From NCBI RefSeq assembly GCF_019890615.1, contig NZ_JAINVZ010000001.1, positions 248,001 through 312,000 of the forward strand: 64,000 nt of DNA, given 5' to 3'. Shown one piece after another: positions 1 to 64,000 of this stretch (within the stretch, counting starts at the first letter, position 1; the number at the start of each line of letters is the position of its first letter). The notes below the pieces were generated by a model. That model had not been told where the DNA came from, did not search any database, and saw only the letters and a program-made list of their open reading frames with translations. This DNA comes from Streptantibioticus parmotrematis (lineage in GTDB: Bacteria; Actinomycetota; Actinomycetes; Streptomycetales; Streptomycetaceae). A program made the translations under genes and the position numbers.

Positions 1-947
1 TGGGCAGGACCAACCGCAACGTCGTCGGCCAGCCGATGGTCCCGCAGTTCGCCGCCAAGTCGACCGGGCTGTCGCTCATGGTCTTCGGCAGCCTGTCCGC
101 GCTCGCCGCCTCGGCGCAGATCAACCCCATCTGGATCTACGGTCCCTACCGCCCCGACATCGTCATCACCGACGCGCAGCCGGACTGGTACGTGGGGTTC
201 CTGGAGGGCGCGCTGCGCCTGATGCCCCCGGCCGAGACCACCGTCGCCGGCCACACCCTGATGTGGAACGTGCTGGTGCCCGCGCTGCTGATGCCCGGGG
301 TGCTGTTCACGCTGCTGATCCTCTACCCGTTCTGCGAGCGCTGGGTGACCGGCGACGCGGGCGAGCACCATCTGCTGGACCGCCCGCGCGACCACCCGGC
401 CCGCACCGCCTTCGGCGTCGCCGGGGTGGTCTTCTACGGCGTCCTGCTGCTGGCGGGCGGCAACGACGTGGTCGCGTACGCGATGCGCTGGTCGGTGAAC
501 GCGTTGACCTGGATCTTCCGTGTCGCCGTCATCGTCGGCCCGCCGCTGGCCTTCATGCTGACCAAGCGACTGTGCCTGGCGTTGCAGGACCACGAACGCG
601 AGACGCTGACCGAGGGCACCGAGACCGGCCGGGTCAGCCAGGCGGTGCACGGCGAGATCTCCGAGGCCCACCGCCCGGTCCCGGCCGAGGCCCGCTACCG
701 GGCGCTGGTCCGCGCGACCCCGCGCCCCCTGAGCGTCGACGAGGGCGCCGAGGAGGGGGAGGGGGCGCGCGTCCGCCGGGTGCGGCGCCTGCGGGTCGCG
801 CTGGGCTCCTGGTACTACGGCGACCGTGTCGAGATGCCCGCGACGCCCCGTCAGCGTGCCGAGATCGAGGCCCGCACGGCGCCGCCCGCGCACCCCGGCG
901 ACTCCGACGACGCCCCCGAGCGCCAGGCGACCGCGCCGAGCGAGTGA
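1..947 (+). CDS. qcrB: Cytochrome bc1 complex cytochrome b subunit, C-terminal part (5' end outside window)
   Basis: The reading frame is open from the left edge (frame starting at base 3), so the first half, with the heme-binding helices, is missing. The visible part starts GRTNRNVVGQPMVPQFAAKS and holds the later membrane helices, including a segment at MLMPGVLFTLLILYPFCERW. A long charged cytosolic tail follows. Layout and tail match actinobacterial QcrB, the menaquinol-oxidising subunit that forms a supercomplex with cytochrome aa3 oxidase. It converges on ctaF 28 bases downstream. Because the usual operon partners qcrC and qcrA would lie to the left, I cannot tell whether this is the main or an additional copy. 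The oppositely oriented ctaD-ctaF pair suggests an additional one. Confidence 0.9.
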   Translation, partial: GRTNRNVVGQPMVPQFAAKSTGLSLMVFGSLSALAASAQINPIWIYGPYRPDIVITDAQPDWYVGFLEGALRLMPPAETTVAGHTLMWNVLVPALLMPGVLFTLLILYPFCERWVTGDAGEHHLLDRPRDHPARTAFGVAGVVFYGVLLLAGGNDVVAYAMRWSVNALTWIFRVAVIVGPPLAFMLTKRLCLALQDHERETLTEGTETGRVSQAVHGEISEAHRPVPAEARYRALVRATPRPLSVDEGAEEGEGARVRRVRRLRVALGSWYYGDRVEMPATPRQRAEIEARTAPPAHPGDSDDAPERQATAPSE

Positions 948-975
948 CGACCACGCCGAGCGATGACCGAGCCGC

Positions 976-1365
976 TCACTCCCCGCGGTGCGCGTACTGG
1001 AAGGCGAACCCGCCCACCCCGGCCCCCAGCACGCCGAAGCCGATCAGGAACAGCCACAGCCCGTAGACGACGCCCAGCGCGCACAGCACGGACCCCAGCG
1101 CCGTCATCGGTGGCCAGGCGCTGCGCGCCGGGAAGAAGTCCACCGGCCCGGAGCGCTCCAGGATCTCGGCGTCGCCGCGGTCCTCCGGACGGGTGCCCTT
1201 GCGGCGGTACTGCGTGTAGAGGAAGAACGAGATCAACGAGGCCATCAGGAACGACACCGCGAGCGCGGCCTTGCCGGCCGGGTCCGTGGCGTACACCGCG
1301 TAGACGACGAAGGCCGCCAGGAAGAACAGCGCCACTCCGGCGAACAGCCGGGCCTCGGTCCTCAC
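976..1365 (-). CDS. ctaF: Cytochrome c oxidase subunit IV (CtaF)
   Basis: A 129-residue protein with four hydrophobic helices in two pairs (about residues 7-27, 33-50, 88-105, 106-124). It has the CtaF-typical middle YTQYRRKG and FFPARSAWPP. CtaF is the small actinobacterial subunit IV of the aa3-type oxidase. It starts with GTG four bases after the ctaD stop and has a GGGAGA Shine-Dalgarno inside the ctaD end, so the two are one transcript. Size is normal for the family. No catalytic role is known; it is thought to stabilise subunit I. Confidence 0.9.
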   Translation of the reverse strand: MRTEARLFAGVALFFLAAFVVYAVYATDPAGKAALAVSFLMASLISFFLYTQYRRKGTRPEDRGDAEILERSGPVDFFPARSAWPPMTALGSVLCALGVVYGLWLFLIGFGVLGAGVGGFAFQYAHRGE

Positions 1366-1369
1366 CGGG

Positions 1370-3079
1370 TCACTCTCCCTTGGTGTCGGGCGTGGGTTGG
1401 CCGCTCCCGTCGGACTCCGGCAGCTCCCGGGTCACCGGAGCCTGCGGATGCCGCAGGTCGAAGGCGGGGGAGTCGGAGCGGATGCGCGGCAGCGCCGTGA
1501 AGTTGTGCCGCGGCGGCGGGCAGGAGGTCGCCCACTCCAGCGAACGCCCGAAACCCCACGGGTCGTCCACCTCGACCCTGGGCGCGTACCGGGCCGTGTG
1601 CCACACGTTGTACAGGAACGGCAGCGTGGACGCGCCCAGCAGGAACGCGCCGACCGAGGAGATGGTGTTCAGCGTGGTGAAGCCGTCGGACGGCAGGTAG
1701 TCCGCGTACCGCCGGGGCATGCCTTCCTCGCCCAGCCAGTGCTGCACCAGGAACGTGGTCTGGAATCCCACGAACAACGTCCAGAAGTGCACCCGGCCCC
1801 ACCGCTCGTCCAGCATCCGGCCGGTCCACTTCGGCCACCAGAAGTAGAACCCGCCGAACATCGCGAACACCACCGTCCCGAACAGCACGTAGTGCAGGTG
1901 CGCCACGATGAAGTACGAGTCGCTGACGTGGAAGTCCAGCGGCGGCGAGGCGATCAGCACCCCGCTCAGTCCGCCCAGCAGGAAGGTCACCAGGAAGCCG
2001 GTCGCCCACAGCATCGGCGTCTCGAACGACACCGAACCGTGCCACATCGTGCCGATCCAGTTGAAGAACTTCACCCCGGTCGGCACGGCGATCAGGAACG
2101 ACATCAGCGAGAAGAACGGCAGCAGCACCTCGCCCGTGACGAACATGTGGTGTGCCCACACCGTCGCCGACAGCATCGTGATGGCGATCGTCGCGCCCAC
2201 CATGCCCATGTAGCCGAAGACCGGCTTGCGGCTGAAGACCGGGATGATCTCGGTGATCACCCCGAAGAACGGCAACGCCACGATGTAGACCTCGGGATGG
2301 CCGAAGAACCAGAACAGGTGCTGCCACAGGATCGCCCCGCCGTTGGCCGGGTCGTAGACGTGCGCGCCGAACTTGCGGTCCGCCTCCAGCGCCAGCAGCG
2401 CGGCGGTCAGCACCGGGAACGCCAGCAACGCCAGGATCGAGGTGAACAGGATGTTCCAGGTGAAGATCGGCATCCGGAACATCGTCATCCCCGGCGCCCG
2501 CAGGCACACGATGGTGGTGACGAAGTTGACCGAGCCCAGTACGGTGCTCAGCCCCGCCACCACCAGGCCCATGCACCACAGGTCGCCGCCGTGTCCGGGT
2601 GAGAAGACCGCGCTGTTGAGCGGCGCGTACGCGAACCACCCGAACGCCGCGGCGCCACCGGGGATCAGGAAGCCGGAGACGACCATCAGCGCGCCGAACA
2701 GGTACAGCCAGTAGGTGAGGGCGTTGAGCCGGGGGAACGCCACGTCCGGGGCGCCGATCTGAAGGGGCATCACGGCGTTGGCGAAACCCGCGAACAGCGG
2801 GGTGGCGAACAGCAGCATCATGATGGTGCCGTGCACGGTGAACAGCTGGTTGTACTGCTCGTTGCTGACGAACTGGAGCCCCGGGCGGGCCAGTTCGGCC
2901 CGCATCAGCATCGCCAGCACACCGCCGAGCAGGAAGAAGCAGAAGGACGTGACCAGATAGAGGTTGCCGATCACCTTGTGGTCGGTGGTGGTGAACCAGC
3001 GCAGCATCGCGCGGCCATCGCGCAGCCGCCGCTGAGCCGCCGCGTCGTCCTGTCGCGCCGCCTGCTCCAGCCGCACCAT
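1370..3079 (-). CDS. ctaD: Cytochrome c oxidase subunit I (CtaD), aa3 type
   Basis: Heme-copper oxidase catalytic subunit with about 12 membrane helices. All metal ligands are visible (numbering from this start). His83 in FTVHGTIMM and His396 in VAHLHYV are low-spin heme ligands. His261 with the cross-linked Tyr265 in HPEVYI, and the pair His310-His311 in AHHMF, bind CuB. His394 is the high-spin heme ligand. The K-channel Lys (PTGVKFFN) and the D-channel Asp (GAPDVAFPR) are also present, so the enzyme should pump protons. The ATG at 3079 is preferred over a GTG at 3109 because GGAGGGG lies 5 bases before it. ctaF follows in an operon. No ctaC (subunit II) lies upstream; the next gene is divergent and regulatory. 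Confidence 0.95.
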
Positions 3080-3272
3080 CGGCCCCTCCGCTTGTTCGCC
3101 GGGTGTCACAGTCCAGGTGCCTGCTCCCTAGCCGGTGCCGCCCCACCCGAACCCCGCGGGCACCGGGTTCCACCGTTCGGCGCAGCGCGTAGCCGGTGCT
3201 TCCTGCCCTCGTGCTGTCCTCGCGCGCCGGGTGCGAGGGGCGGTGCGCGCCCGGGTGGGGGAGAATGGCGCC

Positions 3273-3608
3273 ATGCCCCAGGTGAGTTTCGCCGTCCGAC
3301 GAGGCGGCGGGGGAGCGGGACCCGTCGTCCTCGTGCTGACCGGCGACATCGACCGCGACGAGTCGGTGGTGCTCGCCGAGGCCGCGGCGAGCGTCGAGGC
3401 GTGCGGGGCGGACCTGCGGGTGGACCTCAGCGGCGTGCGCTTCATGGACTCCAGCGGCCTGCACTTCCTCGTCGCGCTGCGCAACGAGGCCGAGGCGCGC
3501 GGTGCCCGTTTCGTCCTCAGCGGGGTACGGCCGCAGGCAGCCCGGCTGGTGCGGCTCGTGGGCCTGGAGGATTTCCTCGGCCTGCCGCCCGAGACCCGGT
3601 CAGCCTGA
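3273..3608 (+). CDS. STAS-domain anti-sigma factor antagonist
   Basis: A 111-residue protein that is almost wholly one STAS domain. The phosphorylatable Ser lies in VRFMDSSGLHFLV, as in SpoIIAA/RsbV. In partner switching the unphosphorylated form binds an RsbW-like kinase and frees its sigma factor. The ATG at 3273 follows GGGGGAGA by 9 bases; an open frame upstream of it has no start signal. It is divergent from ctaD and overlaps the end of the facing RsbW-like gene by 9 bases. That gene, plus the sigma factor next to it, make its likely partners (inference from position). Confidence 0.88.
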   Translation: MPQVSFAVRRGGGGAGPVVLVLTGDIDRDESVVLAEAAASVEACGADLRVDLSGVRFMDSSGLHFLVALRNEAEARGARFVLSGVRPQAARLVRLVGLEDFLGLPPETRSA

Positions 3609-4040
3609 GGCCCCCGCCGGGCCCACCCGCAGCGCCGCCCGCACCACCTTGCCGCCGGGCGCGGGGCGCACCTCGACGCCCTCCGACAGCCGCGACACGA
3701 TGCGCAGCCCGTACCCGGCCGGTCCCGGCGCGGCCTGGGGGAACGCGCCGGGCGGATCGCTGTCCGCCACCGCCACGTCCACGTACGGCGGCTCGACCGT
3801 CACCCTCAGCGTGCACGGACCCGGGGCGTGGCGGCAGGCGTTGGAGGTCAGCTCGGTCACGATCAGGACGACGTCCTCGGCCACCCGCTCGTCCATCTCC
3901 CCCTCGTACGCCGCCGGGAGCGCGTCGAGGAAGGCCCGGGCGGCCCGCCCGGCGCGGTGGACCGAGCCGGCTCGTCCGTCCATCCGGACGACGAGGACCG
4001 GCGGGTCGTCCACGGCCACCACCTCGCGCCTGTTGCCCAA
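3600..4040 (-). CDS. RsbW-like ATP-binding anti-sigma factor / serine kinase
   Basis: HATPase_c-type (GHKL) domain of about 125 residues with N-box VLIVTELTSNACRHA and G-box GYGLRIVSRL, as in RsbW/SpoIIAB and their many streptomycete relatives. It is predicted to bind ATP, hold a SigB/F-type sigma factor, and phosphorylate a STAS protein. It lies 70 bases downstream of the sigma factor gene on the same strand, with its STAS antagonist facing it, so a complete sigma/anti-sigma/antagonist set is clustered here. The start is uncertain: the longest frame opens with TTG, and GTG codons 6-9 residues further in are alternatives. Confidence 0.85.
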   Translation of the reverse strand: MGNRREVVAVDDPPVLVVRMDGRAGSVHRAGRAARAFLDALPAAYEGEMDERVAEDVVLIVTELTSNACRHAPGPCTLRVTVEPPYVDVAVADSDPPGAFPQAAPGPAGYGLRIVSRLSEGVEVRPAPGGKVVRAALRVGPAGASG

Positions 4041-4110
4041 TCGCTGCCCACAGGTCTGCCCCCGGGGGCGGGCGGTATGCGCGGACGGACGCAGGCATCG
4101 GGCGGGGGAC

Positions 4111-4998
4111 TCAGCCCGCGCGGCCCGGGTCGTCCTCCTCCTGCCAGCGGGCCCGCAGCTCCCGCAGGGTGCCCGACAGCAGCCGGGAGACGTGCATCTG
4201 CGAGACGCCGATCCGCTCGGCGATCTCGACCTGCGTCAGGTTCCCCCAGAAGCGCAGCAGCACGATGGTCCGCTCCCGCGGCGGCAGGTCGTTCAGCAGC
4301 ACCCCGAGCGTCTCGCGGACCTCGGTGAGCTCCAGCTCGTTGTCGTCCTGGCCCAGGCGCTCCGACAGCGGAGTGCCGGGCTGGTCGTCGCCCGGATCGC
4401 TCAGGGCGTCGAGGCGGTCGATCCGGTACGCGCGCGCCGCCCGGATCCCGTCGTCCACGTCGCAGGCCCGCACGTGCAGGTACGCGGCGATCTCGTCGGT
4501 ACTGGGGGCGCGGCCGAGGTCTTGCTCCAGCCGGTCGGAGCCGCGGGCCACGGCCAGATAGAGCTCCTGCACCCGCCGGGGCACGTGCACCGGCCATGAG
4601 GTGTCCCGGAAGTAGCGCTTGATCTCGCCGGAGATGGTGGGGATCGCGAACGTGGAGAACTCCACGCCGCGGTCGACGTCGTAGGCGTCGACCGCCTTGA
4701 TCAGGCCGACGACGCCCACCTGCACGATGTCGTCCATCGACTCGTGCCGGTGGCGGTAGGAGGCGGCGACGTAGCGCACCAGCGGGAGGCTGAGTTCGAT
4801 GAGGGTGCCGCGCACGTAGCCGTAGGCGGGGTCCGCGGGGTCCAGCGCGGCCAGCCGGCGCAGCAGCACGTCGGTCAGCGCACGTGCCTCCGTCTTGCCC
4901 ATGGCACGCATCTGCTCGGGTTCAAGTCGCGGCAGACGGTCCCCGCCGGGGGCGGGGCGCGTCCCGGCCGCGCGGGTCGTCCGGGTCGACGTGGGCAT
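4111..4998 (-). CDS. RNA polymerase sigma factor, SigB/SigF/SigG family
   Basis: A 295-residue group 3 sigma-70 factor. After a basic, variable N-terminus come region 2 (about 70-150, MDDIVQVGVVGLIKAVDAYD and FSTFAIPTISGEIKRYFRDT), region 3 (about 150-215), and region 4 with the helix-turn-helix TQVEIAERIGVSQMHVSRLL (about 250-275). The SGEIKR and QMHVSRLL signatures are typical of streptomycete stress or sporulation sigma factors of the SigB/F type. The RsbW-like gene follows it and a STAS gene faces them, so activity is probably controlled by partner switching. I saw no GGGTA-type promoter in the 220 bases upstream. Which member of the family it is cannot be decided here. Confidence 0.92.
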   Translation of the reverse strand: MPTSTRTTRAAGTRPAPGGDRLPRLEPEQMRAMGKTEARALTDVLLRRLAALDPADPAYGYVRGTLIELSLPLVRYVAASYRHRHESMDDIVQVGVVGLIKAVDAYDVDRGVEFSTFAIPTISGEIKRYFRDTSWPVHVPRRVQELYLAVARGSDRLEQDLGRAPSTDEIAAYLHVRACDVDDGIRAARAYRIDRLDALSDPGDDQPGTPLSERLGQDDNELELTEVRETLGVLLNDLPPRERTIVLLRFWGNLTQVEIAERIGVSQMHVSRLLSGTLRELRARWQEEDDPGRAG

Positions 4999-5222
4999 GA
5001 GAGGTCATCCCCTAGCGCCGGAGCTGGTGCTCCCGGCGGTCTCTCGTCGGTTCACGCCAGGCGAACGGGACGCGGCCCGCTCGCCGTGGTCCCGGCCCTG
5101 ACGTCCGGACCGGGCCAGAGACCCGGACCCGACGCGGAGCCGGGACGACCTTCACCCCTCCACCCTGCCCCGCCCGGCCGGTGAGCGCCAACGCACGGCC
5201 GTCCGGGTGACGCGTGCCCGCC

Positions 5223-5921
5223 CTATCCGGCCCGGGTCAGCCCCTCCGTGAGGCGGTCCGCCAGGGTCCTCAGGTCGTCGGCGACGAGCGACGGCCGGGT
5301 CAGGACGCGGGGGAACTCCGCGCCGTCACGGTGCAGCCATGCGGCGTGCAGCCCCGCCCGCCGGGCCCCGTCGACGTCCCAGGGGTGGACGGCCACCATG
5401 AGGGCCTCGCCGGGCGCGACCCCCAGGTGTTCGACGGCGTCCAGGTAGGCGCGGGGTGCGGGTTTCCACTGCCGGGTCGACTCGACGCTGAGCATCGCCT
5501 CGAAGCGGTCCGCCAGTCCGGCCCGCCCGAGCAGCCGTTCCGCGACGGCGGCCGGGCCGTTGGAGAGCGTCGCCAGCCGGAATCCGGCGGAGTGCAGCGC
5601 CAGGACGCCCTCGGGCACGTCGGCGTGCGGCTCCAGGGCCGCGAAGCCCGCGAGGACGTGGTCGACCGCACCGTCCAGGTCCGCCGGGGGGCGTGGCAGG
5701 CCGGACAGCACGGTACGCGCCTCGTCGTGGGCGAGGGCGAGGAAGTCGGCGTAGCCGCCCGCGGCGGTCGCCGCGATGCCGTCGCGCAGCAGTGCGGACA
5801 ACCACGCCTCGGCCAGGTGGGCGGGCGCGCCGACCGCACGGAAGCGGCCGGCCAGCGGCGCCGGATCGCTCAGCGTGCCGTTGACGTCGAAGAGGATCAC
5901 GTGCGGCCCGGGGAGTGCCAT
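5223..5921 (-). CDS. HAD-superfamily hydrolase, haloacid dehalogenase type II-like
   Basis: About 232 residues. Motif I is FDVNGTLSD, where the second Asp of the usual DxD is replaced by Asn, as in 2-haloacid dehalogenases (type II) rather than phosphatases. Motif II is the Ser/Asn in TLSNGPAA, motif III the Lys in WKPAPRAYL and motif IV is AVHPWDVDGARRAG. This set is characteristic of type II dehalogenase-like proteins; the true substrate is unknown. The ATG at 5921 has GGGAG six bases before it. It follows an uncharacterised gene by 17 bases on the same strand and is probably co-transcribed with it. Confidence 0.82.
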   Translation of the reverse strand: MALPGPHVILFDVNGTLSDPAPLAGRFRAVGAPAHLAEAWLSALLRDGIAATAAGGYADFLALAHDEARTVLSGLPRPPADLDGAVDHVLAGFAALEPHADVPEGVLALHSAGFRLATLSNGPAAVAERLLGRAGLADRFEAMLSVESTRQWKPAPRAYLDAVEHLGVAPGEALMVAVHPWDVDGARRAGLHAAWLHRDGAEFPRVLTRPSLVADDLRTLADRLTEGLTRAG

Positions 5922-5938
5922 GTCGGCTCCCGGCCCGC

Positions 5939-6337
5939 TCAGCGCTTCCCCTGCCCGCCGGACGTCCGCTCGGGTCCGGAGGTCAGGCACAGCACCTGTT
6001 CCATCTCCTGGTCGCCCAGGCTGCTGCCGCGGTCCTCGGCCGCGAAGTCGCCCATCAGCGCGCCGCGGGCCTCGCGCACGGCCGTCGGCTGCCCGGACAG
6101 GTAGGCGCTGACCTCACCGGAGATCCGCTTCGGGCCCTGGGAGGGACGGCACTCGCTGGTGTCGTAGTGCGCGTAGCGGATCACCGGGCGCTCGCCCTCA
6201 TGGGCCTCGGTGACCTCGCCCGGCCCCTGCTCGGTGGTGAAGTGTTCCGCGAGCGCGCCGAACACGACCCTCGCGTCCTTGGCGGAGCACCCGGCGAGCT
6301 TGACGTCGACGTGGTGCACGTTGGTGTCGGTGGCCAT
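5939..6337 (-). CDS. Uncharacterised 132-residue protein
   Basis: Starts at ATG 6337 after AGGAAGGGACG. It has an acidic N-terminus (MATDTNVHHVDVKLAGCSAK), then a mixed alpha/beta pattern with several charged clusters and YAHYDTSECR in the middle. No signal peptide or membrane helix is visible. I do not recognise the family. It lies between udgX, 83 bases upstream, and a HAD gene 17 bases downstream, all on one strand, so a role linked to DNA or nucleotide damage is possible but unsupported. Coding is favoured by a good ribosome site and GC-rich third positions. Confidence 0.65.
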   Translation of the reverse strand: MATDTNVHHVDVKLAGCSAKDARVVFGALAEHFTTEQGPGEVTEAHEGERPVIRYAHYDTSECRPSQGPKRISGEVSAYLSGQPTAVREARGALMGDFAAEDRGSSLGDQEMEQVLCLTSGPERTSGGQGKR

Positions 6338-6420
6338 CGGACTTCGTCCCTTCCTGACCGGATCCGGCCGCCGGGTGCCCGGCACGGGATGACGAACGGG
6401 ACGTCGCGGGAGCCCGCGCG

Positions 6421-7131
6421 TCACGTCAGCTCCCGCGCCGCCACCTTCAGGTCGGAGACCAGCCCCTGGTAGACCTTCTCGCGTTCGTCGTCGTCGGCAC
6501 GCAGTACGGCCGACGGATGGATGGTCGCCACCAGGCCGCACGCCGGGTCGTCCGGCGCCTCGCCACGGTGGCCGTCGCCGCCCCCGCCGCCGCGACCGAG
6601 GTCCGGCATCGGCATGAGCACCCCGCGCTGCTTCGTCACCCGGAAGGACGACCCGAGCAGCGCCTTGCCCGCGGTCGCGCCCAGCGCCACGACCACCTGA
6701 GGGTCCAGCAGGTCCAGCTCGGCCGCGAGCCACGGGCGGCACGCGGCCATCTCGCGCAGGTTCGGCGGCTTGTGGATGCGCCGCTTGCCGCGCGGGGCGA
6801 CGGAGAACTTGAAGTGCTTGACGGCGTTGGTGACGTAGCCGACCGCGGGGTCGATGCCCGCGTCGTCCAGCGCCCGCCCCAGCAGCTTCCCCGCCGGGCC
6901 GACGAACGGCCTGCCCTGCCGGTCCTCCTGGTCGCCCGGCTGCTCCCCGAGCAGCACGATCCGCGCCGACGCGTCGCCCTCGCCGAAGACGGTCCGCGTG
7001 GCGTCCCGGTACAGCGGGCAGCCGTGACATCCGGCCGCCGCCTTCCGCAGGGCCGCCAGATCCGCGTGCGCGGGCACGAAGGAGGACGCGTCATACACCT
7101 GACCGGCTCGTTCGCCGTCGCTGGATGCCAT
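6421..7131 (-). CDS. udgX: UdgX-type uracil-DNA binding protein / glycosylase
   Basis: A 236-residue family 4-like uracil-DNA glycosylase with the UdgX hallmarks. There is an N-terminal iron-sulfur cysteine pair GCHGCPLY, motif A GEQPGDQEDRQGRPFVGPAG, and the inserted loop GKRRIHKPP. The His in RRIH forms a covalent link to the uracil-excised sugar in the mycobacterial enzyme. Motif B ATIHPSAVLR is also present. It should excise uracil from DNA and stay covalently attached. The start at ATG 7131 follows GGAGGGCGCG. A Gly/Asp-rich insertion near residue 180 is unusual in length. It is divergent from an Fpg/Nei glycosylase 95 bases away, making a small base-excision-repair locus. Confidence 0.95.
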   Translation of the reverse strand: MASSDGERAGQVYDASSFVPAHADLAALRKAAAGCHGCPLYRDATRTVFGEGDASARIVLLGEQPGDQEDRQGRPFVGPAGKLLGRALDDAGIDPAVGYVTNAVKHFKFSVAPRGKRRIHKPPNLREMAACRPWLAAELDLLDPQVVVALGATAGKALLGSSFRVTKQRGVLMPMPDLGRGGGGGDGHRGEAPDDPACGLVATIHPSAVLRADDDEREKVYQGLVSDLKVAARELT

Positions 7132-7226
7132 CGCGCCCTCCGTTCGCTCTGGCGGGGCGGGTACCCAGCTGCTCGCGGCTTATGTGGACATATGCCCGGC
7201 GGGCGGATTCCGGTTAGGGTGACGGC

Positions 7227-8012
7227 ATGCCGGAGTTGCCGGACGTCGAGGGCTTCCGCGAGGTGCTGGCGCGGCACGGCGAGGGCCATCGCGTGGAGCG
7301 GGTGGAGGTCGCCGACGCGGGCGTGCTGCGTGGGGTGTCGGCCGCCCGGCTGCGGCGCGAACTGAAAGGCCGCCGCCTGGGTACGCCCACCCGGCACGGC
7401 AAGTGGCTGATCGCGCCCACTGGAGGACCGACGCTGCTGCTGCACTTCGGCATGACCGGCCGACTCGTGCACTGCGCGGCGAAGGACGAACCGCACCCCC
7501 ACGACCGCGTCGTCGTCGCCCTGCGCGGCGACGGTCAGCTGCGCTTCCGCGACCAGCGCAAGTTGCAGGGCATCCGGCTGGAGGACGACGCCGGGGTGCG
7601 GCGGGTGCTGGACTCCCAGGGACCGGACGCGGCGGAGGTCGATCGCGCCGGCTTCGAGGAGCTGATGACGGGCCGGCGAGCCCGCGTGAAGTCCGTGCTG
7701 ATCGACCAGTGCGCGCTGGCCGGGCTCGGCAACCTGCTCGCCGACGAGATCCTCTGGCGGGCCCGCCTGCACCCCGCCCGGCGCGCCGACAGCCTCGACC
7801 GGGACGAACTGCGCAGGCTCCACGGCCGCATGCGCGGCGTGCTGCGCTCCGCCGTGCCCACCGGCCGCGTGCCGCCCAGGCGTTCCTGGCTGACCGGCCA
7901 CCGCGACGACCCGGACCCGCACTGCCCGCGCTGCGGCCATCCGCTGCGCCGCGGCCGGGTCTCGGGGCGCGGCACGGTGTGGTGCCCGCACTGCCAGCCC
8001 GAGGACGGCTGA
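7227..8012 (+). CDS. Fpg/Nei-family DNA glycosylase (zinc-finger type)
   Basis: A 261-residue protein starting MPELPDVEGF, so after Met removal the catalytic N-terminal proline and following acidic residue are in place. The helix-two-turn-helix segment (QCALAGLGNLLADEILWRA) and a C-terminal zinc finger with two Cys pairs (CPRCG and CPHC) match formamidopyrimidine/endonuclease VIII proteins. These remove oxidised bases and cut the abasic site. It has PELPDVE rather than PELPE, a variant common in actinobacterial Nei-like paralogs, so substrate range is uncertain. AGGGTGA precedes the ATG. It is divergent from udgX. Confidence 0.92.
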   Translation: MPELPDVEGFREVLARHGEGHRVERVEVADAGVLRGVSAARLRRELKGRRLGTPTRHGKWLIAPTGGPTLLLHFGMTGRLVHCAAKDEPHPHDRVVVALRGDGQLRFRDQRKLQGIRLEDDAGVRRVLDSQGPDAAEVDRAGFEELMTGRRARVKSVLIDQCALAGLGNLLADEILWRARLHPARRADSLDRDELRRLHGRMRGVLRSAVPTGRVPPRRSWLTGHRDDPDPHCPRCGHPLRRGRVSGRGTVWCPHCQPEDG

Positions 8013-8058
8013 CCCTCCGCGAGCGGGGGCGCATGCGTCCACCGATCCTGGCGCCGGG

Positions 8059-8089
8059 TGCGTGTTGCCCCGGAAGCGGGGCAGACGCA
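8059..8089 (+). promoter_or_regulatory. Hairpin just upstream of a ribosome binding site
   Basis: Stem TGCGT/ACGCA plus TGCCCC/GGGGCA around a GGAAGC loop, ending 6 bases before the GGAGGTGG Shine-Dalgarno of the small membrane protein gene. It may modulate translation or mRNA stability; no known riboswitch fold is recognised. A similar CCCCGGAA-containing hairpin lies ahead of the gene at 63318. Confidence 0.35.
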
Positions 8090-8109
8090 TCCACGGAGGT
8101 GGATGTCCT

Positions 8110-8277
8110 ATGGGTCCCTTGCTTGTGGTGCTGCTTCTGGCGCTGCTGTTGTTCGGCGTGGGCTTCGCGCTGCACGTCCTGTGGTGGATCGCGATCGTCG
8201 TGCTGGTGCTGTGGTTGCTGGGCTTCCTGGTACGCCCGGGTTCGGGCGCCGGGCGCGGCCGCTGGTACCGATGGTGA
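8110..8277 (+). CDS. Small hydrophobic membrane protein, lmo0937-like
   Basis: A 55-residue protein, nearly all membrane: MGPLLVVLLLALLLFGVGFA, then a second helix with LWWIAIVVLVLWLLGFLVR and a short basic, Trp/Tyr-containing tail. The LWWIxxVLLxLWLLGF pattern is that of the lmo0937-type small membrane proteins often found among stress-induced genes. The ATG at 8110 has GGAGGTGG ahead of it; longer upstream frames are not needed. Function unknown. Confidence 0.8.
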   Translation: MGPLLVVLLLALLLFGVGFALHVLWWIAIVVLVLWLLGFLVRPGSGAGRGRWYRW

Positions 8278-8285
8278 CGCGTTCC

Positions 8286-8312
8286 TGAGCGCCGGGCGAA
8301 CCCCGGCGCTCA
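8286..8312. terminator. Bidirectional terminator hairpin
   Basis: Perfect 11-bp stem TGAGCGCCGGG with a 5-base loop, between the end of the small membrane protein gene and the end of the facing response regulator gene. It is placed to stop transcription from both sides. Confidence 0.6.
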
Positions 8313-8752
8313 GCCGCGGCGGCCCGGCAGTTTGACCACCGTGACGAAGAAGTGGTCGATCTGCCGGATCGCCGCCATGAACTGGTCGAGGTCGACCGGC
8401 TTGGTGACGTACGCGTTGGCGTGCAGCCGGTAGCTGCGCAGGATGTCCTCCTCGGCGGCCGAGGTGGTCAGCACCACGACCGGGATGTGCTCCAGGTCCG
8501 GGTCGGACTTGATGCGCTCCAGCACCTGACGCCCGTCGTACTTGGGCAGGTTCAGGTCGAGCAGGATCAGGTCGGGGGACGGCGCGTCGGTGTGGTCCCC
8601 GCGCCGGTAGAGGAAGTCGAGGGCTTCGAGCCCGTCCCGTACGACGTGCAGGTTGTTGCCGATCTTGTTGTCCTCGAACGCCTCCCGGGTCATCATCTCG
8701 TCACCCGGGTCGTCCTCGACGAGCAGGACCTCTACGGGGTGGGCGCTGGCGT

Positions 8753-8756
<4 letters not shown>
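8310..8756 (-). CDS. Stand-alone response regulator (Rcp1-like receiver)
   Basis: A 148-residue single receiver domain with no output domain. It has the acidic pair EDD near residue 15, phosphorylated Asp67 in LILLDLNLPKYDG, switch Thr in VVVLTTSA and Lys in YVTKPVD. The LDLNLP and long alpha-loop features match the Rcp1/CheY-like regulators that partner with phytochrome-type kinases. Its ATG overlaps the stop of the histidine kinase (ATGA), giving a coupled kinase-regulator pair. It is the last gene of a three-gene operon. With no DNA-binding domain, it should act through protein contacts or phosphorelay. Confidence 0.93.
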
Positions 8757-10419
<1,663 letters not shown>

Positions 10420-10423
<4 letters not shown>

Positions 10424-11634
10424 GGCGCCTCCCAGCGCAGCTCGACCACCGCGACGTCGTCGGCGAAACCGTCGCCGGTCGTCGTGGCCTCCTCCGCGTC
10501 GGCGATGAGCGCGTCCACGAAGGCGGCGCCCTTCAGCCCGGCGCGGCGCGCGGCCAGTTCCGCCAGGCCGTCCTCGCCCAGCCGGGCCACGCCTGCGCCA
10601 CCGAGCCTGCCCTCGAAGAGCCCGTCGGTGTAGAGCGCGACCGCACCGCCCGGCGGCAGCTTCAGCGGCACCGGCTGCCAGTGGTCGCCGGACGACGACA
10701 GCAGCCCGAGCGCCGGGCCGAACGGCGGATCGAGCAGCTCCACCTCGCCGGCCGAGTGCAGCAGCAGTCCCGGGTGCCCGGCCCGCAGCAGCGACAGGCT
10801 GCCGTTCGTGCAGTCCAGCGCGATGGAGGAGACGGTGGCGAAGATCTCGGGACCCGAGCGTTCGGCGATCAGGATGCGCTCCAGCTGCCGCATCAGGGCC
10901 TGTCCGCTGATGCCGCTGAGGACCAGGGTCCGCCAGGCTATCCGCAGGCAGACGCCGAGCGCCGCCTCGTCGGGCCCGTGCCCCGACACGTCGCCGATGA
11001 CGGCGTGCACGATGCCGTCGTCGGCCTCCACCACGTCGTAGAAGTCGCCGCCGAGCAGCGCGGTGGCCCGGCCCGGGCGGTAGCGGGCGACCACGGAGAC
11101 CGCCGGGTCGGCGCGCAGCAACGGGACCGGGAGCAGACCCCGTTCCAGCCGTGCGTTCTCCTGCGCGCGCATCCGCTCCGCCTGGAGGGCCGCGGCGGCC
11201 TGCTCGGTCTGCTTGCGCTGCACGGCGTACTGGACGGTGCGGCGGAACAGCTCGGCGTCCACCCGCCCCTTGACCAGGTAGTCCTGAGCGCCCGCGGCGA
11301 CCGCGGCGAGGCCGCTCTGCTCACCGGCCAGCCCGGTGAGCACCACCACGGCCGCCACCGCCGCCTGGCTCAGCACGCTGTCGAGTGCCGCCGTGCCGTG
11401 CGCGTCGGGCAGGTGCAGATCGAGCAGGACGCAGTGCGGCACGCCCTCGCGCAGGGCCGCGCGGGCGTCCTCCAGGGAGCGCACCCAGCGCAGCCTCGCC
11501 GGCAGCCCGCTGTCGGCGAGCAGCTCCTCGACGAGGAGCGCGTCACCCGCGTCGTCCTCCACGAGCAGCACGCTCAGCTCCGTACGGAGCGTCGGCGCCG
11601 TGACACCGGCACCGCGCGGTTGCGTCGGAACCAC
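10420..11634 (-). CDS. Response regulator with PP2C (SpoIIE/RsbU-type) phosphatase output
   Basis: 404 residues from the chosen GTG. The N-terminal receiver has EDD and phospho-Asp72 in CVLLDLHLPDAHG. A coiled coil follows (QRKQTEQAAAALQAERMRAQENARLE), then a PP2C domain with metal-binding GGDFYDV, GDVSGHG and DDVAVVEL. Receiver phosphorylation would switch the phosphatase, which normally dephosphorylates a STAS anti-anti-sigma protein. This links two-component sensing to partner switching. GTG 11634 follows GGGGG by 6 bases; the frame is open further upstream. It is the first gene of the operon with the histidine kinase. Confidence 0.9.
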
Positions 11635-11891
11635 CCATGACCCCCAGCAGCATCTGGCCTCACCTCGAGTGAAGCGGTCCACTCTCCCACGCCGATCGCG
11701 AAGGCGTGCCCCGCCCACCCTTCCCTGGCCGGACTAAACAGTTGTTGGATGACAAACGATCCCTCGATCGATGCCGAGAAGCAAGCCGCCCCTGGTGATA
11801 CACCGTTGCGGACACCCGTACCCTCGCGTGCCCGGTGTCGTACCCCGGTGGGATCCTGGGGCCAGATCACCACGGGGGGAAGGACGAAGGG

Positions 11892-12266
11892 ATGCTGACG
11901 GTCGACTCGACGCGGGCCGGGATAGCCGAGGCCCGTGACGCCGCGGAGGCGTACCTCGGCGAGGCGTGCCCGTGGGCGGATCACGGCGCCGTGGTGCTGG
12001 TGGCGTCGGAGCTGATCACCAACGCGGTGCGGCACGCCGGCGGCTGGTGGCGCATGCGGCTGCACGCGGGGGACGGGCTGCTGACGATGGAGGTCGAGGA
12101 CGCGAGCCCGCTGCCGCCCCGGCCGCGCACCCCCCAGCTGGACGGCGGGGGCGGTCTGGGCTGGCACCTGGTCCGGCGGCTGGCCGGCCGGGTCGAGGTA
12201 CGGACCGGCGGCGCGGGGAAGGTGGTGCGGGTGAGCTGGACGGCGCCCGCGCCCGCCGCACTGTGA
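11892..12266 (+). CDS. RsbW-like ATP-binding protein
   Basis: A 124-residue GHKL domain with N-box VLVASELITNAVRHAG and a G-box GGGLGWHLVRRLAGR. It belongs to the large streptomycete family of RsbW-like regulatory ATPases. The ATG at 11892 is preceded by GGGGGAAGGACG; an upstream ATG in frame lacks a ribosome site. It is divergent from the receiver-phosphatase operon. No sigma factor is adjacent, so the partner is unknown; it could be a stand-alone kinase of a STAS protein. Confidence 0.85.
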   Translation: MLTVDSTRAGIAEARDAAEAYLGEACPWADHGAVVLVASELITNAVRHAGGWWRMRLHAGDGLLTMEVEDASPLPPRPRTPQLDGGGGLGWHLVRRLAGRVEVRTGGAGKVVRVSWTAPAPAAL

Positions 12267-12358
12267 ACGGTCACGCGCCCGGGTGAACGCCAGGGCCGAC
12301 GGGCGTCGGTTTGTGGTGAACATCTCAAATGTGGAGGCGTCGGGCTGTGGCGAACGTC

Positions 12359-12868
12359 TCAGGCCGTGCGGGCGTCGGCGTCCGCCGCGCCGTCGGTCAC
12401 CCGGCCCGCGGCGGTCGTGCAGAACGCCTCCAGGCCGTCCAGCAGCGCGGACCGCTTGGCGGGCGCCATGCGCTCGACGACCGTGCGCAGCTCCCGCTCG
12501 CGCCGGGAGCGCAGGTCGCGCAGGAACTCGCGGCCACGGGCGCTGACCCGCAGCCGCACCTCGCGCCGGCTGGTGTCGCTGGTGGCCCGCTCCACGAAGC
12601 CCACGGCCTCCAGCCGGTCGCACAGCCGGCTCATCGACGGCGGGGTGGAGCCCAGCGTCTCGGCCAGGGTCCGCAGATTGATGCCCTCGTTGTGCTCCAG
12701 GATGAACAGCACCCGCAGCTGGGAGGTCGACACCGGCGCGGTCGAGGCGCGGCCCCACAGCACTTCCAGCAGCTCTGCGGCCACGGAGGCGACGCGGGCC
12801 ACCTCATCGGGCTGACGGCGCTGGGCGGAAGGGCTCACGGCTCCACTCTCGCAGGCCGCGGCGTCCAC
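12359..12868 (-). CDS. MarR-family transcriptional regulator
   Basis: About 169 residues with a winged helix: INLRTLAETLGSTPPSMSRLCDRLEAVGFVERATSDTSRREVRLRVS. This is the recognition helix plus wing of MarR proteins, flanked by dimerisation helices. It closely resembles the MarR at 14262 in its recognition helix (SRLCDRLEA), so the two are probably duplicates. The start is a GTG without a clear ribosome site; a GTG ten codons in, after GGAG, is an alternative. Ligand and target are unknown. It is flanked by an RsbW-like and a PP2C gene, which is unusual company for MarR. Confidence 0.85.
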   Translation of the reverse strand: MDAAACESGAVSPSAQRRQPDEVARVASVAAELLEVLWGRASTAPVSTSQLRVLFILEHNEGINLRTLAETLGSTPPSMSRLCDRLEAVGFVERATSDTSRREVRLRVSARGREFLRDLRSRRERELRTVVERMAPAKRSALLDGLEAFCTTAAGRVTDGAADADARTA

Positions 12869-12931
12869 TGTCAGCGCGGCACAGGCAGCCGCCCCCGCGA
12901 ATCACCGCAAACACGGCGCAAACGGGCGGAG

Positions 12932-12956
12932 GGGTAGTGTGCGCATGACGGGGTAG
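12932..12956 (+). promoter_or_regulatory. Candidate SigB-type promoter
   Basis: GGGT-N15-GGGTAG fits the streptomycete SigB consensus GNNT-N14/16-GGGTA. It lies about 70 bases before the PP2C phosphatase start at 13031. The motif is short and GC-rich, so chance occurrence is possible. Confidence 0.35.
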
Positions 12957-13030
12957 CCGCCTCACCATGTGGAACGCACCTGCCCGCCCGGACTGCCGGG
13001 CCGTACGCCCGCCGCACGCCGGGAGCCGCC

Positions 13031-14212
13031 GTGGCCGCCGTTGACGGCCTGACGGGAGCCTGTGGTGCCGGCCTGCGCTCCGCCCCTCCCCACGCGCTGG
13101 CCTCGGCCGCCGCCGCACTCCTGGCCGAACACGCCGGGGCGCGGGGGGCTGACGTGCTGCTCGTCGACTACGGGCTCACGGTGCTGCAGCCCGTCGCGGA
13201 GGAACCCCGTCCCGAGGACGCCGTCCCGGTCGACCAGGGGCCCGTCGCGCGCGCCTTCGCGGCGCAGGAGGCCGTCGTGGACAGCGGTGAACACGGTGTC
13301 ACCGTCCACCTGCCGATGTCGGTGCGCGGCGACCGGATCGGCGTGCTGCGGGTGCGGCTGCCCGCCGGAACGCCGTACGAACACGACACCGCTCCGCTGC
13401 TGGACTTCGCCGACCTGCTGGCCCACGAGATCGTCGCCGCGGGCCGCCACACCGACCTGTACCTGCGCTCCCGGCGCCGCCGCAGGCTCACCCTGGCGGC
13501 CGAGATGCAGTGGCAGCTGCTGCCCGGCCTCGGCTGCTCCCGCGACGCGTACACCATCGGCGGCCACCTGGAGCCCAGCTACGCGATCGGCGGCGACAAC
13601 TTCGACTGGAGCACCAGCGAACACCGCCTCCTGGTGGCTGTCACCGACGGCGAGGGCCAGGGCATCGACGCCACACTGCTCACCTCGCTGACAGTAGGAG
13701 CGCTGCGCAACGCCCGCCGTGCCGGACTGTCTCTCGGCGACCAGGCGCGCCTGGCCGACCAGGCCGTCCACGCCCAGTACGGGGGAAAGCGGCACGCCTC
13801 CACCATCCTGCTCGAGTTCGACGTCCCCAACGGGACCGTCCGCGCCGTCGACGCGGGCTCGCCGAGAGTCCTGCGGCAGCGCGGCGGACGGATCGATCCC
13901 GTCGCCCTGGAGCCGCAGCTGCCGCTCGGCATGTTCGAGGAGACGCCGTACGAGGAGCAGACCTTCGAAGTACTTCCCGGGGACCGCCTGATCATCGTCA
14001 GCAGCGGGGTGCACACCGCCCGCTCCCGCGCCGGCGACCCCTTCGGGGACCGGGCGCTGCAGCGGGCGGTGGCCGACAGCCGGCTCGCCCCGCCCTATGA
14101 GACCGCCCGTGCGGTGGTCCGCGGCCTGGTGGATCACCTGGGCAGTCCCGAGCTGACGGCCGACGCGGCGGTGCTGGTCATCGACTGGCACGGACCGGAC
14201 GGCGAGGCGTAG
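13031..14212 (+). CDS. PP2C-family phosphatase with N-terminal GAF-like region, divergent active site
   Basis: 393 residues from a GTG after GGGAG. Residues 1-150 look like a GAF-type sensory fold (VLLVDYGLTVLQPVAEE, then IGVLRVRLPAG). Residues 165-390 are a SpoIIE-type PP2C domain. Active-site motifs deviate: GGDNFDW instead of GGDFYD, TDGEGQGID instead of DVSGHG, and TADAAVLVID where the usual DD pair is AD. It may bind metal poorly or act on another substrate. It stands alone between two MarR genes. Confidence 0.82.
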   Translation: MAAVDGLTGACGAGLRSAPPHALASAAAALLAEHAGARGADVLLVDYGLTVLQPVAEEPRPEDAVPVDQGPVARAFAAQEAVVDSGEHGVTVHLPMSVRGDRIGVLRVRLPAGTPYEHDTAPLLDFADLLAHEIVAAGRHTDLYLRSRRRRRLTLAAEMQWQLLPGLGCSRDAYTIGGHLEPSYAIGGDNFDWSTSEHRLLVAVTDGEGQGIDATLLTSLTVGALRNARRAGLSLGDQARLADQAVHAQYGGKRHASTILLEFDVPNGTVRAVDAGSPRVLRQRGGRIDPVALEPQLPLGMFEETPYEEQTFEVLPGDRLIIVSSGVHTARSRAGDPFGDRALQRAVADSRLAPPYETARAVVRGLVDHLGSPELTADAAVLVIDWHGPDGEA

Positions 14213-14261
14213 GACGGGACGACGCGAGGGGCGTGGACACCACCGACGCCCGCACCGCGGA

Positions 14262-14726
14262 TCACGTGCGTGGCGGCAGCGCCGCGTACACCTCGTGGAA
14301 CGAGCGCAGACCCCGCGCGAGATCGCTGCGGCGCTCCTCGGGCATCGCGGCCAGCACCTCGTCCAGGTCCCGCTGCCGCCGTCGTGCCACCTCGGCCAGG
14401 AGCGACCGCCCGGCGGGGGTGAGGGTCAGCAGGATCTCGCGGCGGTTGTCCGGGTGGGCCAGCCGGTCCAGCAGCCCGGCCGCCTCCAGCCGGTCGCACA
14501 GCCTGCTGGCGGCGGGGGAGGTGGTGCACAGGGCCTCGGCCAGCCCGGTCATGTTGAGCGGCGGCCCCGCGTCGGTCACCTCCAGCACCCGCAATTGCAG
14601 CGGCGACAGGCGCGGGCTGACCCGGCGCGGTGCCCGGGACCACACGGACGCCAATGCCCGGACGGCGTCCGCCAGTTCGCGAACGCCGTCCGGCGATCCG
14701 GGTTCCGTACCGGGCTCAGCGGCCAT
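14262..14726 (-). CDS. MarR-family transcriptional regulator
   Basis: A 154-residue winged-helix protein. The DNA-binding part is LNMTGLAEALCTTSPAASRLCDRLEAAGLLDR, followed by the wing PDNRREILLTLT. Its start lies inside the end of the STAS gene (11-base overlap), so the two are translated from one message. Coupling of a MarR regulator with an anti-anti-sigma protein is uncommon. The recognition helix resembles the MarR at 12359. Ligand and operator are unknown. Confidence 0.87.
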   Translation of the reverse strand: MAAEPGTEPGSPDGVRELADAVRALASVWSRAPRRVSPRLSPLQLRVLEVTDAGPPLNMTGLAEALCTTSPAASRLCDRLEAAGLLDRLAHPDNRREILLTLTPAGRSLLAEVARRRQRDLDEVLAAMPEERRSDLARGLRSFHEVYAALPPRT

Positions 14727-15183
14727 CCGTCCGTGGCCCGGTCTGCGAGTCCTGCGGGGGCAGCGTGCCGAGCCCCCTGCGGTCCTGGTCGGGCAGGCGC
14801 CCCGGCGTCCCGTTCTCCGAATCGGTGCGGGCCGCCTGCACCGCCTCCTCGACGGTGTCGTGGACGGGTGTGTTGAGGTTCACTCCGGTCAGCTCCAGCA
14901 GACGGCGCACCGCGCTGGTGGGGGCGGCGATGCGCACGCTGCCGTCCACCAGCCGCACCTCGCGGTTGACCCGCAGCACGATGTTCAGGCCCGAGGAGTC
15001 CATGAAGGGCACCTCCGCCATGTCGAGCACCAGGTGCTTTCTGCCGTGGGCGATCTGGTTGGCCAGCTGGTGGTGGAGCTTCGTGGCGGTGTCCACGTCC
15101 AGCTCGCCGCCGATCCTCACCACCGCGAGCCACGACTCGGGAACGGCCACCTCGACCACGAGCGGGGCGATCTCCATTGGCAC
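14716..15183 (-). CDS. STAS-domain anti-sigma factor antagonist
   Basis: About 155 residues: a STAS domain (VVEVAVPESWLAVVRIGGEL to about residue 112) with phospho-acceptor Ser in PFMDSSGLNIVL, then an acidic, disordered tail. Start choice: GTG 15183 has GGAGG exactly 8 bases ahead and a SigB-type promoter 40 bases upstream. An ATG at 15288 would add 35 residues but places that promoter inside the gene. It is the first gene of a two-gene unit with the overlapping MarR. It is divergent from an RsbW-like gene at 15360, its most likely partner (inference). Confidence 0.85.
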   Translation of the reverse strand: MPMEIAPLVVEVAVPESWLAVVRIGGELDVDTATKLHHQLANQIAHGRKHLVLDMAEVPFMDSSGLNIVLRVNREVRLVDGSVRIAAPTSAVRRLLELTGVNLNTPVHDTVEEAVQAARTDSENGTPGRLPDQDRRGLGTLPPQDSQTGPRTDGR

Positions 15184-15221
15184 GACGTGTACCTCCACGA
15201 ACTCGGATGTCTGAGCGGCGG

Positions 15222-15246
15222 ATACCCAGGGTTGCCGTTTCCATTC
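15222..15246 (-). promoter_or_regulatory. Candidate SigB-type promoter for the STAS-MarR unit
   Basis: On the minus strand GAAT-N15-GGGTAT, matching the streptomycete SigB consensus GNNT-N14/16-GGGTA(C/T). Its -10 is about 40 bases upstream of the preferred start at 15183. Confidence 0.5.
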
Positions 15247-15359
15247 GTCCCGATCGCGTTCCCCCTCTCCGGACGACCTGTCAGGCATGACTCGGCCCTG
15301 AGTGGCAAAACGTCCAGGAGTGAAGCCTGAGTGAACACGATCGATCGCGGAGGTTCCCG

Positions 15360-15779
15360 ATGCCGAAGGTCTTCGACCGGTCCGCCGGTCTGCGGAATCG
15401 GTCGCGTGACCTTCTGCTCGGTACGGCGGGCGCGGGCGCCGCGGACGCCAGGGACCTGGTGCGCGAGCTGCTCGACCACGGACTCGACGGGCGGCGCACG
15501 GCGCGGCCCGACGGCGACGTGGTGCTGGCCGTCTCCGAGCTGGTCACCAACGCCCTGCGGCACTGCGCGGGACCGGCCCGGATGCGAGTGGTGACGCGCG
15601 AGGACGGCCTGCTGGTCGAGGTGCACGACGACTCGCAGCACCCGGCCCGCCCGCGCGACGCGCGCAATGACGGAACGGGCGGGTATGGCCTGCACATCGT
15701 CGAGGTGCTCGCCGACCGCTGGGGCAACCGCCGCACACCGCGCGGCAAGGCGGTGTGGGCGCTGTTCTCCTGGGGGTAG
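15360..15779 (+). CDS. RsbW-like ATP-binding protein
   Basis: A 139-residue GHKL ATPase with N-box VLAVSELVTNALRHCAG and G-box GYGLHIVEVLADRWG. GCGGAGG lies 6 bases before the ATG. It is divergent from a STAS gene, giving a kinase/antagonist pair without an adjacent sigma factor; the nearest sigma gene is at 17.6 kb. It is predicted to phosphorylate the STAS Ser or hold a SigB/F-type factor. A 36-bp perfect palindrome sits 26 bases after its stop. Confidence 0.87.
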   Translation: MPKVFDRSAGLRNRSRDLLLGTAGAGAADARDLVRELLDHGLDGRRTARPDGDVVLAVSELVTNALRHCAGPARMRVVTREDGLLVEVHDDSQHPARPRDARNDGTGGYGLHIVEVLADRWGNRRTPRGKAVWALFSWG

Positions 15780-15805
15780 CGCGATCCGTCCGAAGGCAAC
15801 GCGAC

Positions 15806-15841
15806 CGGAATCCGGTGACCGTCGACGGTCACCGGATTCCG
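15806..15841. terminator. 36-bp perfect palindrome, probable terminator
   Basis: Perfectly self-complementary over 36 bp, centred on GTCGAC, with arms beginning CGGAATCCGGTGACC. As RNA it would fold into a very stable hairpin 26 bases after the RsbW-like gene, without a U-tract, as is common in high-GC bacteria. Its perfect symmetry would also suit a dimeric DNA-binding protein. Confidence 0.6.
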
Positions 15842-15901
15842 TGCCGTACAGCCGGATTCCGCGCCGTATACGTGAGCCGTGTACGTGAGCCGTATACGTG
15901 A
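15832..15901. repeat. Nested short tandem repeats upstream of the CYTH-CHAD gene
   Basis: Two 17-bp copies of CCGGATTCCG(T/C)GCCGTA (15832-15848, 15852-15868) run into three tandem 13-bp units GCCGT(A/G)TACGTGA (15863-15901). Units one and three are identical and contain the palindrome CGTATACG. They end 24 bases before the next start codon, a position suited to a regulator binding array. Confidence 0.7.
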
Positions 15902-15925
15902 TGCGTCGGCGGGCAGGCGCACTGC

Positions 15926-17497
15926 ATGGCACAGACGCATACGGAACGGGAAGGAAAGTTCGAAGGACTGGGCGACGGGCCCGTGCCCTCCCTGGACGGC
16001 CTGCCGGGCGTGGCCCGGGTGGCACCGGGGGAGCCGGAGGACCTGGACGCCCTCTACTACGACACCGCCGGCCTGGCACTGCTGGGCGCCGGTTCCACGC
16101 TGCGGCGCAGGACCGGCGGTCACGACGCGGGCTGGCACCTGAAGACCCCCGCGCCGGACGGCGCCCGGCACGAGACCCGGGTGGCCGCGGTCGACGGGGA
16201 GCGGGAAGGGCCGCCCGGTGAGATCACCCGGCTGGTCCGCGCCCGGGCGCGGGGGCGGCAGGTGGTGCCGGTCGCCCGGCTGCGCACCCACCGCGACCGC
16301 CTCCTGCTGCTGGACGCCCGCGACCGCCTCCTCGCGGAGGTCGCCGTCGACCGGGTCTCCGGCCAGGTGCTCGGCACGGTGCGGACGGACGGCGACCGGG
16401 AGGGCGAGCCGCCCGGGGAACGGGCCGTGCTGACCGCGTGGTCCGAGGTCGAGGTGGAACTCGATCGTGGCGACGAGGCGCTGCTCAGGGCGGTCGGCAA
16501 ACGGCTGCGCAAGGGCGGACTACGCCCCGCCGCACACCCCTCCAAGCTCCAGCACGCGATGGCCGCCGCCGGAGTCGCACCTCACCCGGCCGTCCGCCCG
16601 TCCTCCGGCAGCGCGGGCGCCGTCGTCCTGGAACGGCTGCGCGCGCAGACCGAGGCCCTGTTGGCCCTGGACGCCGCGGTGCGCGCGGACGAGCCGGACT
16701 CCGTGCACCGCATGCGGGTCGCGGTGCGGCGGCTGCGCTCGGCGCTGAAGACCTACCGCGGGCTGTTCCTGCCGGGCAGCACGCGGGAACTGGAACGCGG
16801 GCTGCGGCGGCTCAGCCGGACGCTGGGGGAAGCCAGGGACCACGAGGTGCTGGGGGAGCGGCTGGGCGACGATCTCGCGGCGCTGGCCGGCGACCCGGCC
16901 ACCGCGGCGCTGACCGGCCGGGGCGCGGGACGGATCACCGCCGAGGAGGCGCGGGCCTACCGCACCGCGTGGCGCGGCGTCGTCGAGGTGCTGGAGAGCG
17001 GTCGCTACTTCGCGTTGCTGGACGCGCTGTGCGGCTGGTCGGCCGATCCGCCGTTCGGCCCGAAGGCGGAACGGAAGGCTCGTGGCCGCCTGGAGAAGGC
17101 CGTGCGACGCAGCCGCGGGAAGCTGCTGGCGCGCGCCGACCACGCGTTGTCGCTGGAGCGGGGACCGGCCCGCGACGAGGCGCTGCACGGCACGCGCCGG
17201 GCGGCCAAACACCTGCGGTACGCGGCGGAGACGGCGCGGCCGGTCGTGGGCAGGCCCGCGCGGAAATTGGCGAAGCGGGCCAAGGCGGTCCAGAAGCTGC
17301 TCGGCGAGTACCAGGACTCGGTGGTCGCCCGCCAGTCCCTGCCGCTGCTCGCCGACCAGGCGCACCGCAGGGGCGAGGAGACCTTCGGGCACGGACTGCT
17401 CTACGCGTACGAGGGCGGCCGCGCGCAGGAGGCGCTCGCCGCGGTGCCGGACGCGCTGCGGAAGGCGTCGAAGCGGCGCCTGACGCGTTGGCACTGA
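15926..17497 (+). CDS. CYTH-CHAD domain protein (polyphosphate/triphosphate binding)
   Basis: A 523-residue protein. The N-terminal CYTH domain (about 1-215) begins with the ExExK signature as EREGKF and has paired basic strands such as LRRRTGG and WHLKTP that line a triphosphate tunnel. The C-terminal CHAD domain (about 225-520) is helical, with repeated His/Arg/Lys motifs (VHRMRVAVRRLRSALK, LHGTRRAAKHLRYAAE). CHAD domains bind inorganic polyphosphate. The likely activity is triphosphate or polyphosphate hydrolysis or binding. The start ATG has only a weak ribosome site (GGGCAGGC). Unusual tandem repeats precede it. Confidence 0.93.
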   Translation: MAQTHTEREGKFEGLGDGPVPSLDGLPGVARVAPGEPEDLDALYYDTAGLALLGAGSTLRRRTGGHDAGWHLKTPAPDGARHETRVAAVDGEREGPPGEITRLVRARARGRQVVPVARLRTHRDRLLLLDARDRLLAEVAVDRVSGQVLGTVRTDGDREGEPPGERAVLTAWSEVEVELDRGDEALLRAVGKRLRKGGLRPAAHPSKLQHAMAAAGVAPHPAVRPSSGSAGAVVLERLRAQTEALLALDAAVRADEPDSVHRMRVAVRRLRSALKTYRGLFLPGSTRELERGLRRLSRTLGEARDHEVLGERLGDDLAALAGDPATAALTGRGAGRITAEEARAYRTAWRGVVEVLESGRYFALLDALCGWSADPPFGPKAERKARGRLEKAVRRSRGKLLARADHALSLERGPARDEALHGTRRAAKHLRYAAETARPVVGRPARKLAKRAKAVQKLLGEYQDSVVARQSLPLLADQAHRRGEETFGHGLLYAYEGGRAQEALAAVPDALRKASKRRLTRWH

Positions 17498-17503
17498 ACA
17501 CGA

Positions 17504-17533
17504 GTGCGGGGCCCGGTGTCCCGGGCCCCGCAC
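17504..17533. terminator. Bidirectional terminator hairpin
   Basis: 13-bp stem GTGCGGGGCCCGG with a 4-base loop, 6 bases after the CYTH-CHAD stop and 55 bases beyond the stop of the facing sigma factor gene. Confidence 0.75.
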
Positions 17534-17588
17534 CGAGTGTTGGTATCAATCGTGCACGGCGGTTTCGCGTCGCACGGGCGGCGTGGGA

Positions 17589-18425
17589 TCAGTCCTCGGT
17601 CAGCAACTGGGTCCGCAGCCGGTTCAGGGTGCGGCTCAGCAGCCGGGAGACGTGCATCTGGGAGATGCCCAGCTCGGCCCCGATCGCGGCCTGCGTCATG
17701 TCCGCGCCGAACCGCATCGACAGGATGGTCCGCTCGCGGTCGGGCAGATGCGCGATCAGCGGCTTGAGGGCGGTCAGGTTGTCGATGCCCTCCAGCGCGG
17801 GATCCTCGGCCCCGATGCGGTTGGCCCACGCGGTGCCGTCGTCCTCCTCGTCACCGGCCTGCGCGTCGATGGAACCGGCGCTGTAGGCGTTGGCGGCGAT
17901 CCTGGCTTCCAGGACCTCCTCCTCGGTGATGTTCAGCCGCTCGGCCAACTCGCCGACGGTGGGGGCGCGGTCCAGCTCGGCGCTGAGCGCGTCGGTCGCC
18001 TTGGCCAGGTCGATGCGCAGCTCCTGGAGCCTGCGCGGCACCCGCACCGCCCAGCTGGTGTCGCGGAAGAAGCGCTTGATCTCGCCCACGATGGTCGGCA
18101 GCGCGAAGGTGACGAACTCGACGCCGTAGTCCGGGTCGAAGCGGTCCACCGCCTTGATCAGGCCGATCGTCCCGACCTGGAGGATGTCCTCCATCTGGTC
18201 GGCGCGGTTGCCGAACCGCTTCGCCGCGAACCTCACCAGCGCCATGTTCAGCTCGATCAGGGTGTTGCGTACGTACTGGTACTCCTCGGTCCCCTCCTCA
18301 AGGCGTCCCAGACGCGCGAACATGACCTTGGACATGTCCCGCACCTCGGCGACCGACGCCCCCGTTGTGTCGATCGGGGTGCCGACCGTCGTGGTGCTGA
18401 CCTGTTCTTCGAGCTGGACCGACAT
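17589..18425 (-). CDS. RNA polymerase sigma factor, SigB/SigF/SigG family
   Basis: A 278-residue group 3 sigma factor. Region 2 holds MEDILQVGTIGLIKAVDRFD and FVTFALPTIVGEIKRFFRDT, region 3 PRRLQELRIDLAKATDALS, and region 4 TQAAIGAELGISQMHVSRLL. It is close to the sigma factor at 4111 but clearly distinct, with an acidic loop AQAGDEEDDG before region 4. GGGAGGG lies about 9 bases before the ATG. A strong SigB-type promoter lies 49 bases upstream, so it may transcribe its own gene, as streptomycete SigB does. No anti-sigma gene is adjacent; the RsbW-like proteins at 12 and 15 kb are candidates. Confidence 0.93.
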   Translation of the reverse strand: MSVQLEEQVSTTTVGTPIDTTGASVAEVRDMSKVMFARLGRLEEGTEEYQYVRNTLIELNMALVRFAAKRFGNRADQMEDILQVGTIGLIKAVDRFDPDYGVEFVTFALPTIVGEIKRFFRDTSWAVRVPRRLQELRIDLAKATDALSAELDRAPTVGELAERLNITEEEVLEARIAANAYSAGSIDAQAGDEEDDGTAWANRIGAEDPALEGIDNLTALKPLIAHLPDRERTILSMRFGADMTQAAIGAELGISQMHVSRLLSRTLNRLRTQLLTED

Positions 18426-18473
18426 CGGGTCTGCCCTCCCTGGGTTCCGTTTGACGCGAAGCCATGGAGGCGC

Positions 18474-18497
18474 CTACCCACACCTGAAGCATCAAAC
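18474..18497 (-). promoter_or_regulatory. SigB-type promoter of the sigma factor gene
   Basis: On the minus strand GTTT-N14-GGGTAG, an excellent match to GNNT-N14/16-GGGTA and to the classical GTTT...GGGTA form. The -10 is 49 bases upstream of the ATG at 18425. It implies autoregulation or control by a sister SigB-type factor. Confidence 0.65.
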
Positions 18498-18567
18498 ACG
18501 AATCTCGATACGTGTTTCCGGAAATTTTTTCCGGCGGGTACCGGAGTGCGGCCGGAACGTGGTCCGA

Positions 18568-19053
18568 TCAGGCCGAACGCGCTGCCGAGGCGCCGTGGGA
18601 CGCGCACAGAAGCCAGCGCGGCCGCTGCTCCGGCAGCGTCAGGCCCAGCGTGCCGAGCGCCTTGAGCAGGGCGTCGTCCCACTCGGCGGTCTCCCGCCCC
18701 GGCACGTCGGACCCGAGGTCGGCGCACTCGCCCAGCGGTACGCGCACGACGTGGGCGGTGAGCAGGTACATCGGGGCCTGCTCCCTGCCGTACGGGGTGA
18801 GCTCCACGCCGAGGGACCGCAACCGCTCGTCGCGCCGCAGGAAGTAGCCGTGCGCCTGCGGCGACCAGCGCTCGGTGAAGCCGGTCGAGGCCAGCAGCCG
18901 GTCCTGAGCCGCCTCACGGAAGCCGCCCTCGGTGTCGGGGGAGTACCAGTCGACGGCCAACTCGCCGTATTCGTCCGTCTCTTCGACCTTCCAGCCGTCC
19001 GCGCCGCCGAGGTCGTAGCCGTAGGCGAGGAGGGTGTCCGTCGGGTTGCTCAC
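18568..19053 (-). CDS. Uncharacterised protein, 161 residues
   Basis: GTG start 8 bases after GGAG. The protein is soluble and acidic with no signal peptide: SNPTDTLLAYGYDLGGADGW, then a Tyr/Trp-rich middle, MYLLTAHVVRVPLGEC and a C-terminal WLLCASHGASAARSA. Similar proteins occur widely in streptomycetes to my recollection, but I know of no function. It lies upstream of the sigma factor gene on the same strand, separated by the sigma promoter region. Its own upstream region holds a 23-bp tandem duplication. Confidence 0.7.
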   Translation of the reverse strand: MSNPTDTLLAYGYDLGGADGWKVEETDEYGELAVDWYSPDTEGGFREAAQDRLLASTGFTERWSPQAHGYFLRRDERLRSLGVELTPYGREQAPMYLLTAHVVRVPLGECADLGSDVPGRETAEWDDALLKALGTLGLTLPEQRPRWLLCASHGASAARSA

Positions 19054-19197
19054 AGGCGGTGCTCCGTAACGGAAGGCCCGTGGGCCGGGTGCCGCGGGCG
19101 TGTGCCGTCGGCGCGTCCTCACGTGAACGGGCCCGGGAGGCCGCGTCGTTGCGGATCGGCGCCGACGCAGACCGCTTACCCCGGGCCGGGGAGGGTG

Positions 19198-19243
19198 ATG
19201 CCTGGAGGTCTTCCGTGTAGATGCCTGGAGGTCTTCCGTGTAG
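19198..19243. repeat. Perfect 23-bp tandem duplication in a divergent promoter region
   Basis: ATGCCTGGAGGTCTTCCGTG plus TAG, twice, exactly identical and head to tail, between divergent genes at 19053 and 19335. The unit is not a multiple of three and shows no coding signal. It may be a recent slippage duplication of a regulatory site. Confidence 0.85.
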
Positions 19244-19334
19244 GGGACGGCCGCCCGGGTAGCCGCAGCCCCACGCACGACCGACCATCGCGCGCCGCGG
19301 TCCACCCGGGGCGCGCCCGGCAGGAGGGAACACC

Positions 19335-20036
19335 ATGACTGCCCGGCAGCACGCCAGCACCGCCCGGCACAGGGCACCCCGTCGCCGCACCCCCGCGCTG
19401 CGCACCGCGCTCACCGCCGCCGCGGGATCGGTCCTGGTGACCACGGTCGCCGCCAGTGCCCCGGCCCAGGCGTCGGCCACGACCGCGCCGCACCGGGCCG
19501 CCTCGGCGCCGACCGCCACCCGGCAGGCCCCCGACAGCCTGCGCCGCGACGTCAACGATCTGACCGTGCGCACTCCGGACGGCTCCGCCCTCGGCCAGGC
19601 CCGGCTCTTCGCGGTCTACCGGGACCTGCGGGCGGCGGGCGTGAACGACTGGACCGTCGTGGGCGCGGAGGACCCGGGGCGGCCGGGCGTGGTGCTGCGG
19701 CTGTGGCACACCGACCCGGCGAAGGCGGACGCCGTGCGGCGGGCGATCGCGCCCACGCTGCGGGTGACCTCCCGGGCGCACGAGGTCTACAGCGTGGGGC
19801 TGCTGGCGCCGGTTCGGCCCGGCTCGCCCGCCGCACGCGGCGACGTGGCCGAGCTGACCCGCGTGGTGCAGGAGGCGGGCGGCCCGGGCGCGCTGGTGGA
19901 CCCGCAGCCCGACGTCGTCCACGTCCACCTGGAGGCCGACCGGCTGAGCGCGGCCACGCTGGACGCGGTACGGGCGCAGGCCGCCCGCACGGCCGGTTCG
20001 CCGGTCGGCGCGGTCCGCGTGATCGGGGAGCCGTAG
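19335..20036 (+). CDS. Exported protein of unknown function
   Basis: 233 residues with AGGAGGG before the ATG. A basic N-terminus (ARHRAPRRRTPALR) and hydrophobic core lead to a probable signal peptidase site near ASAPAQASA (about residue 45). The mature part is Ala/Val-rich alpha/beta, with ARLFAVYRDLRAAGVNDWTV and repeated VRVT or VHVHL strands. No catalytic motif is recognised. The gene stands alone. Confidence 0.72.
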   Translation: MTARQHASTARHRAPRRRTPALRTALTAAAGSVLVTTVAASAPAQASATTAPHRAASAPTATRQAPDSLRRDVNDLTVRTPDGSALGQARLFAVYRDLRAAGVNDWTVVGAEDPGRPGVVLRLWHTDPAKADAVRRAIAPTLRVTSRAHEVYSVGLLAPVRPGSPAARGDVAELTRVVQEAGGPGALVDPQPDVVHVHLEADRLSAATLDAVRAQAARTAGSPVGAVRVIGEP

Positions 20037-20118
20037 GCCCCGCTGCGGCCCGTCCGTGACCGCCCCCTGAGGACAGCCGTCGGTCCCTCGGACATACGGA
20101 TGTCATATGAACGCGATA

Positions 20119-20146
20119 AAGTTAGTTAGCCTCAAGCAACTAACTT
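20119..20146. promoter_or_regulatory. Inverted repeat, probable repressor operator of the efflux gene
   Basis: AAGTTAGTT-N10-AACTAACTT, perfect 9-bp arms in an AT-rich patch 50 bases before the DHA2 transporter start. The ACTAAC/GTTAGT half-site recurs ahead of the paralogous MarR-transporter pair at 52.65 kb. Confidence 0.6.
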
Positions 20147-20194
20147 CCTCGCGGTCGGCGCGTACGCGACGCGAAGGGGACGGGAATCACAGAA

Positions 20195-22024
20195 GTGGGC
20201 ATAGCCAGGAGAACACCCCCAGCACCGGCGACGCCGGGCGGGTCCCCGGACGCGTCGGCGCTGGGCCCGCACTACAAGTGGATCGCGCTGTCGAACACCA
20301 CCCTCGGTGTGCTGATGGTGATGATCAACCAGTCGATCGTGCTGATCGCGTTGCCCGACATCTTCCGGGGCGTCCACCTCGACCCCCTCGACCCCTCCAA
20401 CACCAGCTACCTGCTGTGGATGCTGATGGGGTTCATGGTGGTCACCGCGGTGCTGGTGGTCACCTTCGGCAGGCTCGGCGACATGTTCGGCCGGGTCCGC
20501 ATGTACAACATGGGGTTCGCGGTCTTCACCGCCTGCTCGATCATGCTCTCGCTGACCTGGATGCACGGCAGCGCGGGTGCGCTGTGGCTGATCGGCTGGC
20601 GCATCGTGCAGGGCATCGGCGGCGCGCTGCTGTTCGCCAACTCCACCGCGATCCTCACCGACGCCTTCCCCGCCAAGCAGCGCGGCACGGCCCTGGGCAT
20701 CAACTCCATCGCTGCCATCGCGGGCTCGTTCCTCGGCCTGATCCTCGGCGGCGTGCTCGCCCCGGTCAACTGGAAGATGATCTTCCTGGTCTCGGTGCCG
20801 TTCGGCGTCTTCGGCACGATCTGGGCGTACGTGAAGCTGCACGACACCGGTGTGCGCCGCAAGGCGAAGATGGACTGGTGGGGCAACGTCACCTTCGCCG
20901 TCGGCCTGATCTCGGTGCTGGTCGGCATCACCTACGGCATCCAGCCGTACGGCTCCAGCAGCATGGGCTGGGGAAACCCCTGGGTGCTGACCGCGCTCAT
21001 CGGCGGCGCCATCGTGCTCGTCGGCTTCGTGGTGATCGAGAACCGGGTGGCCGAACCGCTCTTCCGCCTGTCGCTCTTCCGGCTGCGGGCGTTCACCGCG
21101 GGCAACATCGCCAGCCTGCTGACCGCGCTCGGCCGCGGTGGCCTTCAGTTCATGCTGATCATCTGGCTCCAGGGCATTTGGCTGCCCCTGCACGGCTACA
21201 GCTTCGAGCAGACCCCGCTGTGGGCCGGCATCTACATGATCCCGCTGACCATCGGCTTCCTGCTGTCGGCGCCGGTCTCCGGCTGGCTGTCCGACCACTT
21301 CGGCTCGCGGGCCTTCACGGTGGGCGGCGCGCTGCTGACCGCGGCGAGCTTCGTGGCCCTGATGGAGCTGCCGACCGACTTCAGCTACTGGGTCTTCGCC
21401 CTGCTGATCCTGGTCAACGGCCTCGGCTCCGGCCTGTTCGCGTCGCCGAACCGCGCCGAGATCATGAACGCCGTCCCGGCCGACGCGCGCGGCGCGGGCG
21501 CCGGTATGACCGCCACGTTCCAGAACTCCTCGATGGTGCTGTCCATCGGCATCTTCTTCAGCCTGATGATCGCGGGCCTGTCCCACACGCTGCCGCACAC
21601 CATGCACGACGGCCTGGTCGCGCAGGGCGTGCCGAACGCCGAGGCCACCCAGATCTCGCAACTGCCGCCGATCGCCGTGCTGTTCGCGGCCTTCCTCGGC
21701 TACAACCCGTTCCAGCAGCTGCTCGCCGGTCACCTGGGCGGGCTGCCGCACGGCGGCGCGACCATCACCGGCAAGCAGTTCTTCCCGCACCTGATCTCCG
21801 GTCCGTTCCACCACGGCCTGGTGATCGCCTTCTGGTTCGCGGTCGCCGCCTGCGTGGTCGCCGCGTTCTCCTCGTTGATGACCGGCCGCATCGGCCGTCG
21901 GCACGAGAAGCGCCCCGAGCCGCTCGGCGAGGAGCTGGCCGCGGTCTCCGGTGAGGCCGGTATCGCGATGAGCGAGCTGGTCGTTCCCGAGGAGAGCGGA
22001 AGCCCGGAGGACCGCAGGGCCTGA
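20195..22024 (+). CDS. MFS transporter, DHA2 (14-helix) drug:H+ antiporter family
   Basis: A 609-residue polytopic protein with about 14 helices. Motif A is GRLGDMFGRVRMYN in loop 2-3 and motif C lies in helix 5 (GSFLGLILGGVLAP). It carries an extra-long external loop between the last helices (GKQFFPHLISGPFHHG). Family members export drugs or dyes using the proton gradient. Start GTG 20195 follows GAAGGGGACGGG. The protein is clearly paralogous to the transporter at 53135 (same YKW-ALSNTTLGVL opening and same long loop). No regulator is adjacent, although a palindromic operator is. The substrate is unknown. Confidence 0.93.
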   Translation: MGIARRTPPAPATPGGSPDASALGPHYKWIALSNTTLGVLMVMINQSIVLIALPDIFRGVHLDPLDPSNTSYLLWMLMGFMVVTAVLVVTFGRLGDMFGRVRMYNMGFAVFTACSIMLSLTWMHGSAGALWLIGWRIVQGIGGALLFANSTAILTDAFPAKQRGTALGINSIAAIAGSFLGLILGGVLAPVNWKMIFLVSVPFGVFGTIWAYVKLHDTGVRRKAKMDWWGNVTFAVGLISVLVGITYGIQPYGSSSMGWGNPWVLTALIGGAIVLVGFVVIENRVAEPLFRLSLFRLRAFTAGNIASLLTALGRGGLQFMLIIWLQGIWLPLHGYSFEQTPLWAGIYMIPLTIGFLLSAPVSGWLSDHFGSRAFTVGGALLTAASFVALMELPTDFSYWVFALLILVNGLGSGLFASPNRAEIMNAVPADARGAGAGMTATFQNSSMVLSIGIFFSLMIAGLSHTLPHTMHDGLVAQGVPNAEATQISQLPPIAVLFAAFLGYNPFQQLLAGHLGGLPHGGATITGKQFFPHLISGPFHHGLVIAFWFAVAACVVAAFSSLMTGRIGRRHEKRPEPLGEELAAVSGEAGIAMSELVVPEESGSPEDRRA

Positions 22025-22045
22025 CACCTGGTGAGCGAACGACGC

Positions 22046-22085
22046 GGCGCCCGCCCCCTCCGCCTGGGCGGAAGGGACGGGCGCC
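22046..22085. terminator. Bidirectional terminator hairpin
   Basis: GGCGCCCG/CGGGCGCC outer stem with an inner TCCGCC/GGCGGA stem, between the converging transporter and alpha-galactosidase genes. Confidence 0.65.
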
Positions 22086-22101
22086 GTGCTGCGCCGTGGG
22101 G

Positions 22102-23400
22102 TCAGCCCGTGGTGTGGACGCGGTACATCACGGTGCCGTGCGCGGGCACCGTCGCCGACACCGACGAGGTGAACGGGGTGGTGGTCTTGCTGATCAGGTC
22201 CTTGGCGGCGAGCTTCGCACCGGCGGGGTAGCCCAGCTCCTGGCTGCCGATGGTGAAGGTCTGCTGCTTGGCGCTCTTGTTGAGGAAGACCACCGCCTTG
22301 TCGCCGCCTGCCAGCGGCTTGACCAGGACGTCGTACGTGGCGTCGCTGTAGACCTGGTGGCCCTGCACGCCCGCCGGGTCCTGGTCGACGGCGATCACGT
22401 CGGCGTTGCCCAGGATCGCCAGCGCCGAGGGGCTGAGCTTGGTCAGGTCGGTGCTGCTGATCAGCGGCGCCGCCATCTCGGCCCACAGCACCACCTGCGA
22501 CTGGGTCTCGTCGGCGGTCAGGCCCGAGTCACCGGCGAGCAGGAAGTCCGGGTCGTTCCAGTGACCGGGGCCCGAGTAGGCGCCCAGCGGCACGTTGTAG
22601 CCGTAGTTGGCCATGATGCTGGACCACTTGTCGTTGTCCTGGCCCAGCGCGATGTCCCAGCCCTCGCGCCACAGGTTGCCGTACTTCGGCGTCCACTGGA
22701 GGATCTTGTACCAGTCGGGGGTGCCCTGGAAGTACGCGGGCGCCGACTCCGAGAAGACGATCTTGCGGCCGCTGTCCAGCAGCGCCTGGCTCATCTTCTG
22801 GTATTCCTCGCGGTACGTCTCCTCGTCCGACTGGCCCTGCACGCTGGGCACGTTGCAGCCGTCGAGCTTGAGGTAGTCCACGCCCCAGGAGGCGAAGCGC
22901 TTGGCGTCGGCGGTCTCGTGGCCCCAACTGCCCGGGTAGCCGCCGCAGGTCTCGGTGCCCGCGTCCTCGTAGATGCCGAACTTCAGTCCCATCTTGTGCA
23001 GTTGGCTGCCGACGTAGGCCATGCCGTCGGGGAACTTGGTGGAGTCGCCCACCAGGTTGCCGTTGCGGTCGCGGCTCTTGGCCATCCAGCAGTCGTCGAT
23101 GGTGACGGTGTTGTAGCCCTTCTTCGCGAGTCCCGTGCTGACCAGTGCCTTGGCCTGGTCGAGGATGAGCTGCTCGGAGATGTTGCACTGGTAGTACGAC
23201 CAGTCGTTCCAGCCCATCGGCGGGGTGAGCGCCAGGCCGTTGTAGGCGGGGGAGGTGTTGCCCGCCTTCGGCGGCGCGGTGTGGGCGGCGGGCGTGGCCG
23301 GGGCGGCCTGGGCGGGCAGCGCCGCGGTGAGCGCGAGCCCGCCGACGGCCAGGGTGGTGGTGATCGCGTGGGCGAGGCGCTTGCGGGACGGGTGTATCAA
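22102..23400 (-). CDS. Secreted GH27 alpha-galactosidase
   Basis: 432 residues. The TTG start follows GTGAGGTCG. Signal peptide about 1-32, ending ALPAQA. The GH27 barrel begins GLALTPPMGWNDWSYY. The nucleophile is Asp180 in YLKLDGCN and the acid/base Asp283 in GHWNDPDFL; Asp102-103 in TIDDCW binds substrate. A short C-terminal beta domain follows. It should release terminal alpha-galactose (or N-acetylgalactosamine) from oligosaccharides outside the cell. The sugar porter and the kinase-aldolase operon next to it could use the product. Confidence 0.95.
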   Translation of the reverse strand: MIHPSRKRLAHAITTTLAVGGLALTAALPAQAAPATPAAHTAPPKAGNTSPAYNGLALTPPMGWNDWSYYQCNISEQLILDQAKALVSTGLAKKGYNTVTIDDCWMAKSRDRNGNLVGDSTKFPDGMAYVGSQLHKMGLKFGIYEDAGTETCGGYPGSWGHETADAKRFASWGVDYLKLDGCNVPSVQGQSDEETYREEYQKMSQALLDSGRKIVFSESAPAYFQGTPDWYKILQWTPKYGNLWREGWDIALGQDNDKWSSIMANYGYNVPLGAYSGPGHWNDPDFLLAGDSGLTADETQSQVVLWAEMAAPLISSTDLTKLSPSALAILGNADVIAVDQDPAGVQGHQVYSDATYDVLVKPLAGGDKAVVFLNKSAKQQTFTIGSQELGYPAGAKLAAKDLISKTTTPFTSSVSATVPAHGTVMYRVHTTG

Positions 23401-23607
23401 CGTGTCGACCTCACTCGGCTCAGGGCCGGACCGGGAGCCGGCCGCTGGGGGATACCGGACTGTGCGGTGGTGCGGACGTGCGGTGGTGCGGTCGGGCGGT
23501 GACGCGGTGGTACGGGTGTCGCGTGTTACGTGGTGCGGTCGGGCGGTCCTGGGGCGGGCGCCCGGGCGGGGCGCTCGCGGTCGGGGGGGCGAGGGTCGGG
23601 GAGCGGG
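23401..23607. repeat. G-rich intergenic stretch with GTGCGG-type repeats
   Basis: Between the alpha-galactosidase start and the sugar porter stop. Degenerate GTGCGG/CGGTGG units dominate 23455-23550, and an 18-bp direct repeat (GTGGTGCGGTCGGGCGGT) occurs at 23483-23500 and 23530-23547. No gene is seen. Confidence 0.6.
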
Positions 23608-25107
23608 TCAGGCGGAGCGGTCGTCCGGGCCCGGGCCCGCGTCGTGGACGGGCTGGGCCAGCGCGGGGGAGTCGAGGAGCGAACGCGGCTCGCGCACCCC
23701 GGAGGCCGGGGCGGAGTGCGGGTCGGGCCAGTGGCCGTTGTTCTGCCAGTAGGCGCGGATCTCCTCCAGCTGGCGGCCCTTGGTCTCCGGCGCCATCACG
23801 GCGATGAACGAGATCGCGAGCAGCGCCAGCACCGCGAACCCGCCGAACGTCCAGGACGCGCCGACGTGCGCCAGCAGCGAGGGGAAGAACTGGGCGACCA
23901 GCAGGTTGGCCACCAGGTCGGCGGCGAGCATCACCGAGGCGCCCAGCGACCGCAGCTGCGCCGGGAACGCCTCGCTCGCGTAGACCCAGATCAGCGAGCC
24001 GAAGCCGAAGTTGAACGCGGCGGTGAACAGGGTGATGGCGGCGAAGCCGACCCAGGTGCCGCCGCCGTGCACGGCGCCGGTGCCGAACACCGCGCTGAGC
24101 ACGACGAGGGTGACGAGCATCGAGCCGATGCCGCTGAGCAGCACGACGCGGCGGCCGAAGCGGTCGACGATGAACAGCGCGGAGATCGTGGCGACCAGGG
24201 AGACCAGCTCGACCAGCGAGGGCAGGAAGAAGTTCTGCCCGCTGCCGGTGAAGCCCATGGTCTGGAAGATCTCCGGGCTGTAGTAGGTGACCGCGTTGAT
24301 GCCGGTGATCTGGCAGAAGAAGCCCATGCCGATGACGAAGACCGTGGCCCTGGCGAACGGCTTGCGCACCAACTGCGCCAGCGTTCCCCCGTTGCGGCGC
24401 TCGGCGCGCAGCTCGCGGTCGATCGCCGCGGTCTCGGCGACCGGGTCGACGTCCGGGTCGGTGTCCGCCATCACCCGGGCCGCCTCGTCGAGGCGGCCCT
24501 TGAGGATGTACCAGCGCGGGGTGTCGGGCAGCCGCAGCAGCGGGATCACCACCAGCGCCGCCGGGACCGCGGACAGGCCGAGCATCAGCCGCCAGTGACC
24601 GCCGCCCGACAGGCCCCAGTTGACGAAGTAGGTGATGGTGATGCCCGCGACGCAGGCCACCTGGTACGTGGCGACGGCGGCGCCGCGGATGCGGGCCGGG
24701 GTCGACTCGGCGATGAACAGCGGTGCCGCCACGATCGACACACCGATCGCCACTCCGAGCAGGAAGCGGAACGCGTAGAGCACCCCGATGCCGGGCGACA
24801 GGGCCGACAGCGCGACGAAGACCGCGTAGCAGGCGGCGACCAGCACCATGGTCATCCGGCGGCCGATCGCGTCGGCGAGCCGTCCCGCGGCGAGCGCGCC
24901 GAGGATCGAGCCCAACACCAGGATGCTGTTGACCAGGCCCTTCTGCCCGGAGTTGAGGTGGAAGTCGCGGGCGAGGAAGACCAGCGCACCGGAGATGCTC
25001 CCGGTGTCGTACCCGTAGATCACCCCGACCACGGCACCGGTGAACGCGATCCGGTGGCCTGTGCCGAAGCGGCGCCGCGCGGGGGGTGCGGCGGTCTGTG
25101 ACGCCAT
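23608..25107 (-). CDS. Sugar porter family MFS transporter
   Basis: About 499 residues and 12 helices. Sugar porter signatures: GYDTGSISGAL in helix 1, GRLADAIGRRMT (motif A), PLFIAESTPARIRGAA after helix 4, and the end-of-protein PETKGRQLEEI. It is predicted to be a proton-coupled monosaccharide importer. ATG 25107 has AAGGA 8 bases ahead; a longer frame to 25173 lacks one. It is divergent from the SIS-ROK-aldolase-DeoR operon across a 250-bp regulatory region, which argues for a shared sugar and shared DeoR control (inference). Confidence 0.93.
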   Translation of the reverse strand: MASQTAAPPARRRFGTGHRIAFTGAVVGVIYGYDTGSISGALVFLARDFHLNSGQKGLVNSILVLGSILGALAAGRLADAIGRRMTMVLVAACYAVFVALSALSPGIGVLYAFRFLLGVAIGVSIVAAPLFIAESTPARIRGAAVATYQVACVAGITITYFVNWGLSGGGHWRLMLGLSAVPAALVVIPLLRLPDTPRWYILKGRLDEAARVMADTDPDVDPVAETAAIDRELRAERRNGGTLAQLVRKPFARATVFVIGMGFFCQITGINAVTYYSPEIFQTMGFTGSGQNFFLPSLVELVSLVATISALFIVDRFGRRVVLLSGIGSMLVTLVVLSAVFGTGAVHGGGTWVGFAAITLFTAAFNFGFGSLIWVYASEAFPAQLRSLGASVMLAADLVANLLVAQFFPSLLAHVGASWTFGGFAVLALLAISFIAVMAPETKGRQLEEIRAYWQNNGHWPDPHSAPASGVREPRSLLDSPALAQPVHDAGPGPDDRSA

Positions 25108-25359
25108 GGTGCGGTCCTTAGAACAAGGCAAGCGGCTGATTGATTGTGCGAGTGTCGCGACCGTTTCGCTCAACTGTCAACAGTCACGGGCGCCTCTGTG
25201 GTGCCGAATAAAATACATGAACCACGAAAAATAGGGCGTATTGACGACGCGGTGCTGTCGTACCGGCCGAAACAAGGTGCACAATGCTGATGCGAGTACC
25301 GCACTTCACGTCATGAGGCGTCATCCACGCGTCCGTGACAGCCGACGACAGGGGAGCCC
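25108..25359. promoter_or_regulatory. Divergent regulatory region of the sugar locus
   Basis: AT-rich for this genome. It contains the inverted repeat ACTGT-CA-ACAGT (25173-25184), a minus-strand TTGACA inside it that could be a -35, and three scattered CGAAA/TTTCG elements of the kind DeoR repressors often bind. No single operator can be fixed by eye. Confidence 0.4.
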
Positions 25360-26256
25360 GTGAGCCAGCTCGAATTCATGGCCCAGGAGATCGAGTCCCA
25401 GCCGGAGACCTGGCGCGCCGCCGCCCGCCTCGCCACCGCCGCCGACTGCCCGCTGCCCGCGCCCGGCCTCAAGGTCGCGGTCGTCGGCTGCGGGACCTCC
25501 TGGTTCATGGCGCAGTCCTACGCCGCCCTGCGCGAGGCCGCGGGACTGGGCGTCACCGACGCGTTCGCCGCCTCCGAGGCACCGCTGGCCGACCGGGGCT
25601 ACGACGCGGTGGTCGCCATCACCCGCTCGGGCACCACCACCGAGGTGCTGCGGCTGCTGACCGAGGTACGCGGCCGGGTCCGCACCGTCGCCGTGGTCGG
25701 CGACCCGGACACCCCGGTCCGGGAGAGCGCCGACGAGGTGATCGCGCTGCCGTTCGCCGACGAGCGCTCCGTCGTCCAGACCCGCTTCGCCACCACCGCC
25801 CTCACCCTGCTCCGTGCCCACCTCGGCCAGGACGTCGAGTCCGCGGTGGCCGACGCGCGGGCCGCGCTGGGGCAGCCGGTCGCCCAGGAGTGGATCGACG
25901 CCGAGCAGTTCACGTTCCTCGGCCGCGGCTGGACCTACGGGCTCGCCAACGAGGCCGCGCTGAAGATGCGCGAGGCGTCGCAGAGCTGGACCGAGTCCTA
26001 CCCGGCCATGGAGTACCGGCACGGGCCGATCGCCATCGCCGCGCCGGGCCGGGTCACCTGGATGTTCGGCGACGCGCCGGAGGGGCTGGCCGAGCAGGTC
26101 ACCGCCACCGGGGCGGCCTTCGTCGACCACCCGCTGGAGCCGCTGGCCGACCTCGTCCTGCTCCAGCGCGTCGCCCTGGAACGGGCCAGGGCCCGGGGTC
26201 TCGACCCGGACGCCCCGCGCAACCTCACCCGTTCCGTCATCCTCGCCCCGCGGTGA
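25360..26256 (+). CDS. SIS-domain sugar isomerase/deaminase-like protein
   Basis: 298 residues from GTG after GGGGAG. Two SIS folds: the first with VAVVGCGTSWFMAQSY and AITRSGTTTEVLRL, the second with FLGRGWTYGLANEAALKMRE and AMEYRHGPIAI, as in the isomerase half of GlmS and in AgaS/FrlB proteins. These act on phosphosugars (aldose-ketose or amino-sugar). First gene of a four-gene operon with ROK kinase, class II aldolase and DeoR. The set fits isomerise-phosphorylate-cleave catabolism, resembling the N-acetylgalactosamine/tagatose route, but no deacetylase is present. Confidence 0.9.
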   Translation: MSQLEFMAQEIESQPETWRAAARLATAADCPLPAPGLKVAVVGCGTSWFMAQSYAALREAAGLGVTDAFAASEAPLADRGYDAVVAITRSGTTTEVLRLLTEVRGRVRTVAVVGDPDTPVRESADEVIALPFADERSVVQTRFATTALTLLRAHLGQDVESAVADARAALGQPVAQEWIDAEQFTFLGRGWTYGLANEAALKMREASQSWTESYPAMEYRHGPIAIAAPGRVTWMFGDAPEGLAEQVTATGAAFVDHPLEPLADLVLLQRVALERARARGLDPDAPRNLTRSVILAPR

Positions 26257-27308
26257 CCAGGGGTCCCGAGGACGCCGAGCACCCCGAGTACACGGAGGGC
26301 TCCGATGGCCTCGATGACGTCGTCGTCGCCTGCGACATCGGCGGCACCGCCATCAAGGCCGGTCTGGTCGACACGCGCGGATTCGTCCGCCACGACCACG
26401 GCGTGCCCACGCCGTTCGTGGCGGGCGACGGCGCGGCCACGGCGGACGCGGTGCTGGCCGAGGTGGTCCGCACCACCGCGCGGCTGCGCGAGGCGGCCGC
26501 CGAGCGGGGCGGCCGGGTCGTCGCGCTCGGCGTGATCGTGCCGGGCCTGGTGGACGCGGAAGCGGGCCTCGCCAGGTACTCGGAGAACCTCGGCTGGCGC
26601 GACGTGCCGTTCGTGCGCAGGCTGACCAAGGCGACAGGGCTCCCGGTCGGCTTCGACCACGACGTACGGGCGGCGGGCGCCGCGGAACAGCGGCTCGGCG
26701 CGGCCCGCGGCAGGCGCGACGTGGCCTTCGTGCCGATCGGCACCGGCATCTCCGCCTCCCTCGTGCTCGACGGCCGCCCCTACGCGGGCGGCGGCTGGGC
26801 CGGGGAGATCGGCCACCTGGACGCCGGCAGCGGACTGCCCTGCCCCTGCGGCGGCACCGGCTGCCTGGAGACCGTCGCCTCCGCCTCGGCCATCCGCCGC
26901 CGCTACGAGGAGCGCACCGGGCGCGCGGTCTCCGGTGCGGTCGACGTGGCGGCCCGGCTGGAGCGGGGCGACCCCGACGCACGAGTCGTCTGGGACGCGG
27001 CGATCGACGCGCTGGCCGTCTCCCTGACCGGGCTCGCCGCGGTCGTCGCACCCGAACTGGTGCTGATCGGCGGCGGGTTGTCGGGCGCGGGCGACGCGTT
27101 GCTCGCACCGCTGCGCCGGGCACTGGACGCCCGCCTGACCCTGCAACGCCGCCCCGAACTGCGCCTGGCCGGGCTCGGCGACCGGGCCGGGCTGCTGGGC
27201 GCCGCGCTGCTGGCGTGGGAACGCGTCGGCGTACGGGTCGCGGAGCCGGGACCGCCCGCCTCCCGGCCCGCCGTCCACCGGTCGCACGCCGCGGACCCGG
27301 CCACGTAA
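26253..27308 (+). CDS. ROK-family sugar kinase
   Basis: About 351 residues. The GTG start overlaps the SIS stop (GTGA) and has no Shine-Dalgarno, so translation is coupled. ATP-binding DIGGTAIKAGLVD, the ROK glycine/His motif GEIGHLDAG, and the zinc site CPCGGTGCLE are all present, so it is an active-type kinase rather than a ROK repressor (no N-terminal winged helix). The probable substrate is a ketose or hexosamine made or used by its operon partners. A short Pro/Arg-rich tail is poorly conserved-looking. Confidence 0.92.
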   Translation: MTRGPEDAEHPEYTEGSDGLDDVVVACDIGGTAIKAGLVDTRGFVRHDHGVPTPFVAGDGAATADAVLAEVVRTTARLREAAAERGGRVVALGVIVPGLVDAEAGLARYSENLGWRDVPFVRRLTKATGLPVGFDHDVRAAGAAEQRLGAARGRRDVAFVPIGTGISASLVLDGRPYAGGGWAGEIGHLDAGSGLPCPCGGTGCLETVASASAIRRRYEERTGRAVSGAVDVAARLERGDPDARVVWDAAIDALAVSLTGLAAVVAPELVLIGGGLSGAGDALLAPLRRALDARLTLQRRPELRLAGLGDRAGLLGAALLAWERVGVRVAEPGPPASRPAVHRSHAADPAT

Positions 27309-27312
27309 TCGC

Positions 27313-27334
27313 CGGTCCCGCACGTGCGGGACCG
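27313..27334. repeat. 22-bp perfect palindrome between kinase and aldolase genes
   Basis: Arms CGGTCCCGCAC/GTGCGGGACCG, five bases after the ROK stop; a third copy of GGTCCCGCAC follows at 27345-27354. It may be an RNA hairpin that protects or attenuates the message inside the operon, or an operator. Confidence 0.6.
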
Positions 27335-27420
27335 CCGACCGCGCGGTCCCGCACCAAGCTCGCCCCCTCCGAGGCCCCCGCCGTCCGCCCCCCCGCCTTC
27401 GTTCCCGACCGGAGACCGCC

Positions 27421-28305
27421 ATGACCCTCGTCCCCACCTCGTCCATCGTCGAGTCCGCGCGGCGCCGGGGCGCCGGCGCCGCCGCGTTCAACGTCATCCA
27501 CCTGGAGACCGCCGAGGCGCTGGTCACCGCGGCGGAACGCACCGGGCTGCCGGTGATCCTCCAGATCAGCGAGAACTGCGTGCGCTACCACGGCTCGCTC
27601 GCCCCGATCACCCGTGCCACCCTCGCGCTCGCCGAGGCGTCGCCCGCGCGACTGTCCGTCCACCTCGACCACATCACCGACCCGGACCTGATCTGTGAGG
27701 GGGTGGCCGCCGGAGTCCGCTCGGTCATGGTCGACGCCTCCGGGCTGCCGTACCAGGAGAACGTGGCGCTGACCGCCGAGTTGACCGCCTGGTGCCACGA
27801 GCGCGACGTCTTCGTCGAGGCCGAACTCGGCGAGGTGGGCGGCAAGGACGGGGTGCACGCCCCCGGCGCGCGCACCGACCCGGCCGAGGCCGCCGCGTTC
27901 GTGGCGGCCACCGGCGTGGACGCGCTGGCGGTGGCGGTCGGCTCCTCGCACGCGATGGTGGAGCGCACCGCCGAGCTGGACAAGACGCTCATCGCCGAAC
28001 TGCGCGCCAAGGTGCCCGTACCGCTGGTGCTGCACGGTTCCTCCGGGGTGCCGGACGAGGAACTGCTGCGCGCGGTCGCCGCGGGCCTGACGAAGATCAA
28101 CATCTCCACGCATCTGGTCTCGGTCTTCACCGCCCGGGTACGCGAGAAGCTCGGCGCGGACGCGGGCCTGGTGGACTCGCGCAAGTACCTGCGGCCGGCC
28201 CGGGACGCGGTGGCCGAGGAGGCGGGCCGGCTGCTGCGGCTGCTCGGCCGACCGGGTGGCGACGCCGACTGCTACGGTTCACGCGACCCGGGAGATGGAC
28301 GATGA
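27421..28305 (+). CDS. Class II (zinc) ketose-bisphosphate aldolase, GatY/KbaY-like
   Basis: 294 residues. Fold and motifs of class II fructose/tagatose-bisphosphate aldolases: AAFNVIHLETAEAL at the N-terminus, the catalytic and zinc-binding HLDHITD, EAELGEVGGKDG with the conserved Glu, VAVGSSHAM (Gly-x-x-His zinc ligand), and LHGSSGVPDEEL with the last zinc His followed by KINISTHL phosphate-binding. Predicted to split a phosphorylated ketose into dihydroxyacetone phosphate and an aldehyde. Its stop overlaps the DeoR start (ATGA). Confidence 0.92.
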   Translation: MTLVPTSSIVESARRRGAGAAAFNVIHLETAEALVTAAERTGLPVILQISENCVRYHGSLAPITRATLALAEASPARLSVHLDHITDPDLICEGVAAGVRSVMVDASGLPYQENVALTAELTAWCHERDVFVEAELGEVGGKDGVHAPGARTDPAEAAAFVAATGVDALAVAVGSSHAMVERTAELDKTLIAELRAKVPVPLVLHGSSGVPDEELLRAVAAGLTKINISTHLVSVFTARVREKLGADAGLVDSRKYLRPARDAVAEEAGRLLRLLGRPGGDADCYGSRDPGDGR

Positions 28306-29096
28306 CGCGACACGAGCGGCTCAACGCCCTGCTCGAACTGCTGGCCGAGCGCGGCCAGGTGCAGGTGGACGAGGCCGCCGAGGCACTGGAGGTCTCCGCC
28401 GCCACCGTGCGGCGCGACATGGACGCGCTCGCCGAGCAGCGCCTGCTGACCCGCACCCGGGGCGGCGCCGTCCTCAGCTCCGTCGCGTACGACCTGCCGG
28501 TGCGCTACCGCGCCGCGCACCGCCCGGAGGAGAAGCGGCACATCGCCGAGGCGGCCAGCGCGCTGGTCAGCCGGGGCAGCGTGATCGGCCTGACCGGCGG
28601 CACCACCACCACCGAGATCGCCCGCACCCTCGCCGCCCGCCCCGACCTGGACGAGACGGGACCCCGGCCCAACCTCACGGTGGTCACCAACGCCCTGAAC
28701 ATCGCCTACGAGTTGTCGGTGCGGCCGACCGTCAAGATCGTGCTGACCGGCGGTGTCGCGCACAGCCGCAGCTTCGAACTGGTCGGCCCCTACAGCGACC
28801 TGGTGCTGAGCCGGATCACCATGGACGTCGCGTTCATCGGCGTCAACGGCGTCGACCCGGTGGTCGGCGCGACGGTGCACGACGAGGCCGAGGCGCGGGT
28901 CAACCGGCTGATGGCGGAGCGGGCGGGCCGCGCGATCCTGGTCGCCGACTCCTCCAAGATCGGCACGCGCGCGTTCGCCACGATAGGCGGGCCCGAACTG
29001 TTCGACACCCTCATCACGGACCCGGCGCTGCCCTCCGACTCCCGCAAGGCGTTCGAGGAGGCGGGCTGGCGGGTGGCCACGGCACCGCAGGAGTGA
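28302..29096 (+). CDS. DeoR-family transcriptional repressor
   Basis: 264 residues. N-terminal winged helix: RHERLNALLELLAERGQVQV and VSAATVRRDMDALAEQRLLTRTRGGA. The C-terminal effector domain carries the phosphosugar-binding LTGGTTTTEIA and LTGGVAHSRSFELVGP, plus the terminal DSSKIG segment. Such proteins repress sugar operons until a phosphorylated sugar binds. It is the last gene of the operon and the likely regulator of it and of the divergent porter. GGGAGATGG precedes its overlapping ATG. Confidence 0.94.
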   Translation: MTRHERLNALLELLAERGQVQVDEAAEALEVSAATVRRDMDALAEQRLLTRTRGGAVLSSVAYDLPVRYRAAHRPEEKRHIAEAASALVSRGSVIGLTGGTTTTEIARTLAARPDLDETGPRPNLTVVTNALNIAYELSVRPTVKIVLTGGVAHSRSFELVGPYSDLVLSRITMDVAFIGVNGVDPVVGATVHDEAEARVNRLMAERAGRAILVADSSKIGTRAFATIGGPELFDTLITDPALPSDSRKAFEEAGWRVATAPQE

Positions 29097-29172
29097 GGCG
29101 GGCGACGAGGGCCGGGAGCGGTCGCGTACCCCGCGGGTGAGGCGCGAGGAAGCGGGCTCATAATGGGCGCCC

Positions 29173-29221
29173 GATCCTCCGCCGCGATCCCGGGAGGATC
29201 CTCCGCCGCGACCCCCGGGAG
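29173..29221. repeat. Imperfect 24/25-bp tandem duplication
   Basis: GATCCTCCGCCGCGATCCCG GGAG, then GATCCTCCGCCGCGACCCCC GGGAG, head to tail and ending 5 bases before the ATG of the next gene. The duplicated unit carries the GGGAG ribosome site, so two copies of it exist. Confidence 0.8.
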
Positions 29222-29226
29222 CACCG

Positions 29227-29865
29227 ATGACCGCGCCCGCATTCCCCGCCGAGTACGACGAACGGCCCGCCGAGGCGCCGCGCGGCCGGGTCGTCCTCCT
29301 CAACGGCACGTCCAGCTCCGGCAAGTCGAGCATCGCCGCGGAACTGCTGCGGGTGCTGGACGGCCCCTGGTTCCACGTCCCCCTCGACGCCTTCCACCGC
29401 ATGCGCAGCGATCGCGACATCGCCCCGGAGGACCTCCAGGCCGAGATCGACCGCACCGCCCGGGGCTTCCACCGCGCCGCGGCCGGCATGGCCGCGGCGG
29501 GCAACAACATCGTGGTGGACCACGTGCTCACCCGGCGCTGGCGGCTGCTGGAATGCCTGGAGCTGTTCACCGCCCGGGACGTGACGCTGGTCGGCGTGCG
29601 CTGTCCGCTGCCCGAGCTGGAGCGCCGTGAACGCGAGCGCGGTGACCGGGGGAGCGTGGCGGCCCGTCAGTTCCCGCTGGTCCACGCGCACGGTGTCTAC
29701 GACATCGAGTGCGACACCAGCATCGCCGACCCGGCCGCGTGCGCCCGCGCGATCGCGGAGTTCCTGCCGGTCCGGCCGCTGCCCACCGCGTTCCAGCGGC
29801 TCAGGCGGGAGTACGCAGTGGGGGCATCCGCCATCCCCCGGCCAGCCGCGACGGGCGGACGTTGA
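29227..29865 (+). CDS. Chloramphenicol phosphotransferase-like P-loop kinase
   Basis: 212 residues. Walker A GTSSSGKSSIA, followed by PLDAFHRM and a conserved Asp-His (IVVDHVL) typical of chloramphenicol phosphotransferase-like proteins. The lid region is ERRERERGDRGSVAARQ. Chloramphenicol 3-O-phosphotransferase confers self-resistance in Streptomyces venezuelae, but most family members have other or unknown small-molecule substrates. The last 65 bases overlap the 3' end of the facing flavin reductase gene. A duplicated ribosome-site unit lies upstream. Confidence 0.85.
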   Translation: MTAPAFPAEYDERPAEAPRGRVVLLNGTSSSGKSSIAAELLRVLDGPWFHVPLDAFHRMRSDRDIAPEDLQAEIDRTARGFHRAAAGMAAAGNNIVVDHVLTRRWRLLECLELFTARDVTLVGVRCPLPELERRERERGDRGSVAARQFPLVHAHGVYDIECDTSIADPAACARAIAEFLPVRPLPTAFQRLRREYAVGASAIPRPAATGGR

Positions 29866-30433
29866 CGCCCGCGCCGAAGAACTCGCAGAACTTCATGATC
29901 AGCGGGTCCCAGGCGACCGGGTCCACGTGGTGGGTGCCCGGCACGATCAGCTCCTCCTCGACGTGGGTGCGCACCACCTCGACCTGGAAGGCGGTCGCGT
30001 TCACCTCCGGCCCCGCGACCTCGTGGGACGCGACCAGGCGGCCCTCCATCTGGATCGGGCACTCCAGCGCGCGCGGCGGGGCGACCAGCTCCGACGGCTG
30101 CTCGGTGAGGCCCGCCGTACCGAACTTGTCCGGCTCGAACCGGTAGCCCTGCGCCCGCTTGCGGTCGGAGAACTCCGGCTCGCCGGTGGTCAGCGCGATG
30201 CGGTCGACGGCGTCGGCCATCGCGGCGGACGGCAGGTTGAGCACGCACTCGCCCTCGCGCAGCAGGTTGCGGGTGGTGCGGCTGGCGCTGCCCATGCCGA
30301 GCATCGCGTACGGGCCGAGCCACCAGGCGGACGACATCGGGGCGAGGTTGGCGGTGCCGTCCTCGTTGCGGGTGCTGATCAGGACGACGGGGGTGCCGAA
30401 GTAGAGGACCTTGACTCCGGGAACCTGGTGCAT
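29801..30433 (-). CDS. Flavin reductase-like FMN-binding protein
   Basis: 210 residues. The split-barrel flavin reductase fold is recognisable from TPVVLISTRNEDGTANLAPMSSAWWLG at the N-terminus (FMN phosphate and ring contacts) and the later LECPIQMEGRLV strand. Proteins of this type reduce FMN/FAD or carry out flavin-dependent reductions, often for a monooxygenase partner; none is adjacent. ATG 30433 follows AAAGGCGG. It shares 65 bases with the end of the phosphotransferase gene. Confidence 0.85.
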   Translation of the reverse strand: MHQVPGVKVLYFGTPVVLISTRNEDGTANLAPMSSAWWLGPYAMLGMGSASRTTRNLLREGECVLNLPSAAMADAVDRIALTTGEPEFSDRKRAQGYRFEPDKFGTAGLTEQPSELVAPPRALECPIQMEGRLVASHEVAGPEVNATAFQVEVVRTHVEEELIVPGTHHVDPVAWDPLIMKFCEFFGAGVNVRPSRLAGGWRMPPLRTPA

Positions 30434-30465
30434 GCTGCCGCCTTTCGCGGAACGTGAGGAAGGGC

Positions 30466-30501
30466 CGGGACCGGCACGCCGTGAGCGGCGTACTGGTCCC
30501 G
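30466..30501 (-). terminator. Terminator hairpin downstream of the DHA2 transporter
   Basis: CGGGACC/GGTCCCG outer stem with inner ACGCCG/CGGCGT, between the transporter stop at 30572 and the flavin reductase start. Confidence 0.55.
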
Positions 30502-30571
30502 ACCCTTTCCGATCACGCTCCCGCGCGCTGGCGGCCATCGGACGTCGCGTCCGTGACGGCCCCGCGCCCGG

Positions 30572-32059
30572 TCAGACCGCGGCGCCCGTCTCGCTCACCG
30601 GCTGCGCGGTCTGCTCGGCGACCGGCTCGGTGCGCGGCCCGTGGATCCGGCGCAGGCCCAGCCCGGCGACCGCGGAGACCAGCAGCAGGGCCACGCCCGC
30701 GATGACGAACGTGAGGGTGAACTGGCTCTCCGCGGGCAGCGCGGGCGCGCCCGGCGGCAGGTGCGCGATGGTCTTGGACGCCAGCACCGTGGTGATGGTC
30801 GCGCTGCCGATGGCGCTGCCGGTCGAGCGGGAGATCGAGTTGATGCCGTTGGCGATGCCGGTCTGGTGGTGCGGGACGCTGGCCACGATGACGGCGGGCA
30901 TCGCCGCGTAACCGAAGCTGATCGCCGCGCCCACCAGCATCGCGCCGACGACGACCGACGCGCTGTGCTTGTGGTCCAGCGCGATCCAGCCGAAGCCCGC
31001 GGTCCCGGTGACCGAGGCGAGCGCCAGCACCAGGCGCGGACCGTGGTGGCGCACCAGCTGGCCGCCGATGGGCGCGGCGAGCAGCGAGACGATGGTGCCC
31101 GGCAGCAGGTACTCGACGGAGGCCCGCAGCACGCTGGCGTCGAACCCGTACCCGGCGATCCCCGACGGCATCTGCACCAGGTACGAGACGCCGATGAACA
31201 GGGCGAACGAGCCGAAGCCGACCAGCAGACCGGCCAGGTTGGAGAAGAGCACCGGGCGGTGGACGAACATGCCCATGTCCACCAGGGGTTCGCGCACCCG
31301 CTTCTCCACCACGACCCACACGAGCGCCATCACGACCGCGGCGGTGAAGCAGCCCAGCGTGCGCGCCGAGGACCAGCCCCAGTCGTGGCCCTGGGTGATC
31401 GGCAGCAGCAGGAGCACCAGCGCGGCGGCGAGGGTGAGCGCGCCCAGCACGTCGGTGCGACCGCCGGTGGTCTGACGGGTCGCCGGCACGAGGAAGACCA
31501 CGGCCAGCAGCGCGAGCACCGCGAGACCGGTGGCCAGCCAGAACGCGCTGCGGTAGTCGGGGTGGCTGCCGGAGGTCAGCAGACCGGTGGAGACCAGGGC
31601 CAGACCGCTGCCGAAGGCGAGCGTGCCGCTGACCATGGCCATCGCGCCGGGCAGCTTGGCGGGCTTGATCTCCTCACGCAGCACGGACAGCGCGAGCGGG
31701 AAGATCGCGGTGGCCGCGCCCTGGAGCACCCGGCCGACGATCAGCCACAGCAACGAGTGGGTGACGGCGGCCAGCACCGATCCGGCCACCATCACGACGA
31801 GCACGGCGACCAGGGTGCGCTTCTTGCCGTGCTGGTCGCCGAAGCGCCCGAGCAGCGGGGTGAAGACCGCGGCGGACAGCAGGGTGGCGGTCGTCACCCA
31901 GCTGGTGTTGGCGGTCGTGGCGTGCAGGTCGGTCTGGATGAGTCCCAGGATCGGGATGACCAGCGTCTGCATCATCGACACGACCATGGCGGCCAGGCTC
32001 AGGGCGAAGACGACGGCCGTCTCGCTCCGCGGTGCCCGAAGGGAAGGGGTGTTGCTCAT
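30572..32059 (-). CDS. MFS transporter, DHA2 family
   Basis: 495 residues, about 14 helices. Motif A GRFGDQHGKKRTL, motif C-like GSGLALVSTGLL, and helix 1 AMVVSMMQTLVIPIL. It is predicted to export small toxic molecules. It is shorter than, and clearly distinct from, the two large DHA2 pumps at 20 and 53 kb. It is divergent from a MarR gene over a 138-base region holding several CTTGA/TCAAG inverted repeats, the standard layout of a MarR-controlled efflux pump. The substrate is unknown. Confidence 0.92.
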   Translation of the reverse strand: MSNTPSLRAPRSETAVVFALSLAAMVVSMMQTLVIPILGLIQTDLHATTANTSWVTTATLLSAAVFTPLLGRFGDQHGKKRTLVAVLVVMVAGSVLAAVTHSLLWLIVGRVLQGAATAIFPLALSVLREEIKPAKLPGAMAMVSGTLAFGSGLALVSTGLLTSGSHPDYRSAFWLATGLAVLALLAVVFLVPATRQTTGGRTDVLGALTLAAALVLLLLPITQGHDWGWSSARTLGCFTAAVVMALVWVVVEKRVREPLVDMGMFVHRPVLFSNLAGLLVGFGSFALFIGVSYLVQMPSGIAGYGFDASVLRASVEYLLPGTIVSLLAAPIGGQLVRHHGPRLVLALASVTGTAGFGWIALDHKHSASVVVGAMLVGAAISFGYAAMPAVIVASVPHHQTGIANGINSISRSTGSAIGSATITTVLASKTIAHLPPGAPALPAESQFTLTFVIAGVALLLVSAVAGLGLRRIHGPRTEPVAEQTAQPVSETGAAV

Positions 32060-32107
32060 GGCGGTGGGTGTCCTCGATTTACTTCACAACATGGATGCTT
32101 AAAGGCA

Positions 32108-32175
32108 TCAAGTATTTGGTCGTGACTCTAGCCCGGGATACTTGAGGTGGTCAAGTTAATGATTGAGGACCTCAA
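32108..32175. promoter_or_regulatory. Cluster of MarR-type operators
   Basis: Three inverted repeats: TCAAGTAT (32108-32115) with ATACTTGA (32138-32145), ACTTGA-N5-TCAAGT (32140-32156), and TTGAGG-A-CCTCAA (32163-32175). They cover the region between the divergent transporter and MarR starts, so one dimeric regulator could control both. Confidence 0.7.
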
Positions 32176-32197
32176 GCTCTTCAGTAGACTCGCGGGC

Positions 32198-32644
32198 ATG
32201 ACCGCCCCGACCGACCCGGCGCCCTCCGCCGTCAAGAGCCGTCTGCTCGATCTGATGGTCGCCCTCGGCACCGCGCACTGGCAGGACTACGCGGCCACAG
32301 CCGCGCAGCACGGGCTCACCTCGGTGCAGGCCAGACTGCTGGCGCAGGTGACCGCTCCGGTGCCGATGCGCGGTCTGGCCGAACAGCTCGGGTGCGACGC
32401 CTCCAACGTCACCGGTATCGTCGACCGGCTCCAGGCGCGCGGGCTCGTGGTGCGGGAGAGCGACGAGCGGGACCGCCGGGTCAAGAACGTGGTCGCCACC
32501 GACGAGGGGCTGGCCACCATCCAGCGCATCCGCGCCGAGATGCAGGCCACCCACACCGCCCTCGACGCGCTGACCGAGGACGAGCGGGTCACGTTGTACG
32601 CGCTGCTGGAACGGCTGCGTCCTGGGCTGGAGAACCGCGACTGA
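32198..32644 (+). CDS. MarR-family regulator of the divergent efflux gene
   Basis: 148 residues from ATG 32198. Winged helix: VPMRGLAEQLGCDASNVTGIVDRLQARGLVVRESDERDRRVKNVVAT, with the RDRR wing arginines of typical MarR proteins; the flanking helices form the dimer interface. It has no clear Shine-Dalgarno, and the operator cluster lies 23-90 bases upstream, so a short leader is likely. It is inferred to repress itself and the transporter. The ligand is unknown. Confidence 0.9.
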   Translation: MTAPTDPAPSAVKSRLLDLMVALGTAHWQDYAATAAQHGLTSVQARLLAQVTAPVPMRGLAEQLGCDASNVTGIVDRLQARGLVVRESDERDRRVKNVVATDEGLATIQRIRAEMQATHTALDALTEDERVTLYALLERLRPGLENRD

Positions 32645-32652
32645 GGCATGGC

Positions 32653-32729
32653 CGTGCCCGCACCCGGGGAAGGATGCGGGCACGAAAGGAACGGGCACCG
32701 GACGCGGGGAGGGGGTGCGTCCGGTGCCC
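32653..32729 (+). terminator. Double hairpin terminator
   Basis: Two successive stems: CGTGCCCGCA (32653-32684) and a 13-bp stem GGGCACCGGACGC (32693-32729), just after the MarR stop and facing the converging gene. Confidence 0.75.
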
Positions 32730-32798
32730 TTGCGGTTGTTCCGAACCGGTACCAAGGTCAACGACCGTCAGGTCGTCAGGTCACGGTTCGCCGTCCGT

Positions 32799-32830
32799 GG
32801 TTCGGACGTTCGTCGGTTCAGACGTTCGTC
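32799..32830. repeat. 16-bp tandem repeat at a gene end
   Basis: GGTTCGGACGTTCGTC followed by GGTTCAGACGTTCGTC. One base differs, and that base creates the TCA (minus-strand TGA) stop of the secreted protein gene at 32818. Confidence 0.75.
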
Positions 32831-33261
32831 CGGCGACGACGGCTCGCCAGCAGCACGCCACCGGCGGCGGCGGCGATCAGGCCAGCGCCCGCCGCGGTCT
32901 CGACGGTGCTGCCGTTCACCACGGAACCGCCCAGGCCGGTGTGCGGACCACCGTGGGGACGGTGGTGGCCGTGGTGGTGCTTGTGGCAGTCGTCGCCGCC
33001 GTGCTTCCAGTTGTTGTCGCCGGAGTGGTCGCCCTGGCCGTGGTCCATGCCGCCCTGACCCTGGTCCATGCCGCCCTGGTCCATGCCCGAGTCCTCCGAC
33101 TGACCCTGGTCCCAGCCGCCGTCGTGGCCACAGTCCCAGGTGACCGCGCCGGTGCGCGCCGAGTCGCCGGACAGCGAGGCGGCGGAAGCGGTGGGCAGGG
33201 CCATGAACAGGGCCGTGGTCGCGATCGAGGCGACGGCGAGGGTGTTGCGCATACCGCGCAT
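32818..33261 (-). CDS. Secreted or membrane-anchored His/Gly/Asp-rich protein
   Basis: 147 residues, with GGAGG before the ATG. Signal peptide about 1-27 (ALPTASA). The middle is built of MDQGG/MDQGQGG/MDHGQGDH repeats, then a dense His cluster (DDCHKHHHGHHRPHGG) and a C-terminal hydrophobic helix ending in RRRR. The repeats and His cluster could bind metal ions, and the tail could anchor the protein in the membrane. No LPxTG or LAxTG sortase signal is seen. The two Cys (WDCG, DDCH) could form a disulfide. Function unknown. Confidence 0.75.
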   Translation of the reverse strand: MRGMRNTLAVASIATTALFMALPTASAASLSGDSARTGAVTWDCGHDGGWDQGQSEDSGMDQGGMDQGQGGMDHGQGDHSGDNNWKHGGDDCHKHHHGHHRPHGGPHTGLGGSVVNGSTVETAAGAGLIAAAAGGVLLASRRRRTNV

Positions 33262-33579
33262 GGTTTCTACCTCCTGTGCGGACGGCGCGACGGCGGGGAG
33301 ATCGACCCCGCAAGGGGACGGCGCGCTGCCCGTAACAGGAACATAAATGTCGCATAATCAGACAAAAAGCGGGGCTAGGCCGAAGGGGGCGGTGATCGGC
33401 TCACATTCACCGGGTTGGCTCCCGCCGGCACCGGACGGGCCCTCAATTCCCTTGTCCCGTAAGCCCTCTGCACCCCGGCCCGACGCCCCCTCAGACCCCC
33501 TTCCACCGTCCCCGGCCGTTCCCCGGCCCTCCTTCAGCCCCCTCCGGCTTGCCCGTCGGCCACCGCTCCCGGCGCGGGA
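33262..33579. other. Intergenic region, promoter plus low-complexity C-rich stretch
   Basis: The first 100 bases hold an AT-rich patch (around 33335-33370, AACATAAATGTCGCATAATC) that is probably the promoter region of the secreted His-rich protein gene. The remaining 200 bases are C-rich with no start, repeat or hairpin I can support. Confidence 0.4.
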
Positions 33580-34647
33580 TCAGCGCAGGCTCGCCCGCAC
33601 GCCCATGACGATCCCCGCCTTGGCCAGCCGCCCGGCCGTGCCCGTGAACACCCGCGGCCGCATGGAGTCGTCCGGGCCCACGATCTGCAACAGACCGTCA
33701 TGCCGCCCCAGGCTCAGGCACTGCGCCACGTACCGGTAGGAGAACGGCCCCGAGTCGCCGTGCAGCAGCCGCTTGCCCATGTACTGGCCCATCGGCAGCG
33801 CGGTCGCGCAGCCCATCCGCAACGTGCCCACCCCCGGCACGGTCACCGACGCGGCGTCACCGATCGCGTGGACCTCGGGATGCGAGACCGAACGCAGGTA
33901 CTCGTCGACCACCACCTGGCCCTGTCCGGTCACCGTCAGACCCGACTCGGCCGCCAGCGGATGGGGCGTCATGGAGGCGGCCCACACCACGACATCGGCG
34001 GCCAGCGGCCCGGCCTCGGTCTCAAGTCCCGCCGGACCGACCGCGGTGACCCGGGTGTGCTCGTGACGCCGCACCCCCAGGCGGTCCAGCGCCCGCAGCA
34101 CGTGCCGCCGCCCCGGGTCCGAGAGCCAGCCGCCGACCTCACCGCTCGCCAGCAGCTCCACCCGCAGGTCCGGATGCGCCTCGGCCAGCTCGGCCGCCAG
34201 CTCGCTACCGGTCGGGCCGCCGCCCACGACCGCCACCGTGCCGTGCGCCGGGGCCGCGGCGATCCTGCGGCGCACCTCCTCGGCCCGCGCCACGTCCAGC
34301 GCGTGTTCCCGCGCGCCCGGCACGTCCTGCCACGCGGTGCGGCTGCCCAGCGCGTACACCAGGGTGTCGTACGCGACCGCGTCCCCGGTGTCGGTGAAGA
34401 CCTTGCCCGCCGTCAGGTCCAGCCTGGTCACGGCGGCCTGAAGGTGCGTCACGCTCCGTCCCCGCAGCAGTTCCGCCAGGGCGGGGCGGTGCTCGCGGAG
34501 GCCCGCCGCCGTCTCGTGCCCGCGCACCCGGTGCAGGAATCGCGACTCCGGCGCGATCAGCGTGACGTCCCTGCCCCTGCCCGCACGGGTGGCCGCGGCG
34601 ATCCCCGCGTAGCCCGCGCCCAGCACCACGATCCGTGTTCCGGTCAT
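33580..34647 (-). CDS. NAD(P)/FAD-dependent oxidoreductase (NDH-2-like)
   Basis: 355 residues. FAD Rossmann motif VVLGAGYAGIAAATRAG at the N-terminus and a second NAD(P)-binding motif VAVVGGGPTGSELAAEL at about 150. The later VHAIGDAASV is the usual FAD-contacting GD motif. It fits the NDH-2 / ferredoxin-reductase-like pyridine nucleotide-disulfide family but lacks redox Cys. AGGAGGG precedes ATG 34647. It is 82 bases downstream of an ECF41 sigma factor on the same strand; such sigma factors typically sit beside an oxidoreductase or related enzyme that they control. Confidence 0.9.
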   Translation of the reverse strand: MTGTRIVVLGAGYAGIAAATRAGRGRDVTLIAPESRFLHRVRGHETAAGLREHRPALAELLRGRSVTHLQAAVTRLDLTAGKVFTDTGDAVAYDTLVYALGSRTAWQDVPGAREHALDVARAEEVRRRIAAAPAHGTVAVVGGGPTGSELAAELAEAHPDLRVELLASGEVGGWLSDPGRRHVLRALDRLGVRRHEHTRVTAVGPAGLETEAGPLAADVVVWAASMTPHPLAAESGLTVTGQGQVVVDEYLRSVSHPEVHAIGDAASVTVPGVGTLRMGCATALPMGQYMGKRLLHGDSGPFSYRYVAQCLSLGRHDGLLQIVGPDDSMRPRVFTGTAGRLAKAGIVMGVRASLR

Positions 34648-34729
34648 GTCGCCCTCCTGATGTCCCGGCTCGCGCCGCACTGTCGGAAGGGGGACGGGAC
34701 GGCCCGCCGGGATGTGACAGTGAGCCGCG

Positions 34730-35620
34730 TCACACCAGGTGGCGGAGCTTCTCCGGGTTGACGACCGCGTACGCCTCGGTGATCCGGCCGCCGACGACCG
34801 TGAACCCCACCACGCCGCCGACCACGCCGGGGGAGGGGTACCAGATCAGGCCCGGCTCGCCGTTGACCAGGCCGAAGCCCATGGTGCCGGGGGCCGTGCC
34901 GCGCAGTTCCCTGGCCAGCAGTCCGGCCACCAGACGGGCGACCCGGTCGGCGCCCAGGACCGGGCGGACGCCCGCGCTGACCACGCCACCACCGTCGGAG
35001 TGCCAGACCACGTCCGGGTCGAGCACCGCGAGCAGCCCGCCCAGATCGCCCCGCGAGGCGGCGGCCGCGAAGGCGCTCACCACCTGCCGGTGCTCGGCCG
35101 GGTCGAGCGGTTCACCGCGGTGGCCGCCGTCACGTACCCGGCGCCGGGCCCGCGAGGCGAGCTGCCGGGCCGCCTGCGGGGACCGCTCCAGGGCCACGCC
35201 GACCTCGTCGAAGCCCACCGCGAACAGGTCGTGCAGCACGAACGCCACCCGCTCGGCGGGGGTGAGCTGCTCCATGACCGCCAGCATCGCCAGCGACACC
35301 GACTCACCGGTCTCCGCGCGGGCGGCGGGCGAGTCCGCGTCGTCCACCAGCGGCTCCGGCAGCCACTCGCCGTAGTACGCCTCGCGACGGCTGCGCGCCG
35401 AGCCCAGCGCGTCGTAGCACAGTCGGGTCACCACGGTGGTCAGGAAGGCGCGGGCGTCCGACACCGCCGACCGGTCGGCGCCCTGCCAGCGCAGCCACGC
35501 CTCCTGGAGGACGTCCTCGGCGTCGCTGACCGAGCCCATCAGCCGGTACGCCACCGACCCCAGATAGCGCCGGTGCGACTCGAAGACGTCCACAGCGGCG
35601 GTCCGCTCGGCATCGCTCAC
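34730..35620 (-). CDS. sigJ: ECF41-type RNA polymerase sigma factor (SigJ-like) with SnoaL-like C-terminus
   Basis: 296 residues from GTG 35620. Region 2 is FESHRRYLGSVAYRLMGSVSDAEDVLQEAWLRW, the linker has the ECF41 signature WLPEPL, and region 4 is LTPAERVAFVLHDLFAVGFDEV. The C-terminal SnoaL-like domain carries DGGGV and NPEKL motifs. In this group the C-terminal domain replaces an anti-sigma factor and tunes activity, and the usual target is the neighbouring redox gene. The start has only a weak ribosome site (CGGTGA). The symbol follows the common name of such proteins; orthology is not proven. Confidence 0.92.
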   Translation of the reverse strand: MSDAERTAAVDVFESHRRYLGSVAYRLMGSVSDAEDVLQEAWLRWQGADRSAVSDARAFLTTVVTRLCYDALGSARSRREAYYGEWLPEPLVDDADSPAARAETGESVSLAMLAVMEQLTPAERVAFVLHDLFAVGFDEVGVALERSPQAARQLASRARRRVRDGGHRGEPLDPAEHRQVVSAFAAAASRGDLGGLLAVLDPDVVWHSDGGGVVSAGVRPVLGADRVARLVAGLLARELRGTAPGTMGFGLVNGEPGLIWYPSPGVVGGVVGFTVVGGRITEAYAVVNPEKLRHLV

Positions 35621-35843
35621 CCGGTCACCGTAGCGTGGCGCCCCGCACGCACGGTGGCCGGGAGCCCGGGCGCCCGTGGGGCGGCGGGCCCGGCCGGGGC
35701 GAAATAGCATGGTCGCCGAGGCATCCCCGAAGGCCCGGGTCCGTCACGGCCCGCGTGCCGGGGCCGGACGGGAGACCACGAAGGGCGGACGCCGTACGGG
35801 TGCCTCCGTGCGGCGGAGACCCTGATCCAGTGCGGAGCGGTCC

Positions 35844-36695
35844 ATGACATGGCGTCGTCCCACGCGGTCGGCGAGCGCAGACGACCTGCTGGCCAAGCTC
35901 GGGCGGCTCACCGCCCAGGCGCGCGACCGCGCGGAGATGCACCGTGCCCGGGTCGAACTGGCCGAGGCGCTGCAACGCGAGATGCTGCCGAGCGCCCTGC
36001 CTGCCCTGCCGGGACTGCGCACCGCCGCCGGATACCAGCCCGCCCGCGACGGCCTGGACATCGGCGGCGACTGGTACGACGGCTTCCGGCTGCCGGACGG
36101 GACGCTGGGCTTCTCCATCGGCGACGCCCAGGGGCACGACGTGGAGGCCGCCGCGTTCATGGGCCAGGTGCGCATCGCGCTGCGGGCGCTCGCCGGAGCC
36201 GTCGCCGACCCGGGAGAAGTGCTCAGCCGCCTCAACGACCTGCTGTTCTCCATGGACACCGACCTCTTCGCCACCTGCACCTTCCTGCGCTACGACCCCG
36301 GCACCCGGGTACTGGCCAGCACCCGGGCCGGTCACATCCCCACCGTCTTCGCCACCGCGGGCGGCGGCTGCCTGGTCGACGACGGCGACTGCGGCATCCC
36401 GCTCGGCATCCTGCCGGGACAGCACTACCCGGTGGCCCGGCAACGGTTGTCGGGCACGGGAGCGGTCGTCCTCGTCACGGACGGCGTGGTCGAGGGCCCC
36501 TCGTTCGCCCTGGACGACGGACTGCGCGAAGTGGCCCGAGTGGCGGTCTCCGGAGCCGCCGATCCGCCGGAGCGGCTGGCCGCCCGGGTCCTCGGGGTCT
36601 CCACGCACACCGGGCACGCCGACGACGCGGCCGTCCTCGTCCTGCGGCACGGCGGACCGGCGGACGGAACCCGGCGGCTGCGGACGGGCGGCTGA
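35844..36695 (+). CDS. PP2C-family (SpoIIE/RsbU-type) serine phosphatase
   Basis: 283 residues. A short helical N-terminus (RAEMHRARVELAEALQREMLPS) leads into a PP2C domain with complete metal-binding motifs: IGGDWYDGF, IGDAQGHDVEAAAFM, and HADDAAVLVLR. It is predicted to dephosphorylate a STAS anti-anti-sigma protein. It has no sensory domain of its own, but a MASE1-type membrane protein starts 124 bases downstream on the same strand. The pair may act as sensor and output encoded separately. Confidence 0.9.
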   Translation: MTWRRPTRSASADDLLAKLGRLTAQARDRAEMHRARVELAEALQREMLPSALPALPGLRTAAGYQPARDGLDIGGDWYDGFRLPDGTLGFSIGDAQGHDVEAAAFMGQVRIALRALAGAVADPGEVLSRLNDLLFSMDTDLFATCTFLRYDPGTRVLASTRAGHIPTVFATAGGGCLVDDGDCGIPLGILPGQHYPVARQRLSGTGAVVLVTDGVVEGPSFALDDGLREVARVAVSGAADPPERLAARVLGVSTHTGHADDAAVLVLRHGGPADGTRRLRTGG

Positions 36696-36819
36696 CGGGA
36701 CGGCCGGCTGCCGGCGGGCGCCCGCACGCCAGAGCCACCCCGGCGCATCCCCCACGCGAGGGCCGCCCCGGCGCCTCACCGGCGATGCCGGTCCCGTCCC
36801 GGTGCCCGATGCTGAGGGG

Positions 36820-37818
36820 GTGGGCAGACCTGAGATCCGGCGCGGCGCGGTCGCGCTCGCGCGGGTGCTCGCCGTCGCGGCCGTCTACTACGGGGCCGGA
36901 CGGCTCGGTCTGCTGCGCCAGGTGGTCCTGGACGGGACCCGGGTCACCCCGCTGTGGCCGCCCACCGGGATCGCGGTCGTCAGCCTGCTCTTCCTGGGCC
37001 CGGCCGTCTGGCCCGGCGTGGCGCTGGGCACGCTGGCGGTCACCGCCTCGCTCTCCCCGCTGGACCTGGCCGACGTCGGCGTCATCGTCGGCAACACCCT
37101 GGCCCCGGTCTGCGCCTACCTGCTGCTGCGCTGGGTGGGGTTCCGCACCGAACTGGACCGGCTGTGGGACGGCGTCGCGCTCGTCTTCCTCGGCGCGCTC
37201 GCGCCCATGACCGTCAGCGCCACCCTGGGCACCGTGTCGCTGCTGCTCAACGGCGCCCTGCCGAGCAGCGGCTACGGGGCCGCGTGGTCGGCCTGGTGGG
37301 CCGGGGACGCCATGGGGGTGCTGGTGGTCGCACCGGTGCTGCTGGTCCTCGCCAGGGCACGGATGCCCCGTGAGGTGCCGGTGAGCCGCTGGGCCGAGGC
37401 CGCCGCGCTCGCCGTGTGCGCCGTCGTGGTGATCCTGGTCGCCACCCACAGCTCGCTGGCGCTGCTCTTCCTGCCCTTCCCGGTGCTGATCTGGGCGGCC
37501 CTGCGCTTCCAGCTGCCCGGCGCGGCCCCCTGCACGCTGCTGCTGTCGGTGGCCGCGATCGTCGCCGCCACCGACCACACCGGCCCCTTCGACCACCACG
37601 GCCTGGCCGCGACCATGGTCAACCTCCAGGCCCTCAACGGCTCCGCGGCGCTCACCGGCCTGCTGCTGTCGGCCATCGTCACCGAGCAGAACGCGGTGCG
37701 CCGCCGCATCGAAGAGGCGTGCCAGGAACTCGCCGAGGTGGTCGACCGCCTGGCTCCCGGCACCGCCACCCCGCGCATTCCCCCGGTCGGCGCAGACCGG
37801 CGCCGCCGCGGCTCGTGA
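36820..37818 (+). CDS. MASE1-domain integral membrane protein without output domain
   Basis: About 332 residues. Eight or so hydrophobic helices, with the MASE1 pattern LWPPTGIAVVSLLFLGPAVWPGV near the start and AWWAGDAMGVLVVAPVLLVL midway. It ends after a short helix (IVTEQNAVRRRIEEACQELAEVVDRL) in a disordered tail. MASE1 is normally the sensor of histidine kinases or cyclic-di-GMP enzymes; here no kinase or GGDEF domain follows. The start is uncertain (GTG 36802 or 36820; neither has a good ribosome site). Neighbour: PP2C phosphatase. Confidence 0.75.
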   Translation: MGRPEIRRGAVALARVLAVAAVYYGAGRLGLLRQVVLDGTRVTPLWPPTGIAVVSLLFLGPAVWPGVALGTLAVTASLSPLDLADVGVIVGNTLAPVCAYLLLRWVGFRTELDRLWDGVALVFLGALAPMTVSATLGTVSLLLNGALPSSGYGAAWSAWWAGDAMGVLVVAPVLLVLARARMPREVPVSRWAEAAALAVCAVVVILVATHSSLALLFLPFPVLIWAALRFQLPGAAPCTLLLSVAAIVAATDHTGPFDHHGLAATMVNLQALNGSAALTGLLLSAIVTEQNAVRRRIEEACQELAEVVDRLAPGTATPRIPPVGADRRRRGS

Positions 37819-37926
37819 CGGCGGCCGAATCGCCTGATTGGCGGGTGTCGGGCCGGTCGACATGTGGATAAACACCTTCAGGCCCGAAAACGGCGGCCGT
37901 CCCTCCCGGTAGCGCCTGGGGTGAAC

Positions 37927-39309
37927 GTGGCACGACGTGCGTACCGATACCGTTGCCGCGCCCGGACGGCGCTGGTGCTCGCCACCGGCCTGCTGCTGGC
38001 CGCCGGCGGCACCGCCCGGGCCATCGACGACGATTCACTGCGGTACACCGACGGCTTCCAGGTGGCGCCCGGCGTGCGCTACCGCGAGTTCACCGTGCAC
38101 GCCGTGCAGGGCGACGTCCACGGCCACCTGCTCGTCGCCGACCTGACCGACCGCGCGGTCTCCGCCGACCTGCTGCGCTCCCGCCGCCCCGGCGAACCGC
38201 TCACCGTCTCCTCCATGGCCGACGGACGCGGCGCGGTCGCCGGGATCAACGGCGACTTCTTCGACGTGGACGAGAGCCAGCACCCGGGCGTGGCCGCCAC
38301 CGACTCCGCGGTCGGCCCCGCGATCTCCGCGGGCGTCGGGCTGAAGGCGGCCGTACCGCGCAGGCAGCGCTTCGGCCCCGCGCTGCCGCCCGGCACCTCC
38401 GTGGACGACGTGCTCGGCGTCGACCGCTACGGCGTCGCCCGCATCGACCGCCTCACCGTGACCGGTCGCGTCGGCACCCCGCACGGCAGCGTGCCGGTGG
38501 CGGGCCTCAACCAGTACGCCCTGCCGGAGAACGGCGTCGGCGTCTACACCCCGCAGTGGGGCAGCGCCTCACGGCTGCGCGCGGTGTGCGGCTCCGACCA
38601 CCGCCGCGCCGCGTCGTGCAGCACGGCCACCCGCGAGGTGACCGTGCGCGGCGGACGGGTCACCGCCGTACGGACGACGCCGGGCGGCGGACCCGTCGCG
38701 CCGGGGACGCTCGTGCTGGTCGGCCGGGAAGCCGGGGCGCGCGCCCTGGCCGGGCTGCGGCCCGGCGACCGGGTCCGGGTCACGGACGCGCTGAGCGAGG
38801 CCGACGAACAACCGCCCGCCCCCGACGACCTCGTTCCCGTGAGCTACGAGACCCGGACCGCGGTGCGGGCGGCGTCCCCCACCCCGTTGAGCGACACGCT
38901 GCGCGGCCTCAACGACGAGGTGGCGGCCGACCTGCGCCGTCAGGCCCAGGAGGCGCTCTTCCCTCCGCTGCGCTTCGCGGTCGGCGGCTTCCCGGTGCTG
39001 CGGCACGGACAGGCGCTCGACGGCCTCGACGAGCAGGACGACGCGCTGCGCGCCTCCGCGGGCTACGGGCCCGGTGGTCACCGGCTGTACCTGATGGCGC
39101 TCGACGGCGGCGACTCCTGCGGGGTGACGCTGCGCCAGCTCGCCGAGATCATGTCCGACCTCGGCGCGGTCGACGCGGTCAACGTGGACGGCGGCGGTTC
39201 GGCGACCCTCGTCGCCCGCGAGCCCGGCGACGACCGGGTGAGCGTGCTGAACCACCCGTCGGACGGCAGCGAGCGCCAGGTGGCTTACGGCATCGGCCTG
39301 TTCGGCTGA
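37927..39309 (+). CDS. Secreted phosphodiester glycosidase (NAGPA) domain protein
   Basis: About 460 residues from GTG 37927, which has GGGGTGA five bases ahead; an earlier GTG at 37864 is possible. Signal peptide about 1-33 (LLLAAGGTARA). The NAGPA fold is indicated by AGINGDFFD near 115 and the terminal catalytic-site motif AVNVDGGGSATLV. Relatives cleave N-acetylglucosamine-phosphodiester bonds, and bacterial ones may act on wall teichoic acids or exopolysaccharides. A middle insertion carries two Cys (VCGSDHRRAASCS). It is probably cell-surface acting. Confidence 0.87.
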   Translation: MARRAYRYRCRARTALVLATGLLLAAGGTARAIDDDSLRYTDGFQVAPGVRYREFTVHAVQGDVHGHLLVADLTDRAVSADLLRSRRPGEPLTVSSMADGRGAVAGINGDFFDVDESQHPGVAATDSAVGPAISAGVGLKAAVPRRQRFGPALPPGTSVDDVLGVDRYGVARIDRLTVTGRVGTPHGSVPVAGLNQYALPENGVGVYTPQWGSASRLRAVCGSDHRRAASCSTATREVTVRGGRVTAVRTTPGGGPVAPGTLVLVGREAGARALAGLRPGDRVRVTDALSEADEQPPAPDDLVPVSYETRTAVRAASPTPLSDTLRGLNDEVAADLRRQAQEALFPPLRFAVGGFPVLRHGQALDGLDEQDDALRASAGYGPGGHRLYLMALDGGDSCGVTLRQLAEIMSDLGAVDAVNVDGGGSATLVAREPGDDRVSVLNHPSDGSERQVAYGIGLFG

Positions 39310-39340
39310 GGAGCGGGAGCGGCGGAGGGGAGGACCGACG

Positions 39341-40549
39341 ATGGACGGCGATACACCCTCGCCACGCAGGCGCCGCGGTGCCGCGGGCCGCCGTCGGCAG
39401 TCCGTACCGGGCCGCGTGGGTCCGCGTCCCCGCCCGCGCCGCGTTCACCCGATCGGACCCCCCAACCCGGACACCGCCGCACGGGCCGCGGGAGTGCCGC
39501 GCGGGCTGCGGCGCGCCGCGGGATACGCCTGGCGGCTGCTCGCCCTCGGCGTCGTGGTCTACGAGGCGTTCACCGTCCTGGCCCGCTTCCAGCTGGTCGC
39601 CATCGCGCTCTTCCTCGCGCTGATCCTGACCGCGCTGCTGCGCCCGCTGACCGACCTGATCGCCCGGTGGCTGCCCAAACCGCTCGCGGTGACCGCCGCG
39701 TTCCTGCTCAGCCTGCTGCTCCTGCTGTCGCTGTTCTCGCTCGTCGGATACACGGTGGCCGCCCAGTCGGGGCAGCTCGGCGACGAGTTCAGGGGCGGCG
39801 CCGACCGCATCGAACGCTGGCTGGAGGGCGCCCCGTTCCACGTCGCCCGGAACACCCTCACCTCCCTGCGCGACAAGGGCGTCGCCTACCTCCAGGCCCA
39901 CCGCTCCGGCCTGCTCTCCAGCGCGCTCAGCGGCGCCGGGCGGGTGGTGGACGTGGTGACCGCCGCCGCCCTCGCCGTCTTCTGCGCCGCCTTCTTCATC
40001 CACTCGGGCGACCGCATGTGGCCGTGGTTCCTGCGGCAGCTCCCGGTGCGCTCACAAGGTGGCTGGGACCGTGCCGGCCGGGCCGCCTGGCGCACCTTCG
40101 CCGGGTACACCCGGGGCATCCTGATCGTCTCCGCGACCAACGCGACCCTGGTCGGCGTCGCGCTGTTCCTGCTGCGGGTGCCGCTCGCGCTGCCGTTGAC
40201 GCTGCTGGAGTTCTTCGCCGCGTTCGTGCCCCTGGTCGGCTCGCCCGTCGCGCTCGCGGTGGCGACGGTCGTGGCGCTGGCCGGGCGGGGCGTGACGACG
40301 GCGGCCCTGGTGCTGGTGCTGATCGTGGTGATCGGCGAGGTGGAGGGCCACGTCCTGCAGCCGCTGGTGATGGGCTGGTCGGTGCGGCTGCACCCGGTGG
40401 TCATCGCGATCTCGGTCATCGCGGGCACCGTGATCGGCGGTGTCATCGGCGCCGTGGTCGCCGTGCCGGTGGTGTCGGTGGCCTGGGCGGTCTTCGGAGC
40501 GCTGCGCCCGCGCCGGGAGAACGCGGTCAGTGGGCGCGCTGCTCCCTGA
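39341..40549 (+). CDS. AI-2E family transporter (PerM/YhhT-like membrane protein)
   Basis: 402 residues. A basic, disordered N-terminus of about 60 residues is followed by about eight helices, including QLVAIALFLALILTALLRPL and the family block GYTRGILIVSATNATLVG. The C-terminal part is PLVMGWSVRLHPVVIAISVIAG, which is typical. Members range from autoinducer-2 exporters to Na+/H+ antiporters, so the substrate cannot be assigned. GGAGGGGAGG precedes the ATG. The last 23 bases overlap the facing membrane protein gene. Confidence 0.9.
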   Translation: MDGDTPSPRRRRGAAGRRRQSVPGRVGPRPRPRRVHPIGPPNPDTAARAAGVPRGLRRAAGYAWRLLALGVVVYEAFTVLARFQLVAIALFLALILTALLRPLTDLIARWLPKPLAVTAAFLLSLLLLLSLFSLVGYTVAAQSGQLGDEFRGGADRIERWLEGAPFHVARNTLTSLRDKGVAYLQAHRSGLLSSALSGAGRVVDVVTAAALAVFCAAFFIHSGDRMWPWFLRQLPVRSQGGWDRAGRAAWRTFAGYTRGILIVSATNATLVGVALFLLRVPLALPLTLLEFFAAFVPLVGSPVALAVATVVALAGRGVTTAALVLVLIVVIGEVEGHVLQPLVMGWSVRLHPVVIAISVIAGTVIGGVIGAVVAVPVVSVAWAVFGALRPRRENAVSGRAAP

Positions 40550-41057
40550 CGTGGTCCCGGGTCGTCCGGGTGATCTCGTGCCAGAACGGCACCGCCGTCA
40601 GGTACACCCCGAGCGCGCTCAGGATGCCGAGCGAGACGTCCACGCTGATGCGGCCCTGCTTGGCCCAGTACACGTCCTTCAGGTCGAGCAGCAGCGCGAA
40701 CTCGTCCGCGATCAGCGCCGCGCCCGCGCCGTACGCCGCCCCGACCCCCGGGTGGCCCACGTACGCGTCGTCGCCGCGCACGGCCACCAGGCCGACGCCC
40801 GCCAGCGTGGCGATGCCGAAGTTGTAGTGGTGCAGATGGGTGCCCCCGGCGGAGACGTTGCCCCACGGCAGCCAGTTGCCCCTGATGCCGTGGGTGATCA
40901 GCCGCGCGGCGCCGAAGGTGCAGCCGAAGCCCAGCCACGTCGCCATCAGCGAACGCTGCGTGGGCGTGGCGTGCTCGTCCAGCACCTCGCGCCAGCGCTC
41001 CCGGAGCTTGGGCCGCCGCTCGTCTGCGGTACGCCGGGGCGTGGGTTCACCGGTCAT
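40527..41057 (-). CDS. Integral membrane protein of unknown function
   Basis: 176 residues from ATG 41057. About four hydrophobic segments, with a His-rich loop GGTHLHHYNFGIATLAGVG after the first, an acidic DEFALLLDLKDVYW turn, and a final helix SVDVSLGILSALGVYL. Such HHYNFG membrane proteins are common in actinobacteria; I know no function. A good SigB-type promoter lies 61 bases upstream, suggesting stress induction. The 3' end overlaps the AI-2E transporter gene by 23 bases. Confidence 0.75.
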   Translation of the reverse strand: MTGEPTPRRTADERRPKLRERWREVLDEHATPTQRSLMATWLGFGCTFGAARLITHGIRGNWLPWGNVSAGGTHLHHYNFGIATLAGVGLVAVRGDDAYVGHPGVGAAYGAGAALIADEFALLLDLKDVYWAKQGRISVDVSLGILSALGVYLTAVPFWHEITRTTRDHVREQRAH

Positions 41058-41117
41058 GCGCGCTCCTCGGTCGGTGGGCCGGTGCGCGGACGGCCATCCG
41101 CCGCACACCGGCCATGG

Positions 41118-41142
41118 GTACCCCGTACCGACCAGGTGATAC
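41118..41142 (-). promoter_or_regulatory. Candidate SigB-type promoter
   Basis: Minus-strand GTAT-N15-GGGTAC, a full match to the GNNT-N14/16-GGGTA(C/T) consensus, 61 bases before the membrane protein start at 41057. Confidence 0.5.
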
Positions 41143-41168
41143 CCGTCGTACGGAACACCGTGCCGCGG

Positions 41169-43673
41169 TCAGCGCCGGTCGACGACCGCGCGCAGCTTGC
41201 CGCTGGTCGCGGTGCGCTCGAACGCGTCGACGCCCGCCGTCACCACCTCGAACGCCAGCAGCCCTTCCGCCTCGGCCGCCGCCAGCTCCTCCATGTCGCC
41301 GGTGAACGCCTCGCGCGCGGCGGACGCGTCCGCCGCGTACCGCTCGTCGAGACGCACCGTCAGGCGCTCACTGCCGCCGTCCGCGTCCAGCAGCAGCTGC
41401 ACCTCGCCGTGGTAGCCGAGCCGCTCCTGCGCCGCCTTCACGAACCGCCGGTAGTTGAAGAAGTAGCTGCCGACGCGTACCACGTCGCCGTAGCGCCCGA
41501 GCAGTTCCAGACGTGGCGTGCGGCTGCCGCACGGGCACCGGCCCGCGACCTCACGGCCCAGGTCGCCGATCTCGTACCGCTCCAGACGCTGGCCCGAGCG
41601 CGCCCGCGAGGTGAACACCAGCCGTCCCGGCTCGCCCGGCGGCACCGGCCGGTCCTCGTGCCGGTCGAGGACCTCCAGCGTGTGCAGGTCGGTCAGCACA
41701 TGGTGGACGGAGCCCTCGGCCGCCTCGCACTGGTAGCCCAGCGGGCCCAGGTCGGTGCTGCCGTAGGCGGCCGAGCGGATCACCTCGACGCCGAACTCCT
41801 CGGTGAGCACCCGGCGCTGCTCGGCGGTGAAGTGCTCACCGCCGTAGAACACCTTGCGCACGCCGCCGTACGCCCGCAGCCGCTCGCCCTCGGCGTGGAA
41901 GAGCTGCCACAGGTAGGAGGGCATGCCGAAGACGGTGTCCGCCCGGTACGCCACCAGCGCCTCGGCCACGACGGCGTGGTCGGGCCCTGCGGCCATCGGG
42001 ATCTGAGTGGCGTTCAGCCGCTCCAGGATGGAGAAGAAGCTGATGAAGCTGCCGTACATGCCGCCGCAGAAGAACAGGTTGGCGGCCCGGTCGCGGGCCG
42101 GGTCGAACCCGGCGGCGACCAGCCCGAGCGCCGCCGCCCGCATCTGGTTGTCGTAGTCGTCGCAGGTGAAGACCGACAGCGCGGGCGCCCCCGTGGTGCC
42201 GCCGCTGCGGAAGTACAGGTGGGCGTGCTCGGTGTCGAGCGTCTCCAGCGCCCGCTGCACACCGGCCTTCCCCAGCAGCGGCCCGGCCGGCGCCGGGGGC
42301 AGCACCGGCGGGGCCACCAGGTCGTCCAGGCAGGCCACCGCGCGGAATTCCGGGTCCTCGACGCGCACGCCCACCCGGCGGCTGTAGCGCTGCAACGCGT
42401 AGACGCCGTCGTGCGGTTCGCCCGCGTAGCCGTCGAGCATCCCGCCGACCGGCGTCACCCGGGTGACGCCCGCGGCGAACACCGCGCGGCTCAGCTCGGC
42501 CACGTCCGCCCGGCCGCCGCCGATCGCCGCCGTCTGGAGGTAGCGGCGCATCGGCCGCAGCGTGCCGGTGAGCGCGTGCCGGGGCAGCGGCTTGACCAGG
42601 ACACTGCGGTGCAGCGGCGAGGCGGCCGGGGCGGGCCGGACGTCGGCCAGCACCCGCCAGGAGCCGTCCTCGGCCGCGATCACCTTCGTCAGGCCCAGAT
42701 GGCCCTCCAGCCGGGCCACCAGCTCGGTGGTCGTGACCTCGGCGCGCTCGGCGGTGCCGACGGGCGGCGCGGGGTGCGCGTCGGAGACCTTCGCCAAGCG
42801 CTCGGCGAAGCGGTCGGCGAACGCGAACACCTCCGCGTCCTCCTCGGTGTCGAGGTAGACGATCTGCGGGCTGGAGCACGCCTGCTGCTCGAAACGGCAG
42901 ACGTCCCGCGCCAGCGCGTCCAGCACCGTGTCGTCGGCCGCCGCGTCCCGGGTCAGGTAGGCGAAGGAGATCCGGTGCCCCCACTCGACGACCCGGCAGC
43001 CGGGCGGCGCCAGGCGGCTGATCGCGGCCACCGCGTCGTCGCCACCCCACACGGCCACCGCGTCGGCGTGCTGGCACAGCGCCCGCAGCCACTCCTCGCG
43101 CGACGAGGGGAAGCGCAGCGCGATCACCCGCTCGGCGATCAGGCCGGACGGGTCGGCGGCGCCGAGCGCGGCCAGCAGGTCGAGGGCGAGCGCGGTGTCG
43201 GAGCCGCTGGTCTTGAGCACGTTGACGTTCCCGGCCAGCAGGCCCTCGACCACGCTGAGCGGGGCCACCGCGGCGGCGTTGCCGGGCGCGACGTGGGTGA
43301 GCAGGCCGACCGGCGCCCACGCCTCGTAGACCGTCTGCCGGGCGTCCGGCCGGGTCAGCCGCTCCGGGCGCGGGCCGCCCAGCTCACGGCGGAGCTTGCG
43401 TTCCAGCGCGGGGCGGGCCAGCGCCGCCGCCAGCTCGCCGAGCGTCGCGTCGGCGTCGTCGGCCGCCAGGTGCGCCGCCAGCCGGGCGCGCAGCGGGTCG
43501 GCCGGGTCGGCGAGCGCCGTGGCGATCGTCTCGCAGGCGCCGAGCACGACATCGGTGGGCAGCGGCCGGGCCAGCACCCGCCCGGCGAGGTCCGCCAGCG
43601 AGGCGAGCCGCCGTCCGGCCTCCTCGTCGTCGACGAACTCGCCCTGCCACAGGTGGAGTTGGGTGGAGGTCAC
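41169..43673 (-). CDS. LuxC-like acyl reductase fused to a PaaK-like adenylate-forming ligase
   Basis: 834 residues. Residues 1-430 are a LuxC (acyl-CoA/acyl-protein reductase) domain, with VAPGNAAAVAPLSVVEGLLA (nucleotide-binding region) and the nucleophile Cys266 in FEQQACSSPQ. Residues 440-834 are a PaaK/CapK-type ligase: P-loop FRSGGTTGAP (488-497), SAAYGSTDLGPLGYQ, ERYEIGDLG, a CPCG metal site and a C-terminal SGKLRAVVD. Predicted: activation of an acid and NADPH reduction of a Cys-bound acyl group to an aldehyde. The GTG start overlaps the LuxE-like stop. It is the last gene of a five-gene operon. Such a fusion is not one I recognise. Confidence 0.88.
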   Translation of the reverse strand: MTSTQLHLWQGEFVDDEEAGRRLASLADLAGRVLARPLPTDVVLGACETIATALADPADPLRARLAAHLAADDADATLGELAAALARPALERKLRRELGGPRPERLTRPDARQTVYEAWAPVGLLTHVAPGNAAAVAPLSVVEGLLAGNVNVLKTSGSDTALALDLLAALGAADPSGLIAERVIALRFPSSREEWLRALCQHADAVAVWGGDDAVAAISRLAPPGCRVVEWGHRISFAYLTRDAAADDTVLDALARDVCRFEQQACSSPQIVYLDTEEDAEVFAFADRFAERLAKVSDAHPAPPVGTAERAEVTTTELVARLEGHLGLTKVIAAEDGSWRVLADVRPAPAASPLHRSVLVKPLPRHALTGTLRPMRRYLQTAAIGGGRADVAELSRAVFAAGVTRVTPVGGMLDGYAGEPHDGVYALQRYSRRVGVRVEDPEFRAVACLDDLVAPPVLPPAPAGPLLGKAGVQRALETLDTEHAHLYFRSGGTTGAPALSVFTCDDYDNQMRAAALGLVAAGFDPARDRAANLFFCGGMYGSFISFFSILERLNATQIPMAAGPDHAVVAEALVAYRADTVFGMPSYLWQLFHAEGERLRAYGGVRKVFYGGEHFTAEQRRVLTEEFGVEVIRSAAYGSTDLGPLGYQCEAAEGSVHHVLTDLHTLEVLDRHEDRPVPPGEPGRLVFTSRARSGQRLERYEIGDLGREVAGRCPCGSRTPRLELLGRYGDVVRVGSYFFNYRRFVKAAQERLGYHGEVQLLLDADGGSERLTVRLDERYAADASAAREAFTGDMEELAAAEAEGLLAFEVVTAGVDAFERTATSGKLRAVVDRR

Positions 43674-44836
43674 GACAGTCCCTTCAGAAGTTCGGCGGCG
43701 GCCACCGCACAACTGCGGTTGCGGCTCACCCCGGCCCGGCCGTGCACGGTGAACCAGTCGGTCTCCAGCGGACACGGGCACTCGGCGCCCGGGTGCGACG
43801 AGGCCAGGTCGCCCATCACGACGCTGTGCGCCGGGACGGAGGTGATGTACGGGCTGATCAGGTGGAGGAAGCCGGGCTCCCCGTACGGCAACGGGCGCAG
43901 CGTCGCGGTGTCGCGGACCGCCGCCCGCGACCACACCGGCACGTGCAGCCGGTGGTGGGCGCACTCCACGTACGGCACGCAGTGCTCGACCGAGCCGAAG
44001 GTGTCGCGGATCCGCTCGCCGGGGACGCCGAGGCGTTCGGTGACCTCGGCGTAGAACTCCTCCTTGCCGATGCGCCGGTCGGCGTGGCCCTTCCAGCCGC
44101 CGCCCAGCACCACCAGCGACCCTTCGGGCAGCCGCAGCGGCGCAAGGCCCATCGCCCGCATCCGCTCCAGGGTGAAGTGCAGGAACGCGGGGAAGCCCAG
44201 GATGCGCACCGGCACGTCCTGCTCGGCGTACCGCTGGAGCGCGGCGACGCAGCCGTGCACGTCGAACTCGTGGCCGGAGCCGGTGTGCCGCAGCGCGTGC
44301 GTGGTGTGCCGGGCGGGCGCGAAGTCGCACAGGTAGTTGTCGGTGAACGAGGTGCCGAGCCGCAGCGACGGCGCGGGTTCGTAGCTGTAGAGCAGGTAGT
44401 TGACCGGCTGGTCCGGGGTGATCCAGCCGTAGTGGTCGAAGACGCGGGCGACCATGCGCTGCGCCGCGCGGATGGTCCACTCGTCGAAGAACATCTGCGA
44501 CTTCTGGCCGCTCGTCCCCGAGGAGGTCAGGTGCAGGAACACCTCCTCACGCGGGATCGAGAGCACCTCGTGGCGCTTGAAGAAGTTGGCGTGCACCAGC
44601 GGCGCGCGCACCTGCGGTCCCAGGCCCGGCACGGGCTCCTCGGCGGGACCGGCCAGCAGCGAGCGGAAGAAGTCCGAACGCCCGGCGTGCCAGGCGTGCG
44701 CCTCGGTCATCGCCGCGGCGAACAGCTCGTCCACCGCGGGACCGGTCTCGTACGGCGACGGAAGGTCGCACAGCCGCTGGACCCGGCCGAGCGCCGCCGG
44801 GTCGGGGACCGCGACGGGGGCGAGATGGGGGTTCAT
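43670..44836 (-). CDS. LuxE-like acyl-protein synthetase
   Basis: 388 residues, close to the length of bacterial LuxE. Adenylation P-loop LTSSGTSGQKSQMF at 103-116, RDTFGSVEHCVPYVEC (A5-like), and VVMGDLASSHPG (A7-like). LuxE activates a fatty acid with ATP and passes the acyl group through itself to the Cys of LuxC. Placement directly before a LuxC-domain protein, with a 4-base overlap, supports a working fatty-acid reductase pair. The substrate could be any carboxylic acid. ATG 44836 overlaps the GNAT stop (ATGA). Confidence 0.88.
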   Translation of the reverse strand: MNPHLAPVAVPDPAALGRVQRLCDLPSPYETGPAVDELFAAAMTEAHAWHAGRSDFFRSLLAGPAEEPVPGLGPQVRAPLVHANFFKRHEVLSIPREEVFLHLTSSGTSGQKSQMFFDEWTIRAAQRMVARVFDHYGWITPDQPVNYLLYSYEPAPSLRLGTSFTDNYLCDFAPARHTTHALRHTGSGHEFDVHGCVAALQRYAEQDVPVRILGFPAFLHFTLERMRAMGLAPLRLPEGSLVVLGGGWKGHADRRIGKEEFYAEVTERLGVPGERIRDTFGSVEHCVPYVECAHHRLHVPVWSRAAVRDTATLRPLPYGEPGFLHLISPYITSVPAHSVVMGDLASSHPGAECPCPLETDWFTVHGRAGVSRNRSCAVAAAELLKGLS

Positions 44837-45972
44837 CGGGACACCTCGTGAAGGGGCAGGTAGGTGGCCGCCCAGGCGGCCAGATAGGCCCCCAGGTACG
44901 GCCGGAGCAGGGGGCTGACGGCCGCGGAGCGGAAGTCGATCTGACGGCTGGTCCTGGACAGCACGACGTAGTCGTGGAACCGGTCGCCGATCCGGCGCAT
45001 CGCCGGGTAGAGCGCGCTGGGCACGAAACCCGAGGCGAGGAAGACCTGGAGGGCCTCGGTGTCGGCCAGCGGAAGCAGTGTCTCGACGTAGTCCGCGCCG
45101 GCCCGGGTGACCGCGGACATCAGCGCCTCCAGCGCGCCACTGACCGCGGCCGGACGCGGGTGCACCGCGACCAGCGCGCAACTGGCCGCCACCGGGTCGA
45201 GGTCGGCGTACGCCTCGAAGCCGCCGTCGTGCGCGACCAGCACCGCGTTCGGCGCGTGCAGCGGGAAGAAGCGGTCACCCGCGTCGGGGAAGCGCTCCAG
45301 GAAGCGGCGGCGTACGAACGCGGGGGCCGCGACCAGTTCGATCGGCTCGGCGCCCGGCACGACCCGGTCCCGGTCGCGGGTGGGGACCGGCTCCACGCCC
45401 GCGTAGTCGATGCCGACGCCGAGGACGACCGCGTCCAGCAGCGCGGTGAGACGTTCCGGTACGCGCTCCACCGCCGCGCGACGCTCCAGCACGCCGTCGG
45501 CGTACCGGGCGAACAGCGCGAGGCTCTCGCAGCCCTCGACCTCGACGGCGTTGGGCATCAGGCCCAGCGGGCGGAAGCCGTTGCGCACGACGACGTGCTG
45601 CGGGCCCTCGGTGACGACGCGCACGGTGGCGTAGACCGAGTCCAGGCGGCCGGTGCCGAACGCGTCCGCGCAGACGGCCGCCGTGAGCCGGGAGGCGAGC
45701 CCGCCCTCGCGGTGACCGGGGTGCACGGCGAGGCCGACCAGCTTGCCGATGCGGCTGCCCGGCTCGGTCTGCACCACGGCGGAGGCGACCGGTTCACCGG
45801 TGTCGGCGGTGCGGGCGGTCAGCCAGTGGGCGTGGCCGTCGGTGATCAGCCGCCGCATGACCGCCGGATCGCTGCCGAGCGGCACCGGGTAGCCGTGACC
45901 GTAGACATCGAAGTACAGCTGGCGCAGCGCGGCGATGTCCTGCACGCCCGCGGGGGACAGGACGGCGGTCAC
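44833..45972 (-). CDS. Tandem GNAT-type N-acyltransferase
   Basis: 379 residues. The N-terminal GNAT domain (about 1-150) has the acetyl-CoA loop in VGLAVHPGHREGGLASRL and the closing NGFRPLGLMPN. The C-terminal half repeats the pattern more weakly (VAVHPRPAAVSGALEALM and FLASGFVPSALYPAMRR), suggesting a degenerate second GNAT fold. It ends with a hydrophobic segment. It is predicted to transfer an acyl or acetyl group to an amine of the operon's product or precursor. Start GTG overlaps the transporter stop (GTGA). Confidence 0.8.
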   Translation of the reverse strand: MTAVLSPAGVQDIAALRQLYFDVYGHGYPVPLGSDPAVMRRLITDGHAHWLTARTADTGEPVASAVVQTEPGSRIGKLVGLAVHPGHREGGLASRLTAAVCADAFGTGRLDSVYATVRVVTEGPQHVVVRNGFRPLGLMPNAVEVEGCESLALFARYADGVLERRAAVERVPERLTALLDAVVLGVGIDYAGVEPVPTRDRDRVVPGAEPIELVAAPAFVRRRFLERFPDAGDRFFPLHAPNAVLVAHDGGFEAYADLDPVAASCALVAVHPRPAAVSGALEALMSAVTRAGADYVETLLPLADTEALQVFLASGFVPSALYPAMRRIGDRFHDYVVLSRTSRQIDFRSAAVSPLLRPYLGAYLAAWAATYLPLHEVSR

Positions 45973-47282
45973 GACGCGTCCCCCGTCACCACGAGGGCTT
46001 CGCGGGCCGGACGGGCGGGCGCGGCGGGTTCTCGGCCGTCGCGGGCGCGCAGCCACCACAGGGTCAGGGCGACCGGCGCCAGCCCGACGCCCTGGACCAG
46101 GCACAGCACCCGGGCCGACAGATCGTCGCCCAGCGCGCCGAAGACCAGTGAGGAGAGCGGGAAGGTCGCGCCCAGCAGCGCCTGCATGACGGCGAAGAAC
46201 CCGGGCTTGTCGGCGGCGGGCACCAGGCGCTGGAAGAGTGCCACGAACCGCACGCCGATCACGCCCACGCACCAGCCCACGACCACCAGCGAGCCGATCG
46301 CGGTGGCGTGCCCGGCGACCAGTCCCGGCAGCGCCAGGGCCGCCGCGGTCAGCGCCAGGCAGGCCGCGCCCACGTCGGTCGGGCGACCGGGCAGCCGCCC
46401 GCCGGTGAACGACCCGACGAGCGTGCCGACGCCCAGCGCGGCCTCGAACGACGCGACGGTCGGGCCGCCGGAATGCAGGACGCTACGCGTGTAGAGCGGC
46501 ATGACGACGTAGATCGCGGTCGTGAAGACGTTGGCGGCGGCGAAGCAGACCAGGACGCTGCGGATGAACGGAAGCCCGGCGAGCACGGCGCGCAGGGTCC
46601 GGCGCTCCGGAACGGCTTCCTCGGCGGGGTCGCCCGGCTCATCGGATCGCGCCACGACCGTCGCCGGGCCGTACGCGAAGCGGGCCGAGGCGACCAGGGC
46701 GGAGGCCGCCAGGTAAGCCCCCGCGCATCCGGCGACGACGCCCGGCAGGCCCCAGGCGTCGACGACCAGCGGACCGAGCAGGCCGCCGGCGAGCCCGGCG
46801 AGGGACTGGGTGGACAGCTCGAAGCCGGTCGCCGCCTCGATGTCGGCGTCCTCGACCAGCTCGGGCACGGACGTCGTCAGGCACGGGTCGAACACCGCCT
46901 GGCAGCTCGCCAGCGCCAGCGCGGCGGCGTAGACGGCGGCCATCGGCAAGGACGCGGCGTACGCCCAGACGGCGGTGGCCGCGGCGACGGCGCCCGCGAC
47001 ACCGGCCGAGGCCGACAGCACCCTGCGGTGCGCGTGGCGTGCGACGACGCGGGCCACGAGCGGGGCGAGGGCGACGGCGGGCAGCGTGCTGACGGTCAGG
47101 AACAGGCCGGACTCCAGGCCGCGCCGGGCGCCGCCCGCGAAGCCGACCAGCCACCAGACCGCGCCCACCTGGAACATCCGGCCGGCCGCCTGGGTGAGGA
47201 CCTGGGCGGCCCACACCGCCCCGAAGGAACGGTTGCGCAGCACGACGGGCAGTCGGCGCGCCCTTCTGACGGGGCCGGTCAC
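45969..47282 (-). CDS. MFS transporter (exporter-like, 12 helices)
   Basis: 437 residues with about 12 helices. It opens LPVVLRNRSFGAVWAAQVLTQAAGRMFQVG, the pattern of MFS_3/MdfA-like exporters of the enterobactin-exporter type. The sugar-porter signature is absent. It lies second in the LuxC/LuxE operon, with starts and stops overlapped on both sides, so it probably exports the operon's product or imports its precursor. Start GTG 47282 overlaps the ligase stop. Confidence 0.87.
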   Translation of the reverse strand: MTGPVRRARRLPVVLRNRSFGAVWAAQVLTQAAGRMFQVGAVWWLVGFAGGARRGLESGLFLTVSTLPAVALAPLVARVVARHAHRRVLSASAGVAGAVAAATAVWAYAASLPMAAVYAAALALASCQAVFDPCLTTSVPELVEDADIEAATGFELSTQSLAGLAGGLLGPLVVDAWGLPGVVAGCAGAYLAASALVASARFAYGPATVVARSDEPGDPAEEAVPERRTLRAVLAGLPFIRSVLVCFAAANVFTTAIYVVMPLYTRSVLHSGGPTVASFEAALGVGTLVGSFTGGRLPGRPTDVGAACLALTAAALALPGLVAGHATAIGSLVVVGWCVGVIGVRFVALFQRLVPAADKPGFFAVMQALLGATFPLSSLVFGALGDDLSARVLCLVQGVGLAPVALTLWWLRARDGREPAAPARPAREALVVTGDAS

Positions 47283-48541
47283 GAGTGCGGCCGTTCGTCG
47301 ACCACGCGGACCAGCTTGCCGGAGCGCGCGTTGACGGCGAGGTCCTCGTGGCGCACCCACTCGACGGCGAGCGGGTTGACGTGCCCGGCGTCCGCCGCGC
47401 TGTCGTACAGCGGGCGCCCGGCGAGCACCGCCTTGATCACGAGAAGGGTCGACTCCTCGTCCATGCGCGCCGGTTCCTGGGCCGCCAGACGCAGCACGAG
47501 CCCGTCCCGGCCGTCCACGCGGCGCACCACCAGCTGGAGCGCGGTCACCGCGCCGGCGGGGTCCGCTTCCTTGACGATGTCGTGCACGTCCTGGGTGTGG
47601 AGCGAGACCGGTCCGACCCGCACGCCCTCCTCGGCGCGGCCGAGGATGCGGAAGACGCCCGCCGCCCGGTCGACCCATTCGGCCCGGTCGCCCGCCGGGT
47701 AGCGCAGCACCGGCATCAGGCGCCTGCGCAGGTCGGTGACGACCAGCCGCCCGGCTGTCCCCTCCGCCTCGACGGGTCGGTCCGTCTCGTCGTGGAGGAT
47801 CTCGACGACGGTGTGCGGCGTGAACGCCCTGTGCACCCGGGGATCGTCCCCCGGCACCGCCTCGCCCAGCAGGCCGGCGTCCACGCTCGCGTAGCCCAGG
47901 GAGCGGGCGACGGCGTTGGGGAACGCGGCCCGGAGCAGCGGGAGTTGGTCGCCGAAGAGGCACTCGCCGCCGAAGAACAGCAGCTCCACGTGGGGCATCG
48001 GGCGGCCGGCGGCGGTCAGCCGCGCCGCCAGGGCGCACAGCGTGGTGGGTGTTCCCGCGACCACCTGGACCGCGAATTCCTCCAGTGTTCCGGCCGTCGA
48101 CTCGAAAGGCGCGGCTCCGCCGATCGGAAGTCGCACATTCGTGACGGGGGAGCGGTGCAGGGAATCCAGAATGAAGCTGAAACTGGCGTAGAGGTCACCC
48201 GCGTAGAACAGGTCGGCGACCCGGTGGCCCGGCCTGAGCCCGGCCGTGACGAGTCCGGAACCGAAAGCCGTGGTGAAATCGCGCCATTCCGTGCGGGTGT
48301 AGTAGGAGAATTTCGGTGATCCGGTCGTGCCGCCGCTCCTGAACACCACCGCTTCGTCGAGCGGCGCGGTCAGCAGCCTGTTGTCGCGGGGTGAGTTCGC
48401 CCGCCAGAATTCGGCTTGGGGAACCACCGGGAGTTCGGTGACGTGCGCCACGTCCTCCGGGAGATGCGCGTAAAGCTCCTGGTAGAAGGGTGAGTTGCGG
48501 CGCGCGAAGCGTATCAGCTCCGCGAATGACTGAACGGGCAT
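47279..48541 (-). CDS. PaaK/coenzyme F390 synthetase-like adenylate-forming ligase
   Basis: 420 residues from ATG 48541, which has AGGA five bases ahead; the frame is open to a TTG at 48586 without a ribosome site. FARRNSPFYQELY, P-loop FRSGGTTGSPKF (68-78), GYASVDAGLLG, PVLRYPAGDRAEW, and C-terminal NARSGKLVRVVDERP with the conserved Lys mark the phenylacetate-CoA ligase-like branch. It makes an acyl-adenylate and, in most relatives, a CoA or protein thioester. First gene of the LuxC/LuxE operon, about 300 bases downstream of a good promoter. Confidence 0.88.
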   Translation of the reverse strand: MPVQSFAELIRFARRNSPFYQELYAHLPEDVAHVTELPVVPQAEFWRANSPRDNRLLTAPLDEAVVFRSGGTTGSPKFSYYTRTEWRDFTTAFGSGLVTAGLRPGHRVADLFYAGDLYASFSFILDSLHRSPVTNVRLPIGGAAPFESTAGTLEEFAVQVVAGTPTTLCALAARLTAAGRPMPHVELLFFGGECLFGDQLPLLRAAFPNAVARSLGYASVDAGLLGEAVPGDDPRVHRAFTPHTVVEILHDETDRPVEAEGTAGRLVVTDLRRRLMPVLRYPAGDRAEWVDRAAGVFRILGRAEEGVRVGPVSLHTQDVHDIVKEADPAGAVTALQLVVRRVDGRDGLVLRLAAQEPARMDEESTLLVIKAVLAGRPLYDSAADAGHVNPLAVEWVRHEDLAVNARSGKLVRVVDERPHS

Positions 48542-48701
48542 CAATTCCTGCTCGAATGCGTGCTCGGCGAACCGCCGGTAACCCAAAGGTGGCGGCGGTG
48601 CGACGGGAAGGTGACGTTCACTCCGATGCGGCGGAGGAAACCTGGCACTGGGTGCGATGGCTCACGGGGACTGCCCACGGGAAGCGCGGCGTCCGAGCGG
48701 A

Positions 48702-48718
48702 AATGATATCTCATCATT
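48702..48718. promoter_or_regulatory. AT-rich inverted repeat, possible operator
   Basis: AATGAT-ATCTC-ATCATT, perfect 6-bp arms in a GC-rich setting, downstream of the predicted transcription start of the LuxC/LuxE operon: a position suited to repression. Confidence 0.45.
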
Positions 48719-48844
48719 CGGGACGCGCTTGCGCCAACTTGCCCACCGGGTAACGGGATTCGTTGAAGGGTGGACGAAAATCGGGGTTCGTGCTGGTCGT
48801 CGGCCGGAAGGGGAGAGGGGGGTCACATCTGACGCGTCATCGGA

Positions 48845-48873
48845 TATATAAGGAATCTTTGAGTATTCTGCAA
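48845..48873 (-). promoter_or_regulatory. Sigma-70-type promoter of the LuxC/LuxE operon
   Basis: Minus strand TTGCAG-N17-TATATA, optimal spacing and the most AT-rich stretch of the neighbourhood. It predicts a start near 48838 and a leader of about 300 bases. Confidence 0.55.
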
Positions 48874-48984
48874 CAAGGCTTTATGGGCGGCCTTTCCTTC
48901 CGGGCGCCCGGTCGGCTTCGGGGGGCGGACGCGAAGGACCGAAACGAAGGGCCGAAACGGGGCTGGCGCGGGCGTACGGGTGCG

Positions 48985-49034
48985 GACATGGTGGTGGGGC
49001 CGGTGCTCGCGAGCACCGGCCCCACCACCATGTC
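48985..49034. terminator. 50-bp perfect palindrome, probable terminator
   Basis: 25-bp arms (GACATGGTGGTGGGGCCGGT... and its exact complement) with no mismatch, 30 bases beyond the csbD-like stop. As RNA it gives an extremely stable hairpin that would end csbD transcription and insulate the LuxC/LuxE promoter. Confidence 0.7.
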
Positions 49035-49064
49035 GACCGCTCCGGGTCGATCCTTTGCGTAGGA

Positions 49065-49238
49065 CTACCGCTTCGCGGCGTCCTTGCCCTTCTCCTTCGC
49101 CTGACGCAGATCGCCCTTGGCGCGCTCCGCCTCGCCCTCGACGGTCAGCTTCTCGTTACCGACCGTGCGGCCCGCGGCTTCCTTGGCGGCGCCCTTCATC
49201 TGCTCGGCCTTGGCCTTCGCCTTCTGCTCGGCACTCAT
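49065..49238 (-). CDS. CsbD-family stress protein
   Basis: 57 residues: MSAEQKAKAKAEQMKGAAKE, then the CsbD core (AGRTVGNEKLTVEGEAERAKG) and a Lys-rich end. It is small, charged and helical. CsbD of Bacillus subtilis is a SigB-dependent general stress protein of unknown mechanism. ATG 49238 follows GAAGGAGG. A perfect 50-bp palindrome lies downstream. It is divergent from an APC transporter. No perfect SigB promoter is visible upstream; a GTTT-N15-GGTGAG sequence is the nearest thing. Confidence 0.88.
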   Translation of the reverse strand: MSAEQKAKAKAEQMKGAAKEAAGRTVGNEKLTVEGEAERAKGDLRQAKEKGKDAAKR

Positions 49239-49349
49239 GTGTGTCGCGCCTCCTTCGAGCGGGCTGTGCGTTGACGTCGAATCGCCTCACCGCTTCCGGA
49301 CGGCGTAAACCACGTCGCCCATGGCGTGCATCAACAGGGAGGTCCGGGT

Positions 49350-49373
49350 GCGTCCGGTGGCCGAATGGGGTAG
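49350..49373 (+). promoter_or_regulatory. Candidate SigB-type promoter of the APC transporter
   Basis: GCGT-N14-GGGTAG ending 9 bases before the ATG at 49383, which would give an almost leaderless message. Fits GNNT-N14/16-GGGTA but is GC-rich, so chance is possible. Confidence 0.35.
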
Positions 49374-49382
49374 TGGGATGGG

Positions 49383-50993
49383 ATGACAATCGAAGCCGCG
49401 GACGAGCGGGAGGTGCCGGAGGACCGGCACCTTCGTCGTCATCTTGGGTTCTGGCACCTCACGGCTGTCGCGTTCGGCGGCGTCATCGGATCGGGCTGGC
49501 TTCTCAGCCCGATGCACGCCGCGGCCACCGCGGGGCCCGCCTCGATGATCACCTGGGTGGTCGGCGGGCTGGCCCTCGTACTGATCGCCCTGGTCATGGT
49601 GGAAATGGGCGCCACCATGCCGGAGGCGGGCGGCCTGGTGCGGTGGCCGCTCTACACCTCCGGACGGCTGGTCGCCAGCCTGGTGGGCTGGGGCATCTGG
49701 GTGGCCTACGCGACCAATCCGCCGAGCGAGTCGGCGGCCATGCTCCAGTACATGAGCAAGTACGTCCCCGGCCTGTTCTCCGGCGGACGCCTCACCCCGC
49801 TGGGGGTGATCCTCGGACTCGCGTTCATGGCCGTCTTCGTGGCCATCAACTGGTTCGGGGTGCGGTTGTTCGCCCACGTCAACCTGGCGGTGACGATCGC
49901 GAAGTTCGCCGTCCCGGCGATCACCGTGGTCGCCCTGCTCGCCTCCGGATTCCAGTCGCACAACCTCAGCTCCCACGGGGGCTTCGCGCCCTACGGCTAC
50001 GCGGCGCCGCTCTCGGCCATCGCGACCGCGGGCATCATCTACGCCTACACCGGCTTCCAGGGCCCCATCGACCTGGCCGCCGAGGCCCGTGACCCGCGCC
50101 GGGACATCCCGCGGGCCGTCATCACCGCACTGGTGCTGTCGATGGTGGTCTACCTCGGTCTGCAACTGGCGTTCATCGGCGCCGTGCCGGGGGGCGACCT
50201 GCTGCACGGCTGGCACGGCATCGACTTCGACTCGCCCTTCGCCCAGCTGGCCACCGCGCTCAACCTGACCTGGCTGTCCTGGGTGCTCTACGGCGACGCC
50301 ATCGCCTCCCCGGGCGGCTCGGCGATGGTCTTCACCGCGGAGACCAGCCGCGAGGTGTACGCGCTCGGCAAGAACCGGCTGCTGCCGGAGTGGGTCGCCC
50401 ACGTGCACCGCGGCTCGGGCGTGCCGCGCCGGGCACTCGTGGTCAACTACCTGGTCGGCGTCGCCTTCCTGCTGCCGTTCGGCAACTGGCAGTCCATCGT
50501 CGCCGCCACCAGCGTGCTGGGCCTGTTCGCCTACTCCCTGACCGTCGTCGCCGAGGCGTCGGTGCGGCACGCCGACCCGGAGCGGATGGCCAACTGGGTG
50601 CGCGGGACCCGGGTCATCGCCCCGATCAGCTTCGTCATCGCCACCCTGATCTTCTACTGGGCGGGCTGGCACGAGCTGCGGATCGCCCTGCCGGTGCTGC
50701 TGGTCTCCGTCGCGCTGTACGCGTACCAGCAGATCCGGCACGACCAGGACCCGGCCGACCTGGTCAACGGGGCGTGGCTGGTCGGATACCTGCTGGCCCT
50801 CGGCGTCTTCTCGGCCATCGGGACCTTCGACGGGCAGGGCTGGCTGCCCGCGCCCTGGGACTCGGTGGCGGTGGCCGCGATGAGCCTGGTGGCCTACGTG
50901 TTCGGCATCCGCTGCGCCGCACGCCACCTGGCCGCCCACCCGCTGCCCCAGCGATGGCGCCCACTGGACGACGAGGAACCCGCCCCCGCCTGA
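49383..50993 (+). CDS. APC-superfamily amino acid permease
   Basis: 536 residues, about 12 helices. Helix 1 has the broken-helix GFWHLTAVAFGGVIGSGWLLSP typical of APC transporters, and the helix 6 region is GIIYAYTGFQGPIDLAAEARDPRRDIPRA. It imports or exchanges amino acids or polyamines; specificity cannot be read. It is divergent from the csbD-like gene. The strong hairpin after its stop also overlaps the end of the facing phosphatase gene. Confidence 0.92.
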   Translation: MTIEAADEREVPEDRHLRRHLGFWHLTAVAFGGVIGSGWLLSPMHAAATAGPASMITWVVGGLALVLIALVMVEMGATMPEAGGLVRWPLYTSGRLVASLVGWGIWVAYATNPPSESAAMLQYMSKYVPGLFSGGRLTPLGVILGLAFMAVFVAINWFGVRLFAHVNLAVTIAKFAVPAITVVALLASGFQSHNLSSHGGFAPYGYAAPLSAIATAGIIYAYTGFQGPIDLAAEARDPRRDIPRAVITALVLSMVVYLGLQLAFIGAVPGGDLLHGWHGIDFDSPFAQLATALNLTWLSWVLYGDAIASPGGSAMVFTAETSREVYALGKNRLLPEWVAHVHRGSGVPRRALVVNYLVGVAFLLPFGNWQSIVAATSVLGLFAYSLTVVAEASVRHADPERMANWVRGTRVIAPISFVIATLIFYWAGWHELRIALPVLLVSVALYAYQQIRHDQDPADLVNGAWLVGYLLALGVFSAIGTFDGQGWLPAPWDSVAVAAMSLVAYVFGIRCAARHLAAHPLPQRWRPLDDEEPAPA

Positions 50994-51011
50994 GGTCCCA
51001 CGGACGCCCGC

Positions 51012-51059
51012 CCCGGGCCCCCGGCCGCCTGACGTGCTTCAGGCGCCCGGGGGCCCGGG
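51012..51059. terminator. Bidirectional terminator with 21-bp stem
   Basis: CCCGGGCCCCCGGCCGCCTGA pairs with its complement with one mismatch around a CGTGCT loop. It sits 18 bases after the APC transporter stop and includes the last codons of the facing PP2C gene. Confidence 0.75.
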
Positions 51060-52136
51060 CACGCGGGTGAGGGCGAGCAGCGCCATGTCGTCGTCGCGCG
51101 GGCCGCCCGTCCAGCGCCGCACCCCTGAGACCACCGCGTCCAGCGCGTCGTCGGGGGAGCGGAACGGGCCCAGGCCCGACAGCTCGGTCAGCGGGTCGTA
51201 GAAGACACCGGCCGCGTTCCTGGCCTCCGTGACGCCGTCGGTCACCAGCAGCAGCGTGTCCCCGACCGCCACCGGCCAGCTGTCCGGCGCGGACCGGGCG
51301 ATCCCCAGCACGCTCATCCCCAGCGGCAGCCCCGGGTCCGCCGACTCCAGCGCCGTGAGGCCGCCGTCGCGGAACAGGTACGCCGCCGGGTGGCCGCAGT
51401 CCAGCAGGCGCAGGGTATCGCCCCGCGGGCTGAACTCGCCGAGCAGCGCGGTGATGAACCCTTCGAGGCCCACCTCCTCCCGCTCGTGGCCGACGAGCTC
51501 GCGCAGCAGCGACTGCTCCAGCCAGTCCGCCAGCGTGACCAGGTCGGGCGCCCGGTCGGCGTTCTCCCGGAACGCGCCCAGCAGCACCGAGACGGCCCGC
51601 ACCGCCCCCAGCCCCTTGCCGCGCACGTCCGCGATGAGCAGCCGGGTGCCGTACCTGCTGGGCTGCACGGCGTAGGCGTCGCCGCCGATCAGGGCCTCGG
51701 TCTGGGCCGCCTGGTAGCAGGCGGCCACCGCCAGCGGGCCGATGCGGGCCGGGGGAGCCGGCAGCACCGCGGCCTGTGCCGCCTCGGCGACGGAGCGCAC
51801 GACGGCCAGCCGGTGGCCGTGCCGCGCGATGACCAGGTTGACGGCGACGCCCACCAGGGCCGCGAAGACCGTGTTGACCAGCTCCAGCGAGCCGGCGGTG
51901 TGACCGAGGTACCCGTCCCTGGCGACCAGCGCCACGATCCCCAGCGTGATCACGGTCCCGACCAGCACGGTGTACCGCAGCGACGTCAGGGCGCCGGCCA
52001 CCACGCACGCCGCCGCGACCATGCCGTCGCCCCAGTACTCGCTGGGGGACAGGGCGTTCCACGCCAGCCCGCCCGCGGCCAGGGCGGCCGGAACGAACCC
52101 CACGTACCACGGCCATCGTCCGGGGAAGGTTGCCAT
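51039..52136 (-). CDS. Membrane-anchored PP2C-family phosphatase
   Basis: 365 residues. About four N-terminal helices (residues 8-110, YVGFVPAALAAGGLAW to FAALVGVAVNLVIARHG), then a SpoIIE-type PP2C domain with LIGGDAYAVQ, IADVRGKGLGAV and DDDMALLAL, so the metal site is complete. This layout (MFS-less membrane PP2C) is common in streptomycetes and is thought to report membrane or ionic stress to STAS proteins. It has no STAS or kinase neighbour. The 3' end lies inside a terminator hairpin. Confidence 0.9.
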   Translation of the reverse strand: MATFPGRWPWYVGFVPAALAAGGLAWNALSPSEYWGDGMVAAACVVAGALTSLRYTVLVGTVITLGIVALVARDGYLGHTAGSLELVNTVFAALVGVAVNLVIARHGHRLAVVRSVAEAAQAAVLPAPPARIGPLAVAACYQAAQTEALIGGDAYAVQPSRYGTRLLIADVRGKGLGAVRAVSVLLGAFRENADRAPDLVTLADWLEQSLLRELVGHEREEVGLEGFITALLGEFSPRGDTLRLLDCGHPAAYLFRDGGLTALESADPGLPLGMSVLGIARSAPDSWPVAVGDTLLLVTDGVTEARNAAGVFYDPLTELSGLGPFRSPDDALDAVVSGVRRWTGGPRDDDMALLALTRVPGPPGA

Positions 52137-52322
52137 GGGCGCGGTCCCGTTCGCGGCATCGAGGACTGGGGGGCGGAGCGAGAAATGTGCAGGATGGGTC
52201 GAATAAGCAGATTCGCCTGTTGATTCTAGTCGTCGCCCCCGCCCCGCCGCGCTCGCGGATGCGGAAGCCGCCGGGTGCCGTGATGCTGGGACGTGGGGGA
52301 CCTACGTGAAGGAGGCTTTCCC

Positions 52323-52505
52323 ATGTCCGTGCTGGACAAGCTCAAGAACATGCTGAAGGGCCACGAGTCGCAGGTGGACAAGGGCGTCGACAAGGGCGGC
52401 GACCTCGTGGACGACAAGACCGGGCGCAAGTACGGCGACCAGGTCGACACGGCACAGGACCGCCTCAAGAACGAGTTCGGCGACGACAACGGAAACCAGC
52501 GCTGA
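52323..52505 (+). CDS. Small antitoxin-like (MT0933/Rv0909-type) protein
   Basis: 60 residues: MSVLDKLKNMLKGHESQVDK, then GVDKGGDLVDDKTGRKYGDQVDTAQDRLKN. This pattern of helical, charged repeats is that of the MT0933-like antitoxin family. No toxin gene (RatA/START-type or other) is adjacent, so a toxin-antitoxin role is not supported here; it may be a small stress protein like CsbD. GAAGGAGG lies 9 bases before ATG 52323. Confidence 0.8.
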   Translation: MSVLDKLKNMLKGHESQVDKGVDKGGDLVDDKTGRKYGDQVDTAQDRLKNEFGDDNGNQR

Positions 52506-52651
52506 GCGAGCCGCACACCACTGACCCCGCCCACACTCCTGGCTGAGCCACGGGCAGCACGAGGCCCGGCGCCGCACCGCGGCCTGGGCCTCGGCTCGCT
52601 CGTGCCGGTCGGCCAGGACCGTCGCCGGGCCGTCCCGTCTCACCCGGGGGT

Positions 52652-52685
52652 TACTAACATCAGACTGATAAGCCTATTGTTAGTA
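52652..52685. promoter_or_regulatory. Inverted repeats at the MarR start, probable autoregulatory operator
   Basis: Outer repeat TACTAACA...TGTTAGTA (52652-52659, 52678-52685) enclosing ATCAG-A-CTGAT (52659-52669), in the only AT-rich patch, ending 3 bases before the MarR ATG. Confidence 0.6.
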
Positions 52686-52688
52686 CCT

Positions 52689-53138
52689 ATGGGTGAAGGA
52701 AGAGAAGCGACAGACGACGCCGAGCGGGCTGCGGCCGGGCTGCGGCTCGCCGTCGGCCGTATCGCGCGGCGCCTGCGGCAGCAGCACGCCGTCGGGGACC
52801 TGGCACTGTCCGAGGTCTCGGTGCTCTCCCGGCTCAGCCAGGACGGCCCGGAGTCCCCGAGCGTGCTGGCCGACCTGGAACGGGTGCGCCCCCAAGCCAT
52901 GGCCAACACGCTCGCGGTGCTGGAGGAACGCGGCCTGGTGCGGCGGCGCCCCGACACCGCGGACGGCCGCCGGGTCGTGCTGACCGCCACCGAGGAAGCC
53001 GAGCGCGTCCTGCTCGACCGCCGCTCGGAGAGCGTCCAGCGGCTGACCACGGTGCTGCGGCAGGACTTCGACGAGGCCGAACTCGGCCGCCTGCTCACCC
53101 TGCTGCCGTTGCTGGAGAGGCTGGCTGAGCGACTGTGA
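52689..53138 (+). CDS. MarR-family regulator of the downstream DHA2 efflux pump
   Basis: 149 residues from ATG 52689. Winged helix: LALSEVSVLSRLSQDGPESPSVLADLERVRPQAMANTLAVLEERGLVRRRPDTADGRRVVLT. The recognition helix region VRPQAMANTLAVLEE is typical of the MarR subgroup that controls DHA2 pumps. There is no ribosome site; the operator ends 3 bases before the ATG, so the message is probably leaderless. The transporter GTG overlaps its stop, making a regulator-pump operon. Confidence 0.9.
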   Translation: MGEGREATDDAERAAAGLRLAVGRIARRLRQQHAVGDLALSEVSVLSRLSQDGPESPSVLADLERVRPQAMANTLAVLEERGLVRRRPDTADGRRVVLTATEEAERVLLDRRSESVQRLTTVLRQDFDEAELGRLLTLLPLLERLAERL

Positions 53139-54886
53139 AGGCCACCGACCACACCTCGGGCGCCACCGCCGCAGGCGACCGCTACAAGTGGGTGGCGCTG
53201 TCCAACACCACCCTCGGCGTCCTGATCTTCACGGTGGACTCCTCCATCGTGATCATCTCGCTGCCCGCGATCTTCCGCGGCATCGGCCTGGACCCGCTGG
53301 CCCCCGGCAACATCGGCTACCTGCTGTGGATGATCCTCGGCTACCTGCTGGTCTCCGCCGTGCTGGTGGTGGTCCTCGGCAGACTCGGCGACATGTTCGG
53401 CCGGGTCAAGATGTACAACCTGGGCTTCGCGATCTTCGCCTGCGCCTCACTGGCGCTGTCCCTGGACCCGTTCAAGGGCGGCAGCGGCGCGCTGTGGCTG
53501 ATCGGCTGGCGCATCGTGCAGGCCTTCGGCGGCTCGATGCTCACCGCCAACTCGGCCGCCATCCTCACCGACGCGTTCCCCGCGAGACAACGCGGACTGG
53601 CCCTCGGCATCAACCAGATCACCGCGCTGGCCGGACAGTTCCTCGGCCTGCTGGCGGGCGGCCTGCTCGCCGCGATCGACTGGCGCGCGGTGTTCTGGGT
53701 GAGCGTGCCCATCGGCGTGGTCGGCACGCTCTGGTCGTACCGCAGCCTGCGCGAGACCGGCAGCCGCAAGCCCGGACGCATCGACTGGGTGGGCAACCTG
53801 ACCTTCACCGCGGGCGCGGGCCTGGTGCTCGCGGCGATCACCTACGGCATCCAGCCGTACGGCGGGGCGCCGACCGGCTGGGGCAGCCCGAAGGTGCTGG
53901 GCGGGCTGTTCGGCGGCATCGCGCTGCTGGTCGTCTTCTGCTTCGTGGAGACCCGCGTCAAGGAGCCGATGTTCCGGCTCGCGCTCTTCCGCAACCGGGC
54001 GTTCGCGGCGGGCAACCTCGCCGCGCTGCTGACCGCCATCGCCCGCGGCGGCCTCCAGTTCATGCTGATCATCTGGCTTCAGGGCATCTGGCTCCCGTTG
54101 CACGGCTACAACTTCGAGGACACCCCGCTGTGGGCGGGCATCTTCATGCTGCCGCTCACCGCGGGCTTCCTGATCGCCGGTCCCACTTCCGGCTACCTGT
54201 CGGACCGCTTCGGCGCCCGGGTGTTCTCCACGACGGGGCTGGTGCTGGTGGCGCTGTCGTTCGGCGGGCTGCTGATGCTGCCGGTGGACTTCAACTACTT
54301 CGCCTTCGCGGGACTGCTGTTGCTCAGCGGCATCGGGCAGGGGATGTTCTCCGCGCCCAACACCTCCGCGATCATGGGCAGTGTGGCGCCGGAGCAGCGT
54401 GGTGTGGCGTCCGGGATGCGCGCGACCTTCCAGAACTCCGGTACGGCGCTGTCCATCGGCGTGTTCTTCTCCCTGATGATCTCCGGTCTCGCCTCCAAGC
54501 TGCCGCACACCCTGACCAGCGGGCTGACGGCCCAGGGCGTGCCCGCGGGCACCGCCCACCAGGTGGCGTCGCTGCCTCCGGTGAGCACGCTGTTCGCCAC
54601 GTTCCTCGGCAACAACCCGATCGCCCACCTGCTGGGGCCCAGCGGCGTGCTGCGCAAGGTCACGGCGGCCCAGGCCAACACCCTGACCGGGCACGAGTTC
54701 TTCCCCCGGCTGGTTTCGGGGCCGTTCCACCACGGCCTGGTGACGGTCTTCTCGGTGGCCGCGCTGATGGCCGTGGTCTCCGCGGTCGCCTCGCTCGCCC
54801 GAGGTCGTCACCAGCCGGCGCCGCCGGTGCCCACGGCCGCGGCGGGCGAACGGGAGCGGCCGCAGACGCCGTCGTCCTCCTCGTGA
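53135..54886 (+). CDS. MFS transporter, DHA2 family
   Basis: 583 residues, about 14 helices, start GTG overlapping the MarR stop (GTGA). Motif A GRLGDMFGRVKMYN and the same long external loop (GHEFFPRLVSGPFHHG) as the pump at 20195. Much of the two sequences can be aligned by eye from YKWVALSNTTLGVL onwards, so they are recent or strongly conserved paralogs. A proton-driven exporter of unknown substrate. It converges on the fructosamine kinase gene. Confidence 0.93.
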   Translation: MKATDHTSGATAAGDRYKWVALSNTTLGVLIFTVDSSIVIISLPAIFRGIGLDPLAPGNIGYLLWMILGYLLVSAVLVVVLGRLGDMFGRVKMYNLGFAIFACASLALSLDPFKGGSGALWLIGWRIVQAFGGSMLTANSAAILTDAFPARQRGLALGINQITALAGQFLGLLAGGLLAAIDWRAVFWVSVPIGVVGTLWSYRSLRETGSRKPGRIDWVGNLTFTAGAGLVLAAITYGIQPYGGAPTGWGSPKVLGGLFGGIALLVVFCFVETRVKEPMFRLALFRNRAFAAGNLAALLTAIARGGLQFMLIIWLQGIWLPLHGYNFEDTPLWAGIFMLPLTAGFLIAGPTSGYLSDRFGARVFSTTGLVLVALSFGGLLMLPVDFNYFAFAGLLLLSGIGQGMFSAPNTSAIMGSVAPEQRGVASGMRATFQNSGTALSIGVFFSLMISGLASKLPHTLTSGLTAQGVPAGTAHQVASLPPVSTLFATFLGNNPIAHLLGPSGVLRKVTAAQANTLTGHEFFPRLVSGPFHHGLVTVFSVAALMAVVSAVASLARGRHQPAPPVPTAAAGERERPQTPSSSS

Positions 54887-54911
54887 CGGCCCCCATCGGC
54901 GTTGCCGGTTC

Positions 54912-55781
54912 CTACCCGCGCAGCGCCGAGCGGGCCGCCGCGACCGCCTGGGCCGCGTAGCCGCCGCCGAACAGGACGGTGTGCACCAGCAGCGGGAACA
55001 ACTGGTGCAGCCCCACGCGCCCGCGCCAGCCGTCGTCCAGCGGATCCGCCCGGTCGTAGGCGTCCAGCACGCGGTCCAGGTGGGGGCAGCCGAAGAGCCG
55101 CAGCATCGCCAGATCGGTCTCCCGGTGACCGCCGTGCGCGGCCGGATCGATCAGCCGCACGTGGCCGTCGGCGCCCCACAGCACGTTGCCGTTCCACAGG
55201 TCGCCGTGCAGCCGCGCGGGCGGGCGGTCCGGCCCGGCCAGCTCCGGCAGGCGGTCGCAGACCCGCTCGACCAGGGCCGCGTCGCCGGTGCCCATCGCGC
55301 CCCGGTCGACGGCTTCGCGCAGGTACGGCAGCACGCGGTGCTCGGCGTACCACCGCGGCCAGCGGTCGCCCGGGCGGTTCGCCATCGGGGCGCGCCCGAT
55401 CCACGCGTCGGCCGGACCGCCCGGCGGCGGCGCGCCGAACGCGGGCACCCCGGCGGCGTGCAGCGCGGCCAGCTCCCGCCCCAACTCCTCGGCCGCCTCC
55501 GGCGTCGCGGCCCCGGTCTCCACCCGGTCCACGACCAGCCAGTCGTCGTCCGCGCCGCGCACCTCGGGCAGCCGTACGGCGTCCGCACCGGCCAGCCAGC
55601 GCAGCCCCGCCGCCTCCGCGCGGGCCGAACGCGGGTCGCTCCCGCGTTTGACCACCACCGTCCCGACGCCGTCCAGCGTGACCTCCGCCAGGCCGGACGC
55701 GCCGCGCGGGACGGATCCCGGCAGGACGCGGTGGCCGGTCAGCCGGGCGGCGACGTCGGCCGGGTCCTCGGCGCCGGTCAT
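54912..55781 (-). CDS. Fructosamine kinase family protein
   Basis: 289 residues of aminoglycoside-phosphotransferase fold. VVVKRG supplies the ATP-binding Lys, the catalytic loop is ARLHGDLWNGNVLWG, and the metal motif VRLIDPAAHGGHRETDLAML. The HGDLWNGN and DPAxxGGHRE signatures are those of fructosamine kinases, which phosphorylate glycated lysines or ribulosamines so that they fall off: protein deglycation. ATG 55781 overlaps the stop of the tyrosine phosphatase gene, its presumed operon partner, a pairing well known in bacteria. Confidence 0.93.
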   Translation of the reverse strand: MTGAEDPADVAARLTGHRVLPGSVPRGASGLAEVTLDGVGTVVVKRGSDPRSARAEAAGLRWLAGADAVRLPEVRGADDDWLVVDRVETGAATPEAAEELGRELAALHAAGVPAFGAPPPGGPADAWIGRAPMANRPGDRWPRWYAEHRVLPYLREAVDRGAMGTGDAALVERVCDRLPELAGPDRPPARLHGDLWNGNVLWGADGHVRLIDPAAHGGHRETDLAMLRLFGCPHLDRVLDAYDRADPLDDGWRGRVGLHQLFPLLVHTVLFGGGYAAQAVAAARSALRG

Positions 55782-56248
55782 GAGGCGAGCCGAAGACGTA
55801 CCCACTCCAGCAGACCGGGCATCGCCGCCTCGATCATCGCCAGCACGTCGTCGAAGCCGTCCGCGCCGCCGTAGTACGGATCCGGCACGTCGAGGTCGGC
55901 GCCCGCCCGCGGGTCGAACGAGCGCAGCAGCCGCACCCGCTCGTGGTCACGGTCGCCGACCCTGCGCAGCAGGGCGTCCGCGTGACCGCGGTCCATCGCC
56001 ACCAGCAGATCGGCGTCCAGGTGCTCCGGGCCGAACTGCGCGGCGACGTGACCGGTGGGGTAGCCGTTGCGGTCCAGCACCTCGGCGGAGCGCACGTCCA
56101 TCGGCTCGCCCACGTGCCACGGGCCGATGCCGCAGCTGCTGACCCGCACCTCGTCGGCGAGACCGGCCTCGCGCAGCCGCTCGGAGAAGACCACGGCGGC
56201 GCTGGGGGAGCGGCAGATGTTGCCGCTGCACACGAACGACACATGCAC
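55778..56248 (-). CDS. Low molecular weight protein tyrosine phosphatase
   Basis: 156 residues. Active-site P-loop VCSGNICRSPSA right at the N-terminus (CX5R) and general-acid Asp in VPDPYYGG. It removes phosphate from phosphotyrosine or small phosphoesters, and in the fructosamine kinase pathway such phosphatases can act on sugar phosphates (family knowledge). GTG 56248 is the only start that keeps the P-loop near the N-terminus. It lies 26 bases after the MmcQ-like gene. Confidence 0.94.
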   Translation of the reverse strand: MHVSFVCSGNICRSPSAAVVFSERLREAGLADEVRVSSCGIGPWHVGEPMDVRSAEVLDRNGYPTGHVAAQFGPEHLDADLLVAMDRGHADALLRRVGDRDHERVRLLRSFDPRAGADLDVPDPYYGGADGFDDVLAMIEAAMPGLLEWVRLRLAS

Positions 56249-56274
56249 GTCGCCCAGCGTATCGGGGGGCCCGG

Positions 56275-56667
56275 TCACCGTGAGCCCTCGCGGTCCGCGC
56301 GCTCGCCGGGCCAGTCCAGCAGGAGGCGGCGGTGACGGGGGAGGGCGGCGACGATGAGGTCGTAGGAGTCCTCGATCATCTCCTCGACCGTGCGGTCGGG
56401 CAGTGAGCCGTCGAGCGTCACGGTGTTCCAGTGGCGCTTGTTGAGGTGGTAGCCGCCCACGATGCACGGGTGCGCGGCGCGCAGCCGCAGCGCGAGCTCG
56501 GGCTCGCACTTGAGGCTCACCGTCAGCGGCGTGGCGGGCAGCGTGCTGAGCGCGAAGATCTTGCCCTCGACCTTGTAGACGGACACGTCGGGGTGGCGCG
56601 GGAACGGGTACTCCTCGACGGCGCCGTTCAGCCCGAGGCACGCGGCCCTCAACTCGTCCGGGGTCAT
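56275..56667 (-). CDS. MmcQ/YjbR-family protein
   Basis: 130 residues. Starts MTPDELRAACLGLNGAVEEY, then HPDVSVYKVEGKIFAL, LTVSLKCEPELAL and GGYHLNKRHWNTVTLDGSL, the well-conserved blocks of the MmcQ/YjbR (CyaY-like fold) family. The HLNKRHWNT motif is its most recognisable part. These proteins are proposed to bind DNA; the function is not established. First gene of the probable unit with the phosphatase and fructosamine kinase. The ribosome site is weak. Confidence 0.88.
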   Translation of the reverse strand: MTPDELRAACLGLNGAVEEYPFPRHPDVSVYKVEGKIFALSTLPATPLTVSLKCEPELALRLRAAHPCIVGGYHLNKRHWNTVTLDGSLPDRTVEEMIEDSYDLIVAALPRHRRLLLDWPGERADREGSR

Positions 56668-56799
56668 GCTCACAGTCTGCGCGATCACCACCCCGACGTG
56701 CCACCGATCACCACCCGGGCGGCGCCGCACGGCCGACGGCTCCCGCCCGCCCCGTCGGTCACCGAACAGGGCGGGCGTGGAGCCGGGTTGGGGTGCGCG

Positions 56800-57333
56800 T
56801 CAGCCGCGGACCGGGGTCGCCCACTGCGGGGTGTCCATCACCGGGAGCTTGCGCAACGCCCGTGCCGGCAGGCTCAGTTCGCGCATCAGCTCGGGCGGCG
56901 GGACGGCGATGACCGGGCAGGACGCGTGCGCCAGCACGTACCGGCTGACCGAGCGGTGTGCCAGACGGCGCAGCCTGCCGCGGCGGCCGGTGCCCACGAC
57001 CAGGACGTCGTCGTACTGGTCGGCGAGCTGGACGAGCGCGGGGCCCGCCGCGTACTGCACCGGCAGCGGGTGGATGTCGACGTCGGACGGGTAGCCGCCG
57101 AAGGCCTGCTCGAACGCGGTGTCCAGACGGCGCCGGGCCTCCTGCTCCCAGCGGGAGCGCAGCTGCGGGACGGGGTGACTGCGGTAGGCCCGCTCGCCGC
57201 CGGGCGGTATCCACGCGAGGACCGGCACCAGCAGCGCGTCCGTGCGACGCGCCTCGGCGACCGCCCGTCGCAGCGCCGCCAGGCTCGCGGGTGACTCACT
57301 CACACCGACGATGATTCGCTTGCCCCCGGCCAT
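56800..57333 (-). CDS. Universal stress protein (UspA family)
   Basis: 177 residues, one Usp domain. It starts KRIIVGVSESPASLAALRRAVAEAR and ends with the nucleotide-binding loop VVGTGRRGRLRRLAHRSVSRYVLAHASCPVIAVP. In the usual G-x2-G-x9-G-(S/T) motif the last Gly is replaced by Arg (HRSVS), so ATP binding may be altered. A 30-residue extension follows the domain. The AT-rich region upstream (57360-57420) presumably holds its promoter; no SigB-type motif was found. Confidence 0.9.
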   Translation of the reverse strand: MAGGKRIIVGVSESPASLAALRRAVAEARRTDALLVPVLAWIPPGGERAYRSHPVPQLRSRWEQEARRRLDTAFEQAFGGYPSDVDIHPLPVQYAAGPALVQLADQYDDVLVVGTGRRGRLRRLAHRSVSRYVLAHASCPVIAVPPPELMRELSLPARALRKLPVMDTPQWATPVRG

Positions 57334-57558
57334 GACTATCCGTCCCCTTCCAAAGAACGACTATGCACGTGCTGAACTTAAGATTCATCGGAAGAATATC
57401 ATTCGGATGGGTTGATTCGTAGGTCAGTTGGGGTGACCTTCCATACAATCCCCGGCAACGCGCAGGTGACGACCGGCTGCGCGCGGTCATCGTCGGCCGC
57501 CCTCCGGAAAGATCGGCCCGCCGCCCCAACTCGCCTGCGACTACGGCAGGATGACGCC

Positions 57559-59274
57559 ATGGGTCGTACTTCCGTTCTCCCCGCCGGCACCGTGCCGCGC
57601 CGCCTCGGTCGGCTCAGCGAGACCGAGCATCGGGTCTGGCGTGCCTTCCCGCACGGCGAACTGGTCGACCTGCGCACCGGCGACCCGGAGGCGGACGACC
57701 CCGAGCGGGCCGACGTCTGGACCGCCGACCGCACGGTGCGCGCCGAGGTGGTCGCCGCCCTCCTGCTCGGCGCCTGCTCCGCCTCCGTGGGCGCGGTCGC
57801 GGCGGTCCGCGTCGCGGGCGCCCGCGTCACCGGAGAGCTGCGCGTCGACCACGGACGCGTCTCCTCCCTGCTCCAGCTGCGGCAGTGCCGGTTCGACGCG
57901 GCGGTCGACATGGAGGGCGCGGTCACCGAGTCGGTCGACCTCAGCGGATCGCGGCTGCTGCGCCTGAGCGCGTACGGCGCCCACATACGCGGCACGCTCG
58001 ACCTGCGGGACACCGTGGTGGCAGGACCAGGGCGCTCGGTCCACGCGGACGGCCTGCGGGTCGACGGCAGCCTGTTCGCCTCCAGGGCCCGGGTCTCCGG
58101 CTCGTTCTGCCTGATCAACGCGCAGATCACCGGCCAGGTCACCCTCGCCGACGCGGTCATCGGCCACACGAACACCAGCGGCAAGTCGCTCAACGCGGGC
58201 GGCATGCACGTCGGCCGCAGTCTGCTGGCCCAACGGCTGCGTGCCCAAGGGGAGTTGCGCCTGCCCGGCGCCCGCATCGGCAGCTCGCTGCTGCTGGCGG
58301 GGGCCACCCTCGACGGGCTCGGCGGCACGGCGCTGTACGGTGACGCGCTCACGGTCGCCGGTGACACCCGCCTGTGGCCCGACGGCTCACGCGACGGCCG
58401 GCCGTTCAGCGCGCGCGGGCAGGTCAGACTGCCGGGGGCGAAGTTCGGCAACGGCCTCGACCTCAGCGGCGCCCGGCTGGAGCCCGCGCCGGGCCACGGC
58501 GTCGCGCTGCACGCCATGCGTATGTCCGTCGACAGCGCCCTCAAGCTCGGCGACGGATTCCGGGCCGACGGCGAGGTGCACCTGACCGGGTCGAAGATCA
58601 CCGGCCACCTCGACCTCGTCGGTATGGCGAGCCCCGACGCGTACCTGAGCGTGTACTCGGTCACCGTCGAGGGCGGCATCCGGGACGAGCCGGGCTGCTG
58701 GCCGAAGCGGCTCAACCTCGACGGACTGAAGTACGGGCCGTTCTCCGACTACCGCGACGCGCGGGAACGCCTGGACCTGATCAGGCGTCAGGTCACACGT
58801 TCCGACACCACGGTCACCGGCGGCTTCCGCGCCCAGCCGTACGAGCAACTCGCCGCGTACTACCGTTCGTTGGGCATCGACGGCGAGGCCAGGACCGTCC
58901 TGCTGGCCAAGCAGCGCGCCACGCGGGCCCGGCTGCCCTGGTGGCGGCGGGTCCCCGGCCACCTGCTCGACGTGCTGGTCGGCTACGGCTACCGGCCGCT
59001 GCGCGCGATCGGCTGGGCGGCCGTGCTGCTGGTGGCGAGCAGCGCCTACTTCGACCAGGTCCGCCCGCAGCACGTGGCCACCGACGACACCTCCTCGTTC
59101 AACCCCGTGCTCTACGCGGCCGACCACCTGATCCCGGTGATCCGCTTCGGCGAGCCGGACGTCTGGCAGTACCACGGCGTACCCGAGGCGGTCACGGTGG
59201 TGCTCACGGTGCTCGGCTGGACCCTGGGCATCGCGATCGCGGCGGCCGCCTCCCGCACCCTCACCCGCAACTGA
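57559..59274 (+). CDS. Beta-helix repeat protein with C-terminal membrane domain
   Basis: 571 residues. Residues 60-400 are repeating units of the LRVDG-SLFAS-RARVSG, LDLRDTVVAG type, spaced about 20-25 residues apart, which predict a right-handed beta-helix like pentapeptide or bactofilin-type folds. Then a charged helical part (YRDARERLDLIRRQVTRS, YEQLAAYYRSLGIDGEARTVLLAKQ). Two membrane helices (RAIGWAAVLLVASSAYF and AVTVVLTVLGWTLGIAIAAA) flank a loop ADHLIPVIRFGEPDVW. Streptomycete homologs are often labelled membrane-associated oxidoreductase without evidence. Helix-loop-helix after a soluble scaffold recalls two-helix channels (inference). Confidence 0.8.
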   Translation: MGRTSVLPAGTVPRRLGRLSETEHRVWRAFPHGELVDLRTGDPEADDPERADVWTADRTVRAEVVAALLLGACSASVGAVAAVRVAGARVTGELRVDHGRVSSLLQLRQCRFDAAVDMEGAVTESVDLSGSRLLRLSAYGAHIRGTLDLRDTVVAGPGRSVHADGLRVDGSLFASRARVSGSFCLINAQITGQVTLADAVIGHTNTSGKSLNAGGMHVGRSLLAQRLRAQGELRLPGARIGSSLLLAGATLDGLGGTALYGDALTVAGDTRLWPDGSRDGRPFSARGQVRLPGAKFGNGLDLSGARLEPAPGHGVALHAMRMSVDSALKLGDGFRADGEVHLTGSKITGHLDLVGMASPDAYLSVYSVTVEGGIRDEPGCWPKRLNLDGLKYGPFSDYRDARERLDLIRRQVTRSDTTVTGGFRAQPYEQLAAYYRSLGIDGEARTVLLAKQRATRARLPWWRRVPGHLLDVLVGYGYRPLRAIGWAAVLLVASSAYFDQVRPQHVATDDTSSFNPVLYAADHLIPVIRFGEPDVWQYHGVPEAVTVVLTVLGWTLGIAIAAAASRTLTRN

Positions 59275-59427
59275 TCCGCGCCGGGCCCCGCGGAACCCTG
59301 TCGCCCGGTGGGACGGGTGATCGGGGCGGACCGGGATGCATGAGCCGGCGCGGGGTACCCGTCTCGCCGAGGCAGACGTGGGCCGTGGTGAGGCCCGCGC
59401 GACGAGTGGGATCGCGGAGGTGGTGAC

Positions 59428-60120
59428 ATGGCGGGGCGGGACGCTTCCCGGGCCGTGCTGTTCGACGTGGACGGCACACTGATGGACACCGTCTACCTGC
59501 ACACGGTCGCCTGGTGGGAGGCGCTGCGGCAGAACGGCCACGACGTGCCGACGTCCGCGATCCACCGTGCCATCGGCATGGGCAGCGACCACCTGCTGGC
59601 GCACCTGCTCGGCCCCGGCCGCGACACCGCGCGCGACGACGACATCAGCGCCGCCCACGGTGTGCTCTACGGGCAGTACTGGTCCCGGCTGGCCCCGCTC
59701 GACGGCGCGTCCGACCTGCTGCGCGCCTGCGCCGACCGGGGCTGGAGCGTGGTGCTGGCGAGTTCGGCGAAACCGGCGGAGTTCCAGGTCATGCGGGACG
59801 CGCTGGACGCCGACGACGTGATCGACGCGGTGACCAAGTCCGACGACGTGGAGGCCGGCAAGCCCGCTCCCGACCTGGTCGAACGGGCTCTGGAGCGCGC
59901 GGACGTGCCCGCGCGGCACGCGGTCTTCGTCGGCGACGCGGTGTGGGACGCGCAGGCCGCGGGCCGGGCCGGGGTGCGCTGCCTCGGTGTGCTGTCCGGC
60001 GGCTTCCCCCGGCAGGACCTGCTGGACGCGGGCGCCGAGGAGGTCTACGACGGACCGCGCGACCTGCTCACGCACCTCGAAGACAGCCTGCTGGGAAAGC
60101 CGTCCGCGCTCGGCGACTGA
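59428..60120 (+). CDS. HAD-superfamily phosphatase (beta-phosphoglucomutase/PGP-like)
   Basis: 230 residues. Motif I FDVDGTLMDT with both catalytic Asp, cap domain in residues 20-95, motif II Ser in LASSAKPAE, motif III Lys in EAGKPAPDL and motif IV VGDAVWDAQAAGRAG: an active-type HAD phosphatase of subclass I. GGAGGTGGTG lies 4 bases before the ATG. Substrate unknown (phosphoglycolate, sugar phosphates or others). It differs from the HAD at 5223, which lacks the second Asp. Confidence 0.92.
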   Translation: MAGRDASRAVLFDVDGTLMDTVYLHTVAWWEALRQNGHDVPTSAIHRAIGMGSDHLLAHLLGPGRDTARDDDISAAHGVLYGQYWSRLAPLDGASDLLRACADRGWSVVLASSAKPAEFQVMRDALDADDVIDAVTKSDDVEAGKPAPDLVERALERADVPARHAVFVGDAVWDAQAAGRAGVRCLGVLSGGFPRQDLLDAGAEEVYDGPRDLLTHLEDSLLGKPSALGD

Positions 60121-60225
60121 CGGGGGCGGGGCCGGAGCCAGGTGCGCCGCGGCCCCAGTCGCTCCCGAGGGCATCAGGCGCCCCTGACGGCATCAGGCAC
60201 CCCGACGACCGACGGCGCGCCCGCC

Positions 60226-60846
60226 TCATCCGCCGCCGAGCAGCCCCCCGACCAGGTGGAGGACCGCACTCACGCTGTTCACCACGCCGTCCACGGCCGT
60301 GGTGAGGACTCCGCCGCCGCCCGAGCCCTTCCCGCCACCGCCCGCGCCGCCACCGTTCCCGCCCCCGCTCGTGGGGGTCGGCCCCGGCGTGGTGGGGGTC
60401 GGTGCCGGTGTGGTGCCACCGGGATCCGTCGGTGAGGCGGTCGGACTCGACCGGCCGGATCCGGTCCCCGGGCCGGATGCCGTGGAGCCCCCGCCCGCAG
60501 CCGCGCCCCCGGATGCCGTCCCCGGCCCGGTCGCGCCCCCGGTCACCAGCGGCGCGGACGAGTCCAGCGCAGGCCCGGGTGCCAGGGCATCCCGCGTGGC
60601 GATGCCGCTCGGCACAGTCCGCCCGGACCCCGCCGCGGCGGAGCCGGAAGGCGTCGCCCCGGCCACCGGGGCCAGCGACCGCAGCGGCACCCGGTACGGC
60701 CCCGGCGCCGCCTGCGCGCCGGTCGGGCCGTCGACCACCGCGGTCACCCCGGTCGCGATGGCGGTGGCCACCCCTATGGCGGCGGCCGCTTTCACCATCG
60801 TCGATCGCGTGCACAACTCGCCCACCGGCCGCCGGTGTCTGCCCAT
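60226..60846 (-). CDS. Exported Pro/Ser/Thr/Gly-rich low-complexity protein
   Basis: 206 residues from ATG 60846 with GGAGGGG ahead. Hydrophobic segment about 18-36 (KAAAAIGVATAIATGVTAVV) works as a signal or anchor. The rest is low-complexity: TPAPTPTTPGPTPTSGGG and GGGNGGGAGGGGKGSGGGG stretches, then a short amphipathic end (LTTAVDGVVNSVSAVLHLVGGLLGGG). It is probably surface-located and flexible, for example a spacer or wall-associated protein. No known domain. Confidence 0.65.
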   Translation of the reverse strand: MGRHRRPVGELCTRSTMVKAAAAIGVATAIATGVTAVVDGPTGAQAAPGPYRVPLRSLAPVAGATPSGSAAAGSGRTVPSGIATRDALAPGPALDSSAPLVTGGATGPGTASGGAAAGGGSTASGPGTGSGRSSPTASPTDPGGTTPAPTPTTPGPTPTSGGGNGGGAGGGGKGSGGGGVLTTAVDGVVNSVSAVLHLVGGLLGGG

Positions 60847-61108
60847 ACCGCGCCCCTCCACGGTCGTGCGGCGCCGAGGTGACGTGCGCCGGCGGAACCC
60901 GGCGGCACGTGGCACCTCGGCGTCACCACTCCCGTTCGCTGTCTGGATGGATGGAGTCACGCTGCGCAGCGAGAGCGCTCACGGTATCCAGGACAGCGAT
61001 GGATCGGGCCATTCTTCGGGAAGACCCGCGCGGATCGGGTGCGAACGGTAGTCTTGCGCGTTCGGCGACTGCCCGATAACCCCTTCACACAAGGGACTTG
61101 ACGTCGCG

Positions 61109-61327
61109 TCAGTCCGGGCGTGGACCTACGACCTCGCCGTCCGCCCGTACGGTGATGGCCTGCGCCGGGCAGACGTCGGCCGCGTCCAGGACGTTCTCGT
61201 CCGGTGCCGTCTCCTCCGCCACCGGCCGCGCGTGCGCGCCGTCCAGCGTCAGCGCGTCCGGCGCGATGGCGGCGCACATGCCCGATCCCATGCAGCGAGT
61301 GCGGTCGACCCGTACCTTCCAGCTCAC
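61109..61327 (-). CDS. Single-cluster 3Fe-4S ferredoxin
   Basis: 72 residues: KVRVDRTRCMGSGMCAAIAP, then ADVCPAQAITV, the CX5C...CP arrangement of P450-type 3Fe-4S ferredoxins. It starts 5 bases after the P450 stop (GTG 61327; GTG 61336 overlapping the stop is possible). It is the natural electron donor for the P450. It also resembles the small ferredoxins of many streptomycete P450 pairs. Confidence 0.92.
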   Translation of the reverse strand: MSWKVRVDRTRCMGSGMCAAIAPDALTLDGAHARPVAEETAPDENVLDAADVCPAQAITVRADGEVVGPRPD

Positions 61328-61332
61328 CGGCC

Positions 61333-62520
61333 TCACCACGCCACCGGCATGGACCGCGGGCCGCGGACCAGCATCTCGGACTTCCACACCACGTCCCCGG
61401 CCGTGCGCAGTCCCGGCATCCGGCCGGTCAGCGCGGCCAGCGCCTCCTGGAGTTCCAGCCGGGCGAGCGGGGCACCGAGGCAGTGGTGCACGCCGTGGCC
61501 GAAACCGAGGTGCTGGTTGGTCTCCCGGGCGATGTCCAGGGTGCCGGGCGTGGTGAAACGCAACGCGTCGCGGTTGGCGGCGCCGGTCGCCACCAGCACC
61601 GGGCTTCCGGCGCGCACCAGCGTGCCGCCGACCTCGATGTCCTCGGTCGCGTAGCGCGGCTGTGCGGCGCCGCTGCCCAGCGGCACGAAGCGCAGCAACT
61701 CCTCGACGGCGGCGGGGATCAGCCCCGGGTCGTCGCGCAGCGCGGCCAGTTGGGCGGGGTGGTCGAGCAGGGTGAGCACGAAGTTGGGGATCTGGGTCGC
61801 CGTCGTCTCGTGCCCGGCGACCAGGATGCCGACGCACAGGTCGACCAGTTCGAGTTCGCTGAGGCGGTCGCCGTTGTCGCGGGCGTCGATCAGCGCCGTC
61901 ATCAGGTCGTCGCGCGGATCGTCGCGGTGGACGGTGATCAACTGCCGCATGTAGGAGCGCAGTTCCTCGCGGTTGGCCTCGAACTCCGCCGCGGTCAGCG
62001 AACTCGTGGAGAGGGCCGCGTCGCTCCACACCCGGAACTTCGGGCGGTCCTCGGCGGGCACCCCGAGCATCCGGCAGATCACCGCGACGGGCAGCGGCAG
62101 CGCGAAGCCGTCCACCAGGTCGGCGGGCGGCCCGGCCGCCTCCATGTCGTCCAGCAACTCCGCGCACAACTGCCGCACCTGCGGCCGGAGTTTCTCCGCC
62201 TGGTGGACGGTGAACGCCTTGGCCACCAGCGACCGCAGCCGGGTGTGGTCCGGCGGGTCCATGCTCAGGATGCCGCTGCCGAGTCTGCCCTCGGACTGCC
62301 GGGGCTCGTCGTGGTCGGCACCGACCGCCCGGCTGAAGCGGCGGTCGCCCAGCACCAGCCGGGCGTCGTCGTAGCGGGTGACGAGCCACGCGGGCTCGCC
62401 GTAGGGGAGCTGGACGCGTAACAGGCCCGGCTGTCCCTGTGCCTTCTCGTACGCGTCCGAAAGGGCCAGTCCCTCCGCCGAGTTGAAGGGGTACGCGAGT
62501 GCGGTGTCGTTCACGGTCAC
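61333..62520 (-). CDS. Cytochrome P450
   Basis: 395 residues from GTG 62520, which follows GGAGGAAGAACG. I-helix VAGHETTATQIP with the oxygen-binding acid-threonine pair, K-helix ExxR in AAVEELLRF, and the heme Cys in FGHGVHHCLGAPLAR. It is a soluble bacterial class I P450, probably a CYP105/CYP107-type monooxygenase by general appearance. Ferredoxin follows; TetR is divergent. Substrate unknown; no other biosynthetic gene adjoins it, so xenobiotic or single-step oxidation is as likely as natural product tailoring. Confidence 0.95.
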   Translation of the reverse strand: MTVNDTALAYPFNSAEGLALSDAYEKAQGQPGLLRVQLPYGEPAWLVTRYDDARLVLGDRRFSRAVGADHDEPRQSEGRLGSGILSMDPPDHTRLRSLVAKAFTVHQAEKLRPQVRQLCAELLDDMEAAGPPADLVDGFALPLPVAVICRMLGVPAEDRPKFRVWSDAALSTSSLTAAEFEANREELRSYMRQLITVHRDDPRDDLMTALIDARDNGDRLSELELVDLCVGILVAGHETTATQIPNFVLTLLDHPAQLAALRDDPGLIPAAVEELLRFVPLGSGAAQPRYATEDIEVGGTLVRAGSPVLVATGAANRDALRFTTPGTLDIARETNQHLGFGHGVHHCLGAPLARLELQEALAALTGRMPGLRTAGDVVWKSEMLVRGPRSMPVAW

Positions 62521-62544
62521 CGTTCTTCCTCCGGTGGAAAATCC

Positions 62545-62565
62545 GTCAAGTAAGCACGCGTTGAC
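62545..62565. promoter_or_regulatory. Inverted repeat, possible TetR operator
   Basis: GTCAA-N11-TTGAC between the divergent P450 and TetR starts. Arms of only 5 bp, but the position suits TetR control of the P450. Confidence 0.4.
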
Positions 62566-62647
62566 AACCGTAGGCGGGGCCGGTGGGGCGGTCAACGACG
62601 CCGTCCGGCCGTTATCCTGGGCGGCCGCGTCCCAGGAGGTCAGCACC

Positions 62648-63217
62648 ATGGAGAACCAGGCCCCGCAGCGCCGCAGGGACGCGCCCAGGACGCGGGCGCG
62701 GCTGCTGGCCGCCGCGGCGGACCTGTTCGCCGAACGCGGCTACGAGGCGGCGACGGTCCGCGACATCGCGGAGCGCGCGGGCGTCAACCAGGCGCTGGTC
62801 TACCGCTACTTCGGCTCGAAGAAGGGCCTGCTGGTCGAGGCGATGGCCCGCGGGGGGCACGAACAGGTCCGCGCCACGCCCCCCGACAAGCTCTTCGAGA
62901 CCGCGCTGCGCGGCCTGCTGGAGACCGGCTCCACCGCGCCGGGCGACCGCTCGCTGGAGGTCTACCTGCGCTCGGTCGGTGGCCGGGACGAGGCGGCCGA
63001 CACCCTTCAGGCGCTCGGCACGCGCTACGCCGAGGCCCTGGCGTCCCTGTCCGGCGCCCCGGACGCGGCGCTGCGGGCGGAACTGGCGATGGCCTGGCTC
63101 CTGGGCATCGGCCTGCTGCGCGTCGTCGAGCCCCGCGCGCCCCTGTCCGAGGCCGCCCCGGAGGAGATCTGCGCGCTGGTCCTGCGCGCGGTGGAACGGC
63201 TGTGGGAGGAGGAGTAG
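62648..63217 (+). CDS. TetR-family transcriptional regulator
   Basis: 189 residues from ATG 62648 after AGGAGGTC. N-terminal helix-turn-helix: TRARLLAAAADLFAERGYEAATVRDIAERAGVNQALVYRYFGSKKGL, a textbook TetR DNA-binding domain. The C-terminal helical ligand domain is not recognisable. It is divergent from the P450-ferredoxin pair and probably represses it. Confidence 0.93.
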   Translation: MENQAPQRRRDAPRTRARLLAAAADLFAERGYEAATVRDIAERAGVNQALVYRYFGSKKGLLVEAMARGGHEQVRATPPDKLFETALRGLLETGSTAPGDRSLEVYLRSVGGRDEAADTLQALGTRYAEALASLSGAPDAALRAELAMAWLLGIGLLRVVEPRAPLSEAAPEEICALVLRAVERLWEEE

Positions 63218-63285
63218 CCGCGCGCTCCCGCGTCGGCGTCCGGATGGCCCCGCCGTGCGTGTTTCGTCCCGTCCCGCGTGGGATA

Positions 63286-63300
63286 CCCCGGAAACCGGGG
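63286..63300 (+). promoter_or_regulatory. Small hairpin ahead of the iron-sulfur subunit gene
   Basis: CCCCGG-AAA-CCGGGG, ending 18 bases before the ATG and preceded by GTTT-N15-GGGATA, which resembles but does not match the SigB consensus. Confidence 0.3.
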
Positions 63301-63317
63301 CAGAAGGAGGTCGCGGC

Positions 63318-63832
63318 ATGGACGGCACGAGTGAGGTCGGGCTGCGGATCAACGGGAAACCGTTCAGCCGCGTGATCGACAACCGGACGACACTGCTGGA
63401 CCTGCTGCGCGAGCAGGCCGGGGTGACCGGGCCGAAGAAGGGGTGCGACCACGGCCAGTGCGGTGCCTGCACGGTGCTGCTCGACGGCGACCGGCGGGTC
63501 AACGCCTGCCTGCTGCTCGCGGTCTCGCTGGACGGCGCGGACGTCACCACCGTCGAGGGGCTCGCGGACGGCGACCGGCTCCACCCCGTACAGCAGGCCT
63601 TCGTCGACCACGACGGCTTCCAGTGCGGATTCTGCACGCCCGGCCAGATCTGCTCGGCCGTCGCCGCGATCGCCGAGGCCCGGGCCGGCTGGCCCAGCGT
63701 CGTCACCCCGCCGGACACCCCGCCCGGCCCGGTCGAGCCGACCGCGGCGGAGATCCGCGAGCGCATGAGCGGCAACCTGTGCCGCTGCGGCGCCTACGTC
63801 AACATCGTCGCCGCCGTGCGGGAGGTGGCCCG

Positions 63833-63836
<4 letters not shown>
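63318..63836 (+). CDS. Molybdenum hydroxylase 2Fe-2S subunit (xanthine dehydrogenase/YagT-type)
   Basis: 172 residues. Plant-type 2Fe-2S loop GPKKGCDHGQCGACTVLLDG, then the second, helical domain with GFQCGFCTPGQICSAVAAI and NLCRCGAYVNIVAAV. Both cluster sets are complete. This subunit passes electrons from the molybdenum subunit to the FAD subunit; the order iron-sulfur then FAD (next gene) matches YagT-YagS (periplasmic aldehyde oxidoreductase type) operons. AGAAGGAGG is 6 bases before the ATG. No twin-arginine leader is present, so it is cytosolic. Confidence 0.94.

Positions 63837-64000
<164 letters not shown>

Follow-up and report, generated by a model that had tools for sequence, protein, structure and literature searches.

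The five minus-strand genes at positions 41169-48541 of the window (the whole stretch of Streptantibioticus parmotrematis DNA analysed, 64,000 nucleotides) very probably constitute a leup operon in its actinobacterial form, predicted from its gene content to yield a leupeptin-type peptide aldehyde without an NRPS, most likely acetyl-Leu-Leu-argininal along with the usual congeners. The operon belongs to a known pathway type and is not a new pathway, and it is the assignment in Streptomyces that is useful. An earlier note on this DNA had regarded the pathway as a candidate undescribed one; that novelty is lost, since the whole five-gene set matches a characterised cluster, the experimentally studied leupABCD operon of Gammaproteobacteria with its transporter. 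All five open reading frames are intact, with no internal stops, and their coordinates give 4-bp overlaps between neighbouring genes throughout. In the order of transcription (PaaK-MFS-GNAT-LuxE-fusion) they are:

47279..48541, minus strand: PaaK-like AMP-forming ligase (420 aa), leupC counterpart, proposed amide ligase
45969..47282, minus strand: MFS transporter (437 aa; Pfam MFS_1, 9.3e-22), probable product exporter
44833..45972, minus strand: GNAT with a probable second GNAT-like lobe (379 aa), leupD counterpart, proposed leucine N-acetyltransferase
43670..44836, minus strand: LuxE-like acyl-protein synthetase (388 aa), leupA counterpart, proposed to activate the peptide acid
41169..43673, minus strand: LuxC-PaaK fusion (834 aa), leupB counterpart, proposed reductase and amide ligase

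The leup operons of Klebsiella michiganensis/oxytoca, Photorhabdus and Xenorhabdus are reported to produce leupeptin, acetyl-Leu-Leu-argininal (Li et al. 2020, doi 10.1002/anie.202005506; cited by PMC9177418 and PMC10676414), together with a Lys analogue, by a route described as employing separate AMP-dependent ligases and a reductase. The K. michiganensis locus used here (L061) was identified through published primers (PMC8283571): leupA_f matches at 8924-8944, close to the LuxE gene start, and leupB_r at 10139-10158, within the LuxC-PaaK gene, both with 0 mismatches and at the published spacing of 1,235 bp. By its published coordinates the cluster (5,831 bp) ends no more than 5 bp from the stop codon of the GNAT gene in this locus, and the same paper draws leupABCD with an adjoining transporter, as found in this locus. 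The comparison with the window was made for the Klebsiella locus and gives identities of 55% for LuxE, 36% for PaaK, 42% for the fusion versus leupB (over residues 89-834) and 26% for GNAT (over 138 aa), with no sequence similarity between the window MFS protein and the Klebsiella transporter (BLASTP E 1.0). As the identities are moderate and the transporters unrelated, the acceptor residues could differ.

The open reading frames and their domain matches bear out the originally described set of same-strand PaaK-like, MFS, GNAT, LuxE-like and LuxC-PaaK genes. The LuxE gene product matches Pfam PF04443 (1.8e-24), and alignment to Photobacterium LuxE (7xc6_E) places the C-terminal cysteine at C376. 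The fusion protein combines on the same chain a LuxC part (about residues 38-432; Pfam LuxC 4.8e-87 at 38-432) and a PaaK-like ligase part (about 445-834; Pfam AMP-binding 4.3e-12 at 482-688), the latter superimposing on structure 4r1l with Z 29.2 and rmsd 4.9 over 368 aligned residues. In an alignment to LuxC 7xc6_A the cysteine of the QQAC motif corresponds to C266. The earlier note had held that a lost nucleophile cysteine in homologs would argue against a working pathway; C266 is kept in 104/104 aligned LuxC and C376 in 102/102 aligned LuxE proteins, and the ligase lysine K826 in 103/104 fusions (Arg in the remaining one), these counts excluding one row each of LuxE (2 aa), fusion (481 aa), PaaK (160 aa) and GNAT (210 aa), of which the fusion and PaaK rows are shortened genes.

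For the standalone ligase, the Pfam AMP-binding match (4.9e-6) lies under the Pfam cut-off, and the matches to NCBIfam models of PaaK-like ligases, the DVU_1553 family (2.2e-22) and PaaK (6.5e-13 to 5.4e-11), are all under the curated cut-offs. Its motif residues D221, D285, R302 and K409 are kept in all 102 aligned sequences. As for the GNAT, originally read as a tandem protein, Pfam recognises the first half alone (Acetyltransf_1, 1.6e-7), and a tandem arrangement is likely, though short of proof. In the AlphaFold model (mean pLDDT 89.5), the strands and helices of a second lobe follow a GNAT-like order, and a small number of Foldseek rows are two-domain GNATs, albeit at high rmsd. Comparison of the model with GNAT folds reaches Z 15.2 over the first lobe, the 50 aligned rows (VIA-align) covering mostly residues 1-262 and barely including the second.

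The combined evidence is consistent with the following route, in which the per-enzyme assignments are our own inference and not taken from Li et al. 2020. The GNAT would N-acetylate leucine from acetyl-CoA; one PaaK-like ligase would convert Ac-Leu to an acyl-AMP and couple it to leucine; and the other, probably the LuxC-fused domain, would couple arginine to give leupeptin acid. LuxE would then activate leupeptin acid with ATP, carry it on C376 and hand it to C266 of LuxC, where NAD(P)H-dependent reduction of the bound acid would produce the argininal, the MFS protein presumably exporting the product. The division of the two couplings between the PaaK-like ligases, the acceptor amino acids of the source strain, the cofactor and the export are likewise putative. 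In outline, the acid activation, N-acylation, ATP-dependent carboxyl-to-aldehyde reduction by LuxE and LuxC, and export that had been proposed for this operon are probably right and agree with the evidence.

To assess the distribution of the gene set, we assembled 104 loci containing the fusion gene (the best 80 of 185 scan matches, 20 hand-picked places in family genomes and 4 plasmids, with one further full-length plasmid record, H3, left out). These are not independent, as two of them (L051 and L107) represent the same strain's DNA and the two plasmids from Salmonella are closely related. A GNAT gene lies no further than 9 kb from the fusion gene in all 104 loci, and LuxE and PaaK genes do so in 102 each. 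The inter-locus distances of the four proteins agree with each other (r 0.951-0.985 over 98 loci, the best of 500 permutations per pair reaching 0.297). Co-inheritance of the four enzymes extends over Actinomycetota, Gammaproteobacteria, Bdellovibrionota, Azorhizobium and an Elusimicrobia MAG, and the operon is also carried by predicted conjugative IncF plasmids of Salmonella. A set conserved in close strains alone, which had been named as a possible argument against the pathway, is rejected by this spread over several phyla. Within the family, the fusion gene is present in 73 of 394 sampled genomes, counting two actinobacterial clades together. The second clade (20 places in 20 of these genomes; fusion identity 56-61%) has its PaaK gene mostly in convergent orientation and no nearby MFS gene similar to the transporter of either the window or the Klebsiella operon. 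Three genomes (G013, G026 and G034) carry both clades, a coexistence suggestive of distinct products in the operon family.

A link between the window clade and leupeptin comes from Streptomyces (Streptantibioticus) cattleya DSM 46488, which carries the operon with 73-85% protein identity to that of the window, and which is reported, by LC-MS/MS annotation, to release a leupeptin family including acetylleucylleucine. A search of its genome returned 0 thioester reductases over the TIGR01746 cut-off. Of the two best NAD_binding_4 matches, one lies in a 644-aa frame that also has DUF6230 and the other stands alone in a frame of 417 aa, neither of them an NRPS, and the seven other PF07993 matches are weaker and fall in frames of 339-540 aa, too short for an NRPS. 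An NRPS origin of the S. cattleya leupeptins is disfavoured, as two profile searches found no NRPS-type reductase. Because the operon occurs in this strain with reported leupeptin release, where no NRPS-type terminal reductase was found, the window operon is likely to serve an NRPS-independent leupeptin-type pathway.

The alternative that Streptomyces builds leupeptin on an NRPS of the antipain type, and that the operon makes something else, is improbable on this evidence and given its gene-for-gene correspondence to leup, even though the two papers found on the genes behind Streptomyces leupeptin class it with NRPS products. The genome of the source strain itself holds a C-A-T-R NRPS (1,567 aa) adjoining an A-T protein, so the operon need not be the source of a peptide aldehyde made by this strain. 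Further reports (PMC13273461, PMC11865988) describe leupeptin features by mass spectrometry in Streptomyces, with the genes not given in the parts available. For leupeptin enzymology in S. roseus, our search found no literature. An acetyl-leucine-forming enzyme, a leupeptin acid synthetase and an ATP- and NADPH-dependent leupeptin acid reductase were reportedly described in the 1970s-80s.

A different concern is that the same machinery may produce another N-acylated di- or tripeptide aldehyde, such as a Leu-argininal dipeptide, a lysinal or one with other side chains. We consider this rather unlikely, though more probable than an NRPS origin: the identity to the Klebsiella enzymes is only moderate, Val, Lys and propionyl congeners are reported in Streptomyces and homoarginine forms from the Xenorhabdus/Photorhabdus leup operons, and the coexistence of the two actinobacterial clades points to distinct products. 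On the other hand, leupeptin itself is reported from S. cattleyicolor (DSM 46488), a member of the window clade with 73-85% identity. Least probable by far is a bioluminescence-like reductase of fatty or aryl acids whose aldehyde is unrelated to peptides. Although the LuxC and LuxE Pfam domains are present, the fusion scores 70.2 bits versus a cut-off of 750 for the bioluminescence NCBIfam equivalog LuxC, and the window LuxE 73 versus 550 bits, and a lux-type fatty-aldehyde pathway is rejected on these scores; moreover, two further ligase domains and a GNAT accompany LuxE/LuxC in nearly all of the 104 loci, and the gene set is that of leup. No luciferase domain was found by Pfam among the five operon proteins, and a luxD search of the source genome gave no match, the control likewise remaining without one. 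The leupeptin-type assignment remains the preferred one.

A side lead concerns a plasmid of S. europaeiscabiei (NZ_CP109155.1, locus L037), in which LuxE (51%) and unfused LuxC (47%) homologues adjoin an MbnB/TglH/ChrH-type RiPP enzyme and a YcaO protein. Directly after the LuxE/LuxC genes, an ORF of 53 aa contains the repeat FPFR four times, with arginine closing each copy. Tentatively, leup-type LuxE and LuxC might form a portable module converting a peptide C-terminal carboxylate to an aldehyde, here taken up by a ribosomal pathway (e.g. to Phe-Pro-Phe-argininal), a possibility we rate below even. A search of the 394 family genomes for similar unfused LuxC at E 1e-40 matched 73 genomes, the same ones that have the fusion; a search of 392 genus genomes at E 1e-119 gave 2 matches, neither locus containing homologues of the plasmid RiPP genes within the stretch taken. 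The plasmid search revealed no second close relative. A literature search on ribosomal peptide aldehydes yielded no RiPP aldehyde formed via LuxE/LuxC, and a publication retrieved on LuxC/LuxE (PMC9301485) concerns a reporter plasmid.

The protease inhibitor leupeptin, now a standard laboratory reagent, was first described in 1969, from actinomycetes, and the operon type supplies a concrete non-NRPS gene set for leupeptin in Streptomyces, with S. cattleya as a test strain. Its occurrence in several phyla, Bdellovibrionota among them, and on the Salmonella IncF plasmids shows a compact peptide-aldehyde pathway that moves as one piece. If the ribosomal reading of the FPFR plasmid cluster holds, it would link peptide-aldehyde chemistry to ribosomal peptides.

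Among known systems, the bacterial bioluminescence LuxC-LuxE pair (PDB 7xc6) offers a parallel for the reductive step: LuxE activates the acid, LuxC reduces it and the cysteines align, whereas the window LuxC is fused to PaaK and its operon has no luciferase gene. The PaaK-fold natural-product ligases NatL2 and ClxA join acids to other small molecules. They share a fold family with the fused PaaK-like part, and the standalone ligase matches PaaK-like ligases by sequence; unlike these two enzymes, which are reported with aromatic, amino- or hydroxybenzoate-type ligands, the window ligases would act on amino acids or peptides. The antipain/MAPI-type NRPS pathways of Streptomyces likewise lead to peptide aldehyde protease inhibitors, whereas Pfam finds none of the condensation, carrier or reductase domains of an NRPS in the five window proteins. 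The Klebsiella leup operon differs from that of the window in gene order (MFS-LuxE-fusion-PaaK-GNAT versus PaaK-MFS-GNAT-LuxE-fusion), in the length of its GNAT (305 versus 379 aa) and in an unrelated transporter, but comprises the same five functions (LuxE, LuxC-PaaK fusion, PaaK, GNAT and MFS) with the same catalytic residues.

The five open reading frames that the earlier note had placed on one strand were recovered at the positions claimed, free of internal stops and with each neighboring pair overlapping by 4 bp, and the domains assigned to them were borne out as well:

48541-47279, minus strand, PaaK-like ligase
47282-45969, minus strand, MFS transporter
45972-44833, minus strand, GNAT protein
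44836-43670, minus strand, LuxE
43673-41169, minus strand, single protein with LuxC first and a PaaK-like ligase second

The top LuxC match and the sole LuxE match of this 7.4-Mb genome (window G+C 73.0%) both fall in the operon, and one further, marginal LuxC match lies outside it.

The Klebsiella michiganensis leupeptin locus consists, according to the available text of PMC8283571, of a transporter and leupABCD, and yields a 1,235-bp product with the primers leupA_f and leupB_r. Both primers match the locus of strain DSM 25444 (L061) with zero mismatches, one at 8924-8944 in the LuxE gene and the other at 10139-10158 inside the LuxC-PaaK gene, 1,235 bp end to end, and the published extent of the cluster (5,831 bp), carried onto the same locus, ends at ~14704 versus 14699 for the GNAT gene. 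These matches identify leupA as LuxE, leupB as LuxC-PaaK, leupC as PaaK and leupD as GNAT. The proposal in the earlier note of an undescribed pathway is therefore not supported: the gene set of the window corresponds to the leup operon, whose Klebsiella locus was recognized by exact primer match and 1,235-bp spacing. The major products of leup operons are given in the portion of PMC11480411 available as leupeptin and a Lys analogue, with Leu-Arg pyrazinones also reported.

The gene set is conserved beyond close strains, in Actinomycetota, Gammaproteobacteria, Bdellovibrionota and others, by a scan of genome contigs that located the fusion in Enterobacterales, Pseudomonas, Chromobacterium, Bacteriovorax-type MAGs, an Elusimicrobia MAG, Azorhizobium and many Streptomycetaceae. 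One or more LuxC-PaaK fusions are present in 73 out of 394 genomes of the family (a count that takes in one fusion truncated at the edge of its contig and two broken into two fragments), and a LuxC-only search returned the same 73. Clade A (56 genomes, fusion identity 63-100%) and clade B (one place in each of 20 genomes, 56-61%) coexist in three of them (G013, G026 and G034). The order PaaK-MFS-GNAT-LuxE-fusion on one strand holds in 59 out of 62 clade A loci compared; in one of the others no MFS was detected, and two are truncated at the edge of their contig. At the 13 loci examined for clade B, the second clade of the system (L039-L048 and L055-L057), GNAT-LuxE-fusion is invariant, PaaK is convergent in 11 and co-directional in two, and no MFS resembling either operon transporter was found.

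Across 104 loci (not independent: the best 80 of 185 scan matches, 20 picked places of the family and four plasmid loci), LuxE, PaaK and GNAT occur within 9 kb of the fusion in 102, 102 and 104 cases, respectively. Both loci lacking LuxE (L071, an Elusimicrobia MAG, and L082, an unclassified MAG) keep fusion, PaaK and GNAT together and have LuxE on a different contig of the same genome, and both lacking PaaK (L111 and L121) begin at a contig end. An MFS resembling either of the two transporters used as queries is present within the same distance at 75 out of 104 loci, four at only 18-22% identity and two as 121-aa remnants. Two Salmonella enterica IncF plasmids (L035, CP054717.1, and L036, CP053580.1) also carry the fusion among leup-type genes, in the vicinity of recombinase and toxin-antitoxin genes; each has its transporter reduced to a 121-aa remnant, and in one the GNAT is split. 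The leup-type locus of Rosenbergiella gaditana (L064), with fusion and PaaK cut down to frames of 481 and 160 aa, is apparently decaying.

Distance matrices of the four proteins correlate at r 0.951-0.985 (98 loci) versus a permutation maximum of 0.297. In quick trees of all four proteins, clade A, clade B, Gammaproteobacteria and Bdellovibrionota are each monophyletic; support values are 88-100, apart from 69 for clade A with GNAT. Sequence comparison thus indicates that the four proteins share a common history. In the proteobacterial set (13 loci), any neighbor beyond the operon recurs at one or two loci only, which argues that the operon moves as a unit.

The window LuxC C266 and LuxE C376 align with the QQAC cysteine of Photobacterium LuxC (7xc6_A) and the C-terminal cysteine of Photobacterium LuxE (7xc6_E), the known nucleophiles of these enzymes. 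They are not lost in homologs, as C266 is present in 104/104 and C376 in 102/102 aligned rows; the ligase lysine is conserved in 103/104 fused and 102/102 standalone PaaK-like proteins. These counts leave out one LuxE row (2 aa), one fusion row (481 aa) and one PaaK row (160 aa), and a GNAT row of 210 aa was dropped as well. In the model of the fusion protein (mean pLDDT 84.8), the LuxC half matches 7xc6_A with Z 23.5 over 407 aligned residues at an rmsd of 19.9, a value indicating that some parts are positioned differently, and the other half matches PaaK-type ligases (4r1l, Z 29.2, rmsd 4.9, 368 aligned). The GNAT model (mean pLDDT 89.5) resembles GNAT acetyltransferases (Z up to 15.2). Based on family chemistry and product structure, the GNAT would make Ac-Leu, the two PaaK-like ligases would perform the Leu and Arg couplings, LuxE and LuxC would carry out the reduction, and the MFS transporter would export the product. 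That one PaaK-like ligase is fused to LuxC points to a final coupling beside the reduction, and the presence of sequence-unrelated MFS proteins next to the same enzymes supports the predicted export.

Related LuxE-LuxC pairs were found in other contexts:

L037:4559-13259, Streptomyces europaeiscabiei plasmid NZ_CP109155.1, LuxE (51%), unfused LuxC (47%) and RiPP genes
L165:8147-10722 and L166:9288-11878, two genomes of the same family (G396 and G647), L037-type pairs (identities 67-68% and 54-55%)
L038:8889-11290, Chloroflexota plasmid CP069395.1, bare pair (40% and 35% identity)

The companions in L037 are a YcaO-nitroreductase protein, a metallo-beta-lactamase-fold protein and an MbnB/TglH/ChrH-family RiPP enzyme, followed by an annotated 53-aa ORF containing four FPFR repeats (none of 20,000 shuffles of this peptide had any 4-mer four times). 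A ribosomal peptide argininal is a candidate product. These RiPP genes are absent beside the pairs of L165 and L166, so that the argininal lead comes from the single locus L037. A DUF4291 protein adjoins the pair in L165.

Culture supernatants of S. cattleya DSM 46488 showed a leupeptin family in LC-MS/MS, acetylleucylleucine being among the compounds, and the Streptomyces strains of the same study also yielded Lys-al, Val and propionyl forms (PMC12235219, text available in part). Plasmid pSCATT of this strain bears all five genes (73-85% identity), and genome G005 is the same organism, since 5,490/5,490 bases of its locus are found in pSCATT. No thioester reductase above the TIGR01746 cut-off was detected in G005, which leaves the operon as the sole leupeptin candidate found in S. 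cattleya. Above the same cut-off there are two in the genus mate G016 and four in the window's own genome, whose matches include a C-A-T-R NRPS, a possible second peptide-aldehyde pathway:

G000:C56:36015-42605 (L151:6016-12606), own genome, C-A-T-R NRPS of 1,567 aa adjoining a 629-aa A-T protein

Within the limited and partly available literature searched, no leup-type operon was attributed to Streptomyces. The accessible sections of PMC10548850 group Streptomyces leupeptin with NRPS products, as do those of PMC11212599, which also mention, with reference to Li et al. 2020, that Xenorhabdus bovienii makes leupeptin by a non-NRPS route in which a reductase works with separate AMP-dependent ligases. 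Overall, the operon is real, conserved and belongs to an already known kind of pathway; it offers a probable set of genes behind a long-known Streptomyces compound, as well as a portable aldehyde module.
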